The position numbers and the translations under genes were made by a program. A stretch of 64,000 bases of DNA, from contig NZ_LN999828.1 in assembly GCF_001517625.2 (NCBI RefSeq), positions 1,566,303 to 1,630,302 on the forward strand. The letters are read 5' to 3'. This DNA is from Clostridium sp. AT4 (GTDB lineage: Bacteria; Bacillota; Clostridia; Lachnospirales; Lachnospiraceae). Below, piece by piece: positions 1 to 64,000 of this stretch (positions within the stretch are counted from its first letter, which is position 1; each line of letters starts with the position of its first letter). Below the pieces are notes generated by a model. That model was not told where the DNA came from and did no database searches. It worked only from the letters and a program-made list of their open reading frames with translations.

Positions 1-10
1 GGTATGCTCT

Positions 11-232
11 ATGAGTGAAAGGCAGCTAGACATCGCTGATATGCAGTGCTGGGTATTTCGTATGGCTCAATCAAAATGGAACATGTCATCCAGTGACTGC
101 GCTGAACTATTCAAAACGTACGATATCCTTGGATTCATCTCTGAATGTTACGATATTCTTCATTTAAATAGTTATTCCTGCGTGCTTCATGATTTAGAGA
201 CATTGTTAAAAAATCGAGGTGTAACCGTATGA
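11..232 (+). CDS. DUF3791-family small protein
   Basis: This 73-residue protein resembles the DUF3791 family by its length and by the pattern of aromatic and Cys positions (ADMQCWVFR near residues 9-17, ECYDILH near 45-51). No enzymatic motif is visible. Its stop codon overlaps the ATG of the following DUF3990-like gene by four bases (ATGA at 229-232), so the two were translationally coupled. DUF3791 genes commonly precede DUF3990 genes in gut Clostridia, which suggests a two-component, toxin-antitoxin-like cassette; that function is inferred. The frame is open to the window edge, so a more upstream start is possible. Confidence 0.65.
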   Translation: MSERQLDIADMQCWVFRMAQSKWNMSSSDCAELFKTYDILGFISECYDILHLNSYSCVLHDLETLLKNRGVTV

Positions 233-700
233 TAGAACTACAAGATGGAATGTTTCTCTACCACGGCAGCTACATTGACATATCGGAGATTGACCTAAAT
301 TGCTGCTTTGAGGGACTTGAATGTTCAACTTTCCGTTAGAAAAGCTATGCGCATCGGCAGTGTTCCAGAAGATTTCAATCCTGCAGATGGCCAGGTATCT
401 GTTTACAAGTTTCACTATGATCCGAATATACTGGCATACTGCTTTCAGGGAGCGACGGTTGAATGGCTTCATTTCGTATCAGCAAACCGAAAAAAGAACC
501 TGTTCCCACAGCTGTTAAAAAAATACGGTACCATTGATATCATTAGCGGAAAAATCGCGGATGACCAGACAGCCCGCACCTTACAGCGTTATATCGGCGG
601 TGTTGATTTCGGTATTCCCGGAACTCCGGAAGCCGACAAAATAACCATTGAGCATCTTGAATTTATAAGGAGTGACCGCTATGGAGACATCAAACTATAA
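229..700 (+). pseudogene. DUF3990-family protein, frameshifted remnant
   Basis: The ATG at 229 starts a reading frame with the family-like opening LQDGMFLYHGSY, but it stops at 337-339 after 36 codons. The family-like remainder (QLSVRKAMRIG, WLHFVSANRKKNLFPQLL, DIISGKIADDQTA) continues in another frame from about 308 to 700. Compared with what I recall of DUF3990, the segment normally containing a DFGxGFYLT-like motif is missing at the junction near 310-330, so a deletion with frameshift is likely. DUF3990 is, to my knowledge, grouped with ADP-ribosyltransferase folds. The C-terminal part may also be shortened. The product is probably inactive. Confidence 0.6.
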
Positions 701-935
701 TTTCACGGATCCGCAAAAAGAAAGCTGTGCTGTTAATCTTATGCGTGATACAATTGAAGTACTCTCTTTACGTGATGGTATTTCCTATGAAGATGCACTA
801 CTTCGCTTTACCAGTTCAAAGGTATATGAAGCCCTTTTCGACTATGCCACCGGCATTTGGAGAGAAAGCCCAGATTATCTTTTGAATCTTTACGACTACT
901 GCAATTCCAAAAGCAAAAACTCAAATTTTGGATAA
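681..935 (+). CDS. small hypothetical protein, third gene of the DUF3791/DUF3990 cassette
   Basis: This 84-residue protein belongs to no family I recognise. An AAGGAG site at 667-672 supports the ATG at 681 over the GTG at 672. It overlaps the end of the DUF3990 remnant in another frame, so it belongs to the same transcriptional unit. The sequence is acidic and helix-rich (NLMRDTIEVLSL, SYEDALLRF) and somewhat resembles DUF3791-type antitoxin-like proteins, but that is a weak impression. The 174 bases that follow, up to 1109, contain no gene I can support. Confidence 0.5.
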   Translation: METSNYNFTDPQKESCAVNLMRDTIEVLSLRDGISYEDALLRFTSSKVYEALFDYATGIWRESPDYLLNLYDYCNSKSKNSNFG

Positions 936-1109
936 CTATAGAGCCGGATCATACATCATAAATGCTTACGAAAGACAACACACTGTATGTAAAATAACAA
1001 ATTATAAATTAAAAGGCAGAAACGGCAGGTCCCATGATGGGTGTCTTCCGCTTCTGCAGATAGCATATTTTGTTAGATTTTCTTACCACTTCTTCTCAAG
1101 TTTTAAATC

Positions 1110-1783
1110 CTAATCAATCTGATATACATCTGTCTGATCCCTTATACATTGGTATAAGGTTAGCCATCCCTCATATGCATATGGGGGGGTATCATATTCA
1201 GCTCCTCGACAGAAACTTTCCATTAATTCATCCCAAGAATTAAATTTTCCTTGTAGAAACTTTCCAATTTCAAGCATCTGATCTAACACTGCATATTCCG
1301 CTCTGTAATATATCCGGCATAATAAGATTCTCTCACAAGACGCATGGCTGCGCAATAATCAAAAGCATCTATTGTTCCATCCCCGTTTTCTTTGTACGCC
1401 ACAATGAGATCATAGATTTCCCTTTCATCTTTTGTTTTTTCAGCCAGCTTTTCCAAACTCAGTTCCATATATCCTTTCGCTTTGTACTCACATATCAATT
1501 TTTGAAATGGTATCCGGAATTTACCATTCAGCAGTTCTCCAATGGTTTCTATTGCTGATTTTCTATCTGTAATCATCCATTCCGTTTCTAACCGTATCTG
1601 GGCTTCTTTTTGATATGTTCCAAAGGAACTATTAAAATATTCCAGTTCCCAATCAGAATGGTATACCTCCGGTCCATATACAGCGTAAAACCATTTTTCA
1701 AGTTGTTCTCTGGACTCTGATGAAACAATTTGCTCAATAATTGTAATTGGAAAAAATATAAAAAAATAGCCTGAGCAAACCAT
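1110..1783 (-). pseudogene. DUF1266-family protein, frameshifted
   Basis: Two overlapping minus-strand frames together give one DUF1266-like protein. The first (1783 to 1283) carries LEKWFYAVYGPEVYHSDWEL and reaches FDYCAAMRLVRESYYAGYITE, then runs into a stop. The second continues with EYAVLDQMLEIGKFLQ and NSWDELMESFCRGAEY, the pattern expected for the end of the DUF1266 domain. Joining them needs one extra base near 1296-1300, so a single-base deletion is the simplest explanation. No ribosome binding site is visible in front of the ATG at 1783, so the N-terminus may come from the upstream RDD frame. Function unknown. Confidence 0.6.
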
Positions 1784-2033
1784 GGGTTATGCAATAAATC
1801 TCTTTTTTATCTGCCGGAATTACTGTCTTAATTCCCAATATCTTTTTCCCAATAGATACGCCATTATACTCCCTGTCAGTGATATAATTGTATACCAGAA
1901 ATACCATCATGGCACTTAGCCTGTATAAAAGCTGTCCCACCACGGATGGAGATGGTGTCATAAAGAACGTAAATAAAGAAAAAATAATTTGGGCAATAAT
2001 TAAATCAATAATGAGTGCAAAAAATCGTTTCAT
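1734..2033 (-). CDS. RDD-family membrane protein, C-terminally shortened
   Basis: The 99-residue product opens with two hydrophobic segments (about residues 4-24 and 35-50), followed by the RDD-type signature GVSIGKKILGIKTV. This matches the N-terminal two thirds of RDD-domain membrane proteins. The third hydrophobic segment (HGLLRLFFYIF) ends abruptly in a T-rich tract near 1755-1775. There the alternative frame continues as FFPITIIEQIVSS into the DUF1266-like sequence. The RDD protein is therefore either truncated or was once fused to the downstream DUF1266 domain. The role of RDD proteins is mostly unknown, though some are linked to ion or solute transport. Confidence 0.55.
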   Translation of the reverse strand: MKRFFALIIDLIIAQIIFSLFTFFMTPSPSVVGQLLYRLSAMMVFLVYNYITDREYNGVSIGKKILGIKTVIPADKKEIYCITHGLLRLFFYIFSNYNY

Positions 2034-2073
2034 AATCCTATCTTGCTAGCCTTATAATACTCTCTGTCAAATT

Positions 2074-2105
2074 GAAAAGAATCTGCCCATCTCCAGGCAG
2101 ATTCT
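2074..2105 (-). terminator. rho-independent terminator of the cytidylate-kinase-like gene
   Basis: Perfect 10-bp stem (AGAATCTGCC at 2078-2087, GGCAGATTCT at 2096-2105) with an 8-nt loop, followed on the minus strand by TTTTC. It lies 26 bases beyond the stop codon of the 2131-2769 gene. Confidence 0.8.
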
Positions 2106-2130
2106 CCCAATGTCTATCATATCATGCTGT

Positions 2131-2769
2131 CTACTCCAAAAATCCCCGAAGCCTCATATAATCCTTGATCAGGACGATCATCTGGTCATAGTCAATGCGG
2201 CTGGCATTGATGGGCAGGTCATAGTTTTCCATATCCATCCAGTTGCGGCCGGTAAAGTAGCGGTGGTACTCGGTACGGGTACGGTCAATACGCTTCATCC
2301 GGCGCAGGGCCTCTGCCTCGTCTACCTTATCTACATCCATAATGCGGCGGACTCTGGTAACGGTATCCGCATATACAAAAATACGGATCACATCATCTAA
2401 CTGATCCTGAAGCACATAGTTGCCGCAGCGTCCCACAATGATGCAGTTTTCTGATGCAGCCAGCTTGCGGATGACAGAGGACTGGAAACGGAACAGATTT
2501 TCCGGAGAAGTGATTTTATGGCCGTTCTGGTCGGGTTCTGACAGCTCCGGCTTTATATTAGTCACAATGCGGTACAGCAGGTTATTTCCCGCCTTTTCAT
2601 CTGCCAGACGGAAATACTGCTCCCCGATGGCGCTGGTCTCTGAGGTCATCTTCAAGATTTCTTCATCATAGAAATGGATTCCCAGTTCTTTTGCCAGACG
2701 TTCGCTGGTTAAGCGTCCTCCGCTTCCGTACTGACGTTCTACCGTAATTACAAAATGTTTGCTGCTCAT
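2131..2769 (-). CDS. cytidylate kinase-like family protein
   Basis: This 212-residue protein matches the cytidylate-kinase-like family (PF13189 type). Near the N-terminus it has the P-loop variant ERQYGSGGR (residues 11-19), followed by SERLAKELGIHFYDEEIL. The middle contains CIIVGRCGNYVLQ, and a basic region (RVRRIMDVDKVDEAEALRRMKRIDRTR) resembles the lid of nucleotide kinases. Members are cytosolic and predicted to phosphorylate nucleoside monophosphates or similar substrates, but the actual substrate is not established; it is distinct from housekeeping Cmk. A terminator follows, and the nicotinamidase-like gene lies 22 bases upstream, so the two may be co-transcribed. Confidence 0.85.
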   Translation of the reverse strand: MSSKHFVITVERQYGSGGRLTSERLAKELGIHFYDEEILKMTSETSAIGEQYFRLADEKAGNNLLYRIVTNIKPELSEPDQNGHKITSPENLFRFQSSVIRKLAASENCIIVGRCGNYVLQDQLDDVIRIFVYADTVTRVRRIMDVDKVDEAEALRRMKRIDRTRTEYHRYFTGRNWMDMENYDLPINASRIDYDQMIVLIKDYMRLRGFLE

Positions 2770-2791
2770 AGATTTATGCCTCCTTTTTCGG

Positions 2792-3304
2792 TTAGATCAC
2801 ATCAATATGACACATTTTCATAGCGTTTAAAGCATTTTCGTGGCTTTGTGGAGTTACGCCGGCACAGCAGTCCGCCTTTACGCAGATTTCCGCCTCTGGC
2901 GTCTTTGCCTTGATCAGCAGGGCATTTGAGATCACACAGATATCGGTACACAGTCCAAGAAGCTCAATTCTTTCATATCCGCCTGCCGCTGCATACTCTG
3001 CCAGTTCGGGGCTTCCAAAGGTAACTTTCTCAAAGCGCTTTCCGTCAAACTCCCTGAGGCCTGCATCCAGCTCCCAGCCTTCTGTTCCCTTCAGACAGTG
3101 GGGAACAGGAAGCTTTTTCCCCTCCATGGTATCCATGTAATCCGGGCCATGGGTGTCCAGGGTAAATACAACCTCATTCCCTGCTTCCCTGTATTCACAG
3201 ATCCGTTTCCTTACAGCCGGAACAATCTGCTGTGCTTCCAATGTACCCAATGCTCCGTCTATGAAGTCCTTCTGCATATCTACAACCACTAAAAGTTTCT
3301 TCAC
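2792..3304 (-). CDS. isochorismatase-family cysteine hydrolase, probable nicotinamidase
   Basis: A 170-residue alpha/beta hydrolase of the isochorismatase superfamily. The catalytic triad expected for nicotinamidases is present: Asp9 in VVVDMQKDF, Lys93 in RFEKVTFG, and Cys123 in LCTDICVISNA. Asp50, His52 and His69 match the metal-binding residues of PncA-type enzymes. The likely reaction is nicotinamide to nicotinate plus ammonia in the cytosol, feeding the Preiss-Handler route. A nicotinate phosphoribosyltransferase lies elsewhere in the window at 38224-39681, so the salvage pathway would be complete to NaMN. Another small amide substrate cannot be excluded. Confidence 0.8.
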   Translation of the reverse strand: MKKLLVVVDMQKDFIDGALGTLEAQQIVPAVRKRICEYREAGNEVVFTLDTHGPDYMDTMEGKKLPVPHCLKGTEGWELDAGLREFDGKRFEKVTFGSPELAEYAAAGGYERIELLGLCTDICVISNALLIKAKTPEAEICVKADCCAGVTPQSHENALNAMKMCHIDVI

Positions 3305-3410
3305 GATTCTGCTCCTCCCGATGATCTTGTGTGTAAACTTTCATTTTGTATTATAATAATACCACAAATTTACATCTTGGGGAATATAAAAATAAAAACA
3401 CAAAAAGTAG

Positions 3411-3439
3411 TTGACAAATGGCGGTTCCTGTATTAGTAT
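3411..3439 (+). promoter_or_regulatory. sigma-A promoter of the Trp T-box operon
   Basis: A consensus TTGACA (3411-3416) and TAGTAT (3434-3439) are separated by 17 bases. Transcription would start near 3446, at the beginning of the T-box leader. Confidence 0.8.
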
Positions 3440-3445
3440 ACAAAA

Positions 3446-3739
3446 CAACAAGCCAAACCATTGAGAAAGAGGAGTAAGCTTCCAAAGCATTTTCACAGAG
3501 AGCCGCGGGTGGTGGGATCGCGGTACTAGGCTGGCAGCTGAATGGACTTTCGAGGGCGGTCCTGAACGATACAGACATACCGGTTACGGCAGTCGATGTA
3601 GGGACTGACGGATTCTGCACCCGTTATGCATGCAGCGCATATGATAGTATGTGAGAGTGGACTATTTCAGTCAATTTGAGTGGCACCGCGGATTCGATTC
3701 GTCTCAATTACAACCAGGTTGTAATTGGGACGTTTTTTT
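3446..3739 (+). ncRNA. T-box leader, tryptophan specifier (UGG)
   Basis: The leader has the order expected of a T-box. Stem I carries an AGTAA loop-E-like element (3474-3478), the AGAGAGCC segment and GGTGGGA apical part (3497-3517), and a TGG codon at 3543-3545 followed by a purine in the specifier loop. The conserved antiterminator sequence TGGCACCGCGG is at 3681-3691. A 15-bp terminator hairpin follows (3700-3714 with 3718-3732) and seven T residues. UGG predicts sensing of uncharged tRNA-Trp. Control would be transcription antitermination of the downstream ABC transporter under tryptophan starvation. Confidence 0.92.
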
Positions 3740-3766
3740 ATTTTCATGATCAAGGAGGAAAATATT

Positions 3767-4852
3767 ATGAGAAAATCAATGGCAATCCTTTTAACAGCAG
3801 CTATGAGCGCATCCCTGTTGGCAGGCTGCGGCTCCTCTTCCCAGAGTTCATCCTCTGCCCCGGCAGAAAAAACAACCGCGGAAAGCAGCTCCTCTTCCAA
3901 AGAAAATGCAGATGCTGCTCCGGAAGAAGGCGCAGACGCATCCTACACCATCGGCATCGGACAGTTTGCAGAGCACGGCTCTCTTGATAACTGCCGAGAG
4001 GGCTTTATCCAGGGACTGGCGGAGGCAGGAATTGAGGAAGGAACCAATCTTACCATCCTCTACAGCAATGCTCAGGCAGACGGCGGTACAGCCAGCCAGA
4101 TTGCCAATACCTTTGCAGGGAAAGATGTTGATTTAATGTGCGGCATTGCAACGCCCATGGCACAGGCACAGTACAGCCTGGCAATGAAAACAGATATCCC
4201 CGTTATCTTCACCGCAGTAACCGATCCCGTTGCAGCAGAGCTGGCAAATGCGGACGGGACTCCTGTAGGAGAAATCACCGGAACCAGTGATAAGCTCCCC
4301 ATTGAACAGCAGCTTCAGATGATCCGTGAAATTCTTCCCGATGCAAAGAACATCGGAATCATGTACACCACCAGCGAGGTAAATTCCGAATCAGCCATTG
4401 CTGAGTATAAGGAACTGGCGCCAAAATACGGCTTTGAGATCATAGATTCCGGTATCTCTTCCTCTGCTGATATCCCGCTTGCTGCCGATACACTTATCGG
4501 AAAGGTGGACTGTATTACTAATCTGACAGACAATACGGTGGTTGCTTCCCTTCCCGTTATCTTAAGCAAGGCTTCCGCCAAAAATATCCCTGTATTCGGA
4601 AGTGAGATTGAACAGGTAAAGATCGGCTGTCTGGCAGCTATGGGACTGGACTATATTGAGCTTGGAAAGCAGACCGGACAGATGGCTGCAAAGGTATTAA
4701 AGGGCGAGGCAAAAGCCAGTGAAATGAATTACGAAACCATCAAGGAAGCAGCTTTTTACGGCAACACAGAAGTAGCGGAAAACCTGGGAATCACTCTTCC
4801 CGAATCGCTCACCAGCTCTGCCGCTGAAATGTTTGACACTATTGCACAATAA
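3767..4852 (+). CDS. trpX: TrpX-type ABC transporter substrate-binding lipoprotein
   Basis: The ATG at 3767 is preceded by AAGGAGG (3752-3758) and gives a 361-residue product. An earlier in-frame TTG lies inside the T-box terminator and is unlikely. The N-terminus is a lipoprotein signal with lipobox LAGC (Cys21), followed by a Ser-rich linker. The mature part matches the ABC_sub_bind family (COG2984): YTIGIGQFAEHGSLDNCREGF, LMCGIATPMAQ, and EQQLQMIREILPDAKNIGIMY. Members preceded by Trp T-boxes were predicted to be tryptophan transport components. The Trp specifier here supports tryptophan or a related indole compound as ligand. First gene of a three-gene operon. Confidence 0.88.
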   Translation: MRKSMAILLTAAMSASLLAGCGSSSQSSSSAPAEKTTAESSSSSKENADAAPEEGADASYTIGIGQFAEHGSLDNCREGFIQGLAEAGIEEGTNLTILYSNAQADGGTASQIANTFAGKDVDLMCGIATPMAQAQYSLAMKTDIPVIFTAVTDPVAAELANADGTPVGEITGTSDKLPIEQQLQMIREILPDAKNIGIMYTTSEVNSESAIAEYKELAPKYGFEIIDSGISSSADIPLAADTLIGKVDCITNLTDNTVVASLPVILSKASAKNIPVFGSEIEQVKIGCLAAMGLDYIELGKQTGQMAAKVLKGEAKASEMNYETIKEAAFYGNTEVAENLGITLPESLTSSAAEMFDTIAQ

Positions 4853-4866
4853 TTTGGAGGACGATC

Positions 4867-5790
4867 ATGACAATCATCTTGGGTATTCTTGAAGAAGGCC
4901 TGGTTTACGCCATTATGGCCCTGGGCGTTTACATTACCTATAAGATCCTGGATTTCCCGGACCTTTCCGTTGACGGCACCTTTCCTCTGGGAGCTGCCGT
5001 CACAGCCGCAGGCATTGCAGGAGGCTTCCTCTCTCCTGTGGCCGCCCTTTTCGTATCCTTTTTAGCCGGCGCTCTGGCCGGATGCGTCACCGGCCTGATC
5101 CATGTGAAGCTTAAGGTCCGCGATCTTCTCTCCGGCATTATTGTCATGACAGCCCTCTATTCCATCAATCTGAGGATCACGGGAAAAGCGAATCTTCCGA
5201 TTTTCAGCAAGGAAACTATTTTTTCAAATGAATTTCTCTCCGCAAACGTACCGGAAGCTTTTAAGCCCTATACCACCACACTGATTCTTCTGGTACTGGC
5301 CGTGCTCTGCAAGGTGCTGCTGGACGCCTATTTAAAAACAAGATCCGGCTATCTGCTCCGGGCGGTAGGCGACAACGAGACATTAGTCACTTCGCTTGCT
5401 AAGGACAAGGGGCTGGTAAAAATCATCGGTCTGGCAATTGCCAATGGCTTTGCAGCCCTGGCCGGCTGCGTATACTGCCAGCAGAAAGGCTTTTTTGAAA
5501 TCTCTGCCGGCACAGGAACCATGGTGATCGGTCTGGCAAATGTAATCATCGGAACACAGCTTTTTAAGCGGTTTGGCTTTGTAAAATCCACCACAGCCGT
5601 TATCATCGGCTCTATCCTCTATAAGGCCTGTGTCTCTGCTGCTCTTCTTGTAGGCGATCTGAAGATTGCCGGCCTGAACTTGTCTGTCCCGGTTACTGCT
5701 TCTGATTTAAAACTGATCACCTCCGTACTGTTTTTGATCATCCTTGTATTAAGCCCTGCGGGCGGAAAGAAGGTAAAGAGCCATGCTTGA
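4867..5790 (+). CDS. trpY: TrpY-type ABC transporter permease
   Basis: This 307-residue integral membrane protein has about eight to nine hydrophobic segments and belongs to the branched-chain-type permease superfamily (BPD_transp_2, COG4120). Characteristic stretches are ILDFPDLSVDGTFPLGAAVTA near the N-terminus and GFFEISAGTGTMVIGLANVIIG in the C-terminal half. It begins 14 bases after the trpX stop with GGAGG in front (4857-4861), and its last eight bases overlap the start of the ATPase gene. It forms the membrane channel of the T-box-controlled importer. No second permease is present, so it probably acts as a homodimer. Confidence 0.88.
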   Translation: MTIILGILEEGLVYAIMALGVYITYKILDFPDLSVDGTFPLGAAVTAAGIAGGFLSPVAALFVSFLAGALAGCVTGLIHVKLKVRDLLSGIIVMTALYSINLRITGKANLPIFSKETIFSNEFLSANVPEAFKPYTTTLILLVLAVLCKVLLDAYLKTRSGYLLRAVGDNETLVTSLAKDKGLVKIIGLAIANGFAALAGCVYCQQKGFFEISAGTGTMVIGLANVIIGTQLFKRFGFVKSTTAVIIGSILYKACVSAALLVGDLKIAGLNLSVPVTASDLKLITSVLFLIILVLSPAGGKKVKSHA

Positions 5791-6556
5791 GCTGAAACAC
5801 ATCCATAAATACTACAATACGGGTACGGTCAACGAAATGTGCCTGTTTGAAGACTTTAACCTGACAATCCGGGATCACGAATTTGTATCCGTTGTAGGAA
5901 GCAATGGTTCAGGAAAGACTTCCCTTTTAAATATCATCTGCGGCAGTATCCCTTTAGATGAAGGGACGATCCGCATCGGCAATGAGGATATTACTAAAAT
6001 GGCAGAATACAAACGCCAGCGCCGCATCGGCCGTGTCTACCAGAATCCGGCTATGGGCACCTGCCCCTCTATGACGATTGCAGAAAACATGGCATTGGCA
6101 GACAATAAGGGCAAATTTTTTAATCTGCGCCCCGGAAAAAATAAACAGCGGATCGATTTTTACCGTGAAAGCCTCCGCACACTGGGTCTGGGACTGGAAG
6201 ATAAGATGGATGTAAAGGTAGGCGTTCTCTCCGGCGGCCAGCGCCAGGCCATGGCGCTGCTTATGTCCACCATGACTCCGATCGAATTTCTGATCCTGGA
6301 TGAGCACACGGCTGCACTGGACCCAAAAACCGCAGAAACCATCATGGAGCTCACAGACCGCATTGTAAGGGAAAAGAATCTGACTACCATTATGGTAACC
6401 CATAATCTGCGCTATGCAGTGGACTACGGAAACCGCCTGCTGATGATGCATCAGGGCAAAGCCATTATGGACAAAGCGGGAACAGAAAAAGAAGAAACAA
6501 GAATTGATGATATTCTGAAAAAATTTAATGAAATCAGCATAGAGTGCGGAAATTAG
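5783..6556 (+). CDS. trpZ: TrpZ-type ABC transporter ATP-binding protein
   Basis: A 257-residue ABC ATPase (COG1101 type). Walker A is GSNGSGKTS (residues 39-47), the signature is LSGGQRQAM, and Walker B is FLILDEHTAALD. A His in the switch region is seen in MVTHN. The start overlaps the permease gene by eight bases, which implies translational coupling. It energises the importer with the two upstream proteins. A terminator follows immediately, closing the operon. Confidence 0.88.
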   Translation: MLELKHIHKYYNTGTVNEMCLFEDFNLTIRDHEFVSVVGSNGSGKTSLLNIICGSIPLDEGTIRIGNEDITKMAEYKRQRRIGRVYQNPAMGTCPSMTIAENMALADNKGKFFNLRPGKNKQRIDFYRESLRTLGLGLEDKMDVKVGVLSGGQRQAMALLMSTMTPIEFLILDEHTAALDPKTAETIMELTDRIVREKNLTTIMVTHNLRYAVDYGNRLLMMHQGKAIMDKAGTEKEETRIDDILKKFNEISIECGN

Positions 6557-6560
6557 TAAA

Positions 6561-6608
6561 AAAAGAATCAGGCAGCCGGCCATTTCCGGCAAAGCCTGAT
6601 TCTTTTTT
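6561..6608. terminator. bidirectional terminator between trpZ and the lipoprotein gene
   Basis: AAAAGAATCAGGC (6561-6573) pairs with GCCTGATTCTTTT (6594-6606), with a smaller GCCGGC/GCCGGA-like inner structure, flanked by A- and T-runs. It serves the plus-strand ABC operon and the convergent gene at 6615. Confidence 0.85.
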
Positions 6609-6614
6609 ATGGGA

Positions 6615-7319
6615 TTATTCTGCAAATACCATGATTTTTGTGGCTGTATTGTCATCTCCCGACCATACGACCACCTTTTTACCCTGGGTCAGATCATCCA
6701 GAGTTACAATATTTCTTGTAAGATATGGGAAAATGTCACAGTCCTCTGCCAGAATGTACTCTGTGCCGTCTGAAGCCGTAAGCACCGTCTGGGAGCTGCC
6801 TGCATCTGTAATGACAGAGTCTGCCTCCACATAATCAGGCACCTTAAAATCCTCAGGAATATTGGCAAAAATGATAGCAGCATTGGTCATGGGCGGAAGG
6901 CTCATCGTCATAGCCGGACCAATGTACGCATAGATCGTCTCCCCATCCTGGATATCCTCTAATGTAAGGGGCGTACCAGAAACTGCATCCAGGATCAGGG
7001 TGGATTCCTGAGAGATATTTAGGATGATCTCTCCCTCAGCGCTCACGCCGGAACGGTTATCAATGGAAAGACGCCCGTCCTCCATATGGGATGCCGAACC
7101 GTAAATCCGTACAGGCTGCAGCTCCCCGTTTGGAGTTTCTTCCATGCTTTCAATGGGGCCCGTTACCGCTTCCACTACTGTGACGGCCTCAGCAGACTCT
7201 GGCTGAGATGCATCTGCCTGAGTCTGGGCACTTTCTGCTTTTGTATTCATGGCGCAGCCGCTGATCCCGATCACCGCTGCCGCGCAAATTGCTGCTACGC
7301 AAAAATAGTATCTTCTCAA
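6615..7319 (-). CDS. hypothetical secreted lipoprotein
   Basis: I do not recognise the family. The best start is the TTG at 7319, eight bases after AAAGGAG, which gives 234 residues. The signal peptide ends in a lipobox-like IGISGC, then an Ala/Ser/Glu-rich linker (to about residue 50). The mature domain holds two similar motifs, TLEDIQDGETIYAYIG and TLDDLTQGKKVVVWSG, each ending a beta-rich half. This suggests an internally duplicated small beta-domain, as in some extracellular binding proteins. A TTGGAT/TATACT promoter precedes it (7365-7393, 17-bp spacer), so it is probably transcribed alone. Anchored outside the membrane; function unknown. Confidence 0.6.
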   Translation of the reverse strand: MRRYYFCVAAICAAAVIGISGCAMNTKAESAQTQADASQPESAEAVTVVEAVTGPIESMEETPNGELQPVRIYGSASHMEDGRLSIDNRSGVSAEGEIILNISQESTLILDAVSGTPLTLEDIQDGETIYAYIGPAMTMSLPPMTNAAIIFANIPEDFKVPDYVEADSVITDAGSSQTVLTASDGTEYILAEDCDIFPYLTRNIVTLDDLTQGKKVVVWSGDDNTATKIMVFAE

Positions 7320-7364
7320 TGTAATCACTCCTTTAATCACGGTTTCCCGCCGGTTACATTTTGA

Positions 7365-7393
7365 AGTATATACTATTTTTCCCAAAAATCCAA
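7365..7393 (-). promoter_or_regulatory. probable sigma-A promoter of the lipoprotein gene
   Basis: Minus-strand TTGGAT (7388-7393) and TATACT (7365-7370) with a 17-bp spacer, about 46 bases upstream of the TTG start. Confidence 0.55.
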
Positions 7394-7398
7394 TAAAG

Positions 7399-7428
7399 TA
7401 ATTCTTAACATTTCTGACGTAAGAATTA
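7399..7428 (-). terminator. weak hairpin at the end of the hexuronate operon
   Basis: TAATTCTTA (7399-7407) and TAAGAATTA (7420-7428) form a 9-bp AT-rich stem downstream of the gene ending at 7446, followed on the minus strand by CTTTATT. It overlaps none of the lipoprotein promoter but lies just upstream of it. Confidence 0.45.
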
Positions 7429-7445
7429 AACTACCGTCTTCTCTC

Positions 7446-8480
7446 CTATCTTGCCATCTCGCTCTGAGGACCGGACTGGTTATGAGCTTTGATGATGGTC
7501 TGGATCTCTTCCAGATTAGAGGACGGAAGATCTCCCGGAATGGTATTCTTTACTGCTGCGGTAGCATTTCCGAAGGCAATGGCCTTTGAGCAGTCGCCGC
7601 CGCTGCTTAAAAGCCCGTAAAGCGCACCAGAAATATAAGCGTCTCCGCTTCCGATCCGGTCTACCACCTCGATATCCCTATATGGCTCCTCCTCATAATA
7701 GGTATCTCTGGCAGCATCATAGATTACAGAACCGAAGGTATGTCTCTTGGGGCTGTGTACAATTCGCTGAGTGGATGCCACAATGGAAATCGGATACTCC
7801 TCCGTAAAGCTCTTCATCATCTCTTTTGCTGTGCCTGTCTTTAAGAAGGTAAGGCGTGCTGTATCCTCAGAACAGAAAAAGATATCAACATACGGAAGGA
7901 TCTTAAGGATACACTCTCTGGCCTCATCTCCGCTCCATAAGTTGCCGCGGAAGTTTACGTCAAAGGAAACCAGGGTTCCTGCTTCTTTAAAACGCTTGAT
8001 CATCTCAATGGTTGTCTCACGGATCTGCGGGCTTAAAGCAAGGGTGATGCCTGTGGTGTGGAAACATTTGGAGGCAGTATAGACCTCTTTTGGAATCTCG
8101 TCAATATTGAGGCTGAAAAAGGAACTGTTCATACGGTCATAGATCACCTTTGGTTTTCTGGGATATGCTCCATTTTCATAGTAATAAATGCCAACGCGGG
8201 CAGAGGGAGAATCATCATACATAAAAAAGTCATCGCTGACGCCAAAGGAACGGATCTTTCCCTTCATAAAGCTTCCAATATCATGGGAGGGAAGCTTGGA
8301 GATAACACCAGTGCGAAGTCCCAGCAAGGAAGCACCTACCGCCACGTTTAATTCTGCTCCGCCTACCTGCTTTACAAAGGTATCACCTCTTGAAAGGCGG
8401 TCGTTATCCGGCGGAGAAAGCCTTAAAAGAAGCTGTCCAAGGGTCAGAAGATCAAAGCTTCTACTCGTATATTCTGCCAT
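7446..8480 (-). CDS. PfkB-family sugar kinase (KDG kinase-like, second copy)
   Basis: A 344-residue PfkB (ribokinase) family kinase. The N-terminal GGAELNVAVGASLLGLRTG and the C-terminal DRIGSGDAYISGALYG (catalytic base Asp280) are both intact. It closely resembles the adjacent kinase at 8604-9635 in length and motif spacing, so the two are tandem paralogues. The expected reaction in this context is 2-keto-3-deoxygluconate plus ATP to KDPG, but a different 2-keto sugar acid is equally compatible, which would explain keeping both copies. Last gene of the minus-strand hexuronate cluster; a 123-base gap with a long hairpin separates it from the first kinase. Confidence 0.82.
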   Translation of the reverse strand: MAEYTSRSFDLLTLGQLLLRLSPPDNDRLSRGDTFVKQVGGAELNVAVGASLLGLRTGVISKLPSHDIGSFMKGKIRSFGVSDDFFMYDDSPSARVGIYYYENGAYPRKPKVIYDRMNSSFFSLNIDEIPKEVYTASKCFHTTGITLALSPQIRETTIEMIKRFKEAGTLVSFDVNFRGNLWSGDEARECILKILPYVDIFFCSEDTARLTFLKTGTAKEMMKSFTEEYPISIVASTQRIVHSPKRHTFGSVIYDAARDTYYEEEPYRDIEVVDRIGSGDAYISGALYGLLSSGGDCSKAIAFGNATAAVKNTIPGDLPSSNLEEIQTIIKAHNQSGPQSEMAR

Positions 8481-8517
8481 ATTTGTATCCTCCTAAATAT
8501 TTTTCATTAAATGACAG

Positions 8518-8567
8518 GGAGCCTGTCTGAAAATCCATCTTTGAAACGCAATTTTCAAACAGGCTCC
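8518..8567. repeat. long inverted repeat between the two sugar kinase genes
   Basis: GGAGCCTGTCTGAAAAT (8518-8534) and ATTTTCAAACAGGCTCC (8551-8567) pair over 17 positions with one mismatch around a 16-nt loop. No T-run follows on either strand. It may be an mRNA-processing or stability hairpin, or a weak terminator reducing expression of the distal kinase. Confidence 0.7.
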
Positions 8568-8603
8568 GCTGTTTACAGAGTATATATTGTGTTCGTAAAG
8601 TGA

Positions 8604-9635
8604 TTATCTCTGAACACGGCCAGATCCGTCGCCGCCTGCCAGATTATCAACATCTGCACGGGTAACCAGGTTGAAGTCGCCAGGAATGGTGTGCTTTAAT
8701 GCGGAAGCTGCTACTGCAAACTCCAGAGCTGCCTTCATATCCTTGCCGTCAGCCAGACCGCAGATCAGACCGCCTGCGAAGGAGTCGCCGCCGCCTACAC
8801 GGTCAACGATTGGAGTGATATGGTACTTTCTGGAGTGATAGAACTCACGGGTCTTTCCATCCATGATGCATGCAGACCAGCCATTATCGGAAGCGCTGTG
8901 GCTTTCACGCAGAGAGCTGATGATATACTTGAAGCCAAACTTATCAGCCATCTGATTGAAGATATCAACATAGCCTGCCAGCTCCAGCTCGCCGGAAGTA
9001 ACATCTGTGTTGCCTGGCTTGAATCCAAGAACCTTCTCAGCATCCTCTTCGTTGCCAATGCAAACGTCTACATACTGCATCAGGTTAGTCATAACCTTCT
9101 GAGCCTTCTCGGAGGACCACAGCTTCTTACGGAAGTTTAAGTCTACGGAAACAGTTACGCCGTGAGCCTTAGCTGCCTTTAAAGCTGCCTCTGTCAGCTC
9201 GATTGCTGCATCGCTGACAGCTGGAGTAATACCTGTGAAATGGAACCAGTCAGCATCCTTGAAAATCTCATCAAAGTTGAACTCATCTGCTGTAGCTGTA
9301 GCGATCGCACTGTTTGCACGGTCATAAACTACATTGGAAGCTCTCATTGCAGAACCGGTCTCTAAGAAGTAGATACCCAGTCTCTCGCCGCTTCTTGCGA
9401 TATGCTTTGTACCTACATTGTACTTTCTTAAAGCTGCTACTGCACAGTCACCAATCGGATTTGCCGGTACTGCTGTAACAAACTCAACATCATGGCCATA
9501 GTTAGCCAGAGATACTGCTACGTTAGCCTCACCGCCGCCGTAGTTAACATCAAACTCGTCTGCCTGGATAAATTTCTCATTATTCGGGGTAGATAATCTT
9601 AACATGATCTCGCCCATGGTAACGATCTTTGCCAT
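8604..9635 (-). CDS. kdgK: 2-keto-3-deoxygluconate kinase
   Basis: A 343-residue PfkB-family kinase with MGEIMLRLSTPNNEKF at the N-terminus, NYGGGEANVAVSLANYGHD for substrate binding, and DRVGGGDSFAGGLICG near the C-terminus (catalytic Asp284). These features, together with the KDPG aldolase gene 85 bases upstream in the same direction, support phosphorylation of 2-keto-3-deoxygluconate at O6 in the cytosol. A GC-rich hairpin lies in the gap to the aldolase (9671-9691). Probably transcribed from the promoter at 10446-10474 with eda. The alternative is another PfkB sugar kinase, but the pathway context is strong. Confidence 0.88.
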   Translation of the reverse strand: MAKIVTMGEIMLRLSTPNNEKFIQADEFDVNYGGGEANVAVSLANYGHDVEFVTAVPANPIGDCAVAALRKYNVGTKHIARSGERLGIYFLETGSAMRASNVVYDRANSAIATATADEFNFDEIFKDADWFHFTGITPAVSDAAIELTEAALKAAKAHGVTVSVDLNFRKKLWSSEKAQKVMTNLMQYVDVCIGNEEDAEKVLGFKPGNTDVTSGELELAGYVDIFNQMADKFGFKYIISSLRESHSASDNGWSACIMDGKTREFYHSRKYHITPIVDRVGGGDSFAGGLICGLADGKDMKAALEFAVAASALKHTIPGDFNLVTRADVDNLAGGDGSGRVQR

Positions 9636-9670
9636 TTTTATAATCTCCTTATTCTCTTACTCTATCTGCG

Positions 9671-9691
9671 CCGCCCGGATCAGCCGGGCGG
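9671..9691. repeat. GC-rich hairpin between eda and kdgK
   Basis: CCGCCCGG (9671-9678) and CCGGGCGG (9684-9691) form a perfect 8-bp stem with a 5-nt loop in the 85-base gap between the two genes. No T-run follows, so it looks like an intercistronic stability element rather than a terminator. Confidence 0.6.
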
Positions 9692-9720
9692 TGGCTTCTT
9701 TGTCTCAGCGAAATGATTTC

Positions 9721-10374
9721 TTATTTAGCTCTTGCTGCAGCTACTGCGTCTACAAACTCCTTAGCCTTTGCGGTAACAGCTGCGAAATCACCGGTCTTAG
9801 CGCCCTTTGTTAAGCTGCTTCCGGTTCCAACTGCGTATGCGCCTGCCTTGATCCACTTGTCAACGTTATCAACATCAACGCCGCCGGATGGCATGAACTC
9901 ACCCTGAGGAAGGGGACCCTTGAAGGAGCTGATTGCTGCCGGTCCTACGATATTGCCTGGGAAGATCTTGATTACGTCGCATCCTGCCTCCATAGCTGCA
10001 ATAGCCTCGGTTGGAGTCATAACGCCTGGCAGCATAGGTACTCTGTAGCGGTTGCACATCTTGATTGTCTCAAGGTTTAAGCCTGGGCTTACTACATAGT
10101 TAGCACCTGCCATGATAGCCATTCTTGCAGTCTCAGGATCCAGAACAGTACCTGCGCCGATTACTACCTTATCATTATCCTTATATTTCTCTACCATATT
10201 TGCGATCAGATCAATGGGGCTGCCCTCATCAACGGTCATACAGATCTCGATGAAGTTGATGCCGCCGGCTACGATAGAATCGATCACCTTCTCGCCCTGC
10301 TCCAGGTTCTTTGCACGAACCACAGCTACCAGACAGTCTTCTTTCAGTCTTGCCAGAACTTGTTCTTTTTTCAT
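9721..10374 (-). CDS. eda: bifunctional KDPG/KHG aldolase
   Basis: A 217-residue class I aldolase of the KDPG/KHG family. The Schiff-base lysine is Lys136 in VIKIFPGN, and the acid/base glutamate is Glu43 in FIEICMTVDEG; Arg20 in AVVRA fits the carboxylate-binding position. GAGTVLDPETA and MPSGGVDVDN are family signatures. It cleaves 2-keto-3-deoxy-6-phosphogluconate to pyruvate and glyceraldehyde 3-phosphate, the last step of hexuronate breakdown here. First gene after a clear promoter and an inverted-repeat operator, followed by two KDG-kinase-like genes. Confidence 0.92.
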   Translation of the reverse strand: MKKEQVLARLKEDCLVAVVRAKNLEQGEKVIDSIVAGGINFIEICMTVDEGSPIDLIANMVEKYKDNDKVVIGAGTVLDPETARMAIMAGANYVVSPGLNLETIKMCNRYRVPMLPGVMTPTEAIAAMEAGCDVIKIFPGNIVGPAAISSFKGPLPQGEFMPSGGVDVDNVDKWIKAGAYAVGTGSSLTKGAKTGDFAAVTAKAKEFVDAVAAARAK

Positions 10375-10399
10375 TTCTCTTCTCCTTCTTTCATCTTTG

Positions 10400-10431
10400 T
10401 TCGTAAATACGAATATACTTCATATTTACGA
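10400..10431. promoter_or_regulatory. inverted-repeat operator in the eda leader
   Basis: TCGTAAATA (10401-10409) is exactly mirrored by TATTTACGA (10423-10431), and the left half sits inside a second dyad, TTCGTAAATACGAA (10400-10413). The site lies just downstream of the predicted start of the eda transcript, so a bound repressor would block elongation or initiation. The IclR-family regulator encoded at 10521-11282 is the obvious candidate; this assignment is inferred. Confidence 0.6.
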
Positions 10432-10445
10432 TTTTTTATAATTAA

Positions 10446-10474
10446 ATTCTAATAGTTACCGCATGATTTGTCAA
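10446..10474 (-). promoter_or_regulatory. sigma-A promoter of eda-kdgK
   Basis: On the minus strand TTGACA (10469-10474) and TAGAAT (10446-10451) are separated by exactly 17 bases. Transcription would start near 10439 and run through the operator at 10400-10431 into eda. Confidence 0.8.
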
Positions 10475-10520
10475 CAGGAAACCAGCGAAAAAATGTACAT
10501 TTTTACACGCAATCCACCCA

Positions 10521-11282
10521 TTATCTTTTACCTATATATCCCAAAAGCCTTGAAAGCATGGCGGCCTTTTCACAGACTCTTCGTCCCAGCGCTTCATAAT
10601 CCTCTGTTGGCTTATAAAGGCTGGAAACGCTGATCGCTCCCATAACCGTTCCATCCGGGCCAAAAACCGGAGCGCCGACACATTCCATATGCTCCTCCAG
10701 TTCTCTGGCGTCCAGGGCATAGCCCTTTTCCTTTACTTTTTCCAGTTCATCCAGAAAACAGGCCTTATCCCGGATGGTACGTTCTGTAAATGCCCTGAAA
10801 TGGATCCGCTCCGTAAGAGCCAGCCGCTCCTCCTCTTCTGAATAAGCCAGGATTGCTTTTCCAAGTGAGGTGCAGTAAATAGGGTTTTTAGTGCCTACCG
10901 TGGCTGTTGTGATAATGGGATTTTCCGGCTCATATTTACAGATATATACGATCTCGTCATCCGCTCGGACGCCGAAGAATACGGTCTTTCCCACTTCTTT
11001 TGAAAAAGCCTTTAAAACCGGATCTATGGTTCCGATAAAATCCATATTGTTGGTATAATTGATTCCTACCCGATAGGCGGTAAGCCCTATGGTATAACGC
11101 TGCTTCTGCTCTCTGGCCACATGAATCATCCCCGTATGCACCAGAGTTGTAAGAATATCATAGGCGCTTGTCTTTGGGATGGAAAGCTGCTCACAGATCT
11201 GATCCAGCGTAATGCCGTCCGGCTTTTTTGACACCAGTTTTAATATATCCACCGTCCGCAGTGCCGTCCTGTTTAATTTCAT
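10521..11282 (-). CDS. IclR-family transcriptional regulator (KdgR-like)
   Basis: The 253-residue product has an N-terminal winged helix-turn-helix (TVDILKLVSKKPDGITLDQICEQLSIPKTSAYDIL is split between residues 11 and 45) and a C-terminal IclR effector domain (RADDEIVYICKYEP, TSLGKAILAY, ISVSSLYKPTEDY). IclR proteins such as KdgR of enterobacteria sense KDG-type intermediates and repress hexuronate genes. It lies between altronate dehydratase and eda, all on the minus strand, with TAAGGAGA in front of its ATG. Repression of eda-kdgK through the inverted repeat at 10400-10431 is the likely role; the effector is not shown by sequence. Confidence 0.85.
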   Translation of the reverse strand: MKLNRTALRTVDILKLVSKKPDGITLDQICEQLSIPKTSAYDILTTLVHTGMIHVAREQKQRYTIGLTAYRVGINYTNNMDFIGTIDPVLKAFSKEVGKTVFFGVRADDEIVYICKYEPENPIITTATVGTKNPIYCTSLGKAILAYSEEEERLALTERIHFRAFTERTIRDKACFLDELEKVKEKGYALDARELEEHMECVGAPVFGPDGTVMGAISVSSLYKPTEDYEALGRRVCEKAAMLSRLLGYIGKR

Positions 11283-11328
11283 CGTGTCTCCTTATTATAT
11301 GCAGTCCGGACTACCTGCCCGGTTCATT

Positions 11329-12813
11329 TTACAGGGTCACGCCCTGTTTAAAGATAGCCATATCATGGAAACCTGCTTCCTCAGATTTTACCTTGCGGCC
11401 GGAAGCAACCTCCAGCACATAGCCAAGCAGTTCCTCTGCCAGTTCTTCCTTTGTCTTATCCTCGACCATACGGCCTGCGTTAAAATCGATCCAGTTATTC
11501 TTGTGGCCTGCAAGCTTGGAATTACTGGAAATCTTTACAGTAGGAACCGGGGATGCAAAGGGTGTGCCGCGGCCGGTTGTAAAGAGCACCATATGGGCGC
11601 CGGACACAGCCAAAGCCGTAGCTGCCACCAGGTCATTGCCGGGAGCACTTAAAAGATTTAAGCCCTTTACCTTAACCGGTTCGCCGTACTCCAGCACTCC
11701 CTTTACAAGAGCGCTTCCGGACTTCTGGGTGCAGCCTAAGGACTTGTCCTCCAGAGTGGAAATACCGCCCTTTTTGTTGCCGGGGGATGGATTTTCATAA
11801 ATGGTCTGGTTATGGCTTGTGAAGTAATTTTTAAAATTATTGATCAGGTCTACGGTCTTGTCAAAAAGTTCCGGAGTTGCACAGCGGTTCATAAGAAGGG
11901 TCTCAGCGCCGAACATCTCAGGCACCTCAGTCAGGATCGTTGTACCGCCCTTGCTTACTAAAAGATCGGAAAATGCTCCTACTACCGGATTGGCCGTGAT
12001 TCCGGAAAGTCCGTCGGAGCCGCCGCATTTCATGCCGATAATCAGCTCGCTGGCATCAATTTTCTCTCTGGAAAATGCTCCTGCATAGGCTGCCAGCTCT
12101 CCGATCAGCTTCATGGCCTCCTCCATCTCGTCCTCTACATCCTGGCACTGGAGGAACTTCACTCTCTGTTCGTCATACGCTCCGATATAGTCCATAAGCA
12201 CAGGAATATTGCTGTTTTCGCAGCCCAGTCCCAGAACAAGCACGCCGCCTGCATTTGGATGGTGGATCATATCTGCCAGAACCTTACGGGTATTTTCCTG
12301 ATCGTCTCCCATCTGGGAGCAGCCGTATGGATGCTGGAATGCGATCACGTCCTCTACATTGCCTCCCACAAATTTCTTAGCAGCCGTTTCCAGAGCCTTT
12401 GCAATGGAGTTCACACAGCCTACGGTAGGAATGATCCAGATTTCATTGCGGATTCCTGCCTTCCCGTCGGTTCTGCGGTAGCCTTCAAAATATGTGTGCT
12501 CTGTGGGTTCTACATCCTGATGGCCTTCCGGCTCATAATCATAAGTAAGAACATCTCCAAGAGCCGTCTTCACATTATGAACGTGAACCCACTGTCCCGG
12601 CTGGATATCCTCCTTGGCAAAACCGATGCGGAAGCCGTACTTTACAACCTCTTCTCCGCTCTTTATTTCCCTCAGCGCAAACTTGTGGCCCTGGGGGATA
12701 TCTTCCATAAGGGTCACTGCGGTTTCTGCCGCCTGCAGTACCTCTCCCTTATTTAAAGGGCGCAGTGCAACGGCAACATTGTCATTCTGATTGATCTTTA
12801 CAATATCCTGCAT
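11329..12813 (-). CDS. uxaA: altronate dehydratase family protein (UxaA)
   Basis: The ATG at 12813, with AGGAGA about ten bases upstream, gives 494 residues, the normal UxaA length; the frame is open further upstream but without a good start. The N-terminal SAF domain (residues 1-95) is followed by the large dehydratase domain with GYRRTDGKAGIRNEIWIIPTV split around residue 110, HPYGCSQMGDD, GLGCENSNIP and GMKCGGSDGLSG. The expected reaction is D-altronate to 2-keto-3-deoxygluconate in the cytosol. A closely related substrate such as galactarate is possible. It faces the LacI gene across a 212-base region with two operators; the KdgR-like gene follows 46 bases downstream. Confidence 0.88.
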   Translation of the reverse strand: MQDIVKINQNDNVAVALRPLNKGEVLQAAETAVTLMEDIPQGHKFALREIKSGEEVVKYGFRIGFAKEDIQPGQWVHVHNVKTALGDVLTYDYEPEGHQDVEPTEHTYFEGYRRTDGKAGIRNEIWIIPTVGCVNSIAKALETAAKKFVGGNVEDVIAFQHPYGCSQMGDDQENTRKVLADMIHHPNAGGVLVLGLGCENSNIPVLMDYIGAYDEQRVKFLQCQDVEDEMEEAMKLIGELAAYAGAFSREKIDASELIIGMKCGGSDGLSGITANPVVGAFSDLLVSKGGTTILTEVPEMFGAETLLMNRCATPELFDKTVDLINNFKNYFTSHNQTIYENPSPGNKKGGISTLEDKSLGCTQKSGSALVKGVLEYGEPVKVKGLNLLSAPGNDLVAATALAVSGAHMVLFTTGRGTPFASPVPTVKISSNSKLAGHKNNWIDFNAGRMVEDKTKEELAEELLGYVLEVASGRKVKSEEAGFHDMAIFKQGVTL

Positions 12814-12887
12814 GATCGCTTCATTCTCCTGTTCTTTACTTGGTGCTCTCTGGCCTGACAGTCTTTTGGGGATGCCGGTCAGGTCTA

Positions 12888-12901
12888 TGTAAGTGCTTAC
12901 A
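12888..12901. promoter_or_regulatory. LacI-type operator O2, uxaA side
   Basis: TGTAAGTGCTTACA is a dyad that differs by one base from the perfect palindrome at 12991-13004. It lies 75 bases upstream of the uxaA ATG, where it could block uxaA transcription. The two sites are 103 bp apart, close to a whole number of helical turns. Confidence 0.75.
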
Positions 12902-12951
12902 TTCATTTTATCCATTTTCCCGTAAGAAGTCAATAAAAAAATAGAAAACTC

Positions 12952-12980
12952 TTGCAATATTTTCCGAAAAAATGTATAAT
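12952..12980 (+). promoter_or_regulatory. sigma-A promoter of the LacI-uxaC operon
   Basis: TTGCAA (12952-12957) and consensus TATAAT (12975-12980) with a 17-bp spacer. The predicted start, near 12987, is just before the operator at 12991-13004. Confidence 0.8.
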
Positions 12981-12990
12981 GAAGTTAGCT

Positions 12991-13004
12991 TGTAAGCGCT
13001 TACA
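12991..13004. promoter_or_regulatory. LacI-type operator O1, autoregulatory
   Basis: TGTAAGCGCTTACA is a perfect 14-bp palindrome with the central CG typical of LacI/GalR operators. It sits immediately downstream of the TATAAT box, where binding would block initiation of the regulator's own operon. Confidence 0.82.
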
Positions 13005-13025
13005 GAATGTGAGGTTGTTCCATAC

Positions 13026-14027
13026 ATGAATATATATGATGTATCAAAACATGCCGGAGTATCCATTGCCACGGTTTCCCGTGTATTAAACGGCAATCCC
13101 AATGTCAGCGAGCGTACCCGTGAAAAGGTTCTGCACGTCATGGATGAACTTGGCTATACACCCAATGTATTTGCCAGAGGACTGGGGCTTGACACCATGC
13201 AGACCATAGGGATCATGTGTTCCGATTCCTCCGATCCCTATCTGGCCGGTGCCATCTACTATCTGGAACGGGAACTTCGCAGCCATAACTATGATTCTAT
13301 TCTCTGCTGTACGGGTTATGATCTGAAGGTCAAGCAGAAGTATTTTAATCTGCTGCGCTCCAAGCGTGTAGACGCCATTATTCTGGCCGGTTCAAAATTT
13401 GTGGAGCTTTGCCCCAAGGATAATGATTATATCTTAAAAGCTGCACATGATATACCTGTCATGCTTGTAAACGGTTATCTGGAGGGGGAAAATATCTACA
13501 GCACAGTCTGCGATGATTATTCTGCTGTGTATGATGCGGTTTCCCGGCTGATCCGTTCCGGAAGCAGGCGGATTCTTTATCTGTATACCAGCTATTCTTA
13601 CAGCGGGTTAAACAAGATGGATGGATATAAGGCAGCTCTTACTTCCTGCGGACTTCCCGTGCAGGAGGATCTGATCCATCAGTGTTCCAAAAATCTTGAG
13701 GATGCCAGAGACCTGCTCCTGAGACTGTCGAAACAGGGGCTTGACTTCGATGCAGTTGTAACCTCGGATGATTCCCTGGCAGTAGGAGCGGTTAAATACG
13801 CCCATGCAAAAGGGATTTCCGTACCAGACCAGCTCAGTATCATCGGCTATAATAATTCTCTTTTATCCCGCTGTACAGATCCTGAGATCACCTCTATCGA
13901 CAGCCGGGTGGAGACACTGTGTACGACTACAGTAAAAACACTTATGGGAGTTTTCAGCGGCGAATCTGTGCCCAGCCGGACTACGATCGCCTCTGATCTT
14001 ATAAAAAGAAACACCACAAACTTTTAA
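13026..14027 (+). CDS. LacI-family transcriptional regulator of hexuronate genes
   Basis: The 333-residue protein begins with a LacI helix-turn-helix (YDVSKHAGVSIATVSRVLNG, residues 3-22) and a hinge helix (YTPNVFARGLG). A periplasmic-binding-like effector domain follows (TIGIMCSDSSDPYLAG, VVTSDDSLAVGAVKYAHAKG). It precedes uxaC by 22 bases, so the two are co-transcribed, and it diverges from uxaA. The two operators in the intergenic region (12888-12901 and 12991-13004) make it a likely autoregulated repressor of both units. The inducer is probably a hexuronate or a pathway intermediate, which is inferred from context. Confidence 0.88.
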   Translation: MNIYDVSKHAGVSIATVSRVLNGNPNVSERTREKVLHVMDELGYTPNVFARGLGLDTMQTIGIMCSDSSDPYLAGAIYYLERELRSHNYDSILCCTGYDLKVKQKYFNLLRSKRVDAIILAGSKFVELCPKDNDYILKAAHDIPVMLVNGYLEGENIYSTVCDDYSAVYDAVSRLIRSGSRRILYLYTSYSYSGLNKMDGYKAALTSCGLPVQEDLIHQCSKNLEDARDLLLRLSKQGLDFDAVVTSDDSLAVGAVKYAHAKGISVPDQLSIIGYNNSLLSRCTDPEITSIDSRVETLCTTTVKTLMGVFSGESVPSRTTIASDLIKRNTTNF

Positions 14028-14049
14028 CATTTAAGGAGGCTCTACTAAA

Positions 14050-15465
14050 ATGAAACAGTTTTTAGACAAGGATTTCTTATTATCTACCGAAATGGCTCAG
14101 AAGCTTTATCACGACTATGCTGAGACCATGCCTATCCTGGACTATCACTGCCATATCAATCCTCAGGAAATCTGTGAGGATCGCAAATTTGAGAATATCA
14201 CTCAGGTATGGCTGGGAGGCGACCACTACAAATGGCGTCAGATGCGTTCCAACGGCGTTGATGAAAAATATATCACCGGCGACGCTACGGACAGGGAGAA
14301 ATTCCAGGCTTGGGCCGAGACCCTTCCAAAGCTGATCGGCAACCCCCTGTACCACTGGAGCCATCTTGAATTAAGAAGATACTTCGGCTACGAGGGCTAC
14401 TTAAACGGCGATACCGCTGAAGAAGTATGGAATCTGTGCAACGCAAAGCTGCAGGAGGATTCCATGACTGTACGCAACCTGATCCGCCAGTCCAATGTTA
14501 CCTTAATCTGCACCACCGATGATCCGGTTGACACCCTGGAATACCACAAGAAGCTGGCTGAGGATACTTCCTTTGAGGTACAGGTTCTTCCCGCATGGAG
14601 ACCTGATAAGGCTATGAACGTTGAAAAGCCAACCTATGCAGCTTATATTAAACAGCTCTCTGAGGTAAGCGGCGTTGAGATCAAGGATTTTGCTTCTTTA
14701 AAAGAGGCCTTAAAGAACCGTATGGAATTCTTTAATTCCATGAAGTGCTGTGTATCCGACCATGCTCTTGAGTATGTAATGTACGCTCCTGCTTCTGACG
14801 CAGAGGTGGACGCCATCATCGCAAAGGGCTTAAAGAGCGAAGCTGTTTCCCGCGAAGAAGAGTTAAAGTACAAGACCGCGTTCATGCTGTTTGTTGCAAG
14901 AGAATACAATCGGATGGGCTGGATCATGCAGCTTCACTACGGCTGCAAGCGCGACAACAACGCATATATGTTTGAGCAGCTTGGTCCTGATACCGGCTTT
15001 GACTGTATCAACAACTACGCTCCAAGCGCACAGATGGCAGACTTCTTAAATGCATTAAGCGCTACCAATGAGATTCCAAAGACCATCATCTACTCCTTAA
15101 ATCCAAATGATAATGCTTCCATCGGCACCATCCTGGGCTGCTTCCAGGAGAAGTTCCCCGGCAAGATCCAGCAGGGTTCCGCATGGTGGTTCAACGATCA
15201 CAAGACCGGCATGACCGAGCAGATGACCTCTCTCGGAAACCTGGGCTGCCTTGGAAACTTCATCGGTATGCTGACCGACTCCAGAAGCTTCCTCTCCTAC
15301 ACCAGACATGAATATTTCCGCCGCATTATGTGCGAGCTGATCGGCGGCTGGGTAGACAACGGCGAGTATCCGGCAGATATGAAATCCTTAGAGACCATCG
15401 TAAAGGGTATCTGTTACAACAATGCTGTAAATTACTTTGGATTTGATTTAAAGACGGTAGAGTAA
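14050..15465 (+). CDS. uxaC: glucuronate (uronate) isomerase
   Basis: This 471-residue protein has the full length and features of UxaC: an amidohydrolase-fold isomerase with the metal-site motif ILDYHCHINPQEI near residue 30, and later the motifs TTDDPVDTLEYHKKL, LHYGCKRDNNAYMF and YSLNPNDN. It converts D-glucuronate to D-fructuronate and D-galacturonate to D-tagaturonate in the cytosol, the entry step of the pathway completed by UxaA, KdgK and Eda in this region. The tagaturonate/fructuronate reductase (UxaB/UxuB) needed in between is not present in the window. A GGAGG site precedes the ATG, and a bidirectional terminator follows. Confidence 0.94.
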   Translation: MKQFLDKDFLLSTEMAQKLYHDYAETMPILDYHCHINPQEICEDRKFENITQVWLGGDHYKWRQMRSNGVDEKYITGDATDREKFQAWAETLPKLIGNPLYHWSHLELRRYFGYEGYLNGDTAEEVWNLCNAKLQEDSMTVRNLIRQSNVTLICTTDDPVDTLEYHKKLAEDTSFEVQVLPAWRPDKAMNVEKPTYAAYIKQLSEVSGVEIKDFASLKEALKNRMEFFNSMKCCVSDHALEYVMYAPASDAEVDAIIAKGLKSEAVSREEELKYKTAFMLFVAREYNRMGWIMQLHYGCKRDNNAYMFEQLGPDTGFDCINNYAPSAQMADFLNALSATNEIPKTIIYSLNPNDNASIGTILGCFQEKFPGKIQQGSAWWFNDHKTGMTEQMTSLGNLGCLGNFIGMLTDSRSFLSYTRHEYFRRIMCELIGGWVDNGEYPADMKSLETIVKGICYNNAVNYFGFDLKTVE

Positions 15466-15480
15466 TTTAAACGTATATTC

Positions 15481-15517
15481 AAAATGGGAGGTTCCCTTTG
15501 ACGGGGCCTCCCATTTT
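15481..15517. terminator. bidirectional terminator after uxaC
   Basis: AAAATGGGAGG (15481-15491) and CCTCCCATTTT (15507-15517) form a perfect 11-bp stem with A- and T-runs at its ends, between uxaC and the convergent TetR-GNAT gene. Confidence 0.85.
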
Positions 15518-15522
15518 CGATC

Positions 15523-16806
15523 CTATTCTTCTATAAACGAATGGCTCATAATATAAAATTCATCCTGGCTAGGCTGATATTTCTTTTCCATCTTTTCCAG
15601 AGTACCATCATATTTCTGTGCCTCTTCTTCACTGATTGCCATCACCGGGCTGTCCTGGTAAATCCATTTGTGTCCGTCAAGAGCGCCGGGAATCAGTTCC
15701 CTTACCATCATTGCAGAAGGATATTTTCCATTTTCCGTACCTACATTGTATTTTTTGCAGCTCTTAAAGCCGCACCCCACATAATTGACCGGGCTTCCAA
15801 ATATCACCACTGTGTCATATCCAAGCTTAACAGCCCTTTCAAAGGAATGTTCGATCAGCTTTCTGCCATAGCCCCTTCTCTGATAACCAGGCTTAATGCA
15901 GACCGGGCCAAAGGTCAAAATCTCCTTTTTATTTCCTTCTTCATCCAAAAGCCATGCTTTTGTGTACATGATATTTCCTATTACAGTTCCATTTAACTCC
16001 AGGACAAAGTCCAGCTCCGGTATAAAATCCTCATGTTCCCGCATAATATGCACCAGATAATGCTCGACGCATCCGGGAACATACATATTGTAAAAGGCTT
16101 CTCTTGTGATCTGCTCAACGATTGCGTAGTCTGCTTTCTCTTCATTTCTGATATTGATCATTTCCTGCATTCTTGCTTCCTCCTCAGGCAATAAATATTT
16201 GCGAAAAAAATCATCCATCTGCTTCTCGTAGACGGCTTCCATCTCTTCTTTATCTTTCTTACGTCCAGTCCTGTCGGCCATGTTTAGTAACAAATAAAAC
16301 GGCGCATAAAACTCAACTGCCAGCTGTCTGGGCTCTTTTTTTATAAGCTTGTCATGTATTATCATTTCACGAAAAATATCTTCTATGTAAGTTAGCGGAC
16401 CGTCTGTTAAAACCTTTTCATACAATGTGCCTGCTTCTGTGATTTTATACTGTTCGAGGGTCAGCATTTCCTGAAAATTGCAGGCAGTTTCATCCATACT
16501 CCAATAATGAAACTGGGAAAGCATATACTCCTTCAGGCTTTTGGGAGATACATCTGAAAAGGAATCTGGCATTTCGGAAAACTCCTTTTCAGGGACGCCG
16601 CTTTTTCTGGAGCGTTCTGCATCCAGTTCACAGACATATGTAAAAATAGAATCAAAGATATCTCTTTTATTTTTGTAATGCTTATATAATGCGCCTTTTG
16701 TCATGCCCAGAGTCCCTGCAATCTGGCTGACTGAAACTGCTTCGTAGCCCTTTACGGCAAATAATCCCAGCGCAGCTTTTAAAATACTTTCTTTTGTGTC
16801 CGTCAT
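15523..16806 (-). CDS. TetR-type regulator fused to a GNAT acetyltransferase
   Basis: The ATG at 16806 follows GGAGGT by seven bases and gives 427 residues. Residues 1-60 are a TetR helix-turn-helix (ILKAALGLFAVKGYEAVSVS, GMTKGALYKHYKNKRDIFD). Residues 60-215 are a TetR-like ligand and dimer domain. From residue 216 (MINIRNEEKADYAIVEQ) there follows a complete 212-residue GNAT domain with the acetyl-CoA motif PGYQRRGYGRKLI. No stop separates the parts, so both are one polypeptide. GNATs of this subtype normally stand alone. A near-palindrome at 16823-16838 suggests autorepression. Acetylation substrate unknown. Confidence 0.82.
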   Translation of the reverse strand: MTDTKESILKAALGLFAVKGYEAVSVSQIAGTLGMTKGALYKHYKNKRDIFDSIFTYVCELDAERSRKSGVPEKEFSEMPDSFSDVSPKSLKEYMLSQFHYWSMDETACNFQEMLTLEQYKITEAGTLYEKVLTDGPLTYIEDIFREMIIHDKLIKKEPRQLAVEFYAPFYLLLNMADRTGRKKDKEEMEAVYEKQMDDFFRKYLLPEEEARMQEMINIRNEEKADYAIVEQITREAFYNMYVPGCVEHYLVHIMREHEDFIPELDFVLELNGTVIGNIMYTKAWLLDEEGNKKEILTFGPVCIKPGYQRRGYGRKLIEHSFERAVKLGYDTVVIFGSPVNYVGCGFKSCKKYNVGTENGKYPSAMMVRELIPGALDGHKWIYQDSPVMAISEEEAQKYDGTLEKMEKKYQPSQDEFYIMSHSFIEE

Positions 16807-16822
16807 AGTAAGACCTCCAGAA

Positions 16823-16838
16823 GTGAACGATTGTTTAC
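16823..16838. promoter_or_regulatory. candidate TetR-type operator
   Basis: GTGAACGATTGTTTAC is a 16-bp dyad with six of eight matching positions per half. It lies directly downstream (minus strand) of a TTGACA at 16840-16845 and 17 bases in front of the TetR-GNAT start, the usual place of an autoregulatory operator. Confidence 0.6.
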
Positions 16839-16944
16839 TTGTCAAGGCTATTTTATCTACCCTTTCCATCCTTTCAGGCAACAAAAAAGACCACCCCTCC
16901 AAAAGCCGCTGTATGCGTCCTTTGCTTAGATGATCTCTCTTCAT

Positions 16945-17302
16945 GTGTGAGCAAAACGATAAGCCGGGTTATGTCGTTGGATGGCCATCTATCTAGAACT
17001 GCTGTCGCCAGTAGTCTCAAGCAACCTACCCGGAAGCTGACGGGCCGCCATATGCTTCCTGTTTGGTCTTGCTTCGAGTGGGGTTTACATGTGCCCCGCC
17101 TGTTACCAGCCGGGCGGTAGTCTCTTACACTGCCCTTCCACCCTTACCTGCCTGCTTTCGCAGGCTGGCGGTATATTTCTGTTGCACTGTCCCTGGAGTC
17201 GCCTCCGCCAGACGTTATCTGGCACCCTGCCCTGTGAAGCCCGGACTTTCCTCTCCTGCGGCCTTTCGGTATCGCAGCAGCGGCCATCTGTCTTACTCAC
17301 AA
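16945..17302 (-). ncRNA. rnpB: RNase P RNA, class A
   Basis: Read on the minus strand the sequence contains the universal RNase P RNA blocks in order: GAGGAAAGTCCGGGCTTCAC near the 5' end (P4 strand), CAGGGTGCCAGATAACGTC, AACAGAAATATACCGCC, GGTAAGGGTGGAAGGGCAG, GTAAGAGACTACCG, and near the 3' end GACATAACCCGGCTTATCG. GTGAG at the 5' end and CTCAC at the 3' end close helix P1. The length, about 358 nt, fits class A. It is the catalytic subunit that matures tRNA 5' ends. Ends are accurate to a few bases. Confidence 0.96.
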
Positions 17303-17309
17303 CTATGGT

Positions 17310-17338
17310 AGTTTAACACAAAACCGGCGGCATGTCCA
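17310..17338 (-). promoter_or_regulatory. promoter of rnpB
   Basis: Minus-strand TGGACA (17333-17338) and TAAACT (17310-17315) with a 17-bp spacer place the start at about 17303, matching the predicted 5' end of RNase P RNA. Confidence 0.75.
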
Positions 17339-17398
17339 GTTTTTGAGAATTTTTCTTCAACTCATTTTTCCTGAATTGGAAAATTATACAAAAACCAG

Positions 17399-17427
17399 TT
17401 GACCTCCCCTTCTGTTAATGCTACAAT
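17399..17427 (+). promoter_or_regulatory. sigma-A promoter of the yedE operon
   Basis: TTGACC (17399-17404) and TACAAT (17422-17427) with a 17-bp spacer, about 140 bases upstream of the yedE ATG. Confidence 0.78.
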
Positions 17428-17433
17428 TTAATC

Positions 17434-17520
17434 AGAAAAAGGAATACGCAGTTGGAGCTTCCTAAATGTTTCAGTAAAAGCCGGCTCGGCCACCGTCCCA
17501 GAGTGGTCAGGCCGTTTTTT
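17434..17520 (+). promoter_or_regulatory. leader with intrinsic terminator upstream of yedE (attenuator or riboswitch candidate)
   Basis: Between the promoter and yedE the transcript can form a small hairpin (GGAAtacgcagttGGAGcTTCC region, 17441-17462) and then a strong terminator: CGGCC (17487-17491) with GGCCG (17510-17514), inner ACC/GGT pairs, and six T residues (17515-17520). A terminator inside a leader implies conditional read-through. I do not recognise a known riboswitch class, and no leader peptide is evident. Confidence 0.55.
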
Positions 17521-17567
17521 ATTGCCTGCGTTATTCTTTTTTAAATATAACGTTTGGAGGGAATGAA

Positions 17568-18629
17568 ATGAAAGAAACACTTAATTCAAAAAAGGGGCTG
17601 CTTGTATGGGGCGGCCTGCTGGGAGCCGTGGCTGTATGGCTGGCTATTATGGGAAATCCCGGAAATATGGCATTTTGTATCGCCTGCTTTATCCGCGACA
17701 TTGCAGGCGCAGCCAAGCTGCACACGGCACCCATTGTACAATATATGCGCCCTGAAATCGCAGGTCTGATAGCCGGAGCTTTCATTATTTCCATGGCCAC
17801 CGGGGAATACCGCTCTACCGCCGGCTCCTCTCCCATGATCCGCTTTCTTTTGGGAATTATTACTATGATCGGCGCTCTGGTTTTTCTGGGATGTCCATTG
17901 CGCATGGTCATCCGTATGGCCGCCGGAGATCTGAATGCCTATATGGGACTGATTGGTTTTGTGCTGGGTGTAGGCACCGGCTGTATCTTTTTGAAAAAGG
18001 GCTTCAGTCTGGGACGATCCTTTGATACGAAAAAAGAAAACGGCTACATAATTCCTGCCATTTTCCTGAGTCTTCTGGTTTTAAGCATCGCTACTCCTCT
18101 TTTTGCAGCAAGTACAGAAGGTCCCGGAAGCCTTCATGCTCCCATCCTCGTATCCCTGGCAGCCGGTCTGATCTTCGGCGCCGCTGCTCAGAAAGCAAGA
18201 GCCTGCTTCGCAGGCGGTATCCGCGATGTGATCCTGATGAAAAACTTTGATCTTTTAAGTGTAATTGCCGGACTTTTTGGCGTAATGCTGGTTTACAACC
18301 TGGTATCCGGCAATTTTAAACCGGGATTTGAGGGCCAGCCTATTGCCCATGCAGAAACTCTCTGGAATATCCTTGGCACCTATACCGTAGGCTTTGCAGC
18401 CGTATTAGCCGGAGGCTGTCCTCTGCGCCAGCTGATTCTGGCAGGCCAGGGGTCTTCGGATGCCGCTGTTAATGTGCTTGGCATGCTGGTTGGTGCAGCC
18501 CTGTGCCACAACTTTGGCCTGGCTTCCAGCGGAACAGGAACCACGCCTGCGGGACGGATCATGTGTATCGTATGTATTGCGGTGCTCTTTGCTGTGGCTG
18601 CTTCCTGTATGAGAAGAACAAAAAAATAA
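17568..18629 (+). CDS. yedE: YedE/YeeE-family membrane transporter (putative selenium- or sulfur-related)
   Basis: A 353-residue protein with about nine to ten hydrophobic segments and two copies of the conserved YeeE/YedE Cys motif: FLGCPLRMVIRMAAGD near residue 107 and LAGGCPLRQLILAGQG near residue 282. A third Cys-containing segment is RACFAGGIRDVILM. Family members transport thiosulfate or are associated with selenium metabolism; those paired with a TusA-like protein are often named YedE. The TusA-like gene follows 26 bases downstream, so the pair would move a sulfur or selenium species across the membrane and hand it to TusA. The exact substrate cannot be read from sequence. Confidence 0.85.
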   Translation: MKETLNSKKGLLVWGGLLGAVAVWLAIMGNPGNMAFCIACFIRDIAGAAKLHTAPIVQYMRPEIAGLIAGAFIISMATGEYRSTAGSSPMIRFLLGIITMIGALVFLGCPLRMVIRMAAGDLNAYMGLIGFVLGVGTGCIFLKKGFSLGRSFDTKKENGYIIPAIFLSLLVLSIATPLFAASTEGPGSLHAPILVSLAAGLIFGAAAQKARACFAGGIRDVILMKNFDLLSVIAGLFGVMLVYNLVSGNFKPGFEGQPIAHAETLWNILGTYTVGFAAVLAGGCPLRQLILAGQGSSDAAVNVLGMLVGAALCHNFGLASSGTGTTPAGRIMCIVCIAVLFAVAASCMRRTKK

Positions 18630-18655
18630 TTCTTAAAAAGGAGATGATAAAATTT

Positions 18656-18862
18656 ATGAAAGAAATAGATGTAAGAGGGCTTTCCTGCCCGGAGCCGGTG
18701 CTGATTGTAATGGATGAAATGGATGCTGCTCCAAAGGAGCCTCTGGCTGTTCTGTCGGATGCAGCCCACACCAGAGATAATCTTTTAAAGCTGGCTCATG
18801 AATATCACAGAGAAGCCTCCACAGAAATGCGGGGAAAGGATTATGTGATTACCATCCGCTGA
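18656..18862 (+). CDS. TusA/YedF-type sulfurtransferase
   Basis: This 68-residue protein has the SirA/TusA fold signature with the reactive cysteine in RGLSCPEPV (Cys11). It begins at the ATG at 18656 behind AAGGAGATG (18639 onwards) and immediately follows yedE. TusA-like proteins carry persulfide, or possibly selenide, between partner enzymes in the cytosol. The genetic pairing with YedE suggests that it receives the imported species. Its 3' end overlaps the convergent patatin-like gene by 14 bases. Confidence 0.85.
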   Translation: MKEIDVRGLSCPEPVLIVMDEMDAAPKEPLAVLSDAAHTRDNLLKLAHEYHREASTEMRGKDYVITIR

Positions 18863-19748
18863 CATCATGACCTGCCGTCTGAAGTGCTTTTTGGATGGCA
18901 GGCATGTTTCTTTTCGTATACTCATATGCCAGTTTTACGGAATCTTCCATCGTTTCAAAGGTAAGAAGCCCTGCTCCGGGAGGCTGGGGCGGCGTTAAAA
19001 GAACCGTTTCTCCCCGCGAGCCGCAGTCCTTTAAACGGCGGCTCATAATGGAAAAGGAGTGGGTCAAAATCTCCGGAAGAGACACATCTGAAGGCGGTTC
19101 ATAAACACTTCCCACATCTACCGCCACCACAGAGACTGCACCGGCCTTTCTTAAAAGCTCCACCGGAAGGCTGGCCGCCACTCCCCCGTCTACCAGCAGC
19201 CGGCTTCCCTGCCGTCTTGGTGCAAAAACCCCGGGAAAGCTGGCACTTGCCATCATCGCCTGGCTGATCCGGCCTTCCCATTCCCACTGCACATGGGACG
19301 CCTTCTGTGGGCGCTCTGCATTGGTAAACGCTATGATATCTCCGGAATTTAAGTCAACGGCCGGAATCACCAGCGGAAGACACGCCTCATCCATGTTTTT
19401 TCCTTCTGTCAGACTGTAAAAATATGCCTGAAGCCGGTTTCCTTTTAAAAGGCCTGAAAGGGTAAGTCTGCGTCCTGAAAGAAGCCTTGGGAGCAATGAT
19501 GCCAAAGCTCCGTACTGAGGATCCAGATAAAATCTTCCCCTGCGGGACAGGTGGCTCACGACTGCTTCCAATTCGGAGGCACCCAGTCCACAGGCATACA
19601 GCCCTGCTGCCAGCGCACCTGCGCTGGTTCCGCTGATCCAGGAAGGGATCATTCCCTCCTCTTCCAGTGCTTTTAAAACACCCGCATGAGATGCTCCTCT
19701 GGCTCCTCCTCCGGAAAGGGCCAGGCCATATACAATCCTTTCTGCCAT
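18849..19748 (-). CDS. patatin-like phospholipase
   Basis: A 299-residue patatin-domain protein. The oxyanion-hole motif is GGGARG (residues 12-17), the nucleophile elbow is GTSAG (Ser42), and the catalytic aspartate lies in LVDGGVAASLP. It resembles the bacterial RssA/YlbK group of predicted acyl-ester hydrolases acting on membrane lipids. No signal peptide is visible. It lies downstream of the zinc cluster on the same strand but is separated from it by a terminator hairpin (19786-19819), so it probably has its own transcript. Substrate unknown. Confidence 0.87.
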   Translation of the reverse strand: MAERIVYGLALSGGGARGASHAGVLKALEEEGMIPSWISGTSAGALAAGLYACGLGASELEAVVSHLSRRGRFYLDPQYGALASLLPRLLSGRRLTLSGLLKGNRLQAYFYSLTEGKNMDEACLPLVIPAVDLNSGDIIAFTNAERPQKASHVQWEWEGRISQAMMASASFPGVFAPRRQGSRLLVDGGVAASLPVELLRKAGAVSVVAVDVGSVYEPPSDVSLPEILTHSFSIMSRRLKDCGSRGETVLLTPPQPPGAGLLTFETMEDSVKLAYEYTKRNMPAIQKALQTAGHDVSGW

Positions 19749-19785
19749 TCTTTTCCCTTTTGCAGCCGTTCTTATCTATAAAATA

Positions 19786-19819
19786 TGAGGATACCGGCCT
19801 TTCTGAGCCAGTATCCTCA
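19786..19819 (-). terminator. terminator downstream of the COG0523 gene pair
   Basis: TGAGGATACCGGC (19786-19798) pairs with GCCAGTATCCTCA (19807-19819) with one mismatch, followed on the minus strand by TATTTTATA. It closes the transcript of the two COG0523 genes. Confidence 0.75.
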
Positions 19820-19842
19820 CAAATGATATCTTTATAAATCTT

Positions 19843-20802
19843 TTAAAACTGCACAATATCCTTAATCTCTGCAGCCGGTTCCACATTTTCACCATAGAGG
19901 ACCGGGCCTTCGCCGTGGTAATCCTTCTGATATTCGATTCCCACCTTGGCCCGAACCTTTATCCACTGCTTGGTGCGGTATTTTTCTGCATCCTTCCATT
20001 TGCACATAAAGCCAAGGAATGTCATATCGGCCTCACAGCAGGTCATAGCCATACGGCCCGGAACGAACTGTCCCTTCGGGAACTTGGGAGATTTTAATAC
20101 CATAGCTGTAAACTCTACCGTTTTTCCCTGATACCGCTCCGGCTGATCCATGCAGTCAATATACCAGATTCCGTAATCCTCCGGCTTGATTTCAATTACA
20201 TCCGCATTGATATCATAGGGAAGATCCTCTTCCAGAGTGGCCTGTTCGATCTCACCCTCTGCATCCTCCAGCACGATCTCGCTGTCCCGGCTCATGGCTC
20301 GGATGGTCCGGCGGTAAGAGGTAAGCTTTTCATCCGAAATCCCATCACAGCGGTTCATGATTACAAGCTCGGAACCGCGAAGCATTGCTCCTAACAGGGG
20401 CTTCATGTTCTGAACATACAGATCAAAGGTGGATCCGTCAATAATTGTGATCTGCTGGTAGATGGACCAGTCCTCAGGAAGCTTTAACTCATCCTGATTC
20501 CACATGCCGTTCCACTCCATGATCACCCGTTCCGGACGGTAGATCACCTCTAATTCGTTCAGGTATTCCGGAGTCAGCTTGGAAAAATCGTCTACATAAA
20601 CAACGGCCGTCCGATTTTTCTTAAGCTTTTTCTCGTCATACTCCGTATCTCCCTCTTCGCAGACAATCAGCAGCGTTTTTCCTTCTGTCTGAAAATAGTC
20701 CTGCTCCATGGTAAATTCCAGAAACTGGGTCTTTCCGGCTTCCAGAAACCCATTGATCAAAAAGAGAGGCATTACATTATCTTCAATTTCATTTCCCATC
20801 AT
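19843..20802 (-). CDS. COG0523-type GTPase fused to a DUF1980 (YcgQ-like) C-terminal domain
   Basis: The ATG at 20802 is chosen because AAAGAGG lies five bases upstream; it follows the stop of the first COG0523 gene by ten bases. The 319-residue protein has a P-loop GFLEAGKTQF (residues 18-27) and an NRCD (150-153) in the place of the G4 motif, but no CxCC metal motif. From about residue 210 the sequence changes to a DUF1980/TIGR03943-like domain (YQGKTVEFTAMV, FVPGRMAMTCCEADMTFLGF, VLYGENVEP), normally found in separate YcgQ-type proteins. This suggests a metal-linked GTPase acting with the zinc genes upstream. Confidence 0.75.
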   Translation of the reverse strand: MMGNEIEDNVMPLFLINGFLEAGKTQFLEFTMEQDYFQTEGKTLLIVCEEGDTEYDEKKLKKNRTAVVYVDDFSKLTPEYLNELEVIYRPERVIMEWNGMWNQDELKLPEDWSIYQQITIIDGSTFDLYVQNMKPLLGAMLRGSELVIMNRCDGISDEKLTSYRRTIRAMSRDSEIVLEDAEGEIEQATLEEDLPYDINADVIEIKPEDYGIWYIDCMDQPERYQGKTVEFTAMVLKSPKFPKGQFVPGRMAMTCCEADMTFLGFMCKWKDAEKYRTKQWIKVRAKVGIEYQKDYHGEGPVLYGENVEPAAEIKDIVQF

Positions 20803-20812
20803 ATCAACCTCT

Positions 20813-22015
20813 TTAGCCTCTTCCAAACAGGCTGTTCAATTCTTCTTCCTTTAAGCTGGCTCCGATGACACATACCTTACCGGTATAATCGGGACGGCCC
20901 TGGCGGATCTCATACTGCTGGGGAACCAGATCAAAGTACAGCCACTCTCCCGGATTTTCCGTAGGAAGCATTCCCTTTGCCCGCAGTACATCGCCAAATT
21001 CCTTTGTATCTGCCAGACGCTTTAAAATGTCCTCCAGCTGATCTCTGGTAACAGGAACAATCGTTTCCATGCCCCAGCTGGTAAATACTTCATCTGCATG
21101 ATGATGGTGATGATGCTCATGATCGTGACAGCCGCAGGTGCAGTCCCCGCCATGGTCATGATGGTGCTCATGGCCCTCGTGGTCATGGTGATGGTCGTGA
21201 CAGCCGCACTCTTCGTCGTGATGATGCTCATGCTCCTCGTGGTCATGGTGGTGCTCATGTTCCTCATGATCGTGCTCATGGCAGCCGCAGGTGCAGTCTT
21301 CGCCGTGGTGATGATGGTGCTCATGGCCTTCGTGGTCATGGTGATGGTCATGGCAGCCGCATTCCTCGTCGTGATGGTGATGCTCTCTCACCTCTGCCAT
21401 CAGATCATCCAGCATGGTATCGCGCTTCTCAATAATTTCTAATAACTGGTCTCCGCCCAGCTCTCCCAGAGGAGTTGTCACAACGGCTGCCTTTGGATTT
21501 TTCTCACGAATCTGCTCCACATCCTTCTGGATCTTGGCCGGGTCTGTGATATCAGTACGGCTCAAAACAATGGTACCTGCATTTTCAATCTGATTATTGA
21601 AAAATTCACCGAAGTTTTTCATATACATTTTGCACTTTGCCGCATCCACAATGGTAACCGCGCTGTTTAAGGCCACATCCATATCTGCAGATACGTCAAT
21701 TACAGCTTTCATAACATCAGACAGCTTTCCTACGCCGGAGGGCTCGATGATGATACGGTCCGGCTTATAGGTCGTCAGCACCTCTGCCAGAGATTTTCCA
21801 AAATCTCCCACCAGGGAACAGCAGATACAGCCGGAATTCATCTCACGGATCTCAATGCCAGAATCCTTTAAAAATCCGCCATCGATTCCGATCTCTCCGA
21901 ACTCATTTTCGATCAGCACAACCTGTTCGCCGGAAATGGCTTCCTGCAAAAGCTTCTTAATAAATGTAGTCTTTCCGGCTCCAAGGAAACCGGAGATAAT
22001 ATCAATCTTTGTCAT
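20813..22015 (-). CDS. COG0523 (CobW-like) zinc metallochaperone GTPase with His-rich insert
   Basis: The 400-residue protein has GTPase motifs GFLGAGKTT (9-17), ENEFGE (36-41), EPSGVGK (91-97) and SRTD (152-155), and the metal-binding CICC (63-66). A CobW C-terminal domain starts near 310. Between residues 212 and 306 lies a long His/Cys/Asp-rich insert with two copies, 51 residues apart, of the block starting EECGCHDHHHDHEG and ending DCTCGCH. COG0523 proteins of this type deliver zinc to client proteins under limitation. The location after znuB and before a second COG0523 gene supports a zinc role. Metal specificity is inferred. Confidence 0.88.
   Translation of the reverse strand: MTKIDIISGFLGAGKTTFIKKLLQEAISGEQVVLIENEFGEIGIDGGFLKDSGIEIREMNSGCICCSLVGDFGKSLAEVLTTYKPDRIIIEPSGVGKLSDVMKAVIDVSADMDVALNSAVTIVDAAKCKMYMKNFGEFFNNQIENAGTIVLSRTDITDPAKIQKDVEQIREKNPKAAVVTTPLGELGGDQLLEIIEKRDTMLDDLMAEVREHHHHDEECGCHDHHHDHEGHEHHHHHGEDCTCGCHEHDHEEHEHHHDHEEHEHHHDEECGCHDHHHDHEGHEHHHDHGGDCTCGCHDHEHHHHHHADEVFTSWGMETIVPVTRDQLEDILKRLADTKEFGDVLRAKGMLPTENPGEWLYFDLVPQQYEIRQGRPDYTGKVCVIGASLKEEELNSLFGRG
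21098..21382 (-). repeat. tandemly duplicated His-codon repeat within the COG0523 gene
   Basis: This in-frame region encodes residues 212-306 and is dominated by CAT/CAC, GAC/GAT and TGC/TGT codons. A 153-bp unit is present twice (protein copies at about 217-247 and 268-298). Such a repeat can expand or contract by slippage. Confidence 0.75.
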
Positions 22016-22119
22016 TTTAATTTCTTCCTTCTTTCTACTGCAGTCACAGTCTTACCAACTAAATATTGTGGCACATCCCTCCGGGAATGTCAAGACAGCT
22101 GCTGCCATTTTTCCTTTTT

Positions 22120-22269
22120 GTAACAGTTCAGCATTGCATCTTCTTGCCCGCTTACAGCGGACAAGAAGCATCGGGCGTCCGCCCTATGAAGATTCAGGCA
22201 GAAAAGTTCTTATGAAAGCAAGCTTTCAACGCTTTTTCTGCCTGAATCTTCGCATGGCTGAACTGTTAC
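22120..22269. repeat. 150-bp palindromic multi-hairpin element with 13-bp terminal inverted repeats
   Basis: GTAACAGTTCAGC (22120-22132) is exactly mirrored by GCTGAACTGTTAC (22257-22269). Inside are three more perfect or near-perfect hairpins: CTTCTTG/CAAGAAG (22140-22168) with inner CCGC/GCGG, GGGCGTCCGCCC (22173-22184), and an 18-bp stem GAAGATTCAGGCAGAAAA (22188-22205) with its complement (22234-22251) whose loop holds GAAAGCAAGCTTTC. It fills the gap between znuB and the COG0523 gene. It looks like a MITE or REP-type element, or a structured intercistronic RNA. Confidence 0.75.
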
Positions 22270-22271
22270 CC

Positions 22272-23090
22272 TTATTTTCTCCTCCCCAGCATCTGCCATG
22301 CGCCAAAGATCATAAAGGCAGCCAGATTTACCACCACCACGCTGGCTCCGGCAGGTGTGGAAAACTGATAGGATGCCATCATTCCCAACAGAAAGCACAC
22401 AAGGGATAAAAGCCCGGAAGAGATCATCACTCCTCCGAAGCTTTTAAATACGCGCATGGAGGTAAGACAGGGGAAAATCACCAGGCTGGAAATCAGCATG
22501 GCTCCCATCATCCGCATTCCCAGCACAATAGTAACCGCCGTAAGGACAGAAATCACCATATTGTAAAATCCCACGTTGACGCCTGTAGCCCTTGCAAAAT
22601 TTTCATCAAAGGTCACTGCAAACATCTGATTGTAGCAGATCACAAAAAGACCCAGCACCACAAGGCTCAGTACTACAGCCAGAGCCATATCCTCCTTTGT
22701 CATGGCTAAAATGCTTCCGAACATATAGCTGCTTACATCTGTGGTCATTCCTGTAGTAAGGGAGGTAACGATAATACCGATTGCCAGGGCGCTGGCTGAA
22801 ATCATGGCGATGGCAGCATCGCTTTTGATCCGGCTGTTTTCCGTGATCCGAAGAAGGAAAAAGGCCGCCAGCACTACAACCGGGATAGACACCTTAAGGG
22901 GCGACCAGCCCATTGCCAGGGCGATGGACAATGCTCCAAAGGAAACGTGGGACAGTCCGTCCCCGATCATGGAATAGCGTTTTAATACAAGGCTTACGCC
23001 TAAAAGGGACGCGCACAGAGAAACCAACATACCTCCCACCAGGGCGCGTACCAGAAAGGGATATGACAGCATTTCACTTAGTATGTTCAT
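22272..23090 (-). CDS. znuB: zinc ABC transporter permease
   Basis: The ATG at 23090 with AAAGGAGG eight bases upstream gives a 272-residue membrane protein of the ABC-3 family, with about seven to eight hydrophobic segments. Typical stretches are SLLGVSLVLKRYSMIGDGLSHVSF (split near residues 25-45) and VNVGFYNMVISVLTAVTIVLG. It overlaps the end of the ATPase gene by 17 bases. With ZnuA and ZnuC it forms a high-affinity importer for zinc or possibly manganese. The COG0523 genes downstream favour zinc. The palindromic element follows directly after its stop codon. Confidence 0.88.
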   Translation of the reverse strand: MNILSEMLSYPFLVRALVGGMLVSLCASLLGVSLVLKRYSMIGDGLSHVSFGALSIALAMGWSPLKVSIPVVVLAAFFLLRITENSRIKSDAAIAMISASALAIGIIVTSLTTGMTTDVSSYMFGSILAMTKEDMALAVVLSLVVLGLFVICYNQMFAVTFDENFARATGVNVGFYNMVISVLTAVTIVLGMRMMGAMLISSLVIFPCLTSMRVFKSFGGVMISSGLLSLVCFLLGMMASYQFSTPAGASVVVVNLAAFMIFGAWQMLGRRK

Positions 23091-23847
23091 GGCAGCAGCC
23101 TCCTTTCCGGCAGACTGCCGTAGGGATACACTGCCCCTGCTCCTTTTCATGGAAGAAATGGCCCGCAGCCTGACTGTTCATATAATCGTGGGCAGGGCCG
23201 TAAAAAAGCACCTGCTTTTGCAGATGGAGAATCTTATTGGCCTCCTCCACTGCATTTCTGAGATCATGGGATACCATAAGGATCGCCACCCCATCCTCGC
23301 GGTTTAACCTTCTTATCATGGCATAAAAGTCCTGGATCGCCATGGGATCCAGTCCCGTAATAGGCTCGTCCAGGATCAAAAGCCGGGTGGTAGCACACAA
23401 CGCCCTTGCAATCAGAACTCTCTGCTGCTGCCCGCCGGAAAGCTCCCGGTAGCACTGCTTTGCCAGAGGCGTAATCCCAAGGCGCTCCATATTTTCTGCC
23501 GCAACCGCCTTTTCTGTACGGGAATAAAAGGGCCTGCGTCCCCTGCGGTTTAAGCAGCCGCTTAAGACAACCTCCTGTACGGAAGCCGGGAAATCCTTCT
23601 GGGCGGCCGTCTGCTGGGGCAGATAGCCGATTCCCGTGTGCTTTAATTCCTCTGATACCGTAAGTACCCCTGCGGAGGGCTTTAAAAGGCCTAAAAGACC
23701 TTTCATCAGCGTACTTTTTCCCGATCCGTTTTCACCTACAATACAGAGATAGTCTCCGGGGCATACCTCCATATTTACATCTACCACCGCATCCTGGTTT
23801 TCATATCCGAAATCCACATGCTCACATTTAATCAATGGTTCTATCAT
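23074..23847 (-). CDS. znuC: zinc ABC transporter ATP-binding protein with Cys/His tail
   Basis: A 257-residue ABC ATPase: Walker A GENGSGKST (residues 38-46), Q-loop YLPQQ, signature LSGGQQQR and Walker B LLILDEPITGLD. The last 21 residues contain four Cys and two His (QGQCIPTAVC, GGCCHEHTK), an unusual tail that could bind the transported metal. It begins three bases after the znuA stop and overlaps znuB by 17 bases, so the three are one operon. It powers the importer. Confidence 0.88.
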   Translation of the reverse strand: MIEPLIKCEHVDFGYENQDAVVDVNMEVCPGDYLCIVGENGSGKSTLMKGLLGLLKPSAGVLTVSEELKHTGIGYLPQQTAAQKDFPASVQEVVLSGCLNRRGRRPFYSRTEKAVAAENMERLGITPLAKQCYRELSGGQQQRVLIARALCATTRLLILDEPITGLDPMAIQDFYAMIRRLNREDGVAILMVSHDLRNAVEEANKILHLQKQVLFYGPAHDYMNSQAAGHFFHEKEQGQCIPTAVCRKGGCCHEHTK

Positions 23848-23850
23848 TTC

Positions 23851-24912
23851 CTATTCAAGTCCCTTCTTCAAGTGCTCTGCATTCTGCCGCATAAGCTGTA
23901 AATAGGTCACGCCCTCGTCAAATTCCCTGCGGCTTACATTGTGGCAGGAATGAAACAAAAGCGGCTCTGTCCCCGTTTCTTCACTGATGATATCTGCTGT
24001 CCGGTGACTGGAAAGCTCCAGATAGTATACAGCTTTCAGATCATTTTCCCGCACCCGGTCAATAAGATATGCGATGGTTCTGGCGCTTGGCTCTGTATCG
24101 GTACTGCAGCCGGAAAATGCAGCCCGGTAGGACAAACCATACGTATCCGCAAAATACCGAAGAGGAAATTTATCCGCCAGCACCATCATCCGGTGGCGGC
24201 CATTTGATACAATCTCCCTGAACTGCTCATCCAGTGCAGAAAGTTCTTCCAGATATGAGGCGGCATTTTCCCTGTAATAGGCTTCGTTTGCAGGATCCAT
24301 TTCCGCCAGGGTATCAGAAATAATCTCCACAATCTTCATGGAATTCACAGGAGAAGTCCAGATATGTTCATCGTATTCAATATCAAGCTCCTGCCCGTCA
24401 TGGGCATCAAATTCCCCAGCCTCTTCCTCCTCACAGCTGTGTTCATGACCGTGCTCCTCTTTCTCCATTCCTTCCACAACCTCTTCTTCTACCACATCTA
24501 CATAGTCCATCATAGTCAGACGGCGCAGACGGCTGGTGTCAAGGGATGCAGCGACCTGATCCACCCACTGCTCCATGGTTCCTCCATTGCAGATCATCAG
24601 ATCCGCTTTCTGAATGGTAATCATATCTGCGGGCGTAGGTTCAAAGGAATGGCTGTCCATCCCGGCCGGTACGACCAGATTTAACCGCACCCGGTCTCCT
24701 CCGATCTGCCGCACAAAATCATAGTAGGGGAAAATGGTAGTGACTACAAAAAGGCGGTCATCCCCGCCCTGCTCTCCCCGGATTCCCGGAGATTCTCTTT
24801 TCGCACAGCCTGTAAATGCAAGGCTGCCCAAAAGCAGGGCGAAAAACAGGATACCTGTTTTCAGAAGGCCTGTTTTCGTCCATGCTCCACTTCTTTTTTT
24901 CTGTCTATTCAA
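23851..24912 (-). CDS. znuA: zinc ABC transporter substrate-binding lipoprotein
   Basis: The start is a TTG at 24912, overlapping the end of the HAD gene by eight bases. The 353-residue product has a lipoprotein signal with LAFTGC, then the ZnuA domain: TIFPYYDFVRQIGGDRV, and the metal ligand His in DSHSFEPTP. An acidic His loop follows (residues about 143-178, including HGHEHSCEEEE), then EHIWTSP and the late ligand regions. Such a loop is typical of zinc-binding members of the cluster 9 family and less so of manganese ones. It captures the metal outside the membrane and delivers it to ZnuB. No Zur-type box was seen upstream. Confidence 0.88.
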   Translation of the reverse strand: MNRQKKRSGAWTKTGLLKTGILFFALLLGSLAFTGCAKRESPGIRGEQGGDDRLFVVTTIFPYYDFVRQIGGDRVRLNLVVPAGMDSHSFEPTPADMITIQKADLMICNGGTMEQWVDQVAASLDTSRLRRLTMMDYVDVVEEEVVEGMEKEEHGHEHSCEEEEAGEFDAHDGQELDIEYDEHIWTSPVNSMKIVEIISDTLAEMDPANEAYYRENAASYLEELSALDEQFREIVSNGRHRMMVLADKFPLRYFADTYGLSYRAAFSGCSTDTEPSARTIAYLIDRVRENDLKAVYYLELSSHRTADIISEETGTEPLLFHSCHNVSRREFDEGVTYLQLMRQNAEHLKKGLE

Positions 24913-25582
24913 TGTGATTCACGCCCTTTATAAATTCCGCTACATCCATGGGATGCTCCGCTAAAAGCGCAGGCTCATACACTTTAAGCTCATCCCTGGA
25001 ACGAAAGCCCCAGAGTACGCCCACCGTATCTACCTGAGCATTTTTTCCTGTTTCCATGTCTGTATTGGTATCTCCCAGATAGAGGCACTCCTCTTTAGAA
25101 ATCCCAAGCTCCTCAAGCAGCGCTTCTACCCCCTCTGGAGACGGTTTTTTTTTGATCCCCGCAGATTCCCGTTCCCCATATACCCTGTCAAAAACATCCG
25201 GCCCGAATACATAGTTTATATTCTCTATGGTTCTTACATGAGGCTTATTGGATAAAACGGTACAGAGAATGTGATTTTCCTTTAAAAATGCCAGAAGCTC
25301 CGGGATTCCCTCGTATGCCTCTACCCGGTAAAGGCAACATTCCTTAAATACCCGGTTATACACGTTCAGCGCCTCTTCAAAATGAACCAGTTCCGGATCT
25401 CCGTACGCCTTTAAAGCCCGTTCCACCAGTTTTTTATACCCGTCTCCTACAAATGTCTTTGTATCTTCCAAGGTGATCGGCCCCAGGCCAAAATGCGCCA
25501 GTGTTCCGTCCACAGACCGCTTTAAAGCATAAATGGAATTTACAAGCGTACCGTCCAGATCAAACATACAGCATTTATACAT
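24905..25582 (-). CDS. HAD-superfamily phosphatase (phosphoglycolate phosphatase-like)
   Basis: The 225-residue protein has the HAD motif I FDLDGTLVNS (residues 7-16), motif II LSNKP, and motif III/IV KKPSPEGVEALL and YLGDTNTDMETGKNA. The cap placement and length fit the Gph/HAD-IA subgroup. It precedes znuA with an eight-base overlap, so it is co-transcribed with the zinc importer, although a functional link is not obvious. It hydrolyses a small phosphorylated metabolite in the cytosol; phosphoglycolate is only one possibility. Confidence 0.85.
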   Translation of the reverse strand: MYKCCMFDLDGTLVNSIYALKRSVDGTLAHFGLGPITLEDTKTFVGDGYKKLVERALKAYGDPELVHFEEALNVYNRVFKECCLYRVEAYEGIPELLAFLKENHILCTVLSNKPHVRTIENINYVFGPDVFDRVYGERESAGIKKKPSPEGVEALLEELGISKEECLYLGDTNTDMETGKNAQVDTVGVLWGFRSRDELKVYEPALLAEHPMDVAEFIKGVNHIE

Positions 25583-25668
25583 AACCGTCTTCCTTCCTTT
25601 TCAATTGTCCGCCCGAAACAGGCTTATCAGGGGTATATCATATCACAGAAAATGGGGGATGGCTATAG

Positions 25669-26484
25669 CTAATTCATTCTCCCAATCCCATAAAGCAGCA
25701 TAAATCCCGCTCCCACAGCCACCAGGCTGTACACTGACTCTGCTCCTGCCGGAATTCCCGGAAACAGCTCCGGCAGAGAAGCAAACATAAAGCCAAGAAT
25801 AAGAAGAAAGGTGGGCCGGGTATGTTTTTCCAACAGCTCTTCCAACACTTTTGCAGAAAAAAAGGTGCCCAAAAGCCCGCCTGCCGCCAGAGGAACCAAG
25901 GCGGCAATATCCATATTTCCCACGGCTTTTAAAGTGCTTTCATAGATTCCCAGCATATAGAGCATCTGGGAGGCACTGATCCCGGGAAGGACCAGGGCCA
26001 CTGCGATGATAACTCCTCCTAAAGCCTGTATGAGAATATCGGATACCCCTCCTGCTCCCGGCGTGAACAGGCCTTCCGGGATCAGGCCGATCAGCAGAGC
26101 GCTTAAGATACCGATTCCCACAAAAACAGCGTCCCCGGAGCCAAATCTTTTAATTCCCGCTTCTTTAAAAATCAGGGGAATCCCTCCGCCGACAGCTCCC
26201 AGGAAGAAAAAGCGGGCAGGAACCTCCCACCGGGAGGATAAAAGCAGGCTGATGCCTCTGGAAAAGAGCAGGATACCCCCCGCCCCTCCCAGTGCAAACC
26301 ACAGTAAAAAGGGAATGGATTGTTTCGGCTCCTTAAACACACGGCTCACCGAGGAAATAAGGCGGTCATAGATTCCCAGCACCATTGCCATAGTACCTCC
26401 GCTGACTCCCGGTACGGTCATGGTACCTCCTACCCAGGCGCCCTTTAAAAGGATTTTTGTGTTTTCCCTTGTGTTATGTCCCAT
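25669..26484 (-). CDS. DUF368 domain membrane protein
   Basis: A 271-residue protein with about eight hydrophobic segments and the DUF368 hallmark near the N-terminus, GTMTVPGVSGGTMAMVLGIYDRLI, followed by a repeat-like second half containing ALVLPGISASQMLYMLGIYE. The two PGxSGG/PGxSxS-type motifs suggest an inverted duplication. Some DUF368 members have been implicated in flipping undecaprenyl phosphate across the membrane; applying that here is inference. It lies between metH and the HAD-znu genes, 21 bases after metH. Confidence 0.8.
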   Translation of the reverse strand: MGHNTRENTKILLKGAWVGGTMTVPGVSGGTMAMVLGIYDRLISSVSRVFKEPKQSIPFLLWFALGGAGGILLFSRGISLLLSSRWEVPARFFFLGAVGGGIPLIFKEAGIKRFGSGDAVFVGIGILSALLIGLIPEGLFTPGAGGVSDILIQALGGVIIAVALVLPGISASQMLYMLGIYESTLKAVGNMDIAALVPLAAGGLLGTFFSAKVLEELLEKHTRPTFLLILGFMFASLPELFPGIPAGAESVYSLVAVGAGFMLLYGIGRMN

Positions 26485-26505
26485 ACGATTCCTTTCTGAT
26501 ATCTC

Positions 26506-28917
26506 TCAACCGATTACTGTTTCCGCATAGTGGACCGAAGCCATGGCATCACGACAGTAGGCATCTGCTCCAATGGTATCCGCATACTCCTTTGTAAGCA
26601 CTGCGCCTCCCACCATTACCTTTACCCAGGATGCTTCCTTTCTCAGCCGGCGGATGGTTTCCTCCATACTGGGAACCGTGGTTGTCATCAGGGCGCTTAA
26701 ACCTACCAGAGGAACATGGCGTTTCACTGCTTCCTCTACAATTCTCTCCGGCGGCACATCCTTTCCCAGATCAATAACCTCGTAGCTGTAATTTTCCAGG
26801 AGCACTTTGACAATATTTTTTCCGATATCGTGGATATCTCCCTTTACCGTAGCCAGAATAATCGTTCCCTTTTTCTCCTGTCCCTGTCCGCTGCCTTCCA
26901 TTTTAGCTTTGATCACCTCAAAGGCCGCCTTTGCCGCCTCAGCGCTCATTAAAAGCTGGGGAAGGAACACACTGCCCTTTTCAAATCCTTTTCCAACCCG
27001 ATCCAGAGCCGGGATCATTTCCCCGTTAATAATATCCAGAGCATCCTTTTCCTCCAAAAGAGCTGCCACCGTCTCTGCCGCAGCCTCTTTCAGGCCTTTT
27101 TCAATCAGTATTCCCAGAGAATCGCCTTCTTTTCCCTTTCCCGTATCCTTTGTCCGGGAAAGGGTCTGTCCCAGCCCACCTGTTTCACTGCCATAAATAT
27201 CAATATACCGGCTGCACTGGGGATCCCGGTCCATTAAGGCATTGAAGCTGTAATAGGCCCGCATCATAGCCTCGGAATTGGGGTTGATGATCGCTCCGTT
27301 TAAGCCGCACTCCATGGCCATGGTAAAAAATGAGCTGTTTATGATTTCTCTCTGAGGCAGGCCAAAGGAGATATTGGATACGCCCAGAACAGACTTGCCT
27401 CCCAGCTCGTCCCGGATCCGTCTCAGAGTCTCTAACGTAGTCAGCGCCCCTTTGTTATCCGAGCTGACTGTCATGCAGAGGCCGTCTAGGATAATATCCT
27501 CCGGTCCGATGCCGTAAGAGGCCGCTGTCTTGATGATCTTTCTCCCCACAGCAATCCTTCCCTCTGCCGTCTCCGGTATGCCGTCTTCATCCAGACAGAG
27601 TCCCACAACCACTCCGCCGTACTTTGCCACCAGCGGAAAGATCTGATCCATTACCTCTTTTTTTCCGTTTACAGAATTGATCAAAGCCTTTCCGTTATAG
27701 ATCCGCAGGGCCCGCTCCATGGCCTGTGGATTGGAGGTGTCAATCTGCAGTGGCAGATCGATCACCGCCTGCAGTTCCTTTACCACTGCCTCCATCATAG
27801 AGGGCTCGTCAATCTCCGGCAGCCCTACATTTACATCCAAAATGTCCGCGCCGTTGTCCTGCTGGGTCACGCCCTCCCGCAGGATATATTCCAGGTTATG
27901 ATCCCTGAGGGCCTGCTTAAATTTTGACTTTCCCGTAGGATTGATCCGCTCGCCGATAATTACGGTCTTTTTGTCAAATACCACTGCCTGGGAATAGGAG
28001 GAAACCACGGTCCGGTTCTTTTTTTCCGGCCACATCACAGGAAGATCCTTACACCGCTTTACCGTTTCCCGGATATGCTCCGGCCCGGTTCCACAGCACC
28101 CTCCCACGATCACAGCTCCCATTTTTACAATTTCTTCCATAACCTCGCCGAACCGGACTGCGTCAATATCATAGACCGTTTCCCCGTTCTCGCTTCTTGG
28201 AAGGCCTGCATTGGGATTTACCAACACCGGGGTTGATGACACAGAAAGAAGCTCTTCTACGATTCCCTTCATCTGTACCGGGCCCAGACCGCAGTTAATT
28301 CCCAGCACATCCACTCCCAGCCCCTCCAAAAGAGCTACGGTAGAGGACACATCGCCGCCGGTCAGAAGCTTTCCCTTTTCATCAAAGATGACTGTTGCAA
28401 AGATCGGCAGCCGCTCCCCTGTTTCAGGAGAAAATCCCGCTTCCTTTGCTGCAAGTACAGCAGCCTTCAGTTCATAGCAATCGCTCATGGTTTCGATCAG
28501 CACCAGATCGGCTCCCGCTCTGGCTCCATATGATACGGTTTCCTTATAAATCTCAACCGCATCTTCAAACTCCAGATCGCCAAGAGGCTTAAGGAGCTTT
28601 CCCGTAGGACCCAGATCCAGGGCCACATAGCCGTGTCCTTCTGCCCTAACGGCCTCTTTTGCATGGCTTACCGCCTCACTTACAATTTTTTCCAATTCTT
28701 CGCCGTATTTTAAGCGGTTGGCTCCAAATGTATTCGTGGTTATAAGATCAGAGCCTGCCTGAAGATACATCCGATGGATCCCGCAGATTTCCTCCGAATG
28801 GGTCAGGTTCCACCGCTCCGGCAGTTCTCCTGCCTTTAATCCCTTAGCCTGCAAAAGGCTTCCCATACCGCCGTCAAAAAACAGGCGCCGCTGTCTCATT
28901 TCCTGTAAAATGTTCAT
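26506..28917 (-). CDS. metH: cobalamin-dependent methionine synthase lacking the reactivation domain
   Basis: An 803-residue protein with three MetH modules. Residues 1-290 are the homocysteine-binding barrel with zinc cysteines in GINCGLGP and GGCCGTGPEH. Residues about 315-570 are the methyltetrahydrofolate-binding barrel (GERINPTGKSKF, DVNVGLPEIDE). Residues about 600-803 are the cobalamin cap and Rossmann domain with DIHDIGKN (694-701). The C-terminal SAM-dependent reactivation domain of full-length MetH is missing and is encoded by the next upstream gene, three bases away. It methylates homocysteine to methionine using methyl-THF from MetF. Confidence 0.92.
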   Translation of the reverse strand: MNILQEMRQRRLFFDGGMGSLLQAKGLKAGELPERWNLTHSEEICGIHRMYLQAGSDLITTNTFGANRLKYGEELEKIVSEAVSHAKEAVRAEGHGYVALDLGPTGKLLKPLGDLEFEDAVEIYKETVSYGARAGADLVLIETMSDCYELKAAVLAAKEAGFSPETGERLPIFATVIFDEKGKLLTGGDVSSTVALLEGLGVDVLGINCGLGPVQMKGIVEELLSVSSTPVLVNPNAGLPRSENGETVYDIDAVRFGEVMEEIVKMGAVIVGGCCGTGPEHIRETVKRCKDLPVMWPEKKNRTVVSSYSQAVVFDKKTVIIGERINPTGKSKFKQALRDHNLEYILREGVTQQDNGADILDVNVGLPEIDEPSMMEAVVKELQAVIDLPLQIDTSNPQAMERALRIYNGKALINSVNGKKEVMDQIFPLVAKYGGVVVGLCLDEDGIPETAEGRIAVGRKIIKTAASYGIGPEDIILDGLCMTVSSDNKGALTTLETLRRIRDELGGKSVLGVSNISFGLPQREIINSSFFTMAMECGLNGAIINPNSEAMMRAYYSFNALMDRDPQCSRYIDIYGSETGGLGQTLSRTKDTGKGKEGDSLGILIEKGLKEAAAETVAALLEEKDALDIINGEMIPALDRVGKGFEKGSVFLPQLLMSAEAAKAAFEVIKAKMEGSGQGQEKKGTIILATVKGDIHDIGKNIVKVLLENYSYEVIDLGKDVPPERIVEEAVKRHVPLVGLSALMTTTVPSMEETIRRLRKEASWVKVMVGGAVLTKEYADTIGADAYCRDAMASVHYAETVIG

Positions 28918-28920
28918 TCC

Positions 28921-29592
28921 TTAATCCTCGCTTCCTGTTTGCCGCCGATAGGCGCAGTCCTTTTTTCCACAGGCCTCACAGCCTTTTACCTCACAGCCGC
29001 AGGGTGTCCTTCCAAGCCCCATCACCGCTGTCACAGATTTGGACGGCATCATCAGATACCCTCCCGTAAGACGGATTCCCAGCTGCTTTCCCCCATCCAC
29101 GCACTCTAAAAGATACGGCTGGCATTCCAGAGGAAAATCCCCATAACCCGGACTGAATCTTGGCCGAAGATACAGCCCTTTTGCTTCATATGCTGCCTTT
29201 AACTCCCTGCAGACCCGGTCACAGTATTCCTCGATCATGGCCGCAGCCGCAGCCTGCAGGATCACTGCCCGGCTCATCTGCAGACGGTTATATCTCTGGA
29301 TCAGATAATCTGTCCCCAGCCCCAATGTAGCGGCAAAAACAAGAATTTCACCGCAGCCTGCCAGATTTTTAGAAAGCTGTCTGCTGCTTGTATGAACCCT
29401 GTCAAAACGAATCTCATGCTCCGGGCCCAGCTCCAGTAAAAAGGAGCGGACACGATGCCTGGGCTCTGCCTTCTCTGCCAAAAGCCCCAGACACATTTCT
29501 ATCTCATCTGCAACTGCCCTATCCGGTTCTGCCTGCCCCCTGTATCCCAGATAACGCAGCACCTCTCTCCTGCTTACGGAAGAAATGTCCAT
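28921..29592 (-). CDS. stand-alone methionine synthase reactivation domain protein
   Basis: This 223-residue protein matches the vitamin B12-dependent methionine synthase activation domain. It carries RFSPGYGDFPLECQP near residues 147-161 and the SAM-binding-like segment LTGGYLMMPSKSVTAVMGLG. A Cys-rich tail follows (CGCEVKGCEACGKKDCAYR). It is the missing piece of the neighbouring shortened MetH and lies between metF and metH. It would bind SAM and reductively remethylate inactive cob(II)alamin on MetH. The Cys-rich tail is unusual relative to the E. coli domain and could bind a metal or Fe-S cluster. Confidence 0.88.
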   Translation of the reverse strand: MDISSVSRREVLRYLGYRGQAEPDRAVADEIEMCLGLLAEKAEPRHRVRSFLLELGPEHEIRFDRVHTSSRQLSKNLAGCGEILVFAATLGLGTDYLIQRYNRLQMSRAVILQAAAAAMIEEYCDRVCRELKAAYEAKGLYLRPRFSPGYGDFPLECQPYLLECVDGGKQLGIRLTGGYLMMPSKSVTAVMGLGRTPCGCEVKGCEACGKKDCAYRRQTGSED

Positions 29593-29620
29593 CTATATGC
29601 CTCCTGCTGCATGGAATCTT

Positions 29621-30481
29621 TTATTTTACAATATCTGACAGATTTTCCCGGATCTTTGCCGCTACATCTGGCTTATTCATGGTATATACATGGATTCCGC
29701 GGATGCCGTTTGCGATCAGGTCAATGATCTGATCCGTGGCATAGGCGATTCCTGCCTGCTTCATGGCAGCGGGATCATCTCCGAACTTATCCACCAGGGA
29801 CATAAAGCGGGCCGGCATATGGCAGCCGGACATCTGGATGCTGCGCTTTACCTGCTTTACATTTGTAATAGGCATAATCCCCGCGATCACAGGTACGGTA
29901 ATCCCCTTTTCCCGGATCCGGTACAGATAGCTGTAGAGAATACTGTTGTCAAAAAACATCTGGGTGGTAACAAAATCGCAGCCGGCCTCCACCTTCTGCT
30001 TTAAATAATCCATATCCACAGACTTGTTGGCAGACTCCACATGGCCTTCAGGGTAGCAGGCGGCTCCGATACAGAAATCTCCTGCCTCCCGGATCTCCCG
30101 GATCAGTTCGGAGGCATAGTGATATACCTGAGGCGTCTGTCCATCCTGAGGAATGTCACCTCTTAAAGCAAGGATATTTTCGATCTTATGCTCCTTCAGT
30201 TCGTTCAATACCTGCTGGACCTTTTCTCTGGTAGAAGAAACACAGGTCAGATGAGCCAGCGGAGTTACCCCACAGTTTTCCTGCAGATCAGACGCGATCT
30301 TTACAGTATAATCGCTGGTGCCGCCTCCTGCGCCGTAGGTAACGCTCATAAAGGCCGGATGCAGCCTTGCGATTTCCTCTGCCGCTTTCTCAACCGATGC
30401 AAATGCATCCTGAGTTTTGGGCGGAAATACTTCAAATGACAGGGTTGGTTTTCCCTCTGCTAAGATGTCACGGATTTTCAT
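29621..30481 (-). CDS. metF: methylenetetrahydrofolate reductase
   Basis: A 286-residue TIM-barrel flavoprotein of the MetF family: LSFEVFPPKT (residues 14-23, catalytic Glu), FMSVTYGAGGGT, HLTCVSSTREKV, NILALRGDIPQD, and FVTTQMFFDN. It reduces 5,10-methylene-THF to 5-methyl-THF. First gene of the metF-activator-metH operon, so the supply of methyl donor and its use are co-expressed. No SAM riboswitch or T-box was seen in the short region upstream (30482-30541). Confidence 0.92.
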   Translation of the reverse strand: MKIRDILAEGKPTLSFEVFPPKTQDAFASVEKAAEEIARLHPAFMSVTYGAGGGTSDYTVKIASDLQENCGVTPLAHLTCVSSTREKVQQVLNELKEHKIENILALRGDIPQDGQTPQVYHYASELIREIREAGDFCIGAACYPEGHVESANKSVDMDYLKQKVEAGCDFVTTQMFFDNSILYSYLYRIREKGITVPVIAGIMPITNVKQVKRSIQMSGCHMPARFMSLVDKFGDDPAAMKQAGIAYATDQIIDLIANGIRGIHVYTMNKPDVAAKIRENLSDIVK

Positions 30482-30541
30482 GTCATAGCCTCCCTTGTGA
30501 TTGATATACAGCGGATCGGATCACATACCAAAAACCGTTGT

Positions 30542-30576
30542 AAAAAGACCCCGACGCCCTGTTACAGACGCCGGAG
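30542..30576 (-). terminator. terminator of glgP
   Basis: On the minus strand CTCCGGCGTCTG (30565-30576) pairs with CAGGGCGTCGGGG (30549-30561), using several G-T pairs, followed by TCTTTTT (30542-30548). It lies about 30 bases downstream of the glgP stop and insulates metF. Confidence 0.75.
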
Positions 30577-30607
30577 CCGGATCATTTACTGTTTCAGACT
30601 GCAGTCA

Positions 30608-33064
30608 TTATACTTCCACAGTAATCTTCTTTAAATGCCAGATATCTCTTACATATTCCTCGATGGTACGATCAGAGGTAAACTTTCCGCTGTGTCCTAC
30701 ATTTAAGATTGCTGCCTTTGCCCACCAGGAAGAATTTCTGTAGGCCTGATCGATCTTCTTATGTGCCTCTGCGTAGGAACGGAAATCCTTCAGGATGAAA
30801 TATGTGTCTGCACGGTCGCTGCTCTTTGTATTTAATAGTGAATCATAAATATCTCTGAATAACTCCGGATTTTCCGGTGAATAAAAGCCGTTTACAAGCT
30901 GCATCAGTACCCGGCGGATCTCCGGATCGTTATTAAAGATATCCATTGGCTGATAATCGCGGTTCTTTTCATGGGCAATTACTTCGTCAGAAGACATACC
31001 GAAAATGAAGGCATTTTCATTTCCAACCTCTTCTACGATCTCCACGTTAGCGCCGTCCATTGTTCCCAGGGTCAGGGCGCCATTTAACATAAACTTCATG
31101 TTGCCTGTACCGGAAGCTTCCTTGCTGGCTGTGGAAATCTGCTCGCTCACATCAGCCGCGGCGAAAATGATCTCTGCATTGGATACGCGGTAGTCCTCGA
31201 TAAATACCACCTTGATCCTGCCCCCGATGGACTTATCGTTGTTCACCACATCCGCAACCGCGTTGATCAACTTAATGGTCAGCTTGGCTCTCTTATAGCC
31301 TGCCGCTGCCTTTGCGCCGAAGATAAAGGTTCTGGGAACCATATCCATATCCGGATGATCCTTTAACTGATTATACAGATACATTACATGGAGAATATTC
31401 ATCAACTGGCGCTTGTACTCATGGAGACGCTTTACCTGCACATCGAAGATCGATCTTGGATCTACATCAATGCCGTTGTGCTCCTTGATGTACTTTGCAA
31501 GACGGACCTTATTCTCGTACTTGATCTGCATAAACTCCTTCTGACATTCCTTGTCCTCTGCACAGGGAAGAAGCTCTGCAATATGGGGCAGATCTGTGAT
31601 CCACTGGTCTCCGATCTTGGAGGTTACCCAGTCTGCCAGAAGCGGGTTGCCGTGAAGCAGGAAGCGCCTCTGAGTAATGCCGTTTGTCTTATTGTTGAAC
31701 TTCTCCGGCATCATTTCATAGAAATCCTTTAATTCCTGATGCTTTAAGATCTCTGTATGAAGCCTTGCAACGCCGTTGACAGAAAAGCTTGCCACAATTG
31801 CCATATAGGCCATGCGCACCTGTCCGTCATAGACAACGGCCATCTGGCGGATCTTCTCCTGATCTCCCGGATAGCGGGCCTGGATCTCATTTACAAAGCG
31901 GCGGTTGATCTCCTCCACGATCTGATAGATACGGGGGAGCAGCCTGGAGAACAGGTCAATGGGCCACTTCTCCAGAGCCTCGGACATAATGGTATGATTG
32001 GTGTAGGCACAGGTCTTTGTGGTAATATCCCATGCTTCCTCCCAGGTCAGTCCCTCTTCATCCAAAAGGATACGCATCAGCTCAGGGATCGCAACCGTAG
32101 GATGGGTATCATTTAACTGGAATACCACCTTATCCTGGAATCCATGGATGGTGCCGTGAAGCTCCTTATACTTTAATACCGCTCTTTGAACGCTGGCAGA
32201 GATGAAGAAATACTGCTGCTTTAAGCGCAGTTCCTTGCCTGCATAGTGGTTGTCATTGGGATAAAGCACTTCAACAATGGTCTTTGCCAGATTTTCCTGC
32301 TCCACTGCCTTCTGGTAGTCGCCCCGGTCAAAGGAATCCAGATTAAAGGTATTGATAGGCTCTGCATCCCAGATCCGCAGTGTATTGACTACATTGTTAC
32401 CGTAGCCGATCACAGGCAGGTCATAGGGAACGGCTCTTACGGACTGATAGCCGTCCTGTACAAAGTGGTTCATGCCGTCTCTGTTTTCAATCCGCACATA
32501 ACCGCCGAATTTTACCTCTACCGCGTACTCCGGACGTCGGATCTCAAAGGGATTGCCGTTTTTCAGCCAGTTGTCCGGAACCTCTACCTGATAGCCGTTT
32601 TCAATCTTCTGCTTGAACATGCCGTATTTATAGCGGATGCCGCAGCCATAGGCCGGATATCCCAGGGTCGCCAGGGAATCGAGGAAGCAGGCTGCCAGAC
32701 GGCCCAGACCGCCGTTTCCAAGAGCTGCATCCGGTTCCTGATCCTCAATCACATTTAAGTCAAAGCCCAGCTCCTCAAGAACCTCTGCGATCTCCTTACG
32801 GGCACAGATATTGATAATATTGTTTCCAAGCGCTCTTCCCATTAAAAACTCCATGGAAAGGTAATAAACGGTCTTTGCATCCTTTTTCTCGTATTCCTTA
32901 TGCGTTGCGATCCATTCGTCAATGATTACATCCTTTACCGCAAAGGCAACCGCCTGAAACACCTGCTGGGGAGTGGCCTCGTCGATGGTGCGGCGGAACA
33001 TGTTTTTCACATTGTACATAACGGATTTTTTAAAGGTGGCCTTGTCAAATTCCATAGGATTCAT
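30608..33064 (-). CDS. glgP: glycogen/starch/alpha-glucan phosphorylase
   Basis: An 818-residue GT35-family enzyme of full length. Conserved parts are ALGNGGLGRLAACFLDS near residue 113, NDTHPTVAIPELMRIL, and the pyridoxal-phosphate site around SKEASGTGNMKFMLNGALTLG, with GTMDGANVEI following. It phosphorolyses alpha-1,4-glucans to glucose 1-phosphate in the cytosol. Here it stands alone downstream of ileS; the other glycogen genes are not in the window, but 4-alpha-glucanotransferase is at 62013-63515. Confidence 0.95.
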   Translation of the reverse strand: MNPMEFDKATFKKSVMYNVKNMFRRTIDEATPQQVFQAVAFAVKDVIIDEWIATHKEYEKKDAKTVYYLSMEFLMGRALGNNIINICARKEIAEVLEELGFDLNVIEDQEPDAALGNGGLGRLAACFLDSLATLGYPAYGCGIRYKYGMFKQKIENGYQVEVPDNWLKNGNPFEIRRPEYAVEVKFGGYVRIENRDGMNHFVQDGYQSVRAVPYDLPVIGYGNNVVNTLRIWDAEPINTFNLDSFDRGDYQKAVEQENLAKTIVEVLYPNDNHYAGKELRLKQQYFFISASVQRAVLKYKELHGTIHGFQDKVVFQLNDTHPTVAIPELMRILLDEEGLTWEEAWDITTKTCAYTNHTIMSEALEKWPIDLFSRLLPRIYQIVEEINRRFVNEIQARYPGDQEKIRQMAVVYDGQVRMAYMAIVASFSVNGVARLHTEILKHQELKDFYEMMPEKFNNKTNGITQRRFLLHGNPLLADWVTSKIGDQWITDLPHIAELLPCAEDKECQKEFMQIKYENKVRLAKYIKEHNGIDVDPRSIFDVQVKRLHEYKRQLMNILHVMYLYNQLKDHPDMDMVPRTFIFGAKAAAGYKRAKLTIKLINAVADVVNNDKSIGGRIKVVFIEDYRVSNAEIIFAAADVSEQISTASKEASGTGNMKFMLNGALTLGTMDGANVEIVEEVGNENAFIFGMSSDEVIAHEKNRDYQPMDIFNNDPEIRRVLMQLVNGFYSPENPELFRDIYDSLLNTKSSDRADTYFILKDFRSYAEAHKKIDQAYRNSSWWAKAAILNVGHSGKFTSDRTIEEYVRDIWHLKKITVEV

Positions 33065-33087
33065 CGGATTCTCCTTCTTACTTTCCA

Positions 33088-33121
33088 GATCCGCCCGAAA
33101 ACTCCCGTTTCAGGGCGGATC
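33088..33121. repeat. hairpin between ileS and glgP
   Basis: GATCCGCCC (33088-33096) and GGGCGGATC (33113-33121) form a perfect 9-bp stem in the 81-base gap between the two genes. No strong T-run follows on the minus strand, so termination after ileS may be incomplete. Confidence 0.55.
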
Positions 33122-33145
33122 GGCCTTTTATACTCTTTTATCTCC

Positions 33146-36100
33146 CTACATCAGCTTTTCAACGCCAAGCATTACGCTCTCACCGTTGATGTTCCACTCT
33201 TTTACAAAGCCCTTCATCTGGCCTAAGTGGATATGGTCTGCCATAACCTCTGTTTTGATCTCATCTGCATTTGCCTTTACAAGCTCTGCGATGCGCTCAT
33301 TTCCATCCTGGTATACGGCGATATGATCCATAACTTCAAAACCGGCTTCCTTACGCATGGTCTGGATCTTGCTGATCACCTCGCGGACAAAGCCCTCCTC
33401 AATCAGTTCAGGAGTCAGATTGGTATCCAGGACAACGGTCACATAATTGTCCTCTTCCGTTACATAGCCGTCCTTCTTTGCCACGTCGATCAGCAGGTCA
33501 TCCTTTGTAAGAACAACCTCCTGGCCGTCAAAATCAAAGGTCAGTGCGCCGGATTCATTTAAGGTATCCATGGCAGCGCTGCCGTCCAGCTCTGTCAGAG
33601 CCTGTCGGATCCTTCCGAGAAGCTTTCCATACTTTGGCCCTACGGTCTTTAACTGAGGCTTAAAGGTATAGGAGGTAAATGCCCGTACATCCTCTGTAAA
33701 GGTTACCTTTTTAACATTTAACTCTTCCTCAATGATCTTTACATAGAACTCGGACAGCTCATGGTCTGCCTTTACGTACATCTGGGCGATAGGCTGACGG
33801 TTCTTGATATTGGCTGTATTTCTGGCGGCACGGCCCATAACAACCGTATCCAGCACCTCATCCATATCAGACTCTAAGGCCAGGTCGATCCACTCTTCCT
33901 TTACCTCAGGATAATCGCACAGATGGATGCTCTCAGGCGCATTCTTATCAATATTTCTTACAATATTCTGGTAGATCTGCTCTGTCATGAAGGGGATCAT
34001 TGGGGCAGCCGCCTTTGCAACGGTTACAAGAGCGGTATAAAGTGTCATATACGCATTGATCTTATCCTGCTCCATGCCCTTTGCCCAGAAACGCTCACGG
34101 CTTCTGCGCACATACCAGTTGCTCATATCGTCTACAAACTCCTGAAGGGCTCTTGCTGCCTCAGGGATCTGGTAATTCATCAGGCTGTTGTCAACGGCCT
34201 TTACCATAGAGTTCATCTTGGATAAGAGCCAGCGGTCCATAACGGGCAGCTTGTCATACTCCAGGCTGTATTTGGTTGCATCAAACTGGTCAATATTGGC
34301 ATACAGTACCCAGAATGCGTAGGTGTTCCACAGCGTTCCCATGAACTTTCTCTGGCCCTCGGTTACAGCCTTATCCTGGTATCTCTTTGGAAGCCAGGGC
34401 GCGCTGCAGGTATAGAAGAACCAGTGGATTGCGTCTGCACCATGTGTTGCCAGAGCCTCAAAGGGATCAACGGCATTTCCCTTGGACTTGCTCATCTTCT
34501 GTCCGTTCTCGTCCAATACAAGACCCATAACAACTACATTTTCATAAGGCGCCTTGTTAAAGAGCAGGGTGGACTCTGCAAGAAGGGAGTAGAACCAGCC
34601 TCTAGTCTGATCCACAGCCTCGGAAATGAACTGAGCCGGGAACTGAGACTCAAAAAGCTCTTTATTCTCAAACGGATAATGATGCTGTGCAAAGGGCATG
34701 GCTCCTGAATCGAACCAGCAGTCAATTACCTCAGGCACTCTCTTCATCACGCCGCCGCAGTGAGGGCACTTGATGGTCACTGCGTCAATATAAGGACGGT
34801 GAAGCTCGATCTCATCGGGGCAGTTGTCAGAAAGGCTCTTTAACTCCTCGATGCTTCCTACGGAATGCTGATGGCCGCAGCCCTCGCACTCCCAGATATT
34901 AAGCGGCGTACCCCAGTATCTGTTTCTGGAAATGCCCCAGTCCTGGATATTCTCCAGCCAGTCGCCGAAGCGGCCCTTTCCGATGGACTCAGGCACCCAG
35001 TTTACAGTATTGTTATTGCGGATCAGATCATCCTTTACAGCGGTCATCTTGATGAACCATGACTCTCTTGCATAGTAGATCAGAGGTGTTCCGCAGCGCC
35101 AGCAGTGAGGATAGCTGTGCTCAAAGCTGGGAGCGGAGAATAACAGCCCTCTCTCCTCCAGATCCTTTAATACCAGAGGATCCGCATCCTTTACAAATCT
35201 GCCGCCGAACGGAGTGTCCTCTGTCATGTCGCCCTTTGCGTCCACCAGCTGTACGAAGGGCAGGTCATATTTACGGCCCACATTAGCGTCGTCCTCACCG
35301 AAAGCAGGAGCGATGTGTACGATTCCAGTACCGTCTGTCAGCGTTACATAGGTATCGCAGACAACGTAATGGCCCTTTTTGTGCTGCTTTTCGCAGTACG
35401 GCTTAGAGCAGTCGTAAAGAGGCTCGTACTCCTTAAATTCCAGCTCCTTGCCCTGATAGGTTTCAAGGACTTCCACATCCTCGCCCAGCACCTTCTCTAC
35501 CAGTGCGTGAGCCATATAGTAGGTATAACCGTCTGCGGTCTTTACCTTTACATATTCCTCATTTGGGTTAACGCAGAGAGCCACGTTGCTTGGAAGAGTC
35601 CAGGGAGTGGTGGTCCATGCCAGAATGTAAGCATCCTCATCCTTTACCTTAAACCGGGCAATGGCGGAGCGTTCCTTTACATCCTTATAGCCCTGAGCTA
35701 CCTCATGGGAGGACAGAGGAGTTCCGCAGCGTGGACAGTAGGGTACTACCTTAAAGCCCTTATATAACAGGCCCTTGTCCCAAATCTGCTTTAAGGCCCA
35801 CCACTCAGACTCGATAAAGTTATTGTCATAAGTAACGTATGGATGATCCATGTCGGCCCAGAATCCTACGGTGCTGGAGAAATCCTCCCACATTCCCTTG
35901 TACTTCCAGACACTTTCCTTACACTCCTTGATAAAAGGCTCCAGACCGTACTTCTCGATCTGATCCTTTCCGTCCAGGCCCAGCTTCTTTTCCACTTCCA
36001 GCTCGACCGGAAGTCCGTGGGTATCCCAGCCGGCCTTTCTTGGAACCATATATCCCTTCATGGTTCTGTATCTGGGGATCATATCCTTAAATACACGGGT

Positions 36101-36280
36101 CTCAACATGGCCGATATGAGGTTTTCCGTTGGCAGTTGGCGGTCCGTCATAAAACACATAAGGCTTGCATCCTTCACGCATCTTGATGCTCTTTTCAAAA
36201 ATGTGTTCATCTGCCCAGAACTTTTCTACTTCTTTTTCCCGTTCTACAAACTTTAAGTCAGTAGGGACTTTGTTGTACAT
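33146..36280 (-). CDS. ileS: isoleucyl-tRNA synthetase
   Basis: The 1044-residue class I synthetase is of the longer IleS type. It has PHIGH (HIGH motif, near residue 56), a CP1 editing domain, KMSKSKGN (near residue 598), and zinc-binding cysteine pairs (CEGCGHQH, CPHCGG) within the catalytic half. It charges tRNA-Ile with isoleucine in the cytosol. Expression is controlled by the Ile-specific T-box leader directly upstream. The frame is intact over its entire length. Confidence 0.96.
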   Translation of the reverse strand: MYNKVPTDLKFVEREKEVEKFWADEHIFEKSIKMREGCKPYVFYDGPPTANGKPHIGHVETRVFKDMIPRYRTMKGYMVPRKAGWDTHGLPVELEVEKKLGLDGKDQIEKYGLEPFIKECKESVWKYKGMWEDFSSTVGFWADMDHPYVTYDNNFIESEWWALKQIWDKGLLYKGFKVVPYCPRCGTPLSSHEVAQGYKDVKERSAIARFKVKDEDAYILAWTTTPWTLPSNVALCVNPNEEYVKVKTADGYTYYMAHALVEKVLGEDVEVLETYQGKELEFKEYEPLYDCSKPYCEKQHKKGHYVVCDTYVTLTDGTGIVHIAPAFGEDDANVGRKYDLPFVQLVDAKGDMTEDTPFGGRFVKDADPLVLKDLEERGLLFSAPSFEHSYPHCWRCGTPLIYYARESWFIKMTAVKDDLIRNNNTVNWVPESIGKGRFGDWLENIQDWGISRNRYWGTPLNIWECEGCGHQHSVGSIEELKSLSDNCPDEIELHRPYIDAVTIKCPHCGGVMKRVPEVIDCWFDSGAMPFAQHHYPFENKELFESQFPAQFISEAVDQTRGWFYSLLAESTLLFNKAPYENVVVMGLVLDENGQKMSKSKGNAVDPFEALATHGADAIHWFFYTCSAPWLPKRYQDKAVTEGQRKFMGTLWNTYAFWVLYANIDQFDATKYSLEYDKLPVMDRWLLSKMNSMVKAVDNSLMNYQIPEAARALQEFVDDMSNWYVRRSRERFWAKGMEQDKINAYMTLYTALVTVAKAAAPMIPFMTEQIYQNIVRNIDKNAPESIHLCDYPEVKEEWIDLALESDMDEVLDTVVMGRAARNTANIKNRQPIAQMYVKADHELSEFYVKIIEEELNVKKVTFTEDVRAFTSYTFKPQLKTVGPKYGKLLGRIRQALTELDGSAAMDTLNESGALTFDFDGQEVVLTKDDLLIDVAKKDGYVTEEDNYVTVVLDTNLTPELIEEGFVREVISKIQTMRKEAGFEVMDHIAVYQDGNERIAELVKANADEIKTEVMADHIHLGQMKGFVKEWNINGESVMLGVEKLM

Positions 36281-36357
36281 CTTTTTCTACCTCCATTTGA
36301 ATTTGTTCGATGCCTCACAGGAAAGAATATTTCATAGGGATCCCTTTCCTATGAAAT

Positions 36358-36601
36358 AAAAAAAGACTCCCGCCCTGTAAAAGGACGAAAGTCTTGGATT
36401 CGTTTAACCACCTGTTACTGCATACTGTCATATGAGTTCCTCTAACGCAGGAAAAACGGCCGTGCCTACTAAAAACGTTCAGCCGGCGGCTCCGGAGTGA
36501 TCTTCACAAACATCCCTTTTGACACCGGATTTCCACCGCCACCGGCTCTCTTTGGTCTCTGGGGAAAGCTACTGTCTCCTTCACAGCCTTTACCTTATAA
36601 C
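36358..36601 (-). ncRNA. T-box leader of ileS, isoleucine specifier (AUC)
   Basis: Read on the minus strand: stem I with GACAGTAGC and AGAGAGCCGGTGG, the specifier ATC (36499-36501) within GTGAAGATCACTCC, then a T-box-like segment AGGTGGTTAAACG (36401-36413), and a 13-bp terminator (36363-36395) with a T-run (36358-36364). AUC predicts sensing of tRNA-Ile, matching ileS. The antiterminator bulge reads TGGTTAA instead of the usual TGGNACC, a departure from consensus. Confidence 0.88.
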
Positions 36602-36607
36602 GTCTTT

Positions 36608-36636
36608 ATTATAATGACTGGGCTTTAAAATGTCAA
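36608..36636 (-). promoter_or_regulatory. sigma-A promoter of the ileS T-box transcript
   Basis: Minus-strand consensus TTGACA (36631-36636) and TATAAT (36608-36613), 17-bp spacer. Both boxes match the consensus perfectly, so control lies in the leader rather than in initiation. Confidence 0.9.
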
Positions 36637-36677
36637 CGGCAGATTAAAAAAGTCCTCAAAAAAGCGAATACAGAATA

Positions 36678-38021
36678 CTAATCTACAAATTTAGCATTCG
36701 GATAGATACATTTCATACGTTCATCCGGAAAATGGCGGTCCAGCCAGCCATTCAGCCCGCCTTCTTCCCCGGAAACCGTCTGGCTTACGGCTGTCTTTTC
36801 ATCCTGTCTTGCAGAATACCGCCCCAGAGCAAGGCCGGAGAGAACCATATCAAAGACCATAAAAAGGATCAGACTATTGCTGAGAAGCTTTCCCCATTTA
36901 ACCGGAAGCTTCTCAATCCATCCCGACAGTATCGGATAGAGCATCTTTAGCCAGACCACCGCCACGATCCCCCAGAAAAAACAATACAGCAGATTGATAC
37001 GGCCTCCCAGATTAAAGGGAATGGCGCTGTAATCCCAGAATACCGTACCGAACACAAGCTCTGAAAATACACTGCATATGTATTCGTAAGCTCCTCCAAG
37101 GATCGTTCCCGCAAGAAAGATATAACGGTCATTTTTCTCTCTGTAGGGATAAAGAAACACAGTGAGGAGCACACAGCCCAGACCCCATACAATACTGAAA
37201 GGGCCGTATACCACGCTGCTGCGGCTCATGATGATCCCGGTTCTGGTATAGCAGAAAATCGTTTCTGTAATATCCCCCAGAAAAGCACCGATAAAAAACA
37301 GCATTGCCAGCTTGTAAAAACAGCAGCCTCTGGCAAAAACGGCTGTTTTTTCATCTATGCCCCCATTCTCCGCCCTCTTCCTTTCTTTCAGGCTGGGATA
37401 CGCTTTTACCATCCTGCGTCTGATCCGCTCTGTGAGGGCATTTTCAAGAAAGGATGACAGCCCATAAAGCCGTCCGCTGACCTCAAAGGCTGCCCGTCCC
37501 AGAAAATAGTGCATCTGCAGGACAGCTGCCGAAGAACCCAGGCCATCTAAAAATGCTGCAATCAATACAGCTGTCAGAATAAGCCTTCCGGCCCTTTGGG
37601 GAAGCATATAAATAAGCTTTACCAGAAGCGGGTCAAACAGCCGGATGCAAAGCACGGCACAGATTCCCCAGAAAAGAGAGGCCGGCAGACAGATATACCC
37701 TCTTGCAGAAAACCTGTGTCCGGAATAATCCCACCATTTCTGGCCGGAAATCCGCTCCAGCAGAAAACCGCAGATGTATTCTGCAAAAGCTGCTATGATC
37801 ATGCCACCCAGAAAAAGGAAAATCAAATGCTCCTTAAGTTCCGGCAGAACAATCCCAAAGGCCGCAGACGTCAATCCGTAGACCGGACAGAAGGGTCCGT
37901 TTAAATAGCCTCTGTTGACAAATTTTTTCTGCTCGGCCGCAGCCGCGCACACCTCCAGGCACCAGCCCGCGACCGAGTAGACCGCAAACATCCATAACAG
38001 CTCATATCCGGAATACCTCAT
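36678..38021 (-). CDS. CmpB-type membrane protein with duplicated domain
   Basis: The ATG at 38021, six bases after AAAGGAGG, gives 447 residues. The protein contains two copies of the putative ABC-transporter type IV (CmpB, PF06541-like) domain. Copy 1 (about residues 3-150) has YSVAGWCLEV, NGPFCPVYGL and KWWDYSGHRFSARGYICL. Copy 2 (about residues 230-390) has FLGDITETIFCY, VYGPFSIVWGLG and VFWDYSAIPFNLGGRINL. Each copy contributes several membrane helices. No ATPase partner is adjacent. The role of the family is not established. The gene lies upstream of and divergent from pncB. Confidence 0.78.
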   Translation of the reverse strand: MRYSGYELLWMFAVYSVAGWCLEVCAAAAEQKKFVNRGYLNGPFCPVYGLTSAAFGIVLPELKEHLIFLFLGGMIIAAFAEYICGFLLERISGQKWWDYSGHRFSARGYICLPASLFWGICAVLCIRLFDPLLVKLIYMLPQRAGRLILTAVLIAAFLDGLGSSAAVLQMHYFLGRAAFEVSGRLYGLSSFLENALTERIRRRMVKAYPSLKERKRAENGGIDEKTAVFARGCCFYKLAMLFFIGAFLGDITETIFCYTRTGIIMSRSSVVYGPFSIVWGLGCVLLTVFLYPYREKNDRYIFLAGTILGGAYEYICSVFSELVFGTVFWDYSAIPFNLGGRINLLYCFFWGIVAVVWLKMLYPILSGWIEKLPVKWGKLLSNSLILFMVFDMVLSGLALGRYSARQDEKTAVSQTVSGEEGGLNGWLDRHFPDERMKCIYPNAKFVD

Positions 38022-38223
38022 AGGCCGCCTCCTTTTTACAGTTCTTTTCATTCTCTTATGAATTGTACCACAGAATATGCCATTTCACCATACGGACAGA
38101 ATCGTTATATTTTTAACATTTCGTTTTCCTTTTGTAAAATTTATGCTATACTACTGTCAATTAACTTACAGCCTTCCGCCGGCCCTTAAGGGAAGACGGG
38201 GACATACCAGGGAGGAAAACCTT

Positions 38224-39681
38224 ATGGATCACAGAAATCTTACACTGCTGACAGACCTGTATGAACTTACCATGATGCAGGGATATTTTAAAGAAAAAGA
38301 CGCCAATGAAACCGTCATTTTCGATATGTTTTACCGGAACAATCCGCACGGAAACGGGTTTGCCGTCTGCGCCGGACTGGATCAGGTGATTGAATATATC
38401 AGGGATCTTCATTTCGATAAAAGCGATATCGCATATCTCAGAAGCGTAGGAATCTTTGAAGAAGACTTTCTGGAATATCTCCGGGACTTCCGTTTTACGG
38501 GTGATATCTATGCCATTCCTGAAGGTACGGTTGTTTTCCCCAGAGAACCTCTTGTAAAGGTGACCGCCCCGATCATGCAGGCACAGCTGGTAGAAACAGC
38601 CCTTCTTAATATCATCAATCACCAGAGCCTGATCGCCACTAAAACAGAGCGCATCGTCTATGCCGCCAAGGGCGACGGCGTGATGGAATTTGGACTGCGC
38701 CGTGCCCAGGGGCCGGACGCCGGCACCTATGGGGCAAGAGCCGCCATGATCGCAGGCTGCATCGGCACCTCCAATGTGCTCTGCGGAAAAATGTTTGACG
38801 TACCTGTAAAGGGCACCCATGCGCACAGCTGGATCATGAGCTTCCCGGATGAACTTACCGCCTTCCGTACCTATGCAAAGCTCTATCCGTCTGCCTGCAT
38901 CCTTCTGGTAGACACCTACGATACCTTAAATTCCGGTATTCCAAACGCCATCCGGGTATTTAAAGAAATGCGGGAAGAAGGAATCCCCCTTACCTTTTAC
39001 GGCATCCGCTTAGACAGCGGCGATCTGGCCTATCTTTCCAAAAAAGCGAAAAAAATGCTGGATGAAGCCGGCTTTCCGGATGCGGTTATCTCTGCTTCCA
39101 ATGACCTTGACGAATATCTCATTGACAGCCTAAAGATGCAGGGAGCTGCCATCAATTCCTGGGGAGTGGGAACCAACCTGATCACCGCAAAGGACTGCCC
39201 TTCCTTCGGAGGCGTTTATAAGCTGGCTGCGGTAAAGGACAAAACCACCGGCGAATTTATTCCCAAGATCAAGCTCTCTGAGAATGCGGAAAAAATTACC
39301 AACCCCGGCAACAAGACGATCCAGCGGATTTACGAAAAAGAAACCGGAAAGATTATCGCTGATCTCATCTGCCTGGTGGATGAGAAATTCGACACTAACA
39401 ATTCGCTCCTTCTCTTTGATCCCATTGAGACATGGAAAAAAACACTCCTCGCTCCCAGAACCTATACCATGCGTGAGCTCCTTGTCCCTGTTTTCCTAAA
39501 CGGAACCTGCGTATACGAAACTCCAAAGGTAATGGACATCCAGGCTTACTGCAAAAAGGAACTGGATACCCTGTGGGACGAGTCCAAGCGTCTTGTAAAT
39601 CCCCACAAGGTTCATGTGGATCTGTCCAATGAACTGTGGCATATGAAAAATCAGCTTCTTGATACTTATCACAGAAAATGA
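38224..39681 (+). CDS. pncB: nicotinate phosphoribosyltransferase
   Basis: The ATG at 38224 follows GGGAGG and gives 485 residues, typical for the Gram-positive type. Characteristic segments are LLTDLYELTMMQGYF at the N-terminus, FGLRRAQGPDAG, GTHAHSWIM (catalytic His region), YGIRLDSGDLAYLSK and NSWGVGTNL. It makes nicotinate mononucleotide from nicotinate and PRPP with ATP hydrolysis, the committed step of the Preiss-Handler NAD salvage route. A nicotinamidase-like gene is at 2792-3304. Separated from the convergent galactokinase gene by a strong terminator. Confidence 0.94.
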   Translation: MDHRNLTLLTDLYELTMMQGYFKEKDANETVIFDMFYRNNPHGNGFAVCAGLDQVIEYIRDLHFDKSDIAYLRSVGIFEEDFLEYLRDFRFTGDIYAIPEGTVVFPREPLVKVTAPIMQAQLVETALLNIINHQSLIATKTERIVYAAKGDGVMEFGLRRAQGPDAGTYGARAAMIAGCIGTSNVLCGKMFDVPVKGTHAHSWIMSFPDELTAFRTYAKLYPSACILLVDTYDTLNSGIPNAIRVFKEMREEGIPLTFYGIRLDSGDLAYLSKKAKKMLDEAGFPDAVISASNDLDEYLIDSLKMQGAAINSWGVGTNLITAKDCPSFGGVYKLAAVKDKTTGEFIPKIKLSENAEKITNPGNKTIQRIYEKETGKIIADLICLVDEKFDTNNSLLLFDPIETWKKTLLAPRTYTMRELLVPVFLNGTCVYETPKVMDIQAYCKKELDTLWDESKRLVNPHKVHVDLSNELWHMKNQLLDTYHRK

Positions 39682-39692
39682 TGAAATATGAA

Positions 39693-39756
39693 TAAAAACC
39701 GGCTTTCCCCCATATCAGTCTGTACCGCCTGATATGGGGCAGAAAGCCGGTTTTTA
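39693..39756. terminator. bidirectional terminator between pncB and galK
   Basis: AAAAACCGGCTTTC with CCCATATCA (39695-39717) is mirrored by TGATATGGGG and GAAAGCCGGTTTTT (39729-39755), a stem of over 20 bp with a run of A at one end and T at the other. It serves both convergent genes. Confidence 0.9.
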
Positions 39757-39763
39757 TATTATC

Positions 39764-41059
39764 TTATTTCAGCAGTTCATTAATGCAGACTGCTCCGTAT
39801 GGACGGATACTCATTCTGTAAGCGCAACCCTCCCCCAGACAGCCCTCGATATAGCGGATATACTCATCTGTCAGGTCATTTGGCAGCATAGCCATAATGA
39901 CGCCGGCAAAACCGCCTCCATGAACTCTGCAGGCGCCCCTCTGCTTTTCTGCGATAAAAAGCTCTGTAAGAGCCAGCGCAATGGTAATTCCCTGCTCCTG
40001 AACAGCATTGTTTGTAAAGCAGTTCTGAAGCCATTTCCAGGAAGAATTGCCGGAAGCGGTGATATTTTTAAGGAACTTCTCAAAGTTTCCTTCCTTTAAG
40101 GCCTTTACTTCCTCTTCCACTCTCTTGTTTTCTTCAAAGAAATGGAGAGCGCGGAGCACAGAACGGTCACCTGCAAAGCTTCTTACCTCGCTCAGCTTTT
40201 CAATCACCTGTTCCTCCGTCACCTGGGAAAGTACCTCTTTCCCGAAGAACTGAGCCACCTTTTTCATCTCGTTGGGAACCGAAGAATAATCTGCGCTTAA
40301 ATCTGCATGGCCCTTTCCAGTCTGCACAATGATCAGGCTGTGATCCTGAGATTCAAAGTCAAAGTTGATCTTTTCTACCTCAGGAACCGCAGGTTCTGTA
40401 AAGTCAATGGTGATCAGACCGCCCACGGCGCAGGCCATCTGATCTAAAAGTCCGGATGCCTTATCCCAGTAAATATTCTCAGAATATTTTCCGATATGGG
40501 CATAAGCTACGCTGTCCATGCGGCCCTCGTTGAAAAATGTATTCAGCATGGAACATAAAAGCATCTCAAAGGAAGCGGATGAACTCACGCCTGCAGCGCT
40601 GATCACATTGCTGGTCACATAGGCGTCAAAACCGCCGATGCTGTAGCCTGCTTCCTTAAACCCTTTTAACAGACCCTTGATCAGATCAGTAGTTCCTGCT
40701 TTTTTTGCGCTTGGCTCCAACTGGTTTAAATCAATGGTGATATCCTGATCATAGGTTTCGCTGATGATATGGACCAGATTAGAATAATTAACAGCAGCCG
40801 CACCTACGCAGTCCAGGTTAATGCTGCCTGCAAGTACCTTTCCATGGTTATGGTCTGTATGGTTTCCGCTGATTTCCGTACGGCCCGGTGATGAGAACAG
40901 AAGAATATTTTCCCTGTCGCCAAATGTCTGTTCAAAGCCTGTAAGAACCTTTTCATAGCGGGTCTCATTCTCAGCCGCTCCTTCTCTTCCATAAAGCTCT
41001 GCCATGAGTGCTGAGGCTTTTTCACTCTTTAAAAGCCTGATGGTATCTTTTACATTCAT
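39764..41059 (-). CDS. galK: galactokinase family protein
   Basis: The ATG at 41059 gives 430 residues. The galactokinase signature appears as GRTEISGNHTDHNHG (59-73), a variant of the textbook GRVNLIGEHTDYNDG. The GHMP ATP loop is ISAAGVSSSASFE (153-165), and motif 3 is CRVHGGGFAGVIMAML. The family phosphorylates galactose at C1 in the cytosol. The variant signature, with Asn-His in place of Glu-His, is common in a clostridial subgroup annotated as galactokinase, but a related sugar is possible. No Leloir-pathway neighbours (galT, galE) are present. Confidence 0.82.
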   Translation of the reverse strand: MNVKDTIRLLKSEKASALMAELYGREGAAENETRYEKVLTGFEQTFGDRENILLFSSPGRTEISGNHTDHNHGKVLAGSINLDCVGAAAVNYSNLVHIISETYDQDITIDLNQLEPSAKKAGTTDLIKGLLKGFKEAGYSIGGFDAYVTSNVISAAGVSSSASFEMLLCSMLNTFFNEGRMDSVAYAHIGKYSENIYWDKASGLLDQMACAVGGLITIDFTEPAVPEVEKINFDFESQDHSLIIVQTGKGHADLSADYSSVPNEMKKVAQFFGKEVLSQVTEEQVIEKLSEVRSFAGDRSVLRALHFFEENKRVEEEVKALKEGNFEKFLKNITASGNSSWKWLQNCFTNNAVQEQGITIALALTELFIAEKQRGACRVHGGGFAGVIMAMLPNDLTDEYIRYIEGCLGEGCAYRMSIRPYGAVCINELLK

Positions 41060-41252
41060 CCCTGCTTTACCTCTCCTTCTTTCATTCAAATACATATCTC
41101 CTGAGGGCTCCGAACCCTATGAAAACAGTGTATCACAAAAAAGCATCCTCCTTCAATACAATATTTTCCTGTATTTATACAATTTTCTGGACACACTCCG
41201 TATTTCTGATATAATACCATGATACAAACTTTTACAGAAAGGATGTACTCCC

Positions 41253-42320
41253 ATGATAATACCCGACTGGAATGGAAAGCCATACCACTCTCTGGATTAT
41301 GAATTAAAACATACCTTTGGGCGCAAACTTTACAAGCTCTCCTTAGACGGCGGCATGACCTGCCCCAACCGGGACGGCACCTGCGGCAGCCGGGGCTGCA
41401 TTTTCTGCAGCGAGGGTGGATCCGGAGACTTTGCCGCGCCTTTAGGAGGCGATGTCTGGAAACAGATTGAAGCTGCAAAGGAACGGATCCGCAGGAAAAT
41501 GCCTCCAGCAGACGGCAGCGCCGATTACATTGCCTATTTTCAGTCCTTTACCAACACCTATGCCTCCACTGATTATCTGTCCCAGCTATTTTCCAGAGCC
41601 ATTTCCCATCCGGAAATTGCGGCCCTATCCATCGCCACCCGGCCCGACTGCCTGCCGGATGAAACCATCGCTCTTTTATCCAGTTTAAACCGCATAAAGC
41701 CTGTCTGGGTAGAACTGGGGCTGCAAACCATCCACGAAGATACCGCTCGGCTGATCCGCCGGGGATATGCGCTTTCTGTGTTTGAAGAAGCTTTAAAAAA
41801 ACTGAAAGCCGCAGGACTTACGGTGATCGTCCATGTAATTTTAGGACTTCCCGGAGAATCCAGGGGACGTATGACCGAAACCATCGCCTGGCTGGCAGAC
41901 CGCCCCATTGACGGGATCAAGCTCCAGCTCCTGCATGTATTAAAAGGAACCGATCTGGCAGCTATGTACCAGTCTGATCCTTTTCCGGTCTTCTCCATGG
42001 AAGAATATATTGATTTTGTAATCGATTGTGTGGAGCTGCTTCCACCAGAGCTTACCGTCCACCGGCTTACAGGAGACGGCCCAAAAAACCTCTTAATCGC
42101 ACCCTTATGGAGCGCCGATAAAAAGCGTGTGTTAAACACCCTTTCCCGCCGTTTTAAGGAGCGGGGAACCTGGCAGGGACGGCGCAAATGCAGCCTGTCC
42201 CCATGTTACGGTTCGTCCAGCCGCTGTGACGGATCCTGCTGCAATGGCTCCTCCGGACGTATTTCGCTTACCCGTCCGTTTTCATCCACCGCCGCGCCAA
42301 AGGACAGCCCTGTCATGTAG
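41253..42320 (+). CDS. TIGR01212/YtqA-family radical SAM protein
   Basis: The 355-residue protein has the cluster-binding cysteines in GGMTCPNRDGTCGSRGCIFC (residues 33-52, Cys37, 44, 49 and 52) of the YhcC/YtqA radical SAM family, followed by YIAYFQSFTNTYA, LSIATRPDCLPDE and WVELGLQTIHEDT. The normal C-terminus appears to end near TWQGRRKCS; the last 40 or so residues are read antisense through the end of the capA-like gene and look unconstrained. A downstream stop was perhaps lost. The function of the family is not settled; it is usually considered an rRNA- or tRNA-linked radical enzyme. Confidence 0.85.
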   Translation: MIIPDWNGKPYHSLDYELKHTFGRKLYKLSLDGGMTCPNRDGTCGSRGCIFCSEGGSGDFAAPLGGDVWKQIEAAKERIRRKMPPADGSADYIAYFQSFTNTYASTDYLSQLFSRAISHPEIAALSIATRPDCLPDETIALLSSLNRIKPVWVELGLQTIHEDTARLIRRGYALSVFEEALKKLKAAGLTVIVHVILGLPGESRGRMTETIAWLADRPIDGIKLQLLHVLKGTDLAAMYQSDPFPVFSMEEYIDFVIDCVELLPPELTVHRLTGDGPKNLLIAPLWSADKKRVLNTLSRRFKERGTWQGRRKCSLSPCYGSSSRCDGSCCNGSSGRISLTRPFSSTAAPKDSPVM

Positions 42321-43432
42321 TCATAAAATTCGGCCTTCCCTTTTTCATCCGTAAGCATCCTGGTATAGCCTTCCGAGGAAATTCCGGGAATCAGGGAAAG
42401 CCGGGTGGTTTCCCCGTCCCACTCTGCTGCAAGCAGGGCTGTTTTTGGGATACTGCTTCCAAAAATGAAATTCCCCAAACTATATACAATGGGCTTTCCC
42501 TTATAGTATTCGATTCCCTGAAGCACATGGGGATGGCTTCCGATGACCAGGTCCGCCCCGGCATCAATATACTGCCTTCCAAGAGAGTGCTGGTACTCCT
42601 CCGGCCGGTCCTTTTTCTCAAGGCCCCAGTGCACATAGACAACCACATAATCGCAAGTTTCCTTTAAATGGTCAATCTGCTCCAAAAGAAGGGACGGATC
42701 ATAGGTAGTAAGCATCCCAGGCTTAGAAGCAGAGGCATTCCAGGAGCCCACCGGGATTACACGGGAAGCACCTAAAAAGCCTATGTTTTCCCCTTTTTCT
42801 GTAATAATTACCGGTTCGCAGGCCTCTTCCAGATTCCTTCCGGCTCCCACATGGTAAATCCCGGCCTGATCCAGGGTATCGCAGGTATCCAGAAGGGCGT
42901 CCGTACCAAAATCAAGCGCATGGTTATTTGCCAGGGTCACAAGGTCAAGCCCCAGTTCCCGGAAAATCCTCACCCTCTCAGGCGGAAGCCGGAAGGTAAA
43001 CTGCTTATCCTCTGCCGCTGTCCCCCGATTGCTGAAAGGAAACTCCTGATTTGCCATAAAAATATCACTTTCATGGATCACAGACTGGAAACCGGGATCC
43101 AGCACTCCAGACAGACTGCCTGATTTTTCATAGGCATTTAATACATGGTCAGAAAGAAGGATATCTCCTGCAAATACCATCCGTACTGGTTCATCTCCGG
43201 AAGCGGAGTCTTCCTCAGAAGCCTCCGTTTCCTCCATTCCCGGCTCCTGCTCTTCTGCCAGAGGATCATGTTCAATATAAATCTCCGGTTTTGCCGCTGT
43301 TTCTGCCTGCCTTATCTCCATCTCTCTCTCATCATCTGCCCGATCCGTAAAGCCTAAAATAAATACTCCAAGGGCTGCCAACAGCAGTCCAAAGAATACC
43401 GCAGCAGCCCCAATCCATCTTTTTTTATTCAT
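42206..43432 (-). CDS. CapA-family (poly-gamma-glutamate synthesis-like) protein
   Basis: A 408-residue protein with an N-terminal membrane anchor (residues about 7-28), an acidic linker (to about 80), and the CapA metallophosphatase-like domain: MVFAGDILLSDHVL, FMANQEFPFSNRG, TLANNHALDFGTDAL, VVYVHWGLEK and IGSHPHVLQGIEYY. These His/Asp/Asn motifs match the metal-binding residues of the fold. It is predicted to act outside the cell on envelope polymers, but stand-alone CapA proteins have various unknown roles. Its 3' end overlaps the radical SAM gene by 115 bases; the DegV gene lies 14 bases upstream. Confidence 0.85.
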   Translation of the reverse strand: MNKKRWIGAAAVFFGLLLAALGVFILGFTDRADDEREMEIRQAETAAKPEIYIEHDPLAEEQEPGMEETEASEEDSASGDEPVRMVFAGDILLSDHVLNAYEKSGSLSGVLDPGFQSVIHESDIFMANQEFPFSNRGTAAEDKQFTFRLPPERVRIFRELGLDLVTLANNHALDFGTDALLDTCDTLDQAGIYHVGAGRNLEEACEPVIITEKGENIGFLGASRVIPVGSWNASASKPGMLTTYDPSLLLEQIDHLKETCDYVVVYVHWGLEKKDRPEEYQHSLGRQYIDAGADLVIGSHPHVLQGIEYYKGKPIVYSLGNFIFGSSIPKTALLAAEWDGETTRLSLIPGISSEGYTRMLTDEKGKAEFYDYMTGLSFGAAVDENGRVSEIRPEEPLQQDPSQRLDEP

Positions 43433-43446
43433 CCATATATCCTATT

Positions 43447-44304
43447 CTACATCGCTAAGATAATACCGCCGTCATTTGCATAAACGGTGGCCACTCCCGC
43501 AGCCTGAGTAATCACGATTTCCTTAAAGGAAGCCCGTTTTTCCAGCTCTGCCTTTACATACAGAGCGCGTTCCTGATGGTTTACATGGCAGATCACAACC
43601 CGTTTTCCAGATGTATCCCCCGCCTCCTTGACTGCAATATCGCACATACGCTGCAGCGCCTTATTGATTCCTCTTGCCTGATCCAGCTTGATAATCACGC
43701 CTTCTTCTGCTCCCATCACAGGCTTAATGTTAAGAGCCGTAGCAAAAAAAGCCTGAAGCCCGGACAGACGGCCGTTCTTACGCAGCGTATCCAGAGTCTC
43801 CAGTACGAAGTAGGTCTTCATCCTGTGGCTGTAAGCCTCTGCCATTTCTGCAACTGTCTCAAAATCCAGCCCCTGTTCACACAGATCCCGGATATAAAGC
43901 GCCTGATCCAGTTCTCCTGAGGAGGCAGAAAGGGAATCGATCACAGCAATCTTCTTTGTCACCGGCTCACCGGCTTCCTTCTTTTCCTCCTCATACAGCT
44001 CCTTTGCCAGCACGGCAGAATTATAGCTGCCGCTCAGATGGTTGGAAAGGGTGATCACAAATACTGCGTCCGCATCTGCCTCCTCATATGCCTTTTTAAA
44101 GCTCTCCGGCGAAGGGCAGGCCGTCTTGGGACACTCCGGGCAGGCCTTTACCATCTCTATGAATGCGCTCTGATCAAAGGTTTCGTCATCTATCACCTGA
44201 ACATTCCCCACCTGAAGGGTCAGGGGAATCATCTGAAATCCCGGATCCTTTTTTAATTCCTCTGTCAGATCCAGACAGCTGTCTCCAATGATCTTATACG
44301 TCAT
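43447..44304 (-). CDS. DegV-family fatty-acid-binding protein
   Basis: The ATG at 44304 (GGAGGATAGG just upstream) gives 285 residues. The DegV fold is recognised from KIIGDSCLDLTEELKKD at the N-terminus, FVITLSNHLSGSYNSA in the middle and KPVMGAEEGVI, with a C-terminal DhaK-like lobe (VVICHVNHQERA, GVATVYANDGGI). DegV/FakB proteins bind fatty acids and present them to FakA for phosphorylation before phospholipid synthesis. No fakA is nearby, so it may work with a distant kinase. Confidence 0.88.
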   Translation of the reverse strand: MTYKIIGDSCLDLTEELKKDPGFQMIPLTLQVGNVQVIDDETFDQSAFIEMVKACPECPKTACPSPESFKKAYEEADADAVFVITLSNHLSGSYNSAVLAKELYEEEKKEAGEPVTKKIAVIDSLSASSGELDQALYIRDLCEQGLDFETVAEMAEAYSHRMKTYFVLETLDTLRKNGRLSGLQAFFATALNIKPVMGAEEGVIIKLDQARGINKALQRMCDIAVKEAGDTSGKRVVICHVNHQERALYVKAELEKRASFKEIVITQAAGVATVYANDGGIILAM

Positions 44305-44430
44305 AATCCTATCCTCCAAACATACTATGTCATTTCCTCAACACATAGTTTTGATTACTACTTATTATAACAGCATACTCTGCAAAATGCAATACCCGGA
44401 CACACAGAACGGCGGAATGAGCGGATCCCC

Positions 44431-45870
44431 TTAACGCCCCGCAGCCCTGATGCTCTGATATACCTGGTCTGCCTGGCTTTTCAGTTCCTCATAATAATCA
44501 AAGTGAAGGATCACAAACCTGCCCTCAATCTGGCGCACATACCAGTCCGAGTGATGGGAAGTACCGTCAGAAAACCGGGTGGAACTTAAGCATGAACGCC
44601 AGGTATGGCCTCCCAGCTCCACGGTTTCAAAACGATCCACCTGATACCCTCCTGTGCTTTCGTATTCCCTCAGCGCCTCCATATACCGGTCAAGTTCTGC
44701 TTCCGCATCTATAAAATCAAGTGTCACGCGATAACTTAATTCCGGATCATCCACATCTACATGTTCTCCGCCTACGAGAGCATATGTCCTGCTGCTTCCA
44801 TCGCCCTTTAAAACCGTCGCCGCCTCAGGGAAGGTCAGCTCCAGGTCTGCCCATTCATTCCGGTAATGATTGCCCTCCAAGGTTCCCAGTGTAAATTCTG
44901 CAGCAGCCCGTTCACTCCCCTCTTTCATGTAACCGTCTGCGCCAAAGGTATACTCCACCCCGTCAATGCTCTTCGTTACAGAAGTAACCATATGACCGTA
45001 CTCATCCACATATTTCCAGCCATCTGCTTCTTTAATCCAGCTGCTGTACAAGATCTTTCCTTCTCCGTCCAGACGATAGGTCAGTCCAAACTCATCCTGC
45101 TTCCAGCAGTCCTTTGCAAAGCTTCCGTCTGCAAGACGATACTTCCAGCCTCCGTCTTCGGAATACTCCCAGCCCTCGATCCCGCTGTAGGGCTGCAGAC
45201 AATCAAGAAATGCGGCTGCCTCTGCTGCCTGGTCTGCAGAATACGTCTGGCAGATCACATAAATCCTGTCTCCCTCCTGGCGGATGTAGAAATCATTTAC
45301 CAGCATCTTTTCCATCTGGCTGATGTAGTTCTGCACTGTTGCCTTCTGCCCCTCTGTGAGTTCTGCCGTATTCATATAATCCTTCATGGAGTCGGCCATG
45401 AGTTTTCCATAATTCACCTTCAGATATTCATATTCCTTTGTTCCCAGGGTAATCATACCGCTCTGGGTCATGGTCTCATCCAGACCGGACTGTATCATCT
45501 CTGCTTTTAAGGTTTCCACACTGAAGGGAATCCCCGTTCCATCATCTGCCGGCATCACAAATCCCATATTTACAATATAAGTCTTATCCGTCTCATTTAC
45601 CATGGATGCAGCAAAATCAATCTGCATCTGATCCAATGTTTTCATCTGGGCTACCAGCTGCCTGGATATTTCCCAGCCGCCTCCCATGCGGTCTACCTGA
45701 TAGGAAGCCGGAACCTGGGCCTGAAAACCACCCATACGGCTGGTAATGATCTGCCCATCAATGGTGCTGAGTCCCAAAGGCTCTGCAAATACCCCAAACG
45801 CACCAGAAAGTGAGAGCGCTGCTCCCAGGCAGACGCCCTGTATTGTCTTCAAAAAACGTTTTTTTATCAA
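44431..45870 (-). CDS. secreted protein with cell-wall-binding repeats
   Basis: The start is a TTG at 45870, eight bases after GGGAGG; 479 residues. A signal peptide (to about residue 29, GAFGVFAEP) is followed by a domain of unknown function (30-235). Next come about three choline-binding-like repeats (GWEYSEDGGWKYRLADG, CWKQDEFGLTYRLDGEG, SWIKEADGWKYVDEYG; residues about 240-320) and a second domain similar in style to the first (about 330-479, with WYVRQIEGRFVILHFDY). The repeats should tether it to the cell wall. No catalytic motif is visible. Transcribed downstream of htpG but after a terminator. Confidence 0.75.
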   Translation of the reverse strand: MIKKRFLKTIQGVCLGAALSLSGAFGVFAEPLGLSTIDGQIITSRMGGFQAQVPASYQVDRMGGGWEISRQLVAQMKTLDQMQIDFAASMVNETDKTYIVNMGFVMPADDGTGIPFSVETLKAEMIQSGLDETMTQSGMITLGTKEYEYLKVNYGKLMADSMKDYMNTAELTEGQKATVQNYISQMEKMLVNDFYIRQEGDRIYVICQTYSADQAAEAAAFLDCLQPYSGIEGWEYSEDGGWKYRLADGSFAKDCWKQDEFGLTYRLDGEGKILYSSWIKEADGWKYVDEYGHMVTSVTKSIDGVEYTFGADGYMKEGSERAAAEFTLGTLEGNHYRNEWADLELTFPEAATVLKGDGSSRTYALVGGEHVDVDDPELSYRVTLDFIDAEAELDRYMEALREYESTGGYQVDRFETVELGGHTWRSCLSSTRFSDGTSHHSDWYVRQIEGRFVILHFDYYEELKSQADQVYQSIRAAGR

Positions 45871-45901
45871 TGATCTTTCCTCCCGTATTCTCCGTAAATC
45901 C

Positions 45902-45933
45902 AAAAAAGCCGATGCAGACCGCTGCACCGGCTT
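45902..45933 (-). terminator. terminator of htpG
   Basis: On the minus strand AAGCCGGTGCAG pairs with CTGCATCGGCTT (45906-45933) around a short loop, followed by a run of T (45902-45907). It lies 48 bases after the htpG stop. Confidence 0.85.
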
Positions 45934-45980
45934 CCCCTGCAGAGCTTCTCACAGCCTCTGCCGTATTCTTATTTTACTCT

Positions 45981-47990
45981 TTATTCTGTCTTCTGTCCAG
46001 CCATAATCATCATAATCTCATTGCTGCGGCTGACAAACTTTGTCATTCGTTCAGGAGAAAGGGCTCCGTGGGAAAGACTTGCCAGATCGTAAAGCTGCTC
46101 ACAGATGGCGGCAGTATGTTCTCCTTCTTTATTTTCAAGCACATACTTAACCAGAGGATGGTTGGCATTAAGCACCAGGGTTTCTCCCATTCCGCCGAAC
46201 ATGCCCATATCCATTCCGCCCATGTTGTACATCTTCATCATATCCTGCATTCTTCTTGTTTCTTCGGATACGGTGATCATGGATGCAATGCCTGCATTCT
46301 TCATCTTTTCAACCTTGATATCCAGCTTATCATTATTTAAAGCCTTCTTAAATTCCTCGGTCAGCTCCTCAGAGGACTTCTTAAATTCCTCGTCATCCTC
46401 CTTTACTTCCTCCTTAAAGGAAGCGTTTAAGTCCGTATCAATACGCAGGAACTTCACGCCCTCTTTCTTCTGCTCCACATGGCTGATAAACGGATTGTCA
46501 ATGGCAGCCGGCATGATAACAGCATCGATCCCTTCCTCCTTAAAGAGGTTGATATACTGGCTCTGCTCCTTTTCGTCGGTTACATAGAAAATGGTATTTT
46601 CATGCTTTTCCTTATTCTCATCCAGGCAGTCCTGTAAGGTCAGATACTTGCCCTCCAGGTTCTTATACAGGATATAGTCGCCCATCTTATCTGCAAACTT
46701 CTCATCCTTGATATAGCCGAACTTGATGAAGGGAGCAATATCATCCCAGTATTTCTCATAGGTCTCACGATCTGTCTTGCACATACCGGACAGCTTGTCC
46801 GCTACCTTCTTTGTAATATAATCGGAAATCTTCTTTACAAAGCCGTCGTTCTGCAGAGCGCTTCTGGATACGTTTAACGGAAGATCCGGACAGTCGATCA
46901 CACCCTTTAACAGCATTAAGAACTCAGGGATTACTTCCTTGATATTATCTGCGATAAATACCTGGTTATTGTACAGCTTAATGGTTCCCTCGATGCTCTC
47001 GTACTCCATGTTGATCTTCGGGAAGTACAGAATACCCTTTAAGTTAAAGGGATAATCCATGTTCAGGTGGATCCAGAATAATGGCTCCTTGTAATCTCTG
47101 AATACCTTGCGGTAGAAATCCTTATACTGCTCCTCTGTACACTCGTTGGGATGCTTATTCCACAGAGGATTGGTGTCATTTAACGCTACAGGACGTCTTA
47201 AAATCTTATATTTTTCTCTGGACGGCTCGATCTCCACGGTTTCCTTGGTACCGTCCTCCTTTTCCTTCTCCTCGGTCTTTGCAGGCTCGATAACAGTCTC
47301 AACTACCGTATCCTTTTCGGTCAGTTCGTCCTTTTCGATGGTATCATACTGAGGCTCTGCAGTCTCATTCTCCAGGAAAATGCTTACAGGCATGAAAGCA
47401 CAGTATTTCTCAATAACCTCTCTTGCACGGTACTCGTTGGAGAACTCGGTGCTGTCCTCGTTGAGGTATAAAACAATGGTCGTACCAACCTCTGCCTTTT
47501 CTCCCTCTGTCATCTCATAGTCAATGCCGCCTTCAGACTCCCAGTGCACCGGCTTTGCATCCTTCTGATAGGATAAGGAATCAATGGTAACCTTATCTGC
47601 CACCATAAATGCGGAATAAAAGCCCAGACCGAAATGTCCGATGATCTGGTCTTCATTTGCCTTGTCCTTGTACTTCTCCATGAAGTCCTGAACGCCGGAA
47701 AATGCGATCTGGTTAATATATTTGTCAATCTCTTCCTCCGTCATGCCAAGGCCATTATCCCTGATGGTAATGGTCTTTTCATTGGGGTTTACGCTGACCT
47801 GGATCTTATACTCCACATCCTCAGGCTTTTCGTACTCGCCCATCAGCTCCAGCTTTTTAAGCTTGGTGATCGCGTCGCAGCCATTGCTGATCAGCTCGCG
47901 GTAAAAGATATCGTGATCGGAATAAAGCCACTTTTTGATCACAGGGAAAATGTTCTCGCTTGTAATAGATAAACTGCCTTTCTTTGCCAT
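45981..47990 (-). CDS. htpG: molecular chaperone HtpG (Hsp90)
   Basis: A 669-residue Hsp90 protein. The N-terminal GHKL ATPase has ELISNGCDAITKLKKL (Asn-box), TIRDNGLGMTEEEID and IGHFGLGFYSAF. The middle domain contains NVSRSALQNDGFVKKI (catalytic Arg region). The linker between them includes an acidic stretch (about residues 215-250) somewhat longer than in E. coli. It is a cytosolic ATP-dependent chaperone. The promoter at 48097-48125 and the CIRCE operator at 48133-48159 suggest HrcA repression and heat induction. Confidence 0.95.
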   Translation of the reverse strand: MAKKGSLSITSENIFPVIKKWLYSDHDIFYRELISNGCDAITKLKKLELMGEYEKPEDVEYKIQVSVNPNEKTITIRDNGLGMTEEEIDKYINQIAFSGVQDFMEKYKDKANEDQIIGHFGLGFYSAFMVADKVTIDSLSYQKDAKPVHWESEGGIDYEMTEGEKAEVGTTIVLYLNEDSTEFSNEYRAREVIEKYCAFMPVSIFLENETAEPQYDTIEKDELTEKDTVVETVIEPAKTEEKEKEDGTKETVEIEPSREKYKILRRPVALNDTNPLWNKHPNECTEEQYKDFYRKVFRDYKEPLFWIHLNMDYPFNLKGILYFPKINMEYESIEGTIKLYNNQVFIADNIKEVIPEFLMLLKGVIDCPDLPLNVSRSALQNDGFVKKISDYITKKVADKLSGMCKTDRETYEKYWDDIAPFIKFGYIKDEKFADKMGDYILYKNLEGKYLTLQDCLDENKEKHENTIFYVTDEKEQSQYINLFKEEGIDAVIMPAAIDNPFISHVEQKKEGVKFLRIDTDLNASFKEEVKEDDEEFKKSSEELTEEFKKALNNDKLDIKVEKMKNAGIASMITVSEETRRMQDMMKMYNMGGMDMGMFGGMGETLVLNANHPLVKYVLENKEGEHTAAICEQLYDLASLSHGALSPERMTKFVSRSNEIMMIMAGQKTE

Positions 47991-48096
47991 AATATGCGCC
48001 TCTTTCTTTTGATTTTTCTTTTCTGAAACTCATATGGTATGGGACTTCCAAAGTGGTTCTGGAAATATCCCTTTATTTTATCTGCTCACAAATTAC

Positions 48097-48125
48097 ATTG
48101 TAGTACCACTTTGGAGAAATGTCAA
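48097..48125 (-). promoter_or_regulatory. sigma-A promoter of htpG
   Basis: Minus-strand TTGACA (48120-48125) and TACAAT (48097-48102), with a 17-bp spacer. It begins eight bases after the CIRCE palindrome. Confidence 0.85.
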
Positions 48126-48132
48126 CAAAAAA

Positions 48133-48159
48133 TTAGCACTCATTCGAAATGAGTGCTAG
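48133..48159. promoter_or_regulatory. CIRCE element (HrcA operator), also shaped like a terminator
   Basis: TTAGCACTC (48133-48141), nine bases, GAGTGCTAG (48151-48159) matches the CIRCE consensus TTAGCACTC-N9-GAGTGCTAA at 17 of 18 positions. It sits upstream of the htpG -35 box. On the minus strand the same palindrome is followed by TTTTTT and lies 17 bases after the rpoD stop, so it could also terminate the sigma-factor transcript. Confidence 0.9.
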
Positions 48160-48175
48160 CAAAATCCTTTAGCTT

Positions 48176-49387
48176 CTAGGGAAGAAAATCCCTTATTTTC
48201 CTGCTCCTGGACGGATTTCTCAGTTTTCTTAAAGCCGCCGTTTCAATCTGGCGGATACGTTCTCTGGTAACCTTAAACCGCTTTCCCACTTCCTCCAGTG
48301 TCATGGGATGGCCCGATTCCAGGCCAAAGCGCAGGATAATGACCTCCCGCTCTCTGGGGTTTAGACCCTGGAGCATCTGATCGATTTCTTCTCTTAAAAA
48401 TACGCTCTCAGCCTTTTCCTCTGTGGATGCGTTAGCATCGTCTGCCACAAAATCTCCCAGATTGGAACCGTCCTCATCACCCACCGGCGTCTCTAAAGAT
48501 ACTGTGTCGCCGGAAGACTGCATCAGCTCTGTGACCCTCTTTTCCGACATTCCTATCTCTTTCCCGATCTCCTCATTGGAAGGTTCCCGGCCCAGCCGCA
48601 CTGCCAGCATCCTCTGAGCCCTGCGCACCCGGTTTACAGCTTCTACCATGTGAACAGGAAGACGGATAGTTCTGGACTGATCCGCCAGCGCTCTTGTTAC
48701 AGACTGTTTTACCCACCAGGTAGCGTAGGTGCTGAGACGGTAGCCCTTTGTATAATCAAACTTTTCCACCGCTTTCATCAGGCCGATATTTCCCTCCTGG
48801 ACCAGATCCAGAAAGCTCATCCCGCGGCCTGTATAGCGCTTTGCAATGCTGACTACCAGCCTGAGATTGGCCTCTACCAGCTTCTGGCCTGCATGCAGGT
48901 CTCCTAAGGCCTTGCGTTTTGCCAATTCCTGCTCCTGCTCCTGGGTAAGAAGAGGAATGGAGCCGATTTCCTTTAAATATTCCCGGATCGGATCCGTACT
49001 GGCTACGCCCTCTAACAGCTGTTCGTGGGAATTTTCCTCATCTTCCTCATCATTGTCCGCAGATGGAGAAAAATCCTCATCATCTGTCTCGGAATCCTCC
49101 CTGTTCCAGCGGTATTTGCTGTTTATCAGTTCTGATACGGTATCCTCAGAATCATCCCCATCTTCTTCCAGAAGAAGTCCTTCATCCTCAGACGTATCCG
49201 TTCCCTCTTCTGCCAGAATCTGTACGCCCCGCTTTTCCAGTCTGGCATATACATCTTCCATTTCCTCCGGCGTTACTGCTTCATCTGCAAAGCAGTCTAA
49301 CACCTGGGTCATCTCAAGACGTTTGTCATGAGCCGCTGCCAAAGCAGTCAGTTCATCCAGTTTCTTCATCAGCTTTGTCTTATCCAT
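48176..49387 (-). CDS. rpoD: RpoD-type primary-like sigma-70 factor
   Basis: A 403-residue sigma factor with group 1 layout. Region 1.1 is in residues 1-58. A long acidic spacer (about 60-130) follows. Region 1.2-2.4 is recognised by [32 protein letters not shown] and [19 protein letters not shown]. Region 3 follows, then region 4 with [20 protein letters not shown] and [11 protein letters not shown]-like [16 protein letters not shown]. It directs RNA polymerase to -35/-10 promoters such as the many TTGACA/TATAAT sites in this window. The neighbours are not dnaG, so it may be a second, RpoD-like copy. Confidence 0.9.
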
Positions 49388-49446
49388 ATTGCTCCCTTCC
49401 CTGTTTTAAGAGCTTGTCCCTCATATGCTTTCGATTTTTCGCTCTG

Positions 49447-49953
49447 CTAATTTACCCCTTCCTGTGTGCACGGAATCTGACGGGAACGGAAAAACTCCCT
49501 CACAGACTCATCCCACTGAACCTCCAGGGCCTTGTCCAGAGTAAAAAATTTAAGTGCGGTTCCCGTAATACAGTATAATTCCCCTTCTTCATACCGGATA
49601 TTCAGATACAGTCCCTGGATCTGATCCCCGCTTATTCCGGTGCCGCTTTTCGAAGCAAAACGCTCTGTCTGTCCGGCCGGAAGCTGCAGTACGATCTTAA
49701 AGCTTTCAGGCAGCTTTTTTCCTTTGATAAGAGAAAAACAAAACGGGCGCAGCTGTCTCCAGGAAGAAAACTCCCCGATCCTTTGCTCCTCCCGCTCCTC
49801 TTCTGTATAATACCCGGATCTGATATGTCCATCCATGGTAAAACTATTGTATGTAACGATATTCACCTCCCGCACCCAGAAGGAATCAAAATCCTCCTTT
49901 ATAAACAGTCGGGATGTAAAGGACTTTACGTCCTCGGCCTTTAATGCGATCAT
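49447..49953 (-). CDS. DUF5721-family protein
   Basis: The 168-residue protein begins MIALKAEDVKSFTSRLFIKE and contains TYNSFTMDGHIRSGYY, WRQLRPFCFSLIKGKKLPESFKIV and a hydrophobic GLYLNIRYEEGELYCITG. I recognise this as the DUF5721 family, which is frequent in Lachnospiraceae and of unknown function. It has no signal peptide or transmembrane helix, so is cytosolic. It lies 59 bases upstream of rpoD on the same strand and may be co-transcribed with it. Confidence 0.75.
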   Translation of the reverse strand: MIALKAEDVKSFTSRLFIKEDFDSFWVREVNIVTYNSFTMDGHIRSGYYTEEEREEQRIGEFSSWRQLRPFCFSLIKGKKLPESFKIVLQLPAGQTERFASKSGTGISGDQIQGLYLNIRYEEGELYCITGTALKFFTLDKALEVQWDESVREFFRSRQIPCTQEGVN

Positions 49954-50101
49954 AAGTTCTCTCCTGTCCGGCCTATTGTGTCTAAATTTTCCAAATCTTA
50001 TCTAATTATACCTTTTTAGCCGAAAAACGTCAATCAGTTTAAAGGAAGTGTCGCAAAAATTGTCGCAAAAACCGCTTCTGTTCTCTCAGCTGTATAAAAT
50101 A

Positions 50102-50129
50102 CGGCAGAGAGAAACGCTTCTCTCTGCCG
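50102..50129 (-). terminator. terminator of the glycolysis-like operon
   Basis: CGGCAGAGAGA (50102-50112) and TCTCTCTGCCG (50119-50129) form a perfect 11-bp stem; TATTTTAT follows on the minus strand. It lies 27 bases after the aldolase stop codon. Confidence 0.8.
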
Positions 50130-50156
50130 CAGCATCAGCTCTTTTAACCTGTACCT

Positions 50157-51314
50157 TTAAATTCCCGCTTTCCGATAGCGCTCTGCCATTTCTTCCAGAG
50201 ATACCTGCTCCACAAGAGGCGCTTTTCCAAAGGAGCCAAACTCTACGATCAGAGTCCCCACAACCTCTTTCACACCCCGTTCGATACAGTCCACAATGGC
50301 TGCTCGATCCTCATCCTCTACAACACCGTACATCACTGTGTCCATAATAGGAGGAAGGAATACCCTTGGATCAAACTGATCCTTCTTTTTCTCCAGAAGT
50401 TCATAAATTCCTCCTACCGAGGGACTGGTGCGAAGCTTTGGCTGGGCTGCAAACAGCTCCTTCATATTGCGCGTCACAGCCAAACGGATATCCGTATCCA
50501 CATTGATCTTATTAATGCCGCAGCGGATCGCTGCCTTTAACTGCTCAATGGAAATACCGTGGGTATCTGCAAGCTCCCCTCCCAGAGCGTTGATTTCATC
50601 TACAATGTATCCGGGAACGGTAGAGGAGCCATGGGAAACAAGAGCCCCAAAAATCCCCAGATGGTTCATACACTCACGGATTGCCACCGGGATTTCCTTA
50701 CGGAGCTTTACATTTTTCCCCTTTGAGGCTCCATGCATGGTTCCATAGGAAATCGCCAGTGCATCTACCCCTGTTTTCTGGAAAAATTCCACTGCGGACA
50801 ATGGATTCGTATAGGTGGAGGAAGCTGCAAACACATGATCCTCCACACCGGCCAGAACTCCCAGCTCTCCTTCTACGCTGACGCCTCTGGTATGAGCGTA
50901 TTTTACGACCTCTCTGGTCAGCTCCACATTTTCATCAAAGGGAAGGGAGGAGCCGTCGATCATGACAGAGGTATAGCCTCCCTCTATGGCTGCCACGCAG
51001 GAGTCAAAGTCTCTGCCGTGATCCAGATGGAGCACCACAGGAATGGCTGCTGTCTGAGCATATTTTTTTACTGCGCCGGCAATATTTCTGGCTCCGATCT
51101 TCTTATCCTCCAGAGTAGCGTGGATAAAATCCGTATTTCCTCCCATAAAGCCATTTGCCAGATCCGCCCCCTGCAGGATAGCTGCAGAGCGGAACATTTC
51201 ATGAACCTCTATGGCTGCCTTTGCCTGAGCAACCGCATTTACGTTAAATGCTCCCTGGCCGAAGCCGTATTTCATGGAAGCCTCCAAAAGAGGCCACAGG
51301 GGAATTAAAGACAT
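50157..51314 (-). CDS. class II (zinc-dependent) ketose-bisphosphate aldolase
   Basis: A 385-residue aldolase of the longer FbaA-like group. Zinc and catalytic residues are seen in VVLHLDHGRDFDS (residues about 94-106) and in the His of HGSSTVPGYI; the phosphate site resembles AISYGTMHGASKG and INKINVDTDIRLAVT. The family cleaves ketose 1,6-bisphosphates to DHAP and an aldehyde. The ATG overlaps the end of the LarA-like gene by ten bases, with GGAGG inside that gene. Last gene of the operon; a terminator follows. The aldehyde product need not be glyceraldehyde 3-phosphate. Confidence 0.85.
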   Translation of the reverse strand: MSLIPLWPLLEASMKYGFGQGAFNVNAVAQAKAAIEVHEMFRSAAILQGADLANGFMGGNTDFIHATLEDKKIGARNIAGAVKKYAQTAAIPVVLHLDHGRDFDSCVAAIEGGYTSVMIDGSSLPFDENVELTREVVKYAHTRGVSVEGELGVLAGVEDHVFAASSTYTNPLSAVEFFQKTGVDALAISYGTMHGASKGKNVKLRKEIPVAIRECMNHLGIFGALVSHGSSTVPGYIVDEINALGGELADTHGISIEQLKAAIRCGINKINVDTDIRLAVTRNMKELFAAQPKLRTSPSVGGIYELLEKKKDQFDPRVFLPPIMDTVMYGVVEDEDRAAIVDCIERGVKEVVGTLIVEFGSFGKAPLVEQVSLEEMAERYRKAGI

Positions 51315-52756
51315 GGATCTCCCTCCTTCATCATCAGATGGACTGCTCCCAGCTTAAAGGTCTTTGGCAGAGCCAATATATTTGGGTTTGGTCCTACAAA
51401 TTTTTTCTTTGCGTCCTCCAGAGCCTCCTCAATGGTGGCTCTGGTCTTAAGACCCATTCCTCTGGCATAGCCGGGTTCCTGGGCACCGCATACATAAATT
51501 GCCGACGTATTCATTTCTGCAATATGGGCCGAACTCATCATGGAAAAGCCGTGGAACGGATGGAAGGCATTGCAGTAGCGGTACTTGCGGATATATTCCT
51601 CATTGGTGGCAAAATATTCGCCGTAGCGGTTTAAATCCGGCAGAATATTCATGTAATCCTTCTGGAACATATCGTAAAGCTCTCTCATATAGGGCCATCT
51701 CTCATCATGGAAATAGCCGTTGCAGATGGAAGCGCAGATAATCACGCAGTGATCGCTCATGACCCGTTTATGGCGCACTACCTGTGCAGAAATGGCCTGC
51801 ATCATCATAACAGGATTGGTTCCCATGCCGTCGCCGTAATGGAACTTCTGCGGAAGGCCGAAAATCATTACATCATACTTCTTTTCAGCCCAGGGGATAT
51901 AGGTCCGCTTGTCGGCCGTAATCCAGGAGTGTGGCTGCATCACCTTTGCATAGCCGCTGTTGATCTCAATCTGTCTGGAATACGTATCCAAAACCGCGTC
52001 GCAGCAGAAAAACTTCTTTCCCATGCATTTTTCCATGTGCTGGCCGATCTCATCAAACTTGGTCCGCATAAGGGAGTGGCCGTTTACCGGGGTAAAATCC
52101 TTCCGGTGCATAACCTGAGGCACATGATGGGATGCAATGGAGCGCCAGTGGGTAATTCCTGTAGAACAGTGCTTATATCCTCCGGAATAGCCGCCGTAAG
52201 GATTTCCCTGGGTATGGCCGATAAGGATCGCCACATCACTGTCATACACATACTTATTCATAAGAACAGGGTCTCCCCGGTCTGTCGTTCCCAGATCAAC
52301 CATGTGTTCATAATCCTCGCTGTCATGGCTGATGATCTGGTGGGTATACCAGAATTCGTGGAACAGCTCCTCCCCCAGGATATCGCGGATCTCCTTTTCC
52401 GTACTTCTGGGATGAAGGCCGTTGGAGCAGATCAGCAGGATATCCTTTTTTTCTACCCCCACAGAGTACAGTTCTTGAAGGATCAGCTTAATGGAAATCT
52501 TCCGGTGAGCCGTGGGCTGAAGCCCTCCCTTTACAATATCCGGGAAAATAATGACCACCTTGGAACCCTTGTGGGCTAACTCTGTTAAAGGCGGCATTCC
52601 CATAGGGTTGCGGATGGATTTTAAGGTTTCCTCTTCTAATTTATCTTCCGGAATACAGGGCGGATCCGGCACCGTATCCCCTGGGATAAAAATGTCTGTA
52701 GAATCCGGCAGAACGGCATCTACCATGCCCTGCCCGTATTCAAATGATACTTTCAT
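51305..52756 (-). CDS. LarA-like (DUF2088) nickel-pincer racemase/epimerase superfamily protein
   Basis: This 483-residue protein resembles lactate racemase LarA. By motif spacing His115 (in NGLHPRST) matches LarA His108, Lys195 (SGGYK) the pincer lysine Lys184, and His211 the nickel ligand His200. The position of catalytic His174 is Asn185 here (GNPYGGYSGG), so the standard two-histidine racemase mechanism may not apply. Superfamily members racemise or epimerise 2-hydroxy acids with a nickel-pincer cofactor made by LarB, LarC and LarE, none of which is in the window. It lies between tpi-like and aldolase genes in one operon, so a sugar-acid or triose-acid substrate is plausible. Confidence 0.75.
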   Translation of the reverse strand: MKVSFEYGQGMVDAVLPDSTDIFIPGDTVPDPPCIPEDKLEEETLKSIRNPMGMPPLTELAHKGSKVVIIFPDIVKGGLQPTAHRKISIKLILQELYSVGVEKKDILLICSNGLHPRSTEKEIRDILGEELFHEFWYTHQIISHDSEDYEHMVDLGTTDRGDPVLMNKYVYDSDVAILIGHTQGNPYGGYSGGYKHCSTGITHWRSIASHHVPQVMHRKDFTPVNGHSLMRTKFDEIGQHMEKCMGKKFFCCDAVLDTYSRQIEINSGYAKVMQPHSWITADKRTYIPWAEKKYDVMIFGLPQKFHYGDGMGTNPVMMMQAISAQVVRHKRVMSDHCVIICASICNGYFHDERWPYMRELYDMFQKDYMNILPDLNRYGEYFATNEEYIRKYRYCNAFHPFHGFSMMSSAHIAEMNTSAIYVCGAQEPGYARGMGLKTRATIEEALEDAKKKFVGPNPNILALPKTFKLGAVHLMMKEGDPCL

Positions 52757-52781
52757 ATAAAAACTCTCCTTCCCAAATGCT

Positions 52782-53624
52782 TTAAGCTTTTTCTGCTGTC
52801 AGGTACAGCTTTACGATTTCCAGATATTCCTCCGGATAAAATCCGATCTCACCTGAAAAACGGGTCAGCGCAATCAGTCCGCCGTCCATATCCGGCACAG
52901 AAGCAAGCATCGCGGCATTGTCCTGCTTTAATCCGCCTCCGTAAACCACGTCCATGCCTCCGGTAATCTCTTTTACAAATGCGCCGATTTTCTGGATATA
53001 CTCCTTATCCGGCGGGGTTTTTCCCGGCCCGATGGCCCATACGGGCTCATATGCAATGGTTACGCAGCCTTTGTCCACATCCTTTAAGCCTTCCTCCAGC
53101 TGCGTTCTTAAAACCTCCTGCCATCTGGGCTGCTCCTCTGAGGTCTCTCCGATACAGTAAAGCACCTTCAGACCGGCCCGTACCGCCTCCCGGATCTCCT
53201 GATTTAAAATTTTGTTTACAGCCGACGGATCTCCTCCTCCCGCGGCAAGGATCCCCGCCTTATCCTTTCGTTCCTCACAGTGGCCGATCAGCACACAGCT
53301 GCATCCCAAAGCCCTGGCCGCATTAGCGGTACGGCTGGTGGTAAAGGCTCCAAAGTTTCCTCCCACTGCCGTATCCTGGCGGAATACTCCCTGGCAGCCC
53401 ACCTTTACGGGACTGCCTTCACAAAGAGCCCCTGCCGCCGTGAGCACATGAGCCTCCGGGAAAAACATGGCAAATTCCACATTCTCTGTTTCATACTCCA
53501 TAAGCTCCTTCTGGGTCTGATCCACAATATAGGAACCCCAGTCCTTCACGGCAGCAATAGCGTTTACGCCGCCATACTCCTTCGGAATATCAAAACGCTT
53601 CAGATTTAAAAAGATATGCTTCAT
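52782..53624 (-). CDS. triosephosphate isomerase paralogue
   Basis: A 280-residue TIM-barrel protein with the catalytic set Asn7-Lys9 (LNLKRF), His115 (IGHCEERKD) and Glu193 (AYEPVWAIG). The usual SERR after the histidine is CEERKD, and the phosphate-binding GGS is YGGGLKQDN. It is about 30 residues longer than typical TpiA, with an insert near residues 118-135. It probably interconverts the triose phosphates from the neighbouring aldolase, possibly non-standard ones. Its ATG overlaps the stop of the phosphofructokinase gene by four bases. Confidence 0.85.
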   Translation of the reverse strand: MKHIFLNLKRFDIPKEYGGVNAIAAVKDWGSYIVDQTQKELMEYETENVEFAMFFPEAHVLTAAGALCEGSPVKVGCQGVFRQDTAVGGNFGAFTTSRTANAARALGCSCVLIGHCEERKDKAGILAAGGGDPSAVNKILNQEIREAVRAGLKVLYCIGETSEEQPRWQEVLRTQLEEGLKDVDKGCVTIAYEPVWAIGPGKTPPDKEYIQKIGAFVKEITGGMDVVYGGGLKQDNAAMLASVPDMDGGLIALTRFSGEIGFYPEEYLEIVKLYLTAEKA

Positions 53625-54814
53625 TCTCTGTCCTCTCTTCTTTCCCTGTATATCTCCTGAAAATCAATATAGTCCGGCGTTTCCTCCCCGGTAAGAGGCC
53701 GGCACCAGCTTACAAATTCATCCGTCACATCATTTCCCCGGTCATTGATATAGGAAGCCGGAAGCGTCCGCTCTGTAAGCATCACCTGTTCGACCGGAAT
53801 ACGGATGGGACGAATCTCATATTCCTCCTGCTTTCTGCGCTCAAAACCGATCATAATACCCGTACAGCCCTCCATGGCAGCTTTTAAAGCCTCTCTTCCC
53901 GCAAGTACTGCCTCCTCGCGGTCCACCGGGGACTGAAGGGAAATGGAAGCTCTGCCGCAAAGCCCCGGCTTTTCGCTTCTGGCCTTAATTCCCAGCTTTT
54001 TGATCACCAGCTCTGCCAGATAAGCTCCCACGTCTCCGTAGTAGACGGAACGGCCTGTCTGGAAAATGGGAGGCACGACAGGTTTTCCGCTTTCATCCTT
54101 TAAGCCCTCGCTGGCGACCACAACCACACCGCCCAGCCTGTCATACAGCTCCTTCACATCTGCCAGAAATTCCTCTTCCCTGAAAGGACGCTCCGGAAGA
54201 TAGATCAGGTGCGGCGCATCCCCGTGTTTTTTCCTCGCCAGAGCCGAGGCCGCTGTAATCCAGCCTGCATTGCGCCCCATGGCCTCTAAAATACACACAT
54301 GAATGGGAAGAGATTTCACATCCGCCCCTATCTCAGCCGTTGTTCTGGCTATATACCGGGCCGCGCTGCCGTAGCCCGGAGTATGATCTGTAATGCCGAT
54401 ATCATTATCAATGGTCTTTGGGATTCCTGCCACCCGGATATCTGAGTCTGGACCTAAAGCCCTCACCAGCTTTCCGCAGGCGTCCATCGTGCCGTTTCCC
54501 CCATTAAAAAGCACATATCGGATATGGTGCTTACGGAAAATGGCCTCCATTGCCTTATAATCTTCCTCCTCCAGCGCATATCGGGAAGAGCCAATGGCAG
54601 TTCCCGGCGTGGTAAGGAGCTTTTTCAGCTCTTCTTCAGGAAACCGGGACAGATTTAAAAACCGTTCCTTTAAAATTCCCTCGCTTCCGCCGATGGCTCC
54701 GTAAACTGCGCCCACTGCGCCGCTTTCCCTTGCTTCAAGAAGTACGCCGTACAGCGATGCATTCAGCACTGCCGTAGGCCCTCCTCCATGAACAACCAGT
54801 ACATTGTCCCTCAT
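53621..54814 (-). CDS. 6-phosphofructokinase family protein, PKTIDND type
   Basis: A 397-residue PfkA-fold kinase with GGGPTAVLNAS (residues 10-20), GGNGTMDACGKL (105-116), PKTIDND (132-138, catalytic Asp), and EAMGRNAGW. The lysine in PKTIDND is shared with pyrophosphate-dependent and clade X enzymes, whereas the glycine in GGNGT resembles ATP-using forms. The phosphoryl donor is therefore uncertain. It would make a ketose bisphosphate for the neighbouring aldolase. It overlaps the tpi-like gene by four bases and lies 20 bases after the NagB-like gene, so translation is coupled. Confidence 0.85.
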   Translation of the reverse strand: MRDNVLVVHGGGPTAVLNASLYGVLLEARESGAVGAVYGAIGGSEGILKERFLNLSRFPEEELKKLLTTPGTAIGSSRYALEEEDYKAMEAIFRKHHIRYVLFNGGNGTMDACGKLVRALGPDSDIRVAGIPKTIDNDIGITDHTPGYGSAARYIARTTAEIGADVKSLPIHVCILEAMGRNAGWITAASALARKKHGDAPHLIYLPERPFREEEFLADVKELYDRLGGVVVVASEGLKDESGKPVVPPIFQTGRSVYYGDVGAYLAELVIKKLGIKARSEKPGLCGRASISLQSPVDREEAVLAGREALKAAMEGCTGIMIGFERRKQEEYEIRPIRIPVEQVMLTERTLPASYINDRGNDVTDEFVSWCRPLTGEETPDYIDFQEIYRERREDRE

Positions 54815-54834
54815 AAACCAACCTGCCTTTCTTC

Positions 54835-55656
54835 TCAGTCAGACAGAGCTGCCACATAATCCGTAAAGGTAAGGGTAAGATCCGGGTGGCTCTGGAGTAG
54901 GCTTACGGGAAAATCCGAGGACGGTTCACCGTATGCGGCCCTCCGCACCACTGCCCGATGCCAGTTTCTAAAGCAGCCCAGACGGATTTTTCTCGCATGA
55001 GCGATCTCATAAATACCAATGGTTACGCAGTAATGAGGCATATCCTCAAGAGCTCCGTTAAAATCTCCGATGGCATTGGCCGTCCGTGTTTCAGGGGTAA
55101 TTGCAAGCACACGGGTCTTCTGACCCAGAAATTCCTCATTGGCCAGCGACGCATCTGCTTCATTAAAAGCCACATGGCCGTTAATGCCGATTCCTCCAAA
55201 GGCAATATCCACGCCTCCCAGCTCTTCAATCAGTTTTGGGACCCGTTCCGTATCAAAAGGATCCGGAAATACCCGCTGTTCTTTGGGCATCACAAGTTCT
55301 GGGCGTATCCTGTCATATACGGTACGGTTCATAAATCCCCGAAAGCTCAGAGGATGATCCTCTGGCACCCAGCGCTTCTCATCATCCAGATATTCGTCCA
55401 TATTGATAAACCATACATTTTTAAGACTGATATTCTGCTCATTTACCAGATCCACAAAATACGGATACTGTCCCACCGGCCCTACCGGACAGATAAAGAC
55501 GGTGTGCTTTCCCTCTGCATTATGAGCTTTGATCTCTTCTGCCATCTGCTCTGCCATCTGTTTAAATACAGCAGCATTATCCTCCAAGCAAAACAGCTTC
55601 ATTTTTGGATTTTCCAAAAGCTGCTCTTTTGTATAGCTGTAATAGTCGTGTTTCAT
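54835..55656 (-). CDS. glucosamine-6-phosphate deaminase/isomerase-like protein (NagB family)
   Basis: The ATG at 55656 with AAGGAG five bases upstream gives 273 residues. NagB-like motifs are present: NVWFINMDEYLD (base Asp region) and GGIGINGHVAFNEAD (the catalytic His loop). A PVGP motif in IFCPVGPVGQYP replaces the SGGSTP-like phosphate loop of typical NagB. The family converts amino-ketose or aldose/ketose phosphates in the cytosol. First enzyme gene of the run, so it may perform the isomerisation before phosphorylation by the PFK-like enzyme. Substrate not predictable. Confidence 0.8.
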   Translation of the reverse strand: MKHDYYSYTKEQLLENPKMKLFCLEDNAAVFKQMAEQMAEEIKAHNAEGKHTVFICPVGPVGQYPYFVDLVNEQNISLKNVWFINMDEYLDDEKRWVPEDHPLSFRGFMNRTVYDRIRPELVMPKEQRVFPDPFDTERVPKLIEELGGVDIAFGGIGINGHVAFNEADASLANEEFLGQKTRVLAITPETRTANAIGDFNGALEDMPHYCVTIGIYEIAHARKIRLGCFRNWHRAVVRRAAYGEPSSDFPVSLLQSHPDLTLTFTDYVAALSD

Positions 55657-55710
55657 AACTGCTCCTTTCCCTGTCACGCAGGCCCTTCTGCCATTTTTCC
55701 GCCATAAAGA

Positions 55711-55746
55711 GAGCGTCCGGCGCCCCAACCGGCCCCCAGGACGCTC
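55711..55746 (-). terminator. GC-rich intercistronic hairpin between the binding-protein and NagB-like genes
   Basis: GAGCGTCC (55711-55718) pairs with GGACGCTC (55739-55746), with further GC pairs inside. Only a short T-rich stretch (TCTCTTTAT) follows on the minus strand. It may act as a partial terminator that keeps binding-protein mRNA more abundant than the enzyme genes. Confidence 0.6.
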
Positions 55747-55759
55747 CCTGCAATGATTT

Positions 55760-56842
55760 TTACTTACCTGCTTCGATCATATTGTCAAGCATTACATAAT
55801 CTGCTACAGGAACTTCCTTTTCCACCTGTCCTCCGGCAATGAAATTCTCCTGCTGGATCTTGTAGTAATTCTCTACGGTTCCGTCTGCTGCACCTTCTGA
55901 TACTTCCTTTCCGGTCAGCCAGTCTGCATCGCCTCTCTGGTCAAATACGCTTGCTTCATCTGTCTTTGTAATATCGGCAACTGCCTTTGCAGTCTCCTCA
56001 TAGTGATCGTCTGCCGCATAATCCATTCCTTTAAAGAGCGCTTTTGTAAAGCGAAGGATGGTATCCTGATTCTCCTCTGCATACTTTGGAGTTACGATCC
56101 AGCTTGCCAGAGAAACGGTAGTATCCTTAAAGGTCATATTATCAGCCAGCTTGGTTGCCTCCGGAATCTCTTCCATGATCTTTAAGCTGTTTGGAGACCA
56201 GGTAGCACAGGCATCTACGCCACCTGAAATCATTGCCGTAACAATACCGGATGCGTCCATATCAACGGCCTGGATATCGCTCATGGTCATACCGGCCTTT
56301 GTAAGTGTATTATTTAAAATATCCTCACTGGATGTACCGGAGGAATAAGCCACCTTCTTACCCTTTAAATCTTCCATGGTCTTCACACTTGGTCCGCCGA
56401 TCACAGCGTCGCCGTTGGAAATATGGGACAATGCAAAAATCTTGGCCTGGCCGTTGACACAAAGCTTGTGTGCGCCCTGTCCGATATAGCCGATATCAAT
56501 ACTGCCGGACTCCATCGCCGCAATGATGGTAGGGCCATCTGCAAAGGATACCAGATTCAGCTTAATTCCTTCTTCTTCCATGAATCCCTGAGCCTGTGCT
56601 GCCGCCACAGACCAAAGGCTTCCATAGTTTGGCATATATGCAATATTTAATGTAATGGGCTCTGCCGCTGCCTCTGTCTTTTCCTCTTCTGCCTTTGTCT
56701 CCTTTTCAGTTTCAGCCTTGGACGTTTCCTCTGCTTTGGATGCCTCCGCAGACTCCGGAGCCTTTGTCTCAGGAGCAGAACTTCCGCCGGAGCAGGCTGT
56801 CACGGACAATGCCATTGCTGCTGCTAAAAAACGTTTTTTCAT
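55760..56842 (-). CDS. ABC transporter substrate-binding lipoprotein, NMT1/SsuA type
   Basis: A 360-residue lipoprotein (signal with lipobox SVTAC, Cys17), then a Lys/Glu/Ala-rich linker (to about 62) and an NMT1-like domain: LNIAYMPNYGSLWSVAAAQAQGF, AMESGSIDIGYIGQGAHKL, VAYSSGTSSEDILNNTL and GGVDACATWSP. Such proteins feed nitrate-, sulfonate- or taurine-type importers and bind small anionic or aromatic ligands. AAGGAGG at 56851-56857 is intact. The IS element ends 25 bases upstream and separates it from its permease and ATPase genes. Confidence 0.85.
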   Translation of the reverse strand: MKKRFLAAAMALSVTACSGGSSAPETKAPESAEASKAEETSKAETEKETKAEEEKTEAAAEPITLNIAYMPNYGSLWSVAAAQAQGFMEEEGIKLNLVSFADGPTIIAAMESGSIDIGYIGQGAHKLCVNGQAKIFALSHISNGDAVIGGPSVKTMEDLKGKKVAYSSGTSSEDILNNTLTKAGMTMSDIQAVDMDASGIVTAMISGGVDACATWSPNSLKIMEEIPEATKLADNMTFKDTTVSLASWIVTPKYAEENQDTILRFTKALFKGMDYAADDHYEETAKAVADITKTDEASVFDQRGDADWLTGKEVSEGAADGTVENYYKIQQENFIAGGQVEKEVPVADYVMLDNMIEAGK

Positions 56843-56862
56843 AGATTTGTATCCTCCTTAAA

Positions 56863-56867
56863 ATAAA
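56863..56867. repeat. target-site duplication, left copy
   Basis: ATAAA directly abuts the left inverted repeat of the IS element and is repeated exactly at 58522-58526. Confidence 0.8.
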
Positions 56868-58521
56868 CCTGAATTATTCACGGAACAGTATCTGAATTGA
56901 TAACAGTACCATGAATCTGAAAATTGATCCATGCAGCCATAACATCACTCAATTAACCCGTCAAAAGGGTATAAAATCCCTGTGGCAGAGTTCAGAGCAG
57001 TTGTTAAGCTGTCAATGTTCGTTAATAGTTGCTATTCCAGCTGTACATTCAGCTTGCCGATATTTGAAAGTGTCTCATAGAATTCATTCTTATAGGGGCA
57101 ACTGCTGCACAGTTTGAATGTGATATATCCTGCTGAATGAACTACTTTTGCAGCAATCTTCAGCAATTTTAAACGGACGGTATCAATGCGTTGCTTTCTC
57201 ATATTTGCTGATAGCACCAATCTTCTAAACCAATTAAATATGTTATACGCAAGAGCATGTACCTGCAGTCTATTGGCATTTACCATTCTGGTATGACTGC
57301 TTACGGACGCAAAATCAAAACCGGATTTGCTTTCTTTAATGAAGTTTTCCATCAGCCCTCGCTTGCAGTAAAATTTGATGAGATACTCTGGTGAGGAATC
57401 CATGTTTGTGACAACAAATGTGTACATGTAAACCATTTGGTTTTCCGGCTTTTCAACCTTGCATACCACACGCCTTCCATAAGGCCATGAACTCGCTCTA
57501 TACATGAATTCGCCATAGGCTACTGCATAATCGACTTTATTATTTTTGGTGATCTCATCAAGCTCATTCACAAGATAGGATGCTTTTTTACGGAGAATGC
57601 CATTCTCCTTCAGCCGGATCACATAGCTTGTGCCGTTTTCCTCACACTGCTTATAAAGATCAGGTGTAGCGAAACCGCTGTCACCACGAAGCAGAATACG
57701 GATCGCCGGATAATCATTCAGGTATTCATCAAGTATCGGCTGCAGGAAGTCAACCACTCCGGTAGAGGAATACTCGGTTCCATCACGAAGCTGGATTTTT
57801 ACCAGATCTCCGGTCATTCCATCATAACAGACAAGTGGATGGTATCCATTGCTTTGATAATGAAAGTTAAAGGCTCTGCCTTCCTGTTTGCCGTATGCAT
57901 CAAGAAGAGTGGAATCCAGATCCAGAATAACAGCCTGTGGCATCTGAATACGATAAACTCTCTTTCGGAGTATTCTGCCAATCATAAGTAACTGGTTTAA
58001 GGTATCTTCATCCATACGGTTAAAGAATCTTGATACCGTAGGCTGTGATGCAAGGGTGTCTTTTTCAAGTACAGACTTGAATACAGGATCATTTGTAAGT
58101 TCATCGGAAGTATCATCTTCAAAGTAGCCTGCAATGATCATATATATCATCTGGAGCAGGTTTTTCTGATCTGTATGATATCTGAATAATGCAGAATCGT
58201 TGGTCTTGAAAACTTTGCCTAAAAGATTATCAATACCAAGTTTTCTTACGAATTCTTTGATGAGAAGCAATCCTGCATCGGAGGATAAATCTCCTCCATC
58301 AAAATTTATTTTAATTTGTCTATTGCTTTCTAGTGATAAGGTGTTTACAATACTCATAAAGGGCTCCTTTGTTGGTATTTATTTTGATTAGACACCTTAA
58401 TTTTACCACAAATGGATGCTCTTTTTTCATTCACTTGATAGGTGAAAAGCAATATTCAGTTAAAATACAGTAACTATGTGGCTTTCAGCCACATTCGTGG
58501 CAAAGTCGTGAATAATTCAGG
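56868..58521 (-). mobile_element. IS1380-family insertion sequence (complete)
   Basis: The 1654-bp element is bounded by perfect 15-bp inverted repeats, CCTGAATTATTCACG (56868-56882) and CGTGAATAATTCAGG (58507-58521). It is flanked by the 5-bp duplication ATAAA. It carries one full transposase gene on the minus strand, in the same direction as the interrupted operon. Length, repeat type and duplication length fit the IS1380 family. The stretch 56883-57031 downstream of the transposase has no gene. The intact ends and matching duplications point to a recent insertion. Confidence 0.93.
57032..58357 (-). CDS. IS1380-family transposase
   Basis: The 441-residue DDE transposase begins MSIVNTLSLESNRQIKINFD and carries the three acidic sites of IS1380 enzymes: Asp in VILDLDSTLLDAYG, Asp in LLRGDSGFATPD and Glu in MENFIKESKSGFDF. 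A YHPLVCYDGMTGDLVK segment after the first Asp is also typical. The frame is complete, so the element may be active. It catalyses cut and rejoining of the 15-bp ends. Confidence 0.94.
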   Translation of the reverse strand: MSIVNTLSLESNRQIKINFDGGDLSSDAGLLLIKEFVRKLGIDNLLGKVFKTNDSALFRYHTDQKNLLQMIYMIIAGYFEDDTSDELTNDPVFKSVLEKDTLASQPTVSRFFNRMDEDTLNQLLMIGRILRKRVYRIQMPQAVILDLDSTLLDAYGKQEGRAFNFHYQSNGYHPLVCYDGMTGDLVKIQLRDGTEYSSTGVVDFLQPILDEYLNDYPAIRILLRGDSGFATPDLYKQCEENGTSYVIRLKENGILRKKASYLVNELDEITKNNKVDYAVAYGEFMYRASSWPYGRRVVCKVEKPENQMVYMYTFVVTNMDSSPEYLIKFYCKRGLMENFIKESKSGFDFASVSSHTRMVNANRLQVHALAYNIFNWFRRLVLSANMRKQRIDTVRLKLLKIAAKVVHSAGYITFKLCSSCPYKNEFYETLSNIGKLNVQLE

Positions 58522-58526
58522 ATAAA
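58522..58526. repeat. target-site duplication, right copy
   Basis: ATAAA directly after the right inverted repeat, identical to 56863-56867. Confidence 0.8.
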
Positions 58527-58562
58527 TGATATAGTTTTGAAACACTTACCCTTTTGCTCCTA

Positions 58563-59354
58563 TTACTTTCTTACTTCCAGATACTCCTTATATACTTCAC
58601 CCCAGATATACGTCTTAAGATCCAGGAACGGAAGCTCCATCTTCATTTCCTGTGTTCTCGGATACGGAAGGTTGATATCTACGATCTTTTTGATACGGCC
58701 CGGCCTTGCACTCATAATAATAACCTTGGTTGCAAGGATAACAGCCTCCTCTACATCATGTGTAATAAAGAAACAGGTCTTTTTCTCCTCCTGCCACGTT
58801 TTGATCAGCTCTGACTGAAGCTGCGTCCTTGTTTGGGCGTCTAAGGCTCCGAAGGGTTCATCCATCAAAAGCACCTCCGGCTGTACCGCATAGGCTCTAG
58901 CAATAGCTACCCTCTGCTTCATGCCGCCGGAAAGCTCCTTTGGATAAGCATCCACAAAATCCTCCAGCTGTACCATCTTTATGTACTTCATGGCAACCTC
59001 TCTTGCCTCGTCATCCTTCATCCCCTTTAATTTAAGGCCGAACATGACATTTTTAAGAACGGTCAGCCATGGAAATAATGCATACTGCTGAAATACCACG
59101 CCCCGCTCGGTCCCGGTTCCCTCTACCTTCTTTCCATCTACATATACTGCTCCGGAGGTAGGCTCCAAGAGGCCTGCAATGATATTTAACAGCGTGGACT
59201 TTCCGCAGCCGGACGGGCCTACCACACAGATAAATTCATTTTCCATAATATCAAGATCCACGCCGTTTAAAGCAACCATACGGCCCTTGCGACCATCGTA
59301 GATCTTTTCCACATGGTCAATCTTGACCTTTACACGTTTCTCGTCTCCTGCCAT
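58563..59354 (-). CDS. ABC transporter ATP-binding protein, SsuB/TauB type
   Basis: A 263-residue ABC ATPase of the nitrate/sulfonate/taurine group: Walker A GPSGCGKST, Q-loop VVFQQYALFPW, signature LSGGMKQR, Walker B VLLMDEPFGALD and switch FITHDVEEAVIL. It overlaps the permease gene by 25 bases at its start. The IS element now separates it from the binding-protein gene that follows on the same strand; without the element the gap would have been about 61 bases. Confidence 0.9.
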   Translation of the reverse strand: MAGDEKRVKVKIDHVEKIYDGRKGRMVALNGVDLDIMENEFICVVGPSGCGKSTLLNIIAGLLEPTSGAVYVDGKKVEGTGTERGVVFQQYALFPWLTVLKNVMFGLKLKGMKDDEAREVAMKYIKMVQLEDFVDAYPKELSGGMKQRVAIARAYAVQPEVLLMDEPFGALDAQTRTQLQSELIKTWQEEKKTCFFITHDVEEAVILATKVIIMSARPGRIKKIVDINLPYPRTQEMKMELPFLDLKTYIWGEVYKEYLEVRK

Positions 59355-60139
59355 CCGGTGAACCTCCTTTCCAGATATTTAATGATCTTTTCACTGGTGA
59401 TCCCGATAATGCCGATCATGATAATATAAAGCAGCATAGGCTCCACTTCAAAGGTGTTATTTAAAGAACGGATCCTCATTCCCATACCTGCGATCGCGCC
59501 TGTAGACTCAGCGGCGATCAGGGTTGTAAGAGCTACGGATACGCCCAGGCGGACTGCGGTAATGATAAATGGAGTCGTGGCCGGGAAAATAACCTTTACA
59601 AACAGATCGCTGTCCTTTGCGCCCAGCACCTTTGCAGCTTTGATCAAGGTCTCGTCTACGTTGCGCACACCCTGATAAATCGTCACGGTCATAATAAGGA
59701 AGGTTGCCAGCCAGATCACGATGACCTGAGGCCGTCTTCCTACTCCGGCAGAAATAACCACCAGCGGAACATAGGCCAGAGGCGGGATGTTACGGATGAA
59801 CTGGATCCACGGCTCTACAATGTAGCGCACCGGCCGGTACCAGGCCATGAGAAAGGCTACCGGAACCGATGTAACAAAGCCAAGGACAAAGCCCATCACC
59901 ACGGAAATCATACTGCTGCTGAAATCCTGCCACAGTACGCCTCGCTCGATCATGGTACCCAGGGACGCCAGCACCTCCGGCGCAAAGGGAAAGCTGCGGG
60001 CCGTAGTCGGATTCACAGACAGCCATTTCCACAGAAGCATCGCTGCAAGAAAGGAAATAAGCAGCCAGCCCCAGTTGGGGATACGGCTGATGATATCCCG
60101 CTGCGCATGATCTTTCTTCCTGTTTTCATCAGAAGCCAT
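59330..60139 (-). CDS. ABC transporter permease, SsuC/TauC type
   Basis: A 269-residue permease of the BPD_transp_1 family with about six hydrophobic segments and the EAA-like loop KAAKVLGAKDSDLFVKVIFPATTPFI. It begins the minus-strand run, with the LacI-type gene diverging 235 bases away. It forms the channel for the ligand captured by the NMT1-like lipoprotein. A TATACT box lies at 60218-60223 (minus strand) without a clear -35. Confidence 0.88.
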   Translation of the reverse strand: MASDENRKKDHAQRDIISRIPNWGWLLISFLAAMLLWKWLSVNPTTARSFPFAPEVLASLGTMIERGVLWQDFSSSMISVVMGFVLGFVTSVPVAFLMAWYRPVRYIVEPWIQFIRNIPPLAYVPLVVISAGVGRRPQVIVIWLATFLIMTVTIYQGVRNVDETLIKAAKVLGAKDSDLFVKVIFPATTPFIITAVRLGVSVALTTLIAAESTGAIAGMGMRIRSLNNTFEVEPMLLYIIMIGIIGITSEKIIKYLERRFTGWQETRNV

Positions 60140-60217
60140 AATTTTTCCTCCTGTTTTTTTATTTTTGGCTCTTATTTTTGTCGTCTTTGCTAAATCATTT
60201 CTGTTTCTTATGGTTTC

Positions 60218-60223
60218 AGTATA
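60218..60223 (-). promoter_or_regulatory. candidate -10 box of the transporter operon
   Basis: TATACT on the minus strand, 79 bases upstream of the permease start. Only a poor -35 (AGTGAC at 17 bp) precedes it, as expected for an activator-dependent or weakly expressed promoter. Confidence 0.4.
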
Positions 60224-60257
60224 TCATGTTGTACAAAATAGTCACTGCCTATTTACC

Positions 60258-60267
60258 CAAACGTTTG
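60258..60267. promoter_or_regulatory. LacI-type operator in the divergent intergenic region
   Basis: CAAACGTTTG is a perfect palindrome with the central CG of LacI/GalR operators, between the LacI-type gene and the transporter operon. Confidence 0.6.
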
Positions 60268-60374
60268 CCTTGTTTTCCCTCATTTTTTCTTTCATTTTTG
60301 CGTTTGGCTCTGTTTTTTTGTGTTTTTATCATGTATACTTACATCATAGCATCAGTGGGTAAGGAGGAAATCGC

Positions 60375-61397
60375 ATGACACTGAAGGAAATCGCTGCCGA
60401 GACAGGCGTATCCATTTCCACCGTATCGCGGGTAATCAATAAAAGCAGCAAATCTCCGGCCAGGAAAGAGGTTCAGGACAAAATCTGGGAAATCGTCCGG
60501 CGCACCGGCTATACCCCAAATCATACAGCCAGGGAACTAAAAAAAGGCTCTTCCACTGAGAAAGAACCCTTATCCCGCTCGCTTGCCTGCCTGTTTGCCA
60601 GAGTAGAGGATGGAGCCGCTGACAGCTTCTTTACTCCTCTTGCAAGGAGCATCGAAAAAGAGGCGTTCCGCCACGGCTATATATTAAAATATACCTTTTC
60701 CACCTTTGATATCCATCATCCCAGCACCTTCCGCCTCATTGAAGACAATCAGGCAGACGGCGTAGCGGTCCTGGGACGGTGCGATAAAGAGCTGTTAAAA
60801 TTTTTAAAACAGTATTTTAAGTATGTTGTGTATGCCGGACTCAACAGCCTGGACGCCAAATATGACCAGATCATCTGCGACGGCGGTCAGGCCGCTTATG
60901 CTGCAGTCAGCCGTCTCATTGAACTTGGACATAAAAAAATCGCCTATATCGGCGAAACAGATAAAGAAGAGCGCTATAACGGATACTGCCGGGCTCTCGA
61001 ACATGCAGGAATCCCTATTTTAAAGGGATATATCAGCAATGTAAAGCTCTCCTCCGAAGGAGGATACCAGGGAGCCAATATCCTGTTCGACAGAGACTGC
61101 GATGCCACAGCCTGGTTCTGTTCTAACGATATGACCGCGATTGGAGCCATGCGTGCCGTAAAGGAGCACGGACTTCAGATACCGGAGGATATCTCCATTA
61201 TCAGTATCGATGATATTGATACGGCCCAGTATCTGACCCCCATGCTCACCACGGTCCACATCCCCATCGAAGAGATGGGAAAAATGGCCGCAAAAACACT
61301 CATCGACCGAATCGAAGGCGGCCATACCCTGCCGATGAAAATCAACTTTCCGTTTTATATTGCAGGAAGGGAAAGCTGCAGGGAGTATCGGGGGTAA
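60375..61397 (+). CDS. LacI-family transcriptional regulator of the transporter/enzyme operon
   Basis: The 340-residue protein has a LacI helix-turn-helix (LKEIAAETGVSISTVSRVIN, residues 3-22) and a hinge region (YTPNHTARELKKG). The effector domain includes GHKKIAYIGETDKEERYNGY and WFCSNDMTAIGAMRAVKEHG. AAGGAGG precedes the ATG. It diverges from the ABC-transporter operon and is the only regulator nearby, so it probably senses the pathway substrate or an intermediate and acts at the palindrome at 60258-60267. A LacI regulator is usual for sugar systems, but less so for an SsuA/NMT1-type transporter. Confidence 0.88.
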   Translation: MTLKEIAAETGVSISTVSRVINKSSKSPARKEVQDKIWEIVRRTGYTPNHTARELKKGSSTEKEPLSRSLACLFARVEDGAADSFFTPLARSIEKEAFRHGYILKYTFSTFDIHHPSTFRLIEDNQADGVAVLGRCDKELLKFLKQYFKYVVYAGLNSLDAKYDQIICDGGQAAYAAVSRLIELGHKKIAYIGETDKEERYNGYCRALEHAGIPILKGYISNVKLSSEGGYQGANILFDRDCDATAWFCSNDMTAIGAMRAVKEHGLQIPEDISIISIDDIDTAQYLTPMLTTVHIPIEEMGKMAAKTLIDRIEGGHTLPMKINFPFYIAGRESCREYRG

Positions 61398-61403
61398 AGA
61401 GCG

Positions 61404-61835
61404 CTATGCCCTTTCTCCCCCAATCTCCTTCCCCATCCATATATGAGGACAGTCTTCATCAAAATCAATTTCTCCCCGGCTGGCATACCCCTGCTTTTCA
61501 TAAAAGCCCGCTGCCCTGCACTGCGCATGGAGAAGGATCCGTTTCCCGCCTGCGGCCTGTATTTCCTTTTCAGCCTCCCTTAACAAGCATGCTCCCAGCT
61601 TCCGGCCCCGGTATTCTTTTATAACCGCAATCCGGCCGACCACATAATCCCCGCAAAGCCCGCGGGGAAAAAAGCGGCACACAGCCACAGGTATTTCGCC
61701 ATCATACAAAACCAGATGGAATGCTCTCTGATCTGTTTCATCAAATTCATTCTCAAAGCCCTGCTCCCTTACAAAGACCTCCTCCCGAATCCTTCTTGCC
61801 TCCTGGGGCAGTGTGCTGTAGATCTGTGTTTTCAT
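61404..61835 (-). CDS. GNAT-family N-acetyltransferase
   Basis: The ATG at 61835, four bases after AAGGAGGAG, gives 143 residues. The acetyl-CoA motif is VGRIAVIKEYRGRKLGACLL (residues about 67-86), followed by ILLHAQCRAAGFYEKQGY; these match the ElaA/YjcF subgroup. It transfers an acetyl group to an unknown small molecule or protein in the cytosol. It converges with the LacI-type gene (six bases between stops). Its leader holds a long hairpin with a T-run just before the ribosome binding site. Confidence 0.85.
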   Translation of the reverse strand: MKTQIYSTLPQEARRIREEVFVREQGFENEFDETDQRAFHLVLYDGEIPVAVCRFFPRGLCGDYVVGRIAVIKEYRGRKLGACLLREAEKEIQAAGGKRILLHAQCRAAGFYEKQGYASRGEIDFDEDCPHIWMGKEIGGERA

Positions 61836-61856
61836 TTCTCTCCTCCTTAAAAAATA

Positions 61857-61924
61857 AAGGCATATAAAAACCAACCTTATAACGCCATTCGGCGCCGTAC
61901 CTGCGGTCGATTTTTATATGCCTT
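61857..61924 (-). promoter_or_regulatory. long hairpin in the GNAT leader (attenuator or terminator)
   Basis: AAGGCATATAAAAA (61857-61870) is exactly mirrored by TTTTTATATGCCTT (61911-61924), enclosing a further GC-rich structure. On the minus strand it is followed by TATTTTTT and then AAGGAGG of the GNAT gene. It may terminate transcription after malQ or attenuate the GNAT gene. Confidence 0.6.
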
Positions 61925-62012
61925 AAAATTCGCTTTACCCGGTGATAAAGCATCAGCTGTTATATTTCCTGTAAAAAATGTAACAAATTTCCCCAAAAAT
62001 GTCAATCCATTC

Positions 62013-63515
62013 CTATCCCCAGTTCATCCTCCCATACCGCAGCACCATTTCCCGGATCTGTCCGGCCAGCTCCTCTGTCAAATCTGCCCGGGTCAGACGC
62101 CATTTCCAGTTAATCCCGACAGTGGAAGGACAGTTGATCCGGCATTCATTTCCAAGGCCCATATAATCCTGGATCGGGATGATGCACAGCTTCGCCCTGC
62201 TGCGCATAATCAGACTGATAAAGGATTGGCCCAGATATTTCTGAGGAGTTGTCTGGTCGCAGAGGTAATCTCTGGCAAGCTGCCGTTCCTCCTGGGTAAT
62301 GCTTTTCCACCATCCGGCCAGAGTTTCATTGTCATGGGTTCCTGTATATGCCACCGAATTTTCCGTATAATTATGGGGCAGATAATCATTGGCGCAGCCG
62401 GAATCCCTGGAATCAAAGGCAAATTCTAGCACCTTCATGCCTGGAAAACCGCTTTCGTTTACCAGCTGGCGGACAGAATCCGTCACATATCCCAGATCTT
62501 CTGCTATGACCTCCTTTTCTCCAAGGCACTCCTTCATCCTTTGAAACAGCTCCATTCCGGGTCCCTTTTCCCAATGTCCGGACACAGCCGTTTTAGCATC
62601 GGCAGGAATGGAAAAGTATTCGTCAAACCCTCTGAAATGATCGATCCGCACTGCGTCATAAAGCCGGAACACATAGCTCAGACGGGAAATCCACCAGTCA
62701 TAACCTGTATTTTTATGATACTCCCAGCGGTACAGGGGATTGCCCCAGAGCTGTCCGGTGGCAGAAAAGCCGTCCGGCGGACACCCTGCTACTGCAGTGG
62801 GACGGTTGTCCTGATCCAGCTGGAAAAGCTCCGGATGGGACCAGGTATCAGCGCTGTCCATGGCAACATAGATGGGGATGTCTCCGATCAGGCGGATTCC
62901 TTTTTCATTTGCATAAGCCTTCAGCTTCATCCACTGTTCATAAAATTTATACTGCATATACTGCTGAAATTCAATCTCAAAATACAGTTCTCTGCGGTAA
63001 TAGTCCATGGCATTGCTCCAGCGCAGGCGGATATCCTCTGACCACCCGGTCCATGGAATTCCTCCAAAACGATCCTTTACAGCCATAAAAAGACTGTAAT
63101 CAGAAAGCCACCAGCTATTCTCCTCCACAAAACGCCTGTAGCTTTCATTTTCACTGACATTGCTGCGTTCATAGGCTTTTCGCAGCAGCCCGTAGCGGCT
63201 TTTGTATATTTTTTCGTAATCCACACTGGACGGATCGGCTCCAAAGTCCGCTTTTTCGCACTCTTCTTCTGTCAGAACGCCTTCCTCAACCAGCTCCTCC
63301 AGGCTGATAAAGTACGGATTCCCCGCAAAGGTGGAGAAGGACTGATAGGGGGAATCCCCATAGCCGGTAGGCCCCAAAGGAAGAATCTGCCAGAAGCTCT
63401 GTCCGGCCTCCCTTAACCAGTCTACAAATTCATATGCACTCTTAGAAAAACAACCTATTCCATACTTAGACGGCAGACTGGCTACCGGCAGCAATATACC
63501 TGCGGATCGTTTCAT
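62013..63515 (-). CDS. malQ: 4-alpha-glucanotransferase (amylomaltase)
   Basis: A 500-residue GH77 enzyme: SLPSKYGIGCFSKSAYEFVDW and LPLGPTGYGDSPYQSFSTFAG at the N-terminus, GDIPIYVAMDSADTWSHPELF, the nucleophile Asp in DAVRIDHFRGFDEY, the acid/base Glu in VIAEDLGYVT and the conserved YTGTHDNETLAGWW. It transfers maltosyl and longer units between alpha-glucans in the cytosol, producing glucose and chains for the phosphorylase encoded at 30608-33064. Its start overlaps the stop of the EEP-family gene by four bases. Confidence 0.95.
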   Translation of the reverse strand: MKRSAGILLPVASLPSKYGIGCFSKSAYEFVDWLREAGQSFWQILPLGPTGYGDSPYQSFSTFAGNPYFISLEELVEEGVLTEEECEKADFGADPSSVDYEKIYKSRYGLLRKAYERSNVSENESYRRFVEENSWWLSDYSLFMAVKDRFGGIPWTGWSEDIRLRWSNAMDYYRRELYFEIEFQQYMQYKFYEQWMKLKAYANEKGIRLIGDIPIYVAMDSADTWSHPELFQLDQDNRPTAVAGCPPDGFSATGQLWGNPLYRWEYHKNTGYDWWISRLSYVFRLYDAVRIDHFRGFDEYFSIPADAKTAVSGHWEKGPGMELFQRMKECLGEKEVIAEDLGYVTDSVRQLVNESGFPGMKVLEFAFDSRDSGCANDYLPHNYTENSVAYTGTHDNETLAGWWKSITQEERQLARDYLCDQTTPQKYLGQSFISLIMRSRAKLCIIPIQDYMGLGNECRINCPSTVGINWKWRLTRADLTEELAGQIREMVLRYGRMNWG

Positions 63516-64000
63516 CCTTCATCTTCCTCCATTTCTATCATAACGCCCCAATGGTCCGATACCACAGGGCCATTAATTCCATTGCAGATCACCCGGCTGG
63601 AAGCCACAGGCACAGCCCGGCTGGAAAAAAGATAATCCAGCCGCATCCCCTGAAGGCTCTGCGTACTATCTACTTTTTCCAGCCTGTCCTTCCAGCCGTC
63701 AATGCGTCCTCCTACCGTGATGCCGTTATCCTTTTCCTTTGCCAGACAGTAGCTGTCCAGCCATCCATTTTCACAGACATAGCCATAGCCCTGATCCATA
63801 CGGTCTGCAGGACTGTTAAAATCGCCTAAGAGCCATACCTGTTTATCTGTCTTTCCTTCTTTTTTTAATCTTTCACCCAGCCGGTTCATCTGAGCCTGAA
63901 AGGGCTCTTCCTTATCATCCCACCAGCCCATATGTACGGTATAAAACCAGCTGTTTTTATAGGCTGCCGTACGGATTCCCAGAATCTTTCTGGTCTTCCA
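63512..64000 (-). CDS. endonuclease/exonuclease/phosphatase-family protein, 3' part (MapP-like)
   Basis: The gene runs off the right end of the window; 162 C-terminal residues are visible. Motifs of the EEP fold are present: ILGIRTAAYKNSWFYTVHMG, LLGDFNSP and VVSDHWGVMIEM, with the catalytic Asp and His. Together with malQ in the same operon, it resembles maltose 6'-phosphate phosphatase (MapP) proteins, which share HMGWWDDxxEPF near the start of this part. The role would be dephosphorylating an imported disaccharide phosphate for the amylolytic pathway. That assignment is inferred from the pattern and the neighbour. Confidence 0.75.
   Translation of the reverse strand, partial: WKTRKILGIRTAAYKNSWFYTVHMGWWDDKEEPFQAQMNRLGERLKKEGKTDKQVWLLGDFNSPADRMDQGYGYVCENGWLDSYCLAKEKDNGITVGGRIDGWKDRLEKVDSTQSLQGMRLDYLFSSRAVPVASSRVICNGINGPVVSDHWGVMIEMEEDEG

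Follow-up and report, generated by a model that had tools for sequence, protein, structure and literature searches.

The operon that we found in Clostridium sp. AT4 combines genes for an SsuA-type ABC importer with genes for NagB-, PFK-, TPI-, LarA- and class II aldolase-like proteins, and a gene for a LacI-family regulator diverges from it (Table 1; positions are those of the window, the 64-kb stretch of DNA that was analyzed). Our leading, if still tentative, reading is that the operon is a dedicated, LacI-controlled copy of the GlcNAc-6-phosphate/EMP route for a sugar with an anion in place of the phosphate at C6. This anion would most likely be a sulfo group, and the chief candidate for the sugar is GlcNAc-6-O-sulfate from mucin. 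We infer the substrates, the sulfo identity, the chemistry of the TPI/LarA step and the products from sequence.

Gene content of the operon

All genes named in the original prediction were found at their predicted positions, and their families agreed with those named. The overlaps of pfk with tpi (4 bp), larA with the aldolase gene (10 bp), and the permease gene with the ATPase gene (25 bp) fit a single transcript. The six PDB matches of the substrate-binding lipoprotein include SsuA and taurine-binding proteins; its score did not reach the cut-off of the curated SsuA family (Table 1). Among the operon genes there was no other sugar kinase or PTS, no sulfoquinovose isomerase, and no oxidoreductase; a reductase or dehydrogenase for sulfolactaldehyde is therefore missing too. 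The absence of a dedicated sugar kinase had been predicted, and none would be needed if the substrate arrives with an anion at C6.

Table 1. Features of the operon region, with coordinates in the window
Feature	Position	Strand	Evidence
Class II ketose-bisphosphate-type aldolase	50157..51314	-	PF01116 239.5 bits
LarA homologue, His-to-Asn subfamily (N185)	51305..52756	-	PDB 9q2u 866 bits, 9q3j 862 bits
TPI-like isomerase, loop 7/8 phosphate grip replaced	52782..53624	-	
PFK-like kinase	53621..54814	-	NF010675 subfamily 404 bits, cut-off 273
NagB-like isomerase/deaminase, rebuilt phosphate loop	54835..55656	-	TIGR00502 108 bits, cut-off 237
SsuA/NMT1-type substrate-binding lipoprotein	55760..56842	-	PF09084 84.5 bits; TIGR01728 SsuA_fam 138 bits, cut-off 163.5
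IS1380-family insertion element	56868..58521	-	15-bp perfect inverted repeats; flanking ATAAA; NF033539 397 bits
ABC ATPase, TauB-like	58563..59354	-	NCBIfam taurine ATPase 257 bits, cut-off 357
ABC permease, TauC/SsuC-like	59330..60139	-	PF00528; best NCBIfam TauC 126 bits, cut-off 342
LacI operator core CAAACGTTTG (predicted)	60258..60267	.	extended form TTACCCAAACGTTTGCC
LacI-family regulator, divergent	60375..61397	+	Pfam LacI + Peripla_BP_3; relatives adjoin pathway in other genomes

An IS1380-family element, which the predicted gene list had omitted, sits between the ATPase and lipoprotein genes and is not part of the pathway. Its transposase gene (57032-58357; NF033539 cut-off 180 bits) lies between the perfect inverted repeats at 56868-56882 and 58507-58521, and a direct ATAAA flanks the element. 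In a relative (locus L032) the ATPase gene adjoins the lipoprotein gene with no IS element, and a plasmid search with the IS region returned no match. The insertion may impair the operon in strain AT4.

Conservation and housekeeping paralogues

LarA orthologues with 69-100% identity were detected in 31 of 397 genomes of the same family (own genome counted), with the next best match at 34%, and a tpi-like gene was near larA in all 30 contexts fetched from these genomes. Together, these observations place the association of the genes beyond chance. The original prediction had allowed that the block might be confined to close strains; it is kept far beyond them.

With the operon's copies included, the genome carries two TPI, six PFK, three class II aldolase and two NagB genes. 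The operon enzymes share 26-43% identity with the own-genome paralogues that were compared, which for PFK were four of the five others, including one partial frame. None of the five enzymes passed any of the listed NCBIfam equivalog cut-offs, though the PFK-like and aldolase proteins do pass a subfamily cut-off. Given the paralogues elsewhere in the genome and their low identity where compared, the set is distinct from housekeeping glycolysis, as had been predicted. Judged by copy number, identity and motifs rather than by trees, these are not the only glycolytic genes of the organism.

Modular tpi-larA loci in relatives

A conserved tpi-larA pair, reported here, is present in Bacillota and in some Spirochaetes. 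By sequence similarity it is fed by interchangeable enzymes: NagA/NagB-, PGI-, PMI- or SftI-like isomerases, PFK or ketohexokinase, and aldolase. Searches of 80 named loci by tblastn, with thresholds that we chose, detected tpi in 66, pfk in 55, aldolase in 44, nagA-like in 41, nagB-like in 37, pgi-like in 16, sftI-like in 6 and ketohexokinase in 5 loci. The PF25270 ketohexokinase is present in loci without pfk, which suggests that phosphorylation at C1 is enough. Transketolase and RPE genes in variant loci were identified by eye. Some loci carry a PTS EIICD, which counts against the preferred explanation, and a rare variant (L044), where tpi-larA accompanies genes for a nucleoside hydrolase and for an RpiB above the canonical cut-off, is a poor fit to a sulfo-sugar. 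In Lacrimispora-type loci, sulfatases adjoin the aldolase-tpi-larA-ketohexokinase genes, but there a LacI-type operator separates the sulfatase from the aldolase.

The sulfo reading is suggested by the SsuA-type importer, by a second importer type with an SsuA-like binding protein (L049), by TauE/SafE genes near larA and by the SftI-like isomerases. We observed that TauE/SafE exporter genes cluster near larA in relatives, a finding new here: 18 of 66 copies, in 15 of the 31 genomes, were within 12 kb of larA (a limit set post hoc, once the distances were known), compared to 0.44 expected. The best family for the three SftI-like isomerases tested was the sulfoquinovose isomerase SftI, with 224-249 bits. 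On the other hand, these scores are far under the 700-bit cut-off, the 64-kb window holds no SftI-like gene, and in the window's genus the operon has no TauE gene nearby. Nor did we see an enrichment of sulfatases near larA in the 30 same-family contexts or the 80 named loci, which also counts against a sulfo substrate: open frames with the type I sulfatase motif were found in 2 of the former (L043, L060) and 9 of the latter, while 29 of the 31 genomes encode sulfatases, with as many as 53 copies.

Substitutions at phosphate sites

Family-wide, the residues predicted to hold the distal phosphate are replaced while catalytic residues are kept, a pattern reported here; the residue roles in TPI, NagB, NagA, PGI and PFK are those that we presume. 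The TPI-like proteins retain the fold and the catalytic Asn, Lys, His and Glu (NLKR in 56/56, IGHxEER in 53/56, YEPxW in 53/56). The loop 7/8 phosphate grip YGGS...GGAS is absent, with YGGG in 56/56 and the GGAS motif in 0/56. A fold search with the TPI-like AlphaFold model confirmed the TPI fold and nothing more. In the NagB-like proteins (AF2 model, pLDDT 93) the canonical phosphate-binding loop and Lys are absent; PVGPVGQY replaces the loop in 29/30 and the Lys region reads R[ND]WHR in 28/30. Similarly, SKSGTT is replaced by AK[ND]FxT in all 15 PGI-like proteins. HQH is found in 34/39 NagA-like proteins and a clade-specific SHGSS in 38/38 aldolases. The PFK-like protein, presumably a C1 kinase of a ketose, has GGNGT compared to GGNDS in the own-genome PPi-type paralogues. 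At the distal site, Arg, His and Trp are conserved in the NagB-like proteins and Arg in the TPI-like ones.

These motif counts, as well as the operator counts below, cover the window and the named loci. Pooling of two locus sets with shared genomes gave similar figures, e.g., 43/51 for lacI and 81/82 for the TPI loop.

LacI operator and the remote NagA-like gene

A conserved LacI operator, new here, is predicted to link the operon with a NagA-like gene. The motif AAACGTTT occurs upstream of 33 of the 37 lacI relatives, where 0.023 occurrences per 320 bp would be expected; the stretch predicted as the LacI target is TTACGCAAACGTTTGCGTAA. In the 3.41-Mb genome the core CAAACGTTTG has two places, one before the operon and one 82 bp before the NagA-like gene, which is 52 kb away. 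Against this link, the core is not over-represented (two places versus three for a backwards control). In the congener G119, moreover, the NagA-like gene has a degenerate operator only, and the second exact core falls within an unrelated open frame.

The LarA homologue

The His-to-Asn LarA subfamily, which has structures but no known reaction, was published in 2025, and neighbours resembling glycolysis genes were noted there for Blautia wexlerae and Streptococcus plurextorum (PMC12611868). The original label of the operon as undescribed therefore holds only in part. N185, which replaces the second catalytic His, is invariant in 10 aligned sequences, as are H115, K195, H211, D73 and K76 (numbering of PMC12611868); the first catalytic His, the NPN-linking Lys, the Ni-ligand His and the cofactor Asp/Lys are thus among the residues kept. 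The Asn motif was present in 72 of 73 LarAs and the canonical His motif in 0/73. In the window genome we recognised neither LarB nor LarC, so that an NPN-dependent LarA step is uncertain. Among the 31 genomes with the His-to-Asn LarA (own genome counted), LarB was below the cut-off in 11 and LarC absent in 10.

Proposed pathway and alternatives

The original interpretation, a single pathway for a non-glucose substrate, is partly supported. Not included in it were the TauE and SftI links, the changes at the phosphate sites, the NagA-like gene 52 kb away and the IS element. With X for the group at C6, the SsuA-type importer would take up the C6-X sugar, and the NagA-like deacetylase (encoded elsewhere in the genome) and the NagB-like enzyme would convert it to ketose-6-X. 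The PFK-like kinase would phosphorylate this compound at C1, and the aldolase would then produce DHAP, which would go to glycolysis, and glyceraldehyde-3-X. The TPI-like and LarA-like proteins may convert the C3-X compound in a way that is redox-neutral overall, plausibly an isomerisation; alternatively, elimination of sulfate or sulfite would lead via methylglyoxal to lactate. The anion or the C3-X product would, in many relatives, leave the cell through the TauE/SafE exporter. According to the available parts of PMC11659886 and PMC11186840, sulfoglycosidases of the gut liberate GlcNAc-6S as the free sugar.

A bolder version, to which we give a rather small chance, is a full parallel glycolysis of 6-sulfated hexoses. 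In it, sulfate would stand in for the phosphate at C6 as far as the triose, and the TPI-like/LarA-like pair would then remove sulfate (or sulfite) and make lactate by an internal hydride shift. We know of no LarA enzyme with such a reaction. No such pathway was among the matches listed from the open-access literature, where fructose-6-sulfate, glyceraldehyde-3-sulfate and dihydroxyacetone sulfate were not found, only glucose-6-sulfate. The review PMC12890257 has no mention of SftI, TauE, glucosamine, triose or racemase.

If X is instead a C-S sulfonate, 6-deoxy-6-sulfo hexoses such as sulfoquinovose would enter a new route of the sulfo-EMP type, with 3-sulfolactaldehyde as the C3 remnant. The SftI-like (6/80 loci) and PGI-like (16/80) isomerases, the TauE genes near larA and the importer agree with this reading, whereas the commonest entry module, NagA/NagB (41/80 and 37/80), needs an N-acetylated amino sugar, and the operon has no enzyme to reduce or oxidise sulfolactaldehyde. 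To our knowledge there is no natural sulfonated GlcNAc either, and we consider the sulfonate unlikely.

A neutral X (OH or H, as in free or 6-deoxy sugars) would explain the loss of the phosphate grips by an uncharged C6. It would suit the replacement of PFK by ketohexokinase in some loci, as well as the PGI-like proteins, where N or D occupies a phosphate position, a point against the preferred reading. The conserved distal-site Arg/His/Trp and Arg described above and the importer type make it quite improbable.

With a carboxylate as X (GlcNAcA, GlcA, ManA) the C3 remnant would be the alpha-hydroxy acid tartronate semialdehyde; the different aldose isomerases appear to lead to a single ketose, and alpha-hydroxy acids are the usual substrates of characterised LarA enzymes (PMC12611868, accessible part). 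However, the families of the importer and of the exporter suggest sulfo compounds, and in this subfamily active-site residues are changed and LarA_Sp is described as having no lactate activity (same source), so we see little chance for a uronate. An ordinary duplicate of GlcNAc-6-phosphate/glycolysis genes would follow the same GlcNAc catabolism logic but is very improbable, given the housekeeping copies elsewhere, the equivalog cut-offs missed by all five enzymes (subfamily cut-offs passed by two), the phosphate-site motifs missing family-wide and the operon's lack of another sugar kinase or PTS.

Relation to known systems

The preferred pathway would share its logic with sulfoglycolysis (sulfo-EMP, sulfo-TAL, sulfo-TK): isomerise, phosphorylate or transfer, and cleave to a usable C3 and a sulfo-C3 compound. 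Some relatives of the window operon also share SftI-like isomerases and TauE-type exporters with it. The window operon differs in the amino-sugar entry, the PFK-A-type kinase, the class II aldolase, the TPI/LarA pair and the lack of an SLA reductase or dehydrogenase. Reaction order and enzyme families are those of the NagA-NagB-PfkA-Fba-TpiA route for GlcNAc-6-P; in contrast to it, the distal phosphate sites are replaced, there is no entry kinase or PTS, and LarA is added. All three importer subunits belong to the Ssu/Tau sulfonate importer families, but score under every equivalog cut-off shown, and their substrate is a prediction.

The window LarA matches the PDB sequences 9q2u and 9q3j over its length; LarA_Bw and LarA_Sp are presumably PDB 9q2u/9q3k and 9q3j, respectively. 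The window LarA shares with them the Asn, the NPN-binding Lys/His, the active-site His/Tyr and the glycolysis-like neighbours; the window genome differs in having no LarB or LarC. The subfamily paper proposes carbohydrate processing, its accessible part containing no regulon, substrate or phosphate-site analysis (PMC12611868).

Implications

Our analysis assigns the His-to-Asn LarA subfamily a position in a pathway and a predicted operator, and proposes a few substrates that can be tested. Should the sulfo reading be true, these bacteria would join the consumers of a sulfated sugar derived from mucin, for which Bifidobacterium breve is the user named so far in the available part of PMC11186840, and the pathway would be a new route of sulfur release in gut bacteria. 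If the glycolysis of 6-sulfated hexoses is true, many gut Bacillota and some Spirochaetes would use GlcNAc-6-sulfate freed by sulfoglycosidases without a sulfatase.

Operon layout and separation from housekeeping glycolysis

Positions of the operon and of the other features discussed
Feature	Position	Strand	Remarks
SsuA/Tau-type ABC importer and NagB-, PFK-, TPI-, LarA- and class II aldolase-like genes	60139-50157	minus	operon
LacI gene	starts 60375		divergent from operon
CAAACGTTTG	60258-60267		predicted operator, in gap between LacI and permease genes
IS1380 element	between ATPase and lipoprotein genes		15-bp inverted repeats 56868-56882 and 58507-58521; flanking ATAAA
Housekeeping sigma-factor gene	48176-49387		downstream of operon (by eye)
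HtpG-like gene	45981-47990		downstream of operon (by eye)
T-box leader	3452-3709	plus	ordinary
RNase P RNA	16944-17299	minus	ordinary
Chemoreceptor-like protein	L052:11985-13916		adjoins operon (by eye)
Second LarA homologue	L161:7215-8501		own genome, outside window; adjoins UxaA-like dehydratase genes (by eye)

The original prediction of an enzyme set separate from housekeeping glycolysis was borne out by extra genome copies and by paralogue identities of 26-43%. Genome-wide matches, with the operon copies counted, numbered two for TPI, six for PFK, three for class II aldolase and two for NagB-type proteins; identity to own-genome paralogues was 26% for TPI, 27% for NagB, 29-35% for the aldolase and 30-43% for PFK (four paralogues compared). 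None of the five operon enzymes passed the NCBIfam equivalog cut-offs listed; subfamily cut-offs were passed by PFK (NF010675) and, narrowly, by the aldolase (TIGR00167).

Neither the lipoprotein gene nor its ribosome-binding site is disrupted, but genes 3' of the IS1380 element may rely on read-through in the AT4 strain. A related locus, L032, has the same gene order without the interruption. The same sigma-factor and HtpG-like clusters follow the operon there.

Conservation and exchangeable partners

LarA orthologues at no less than 69% identity occurred in 31 of 397 sampled genomes of the same family, own genome counted. A scan of genome contigs gave 554 encoding stretches, the best 80 of which (the named loci, some ending at contig ends) came from genera including Enterocloster, Hungatella, Lacrimispora, Blautia, Flavonifractor, Caproiciproducens, Paenibacillus and Treponema. 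By tblastn, tpi was found in 66 of these 80 (on the same strand and within 1.7 kb of larA in 62) and not found in 14, followed by pfk (55), aldolase (44), NagA-like (41), lacI (39), NagB-like (37), permease (29), binding protein (25), TauE (22), PGI-like (16), SftI-like (6), ketohexokinase (5) and PMI-like (2) genes; a Paenibacillus locus, L113, had none of the partners searched for. Further variants place transketolase-like or RPE-like genes (by eye), RpiB- or AraD-type enzymes, or a transaldolase beside tpi-larA. Since tpi-larA is the most constant module and the last reaction of the exchangeable one would in most cases give a three-carbon aldehyde, we infer that tpi-larA acts on this fragment.

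Two loci (L044, L102) combine tpi-larA with RpiB, nucleoside-type ABC importer genes and a nucleoside hydrolase preceded by an operator-like site; the substrate of these loci is puzzling. A DUF4838 protein, possibly a glycosidase, accompanies NagB-type loci (L036, L055, L081 and a fourth cluster member). The chemoreceptor-like protein of L052 has a region resembling the window's binding protein, which suggests chemotaxis to the operon's substrate.

The group at C6

Motifs were recounted on the window and the named loci, alongside alignments. In TPI-like proteins YGGS became YGGG and the GGAS loop became an IALTR type (56/56 each), with catalytic motifs retained in 56/56, 53/56 and 53/56. SKSGTT was replaced by AK[ND]FxT in all 15 PGI-like proteins; the NagB-like phosphate loop was shorter and rebuilt in 29/30, its Lys region reading R[ND]WHR in 28/30, and the phosphate-Arg region of NagA-like proteins became HQH in 34/39. 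PFK-like proteins were mixed (GGNGT 34/56, GGNDS 7/56). That the distal-phosphate grip is altered together in four enzyme families argues for something other than phosphate at C6. The new Arg, His and Trp of NagB-like and Arg of TPI-like proteins speak for a different anion, against which the N or D of the PGI-like motif is weak evidence.

A sulfo group is most favoured. The importer subunits scored best among sulfonate/taurine-type families. L049 encodes a second type of importer, whose binding protein also resembles SsuA. In the 31 genomes with this LarA, 18 of 66 TauE/SafE copies lay near larA (0.44 expected), that is within 12 kb, a limit picked after the distances were seen; the window's genus had none there. 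In two further genomes (G149, G253) a remote NagA-like gene has TauE 63 bp away. Three SftI-like isomerases scored 224-249 bits (next family 23-37; cut-off 700). We know of no natural C-sulfonated GlcNAc. The commonest entry module, NagA/NagB, points to an N-acetylated glucosamine. Gut sulfoglycosidases set free GlcNAc-6-O-sulfate, according to PMC11659886 and PMC11186840.

LarA and its cofactor

The window LarA matched PDB 9q2u (866 bits) and 9q3j (862 bits) over the full length, presumably the two proteins of PMC12611868; the remaining LarA structures scored at most 78 bits. That paper describes Asn in place of the second catalytic His, no lactate racemisation by LarA_Sp, LarA_Bw obtained from Lactococcus without NPN, and neighbours encoding glycolysis-like enzymes. 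Across 10 aligned relatives, Asn185 and the cofactor residues were invariant, and the Asn motif was present in 72/73 sequences. Among the 31 genomes, LarB fell below cut-off in 11 and LarC was absent from 10, the window's genome (97% complete) included in both. LarA retains its NPN-binding residues in such genomes, so either the cofactor is scavenged or made by another route, or LarA does without it. With its second homologue, the window's genome has two LarA without recognisable LarB or LarC. In L060 (G198) and L061 (G258) larA is split in two or truncated, a possible sign of pathway decay in these genomes.

Predicted operator and proposed pathway

CAAACGTTTG occurs at two places in the genome: in the LacI-permease gap, and 52 kb off, where it precedes a NagA-like gene by 82 bp. 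This does not exceed the backwards control (three places); the evidence for the operator is its position, not its count. The remote protein is 73% identical to the NagA-like protein of L106, which directly follows larA there; with the upstream operator, this makes its gene a candidate for the step missing from the operon. A congener (G119) has no more than a degenerate site, AAACGCTTG, before its NagA-like gene, and the second exact operator core of that genome falls within an unrelated open reading frame. Of the lacI relatives in the window and named loci, 33/37 had AAACGTTT upstream, against an expectation of 0.023 per 320 bp. Among the 80 named loci, sites resembling the operator preceded lacI (37), pfk (35), permease (7) and aldolase (4); in the unnamed set from same-family genomes they preceded TauE in two loci.

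The substrate would be imported, deacetylated and converted by deaminating isomerisation to fructose-6-X (X, the C6 group), which would be phosphorylated at C1 and cleaved by the aldolase to DHAP and glyceraldehyde-3-X. The TPI-like enzyme would then isomerise or eliminate, the LarA-like enzyme would perform a hydride step, and the anion would be exported. Because the operon genes in the window include no oxidoreductase, the C3 fragment would best be handled redox-neutrally; we propose, speculatively, that elimination gives methylglyoxal, which an internal hydride shift turns into lactate. Loci whose upstream enzymes differ share this operator, which suggests a common effector, and hence a common lower intermediate, across them.
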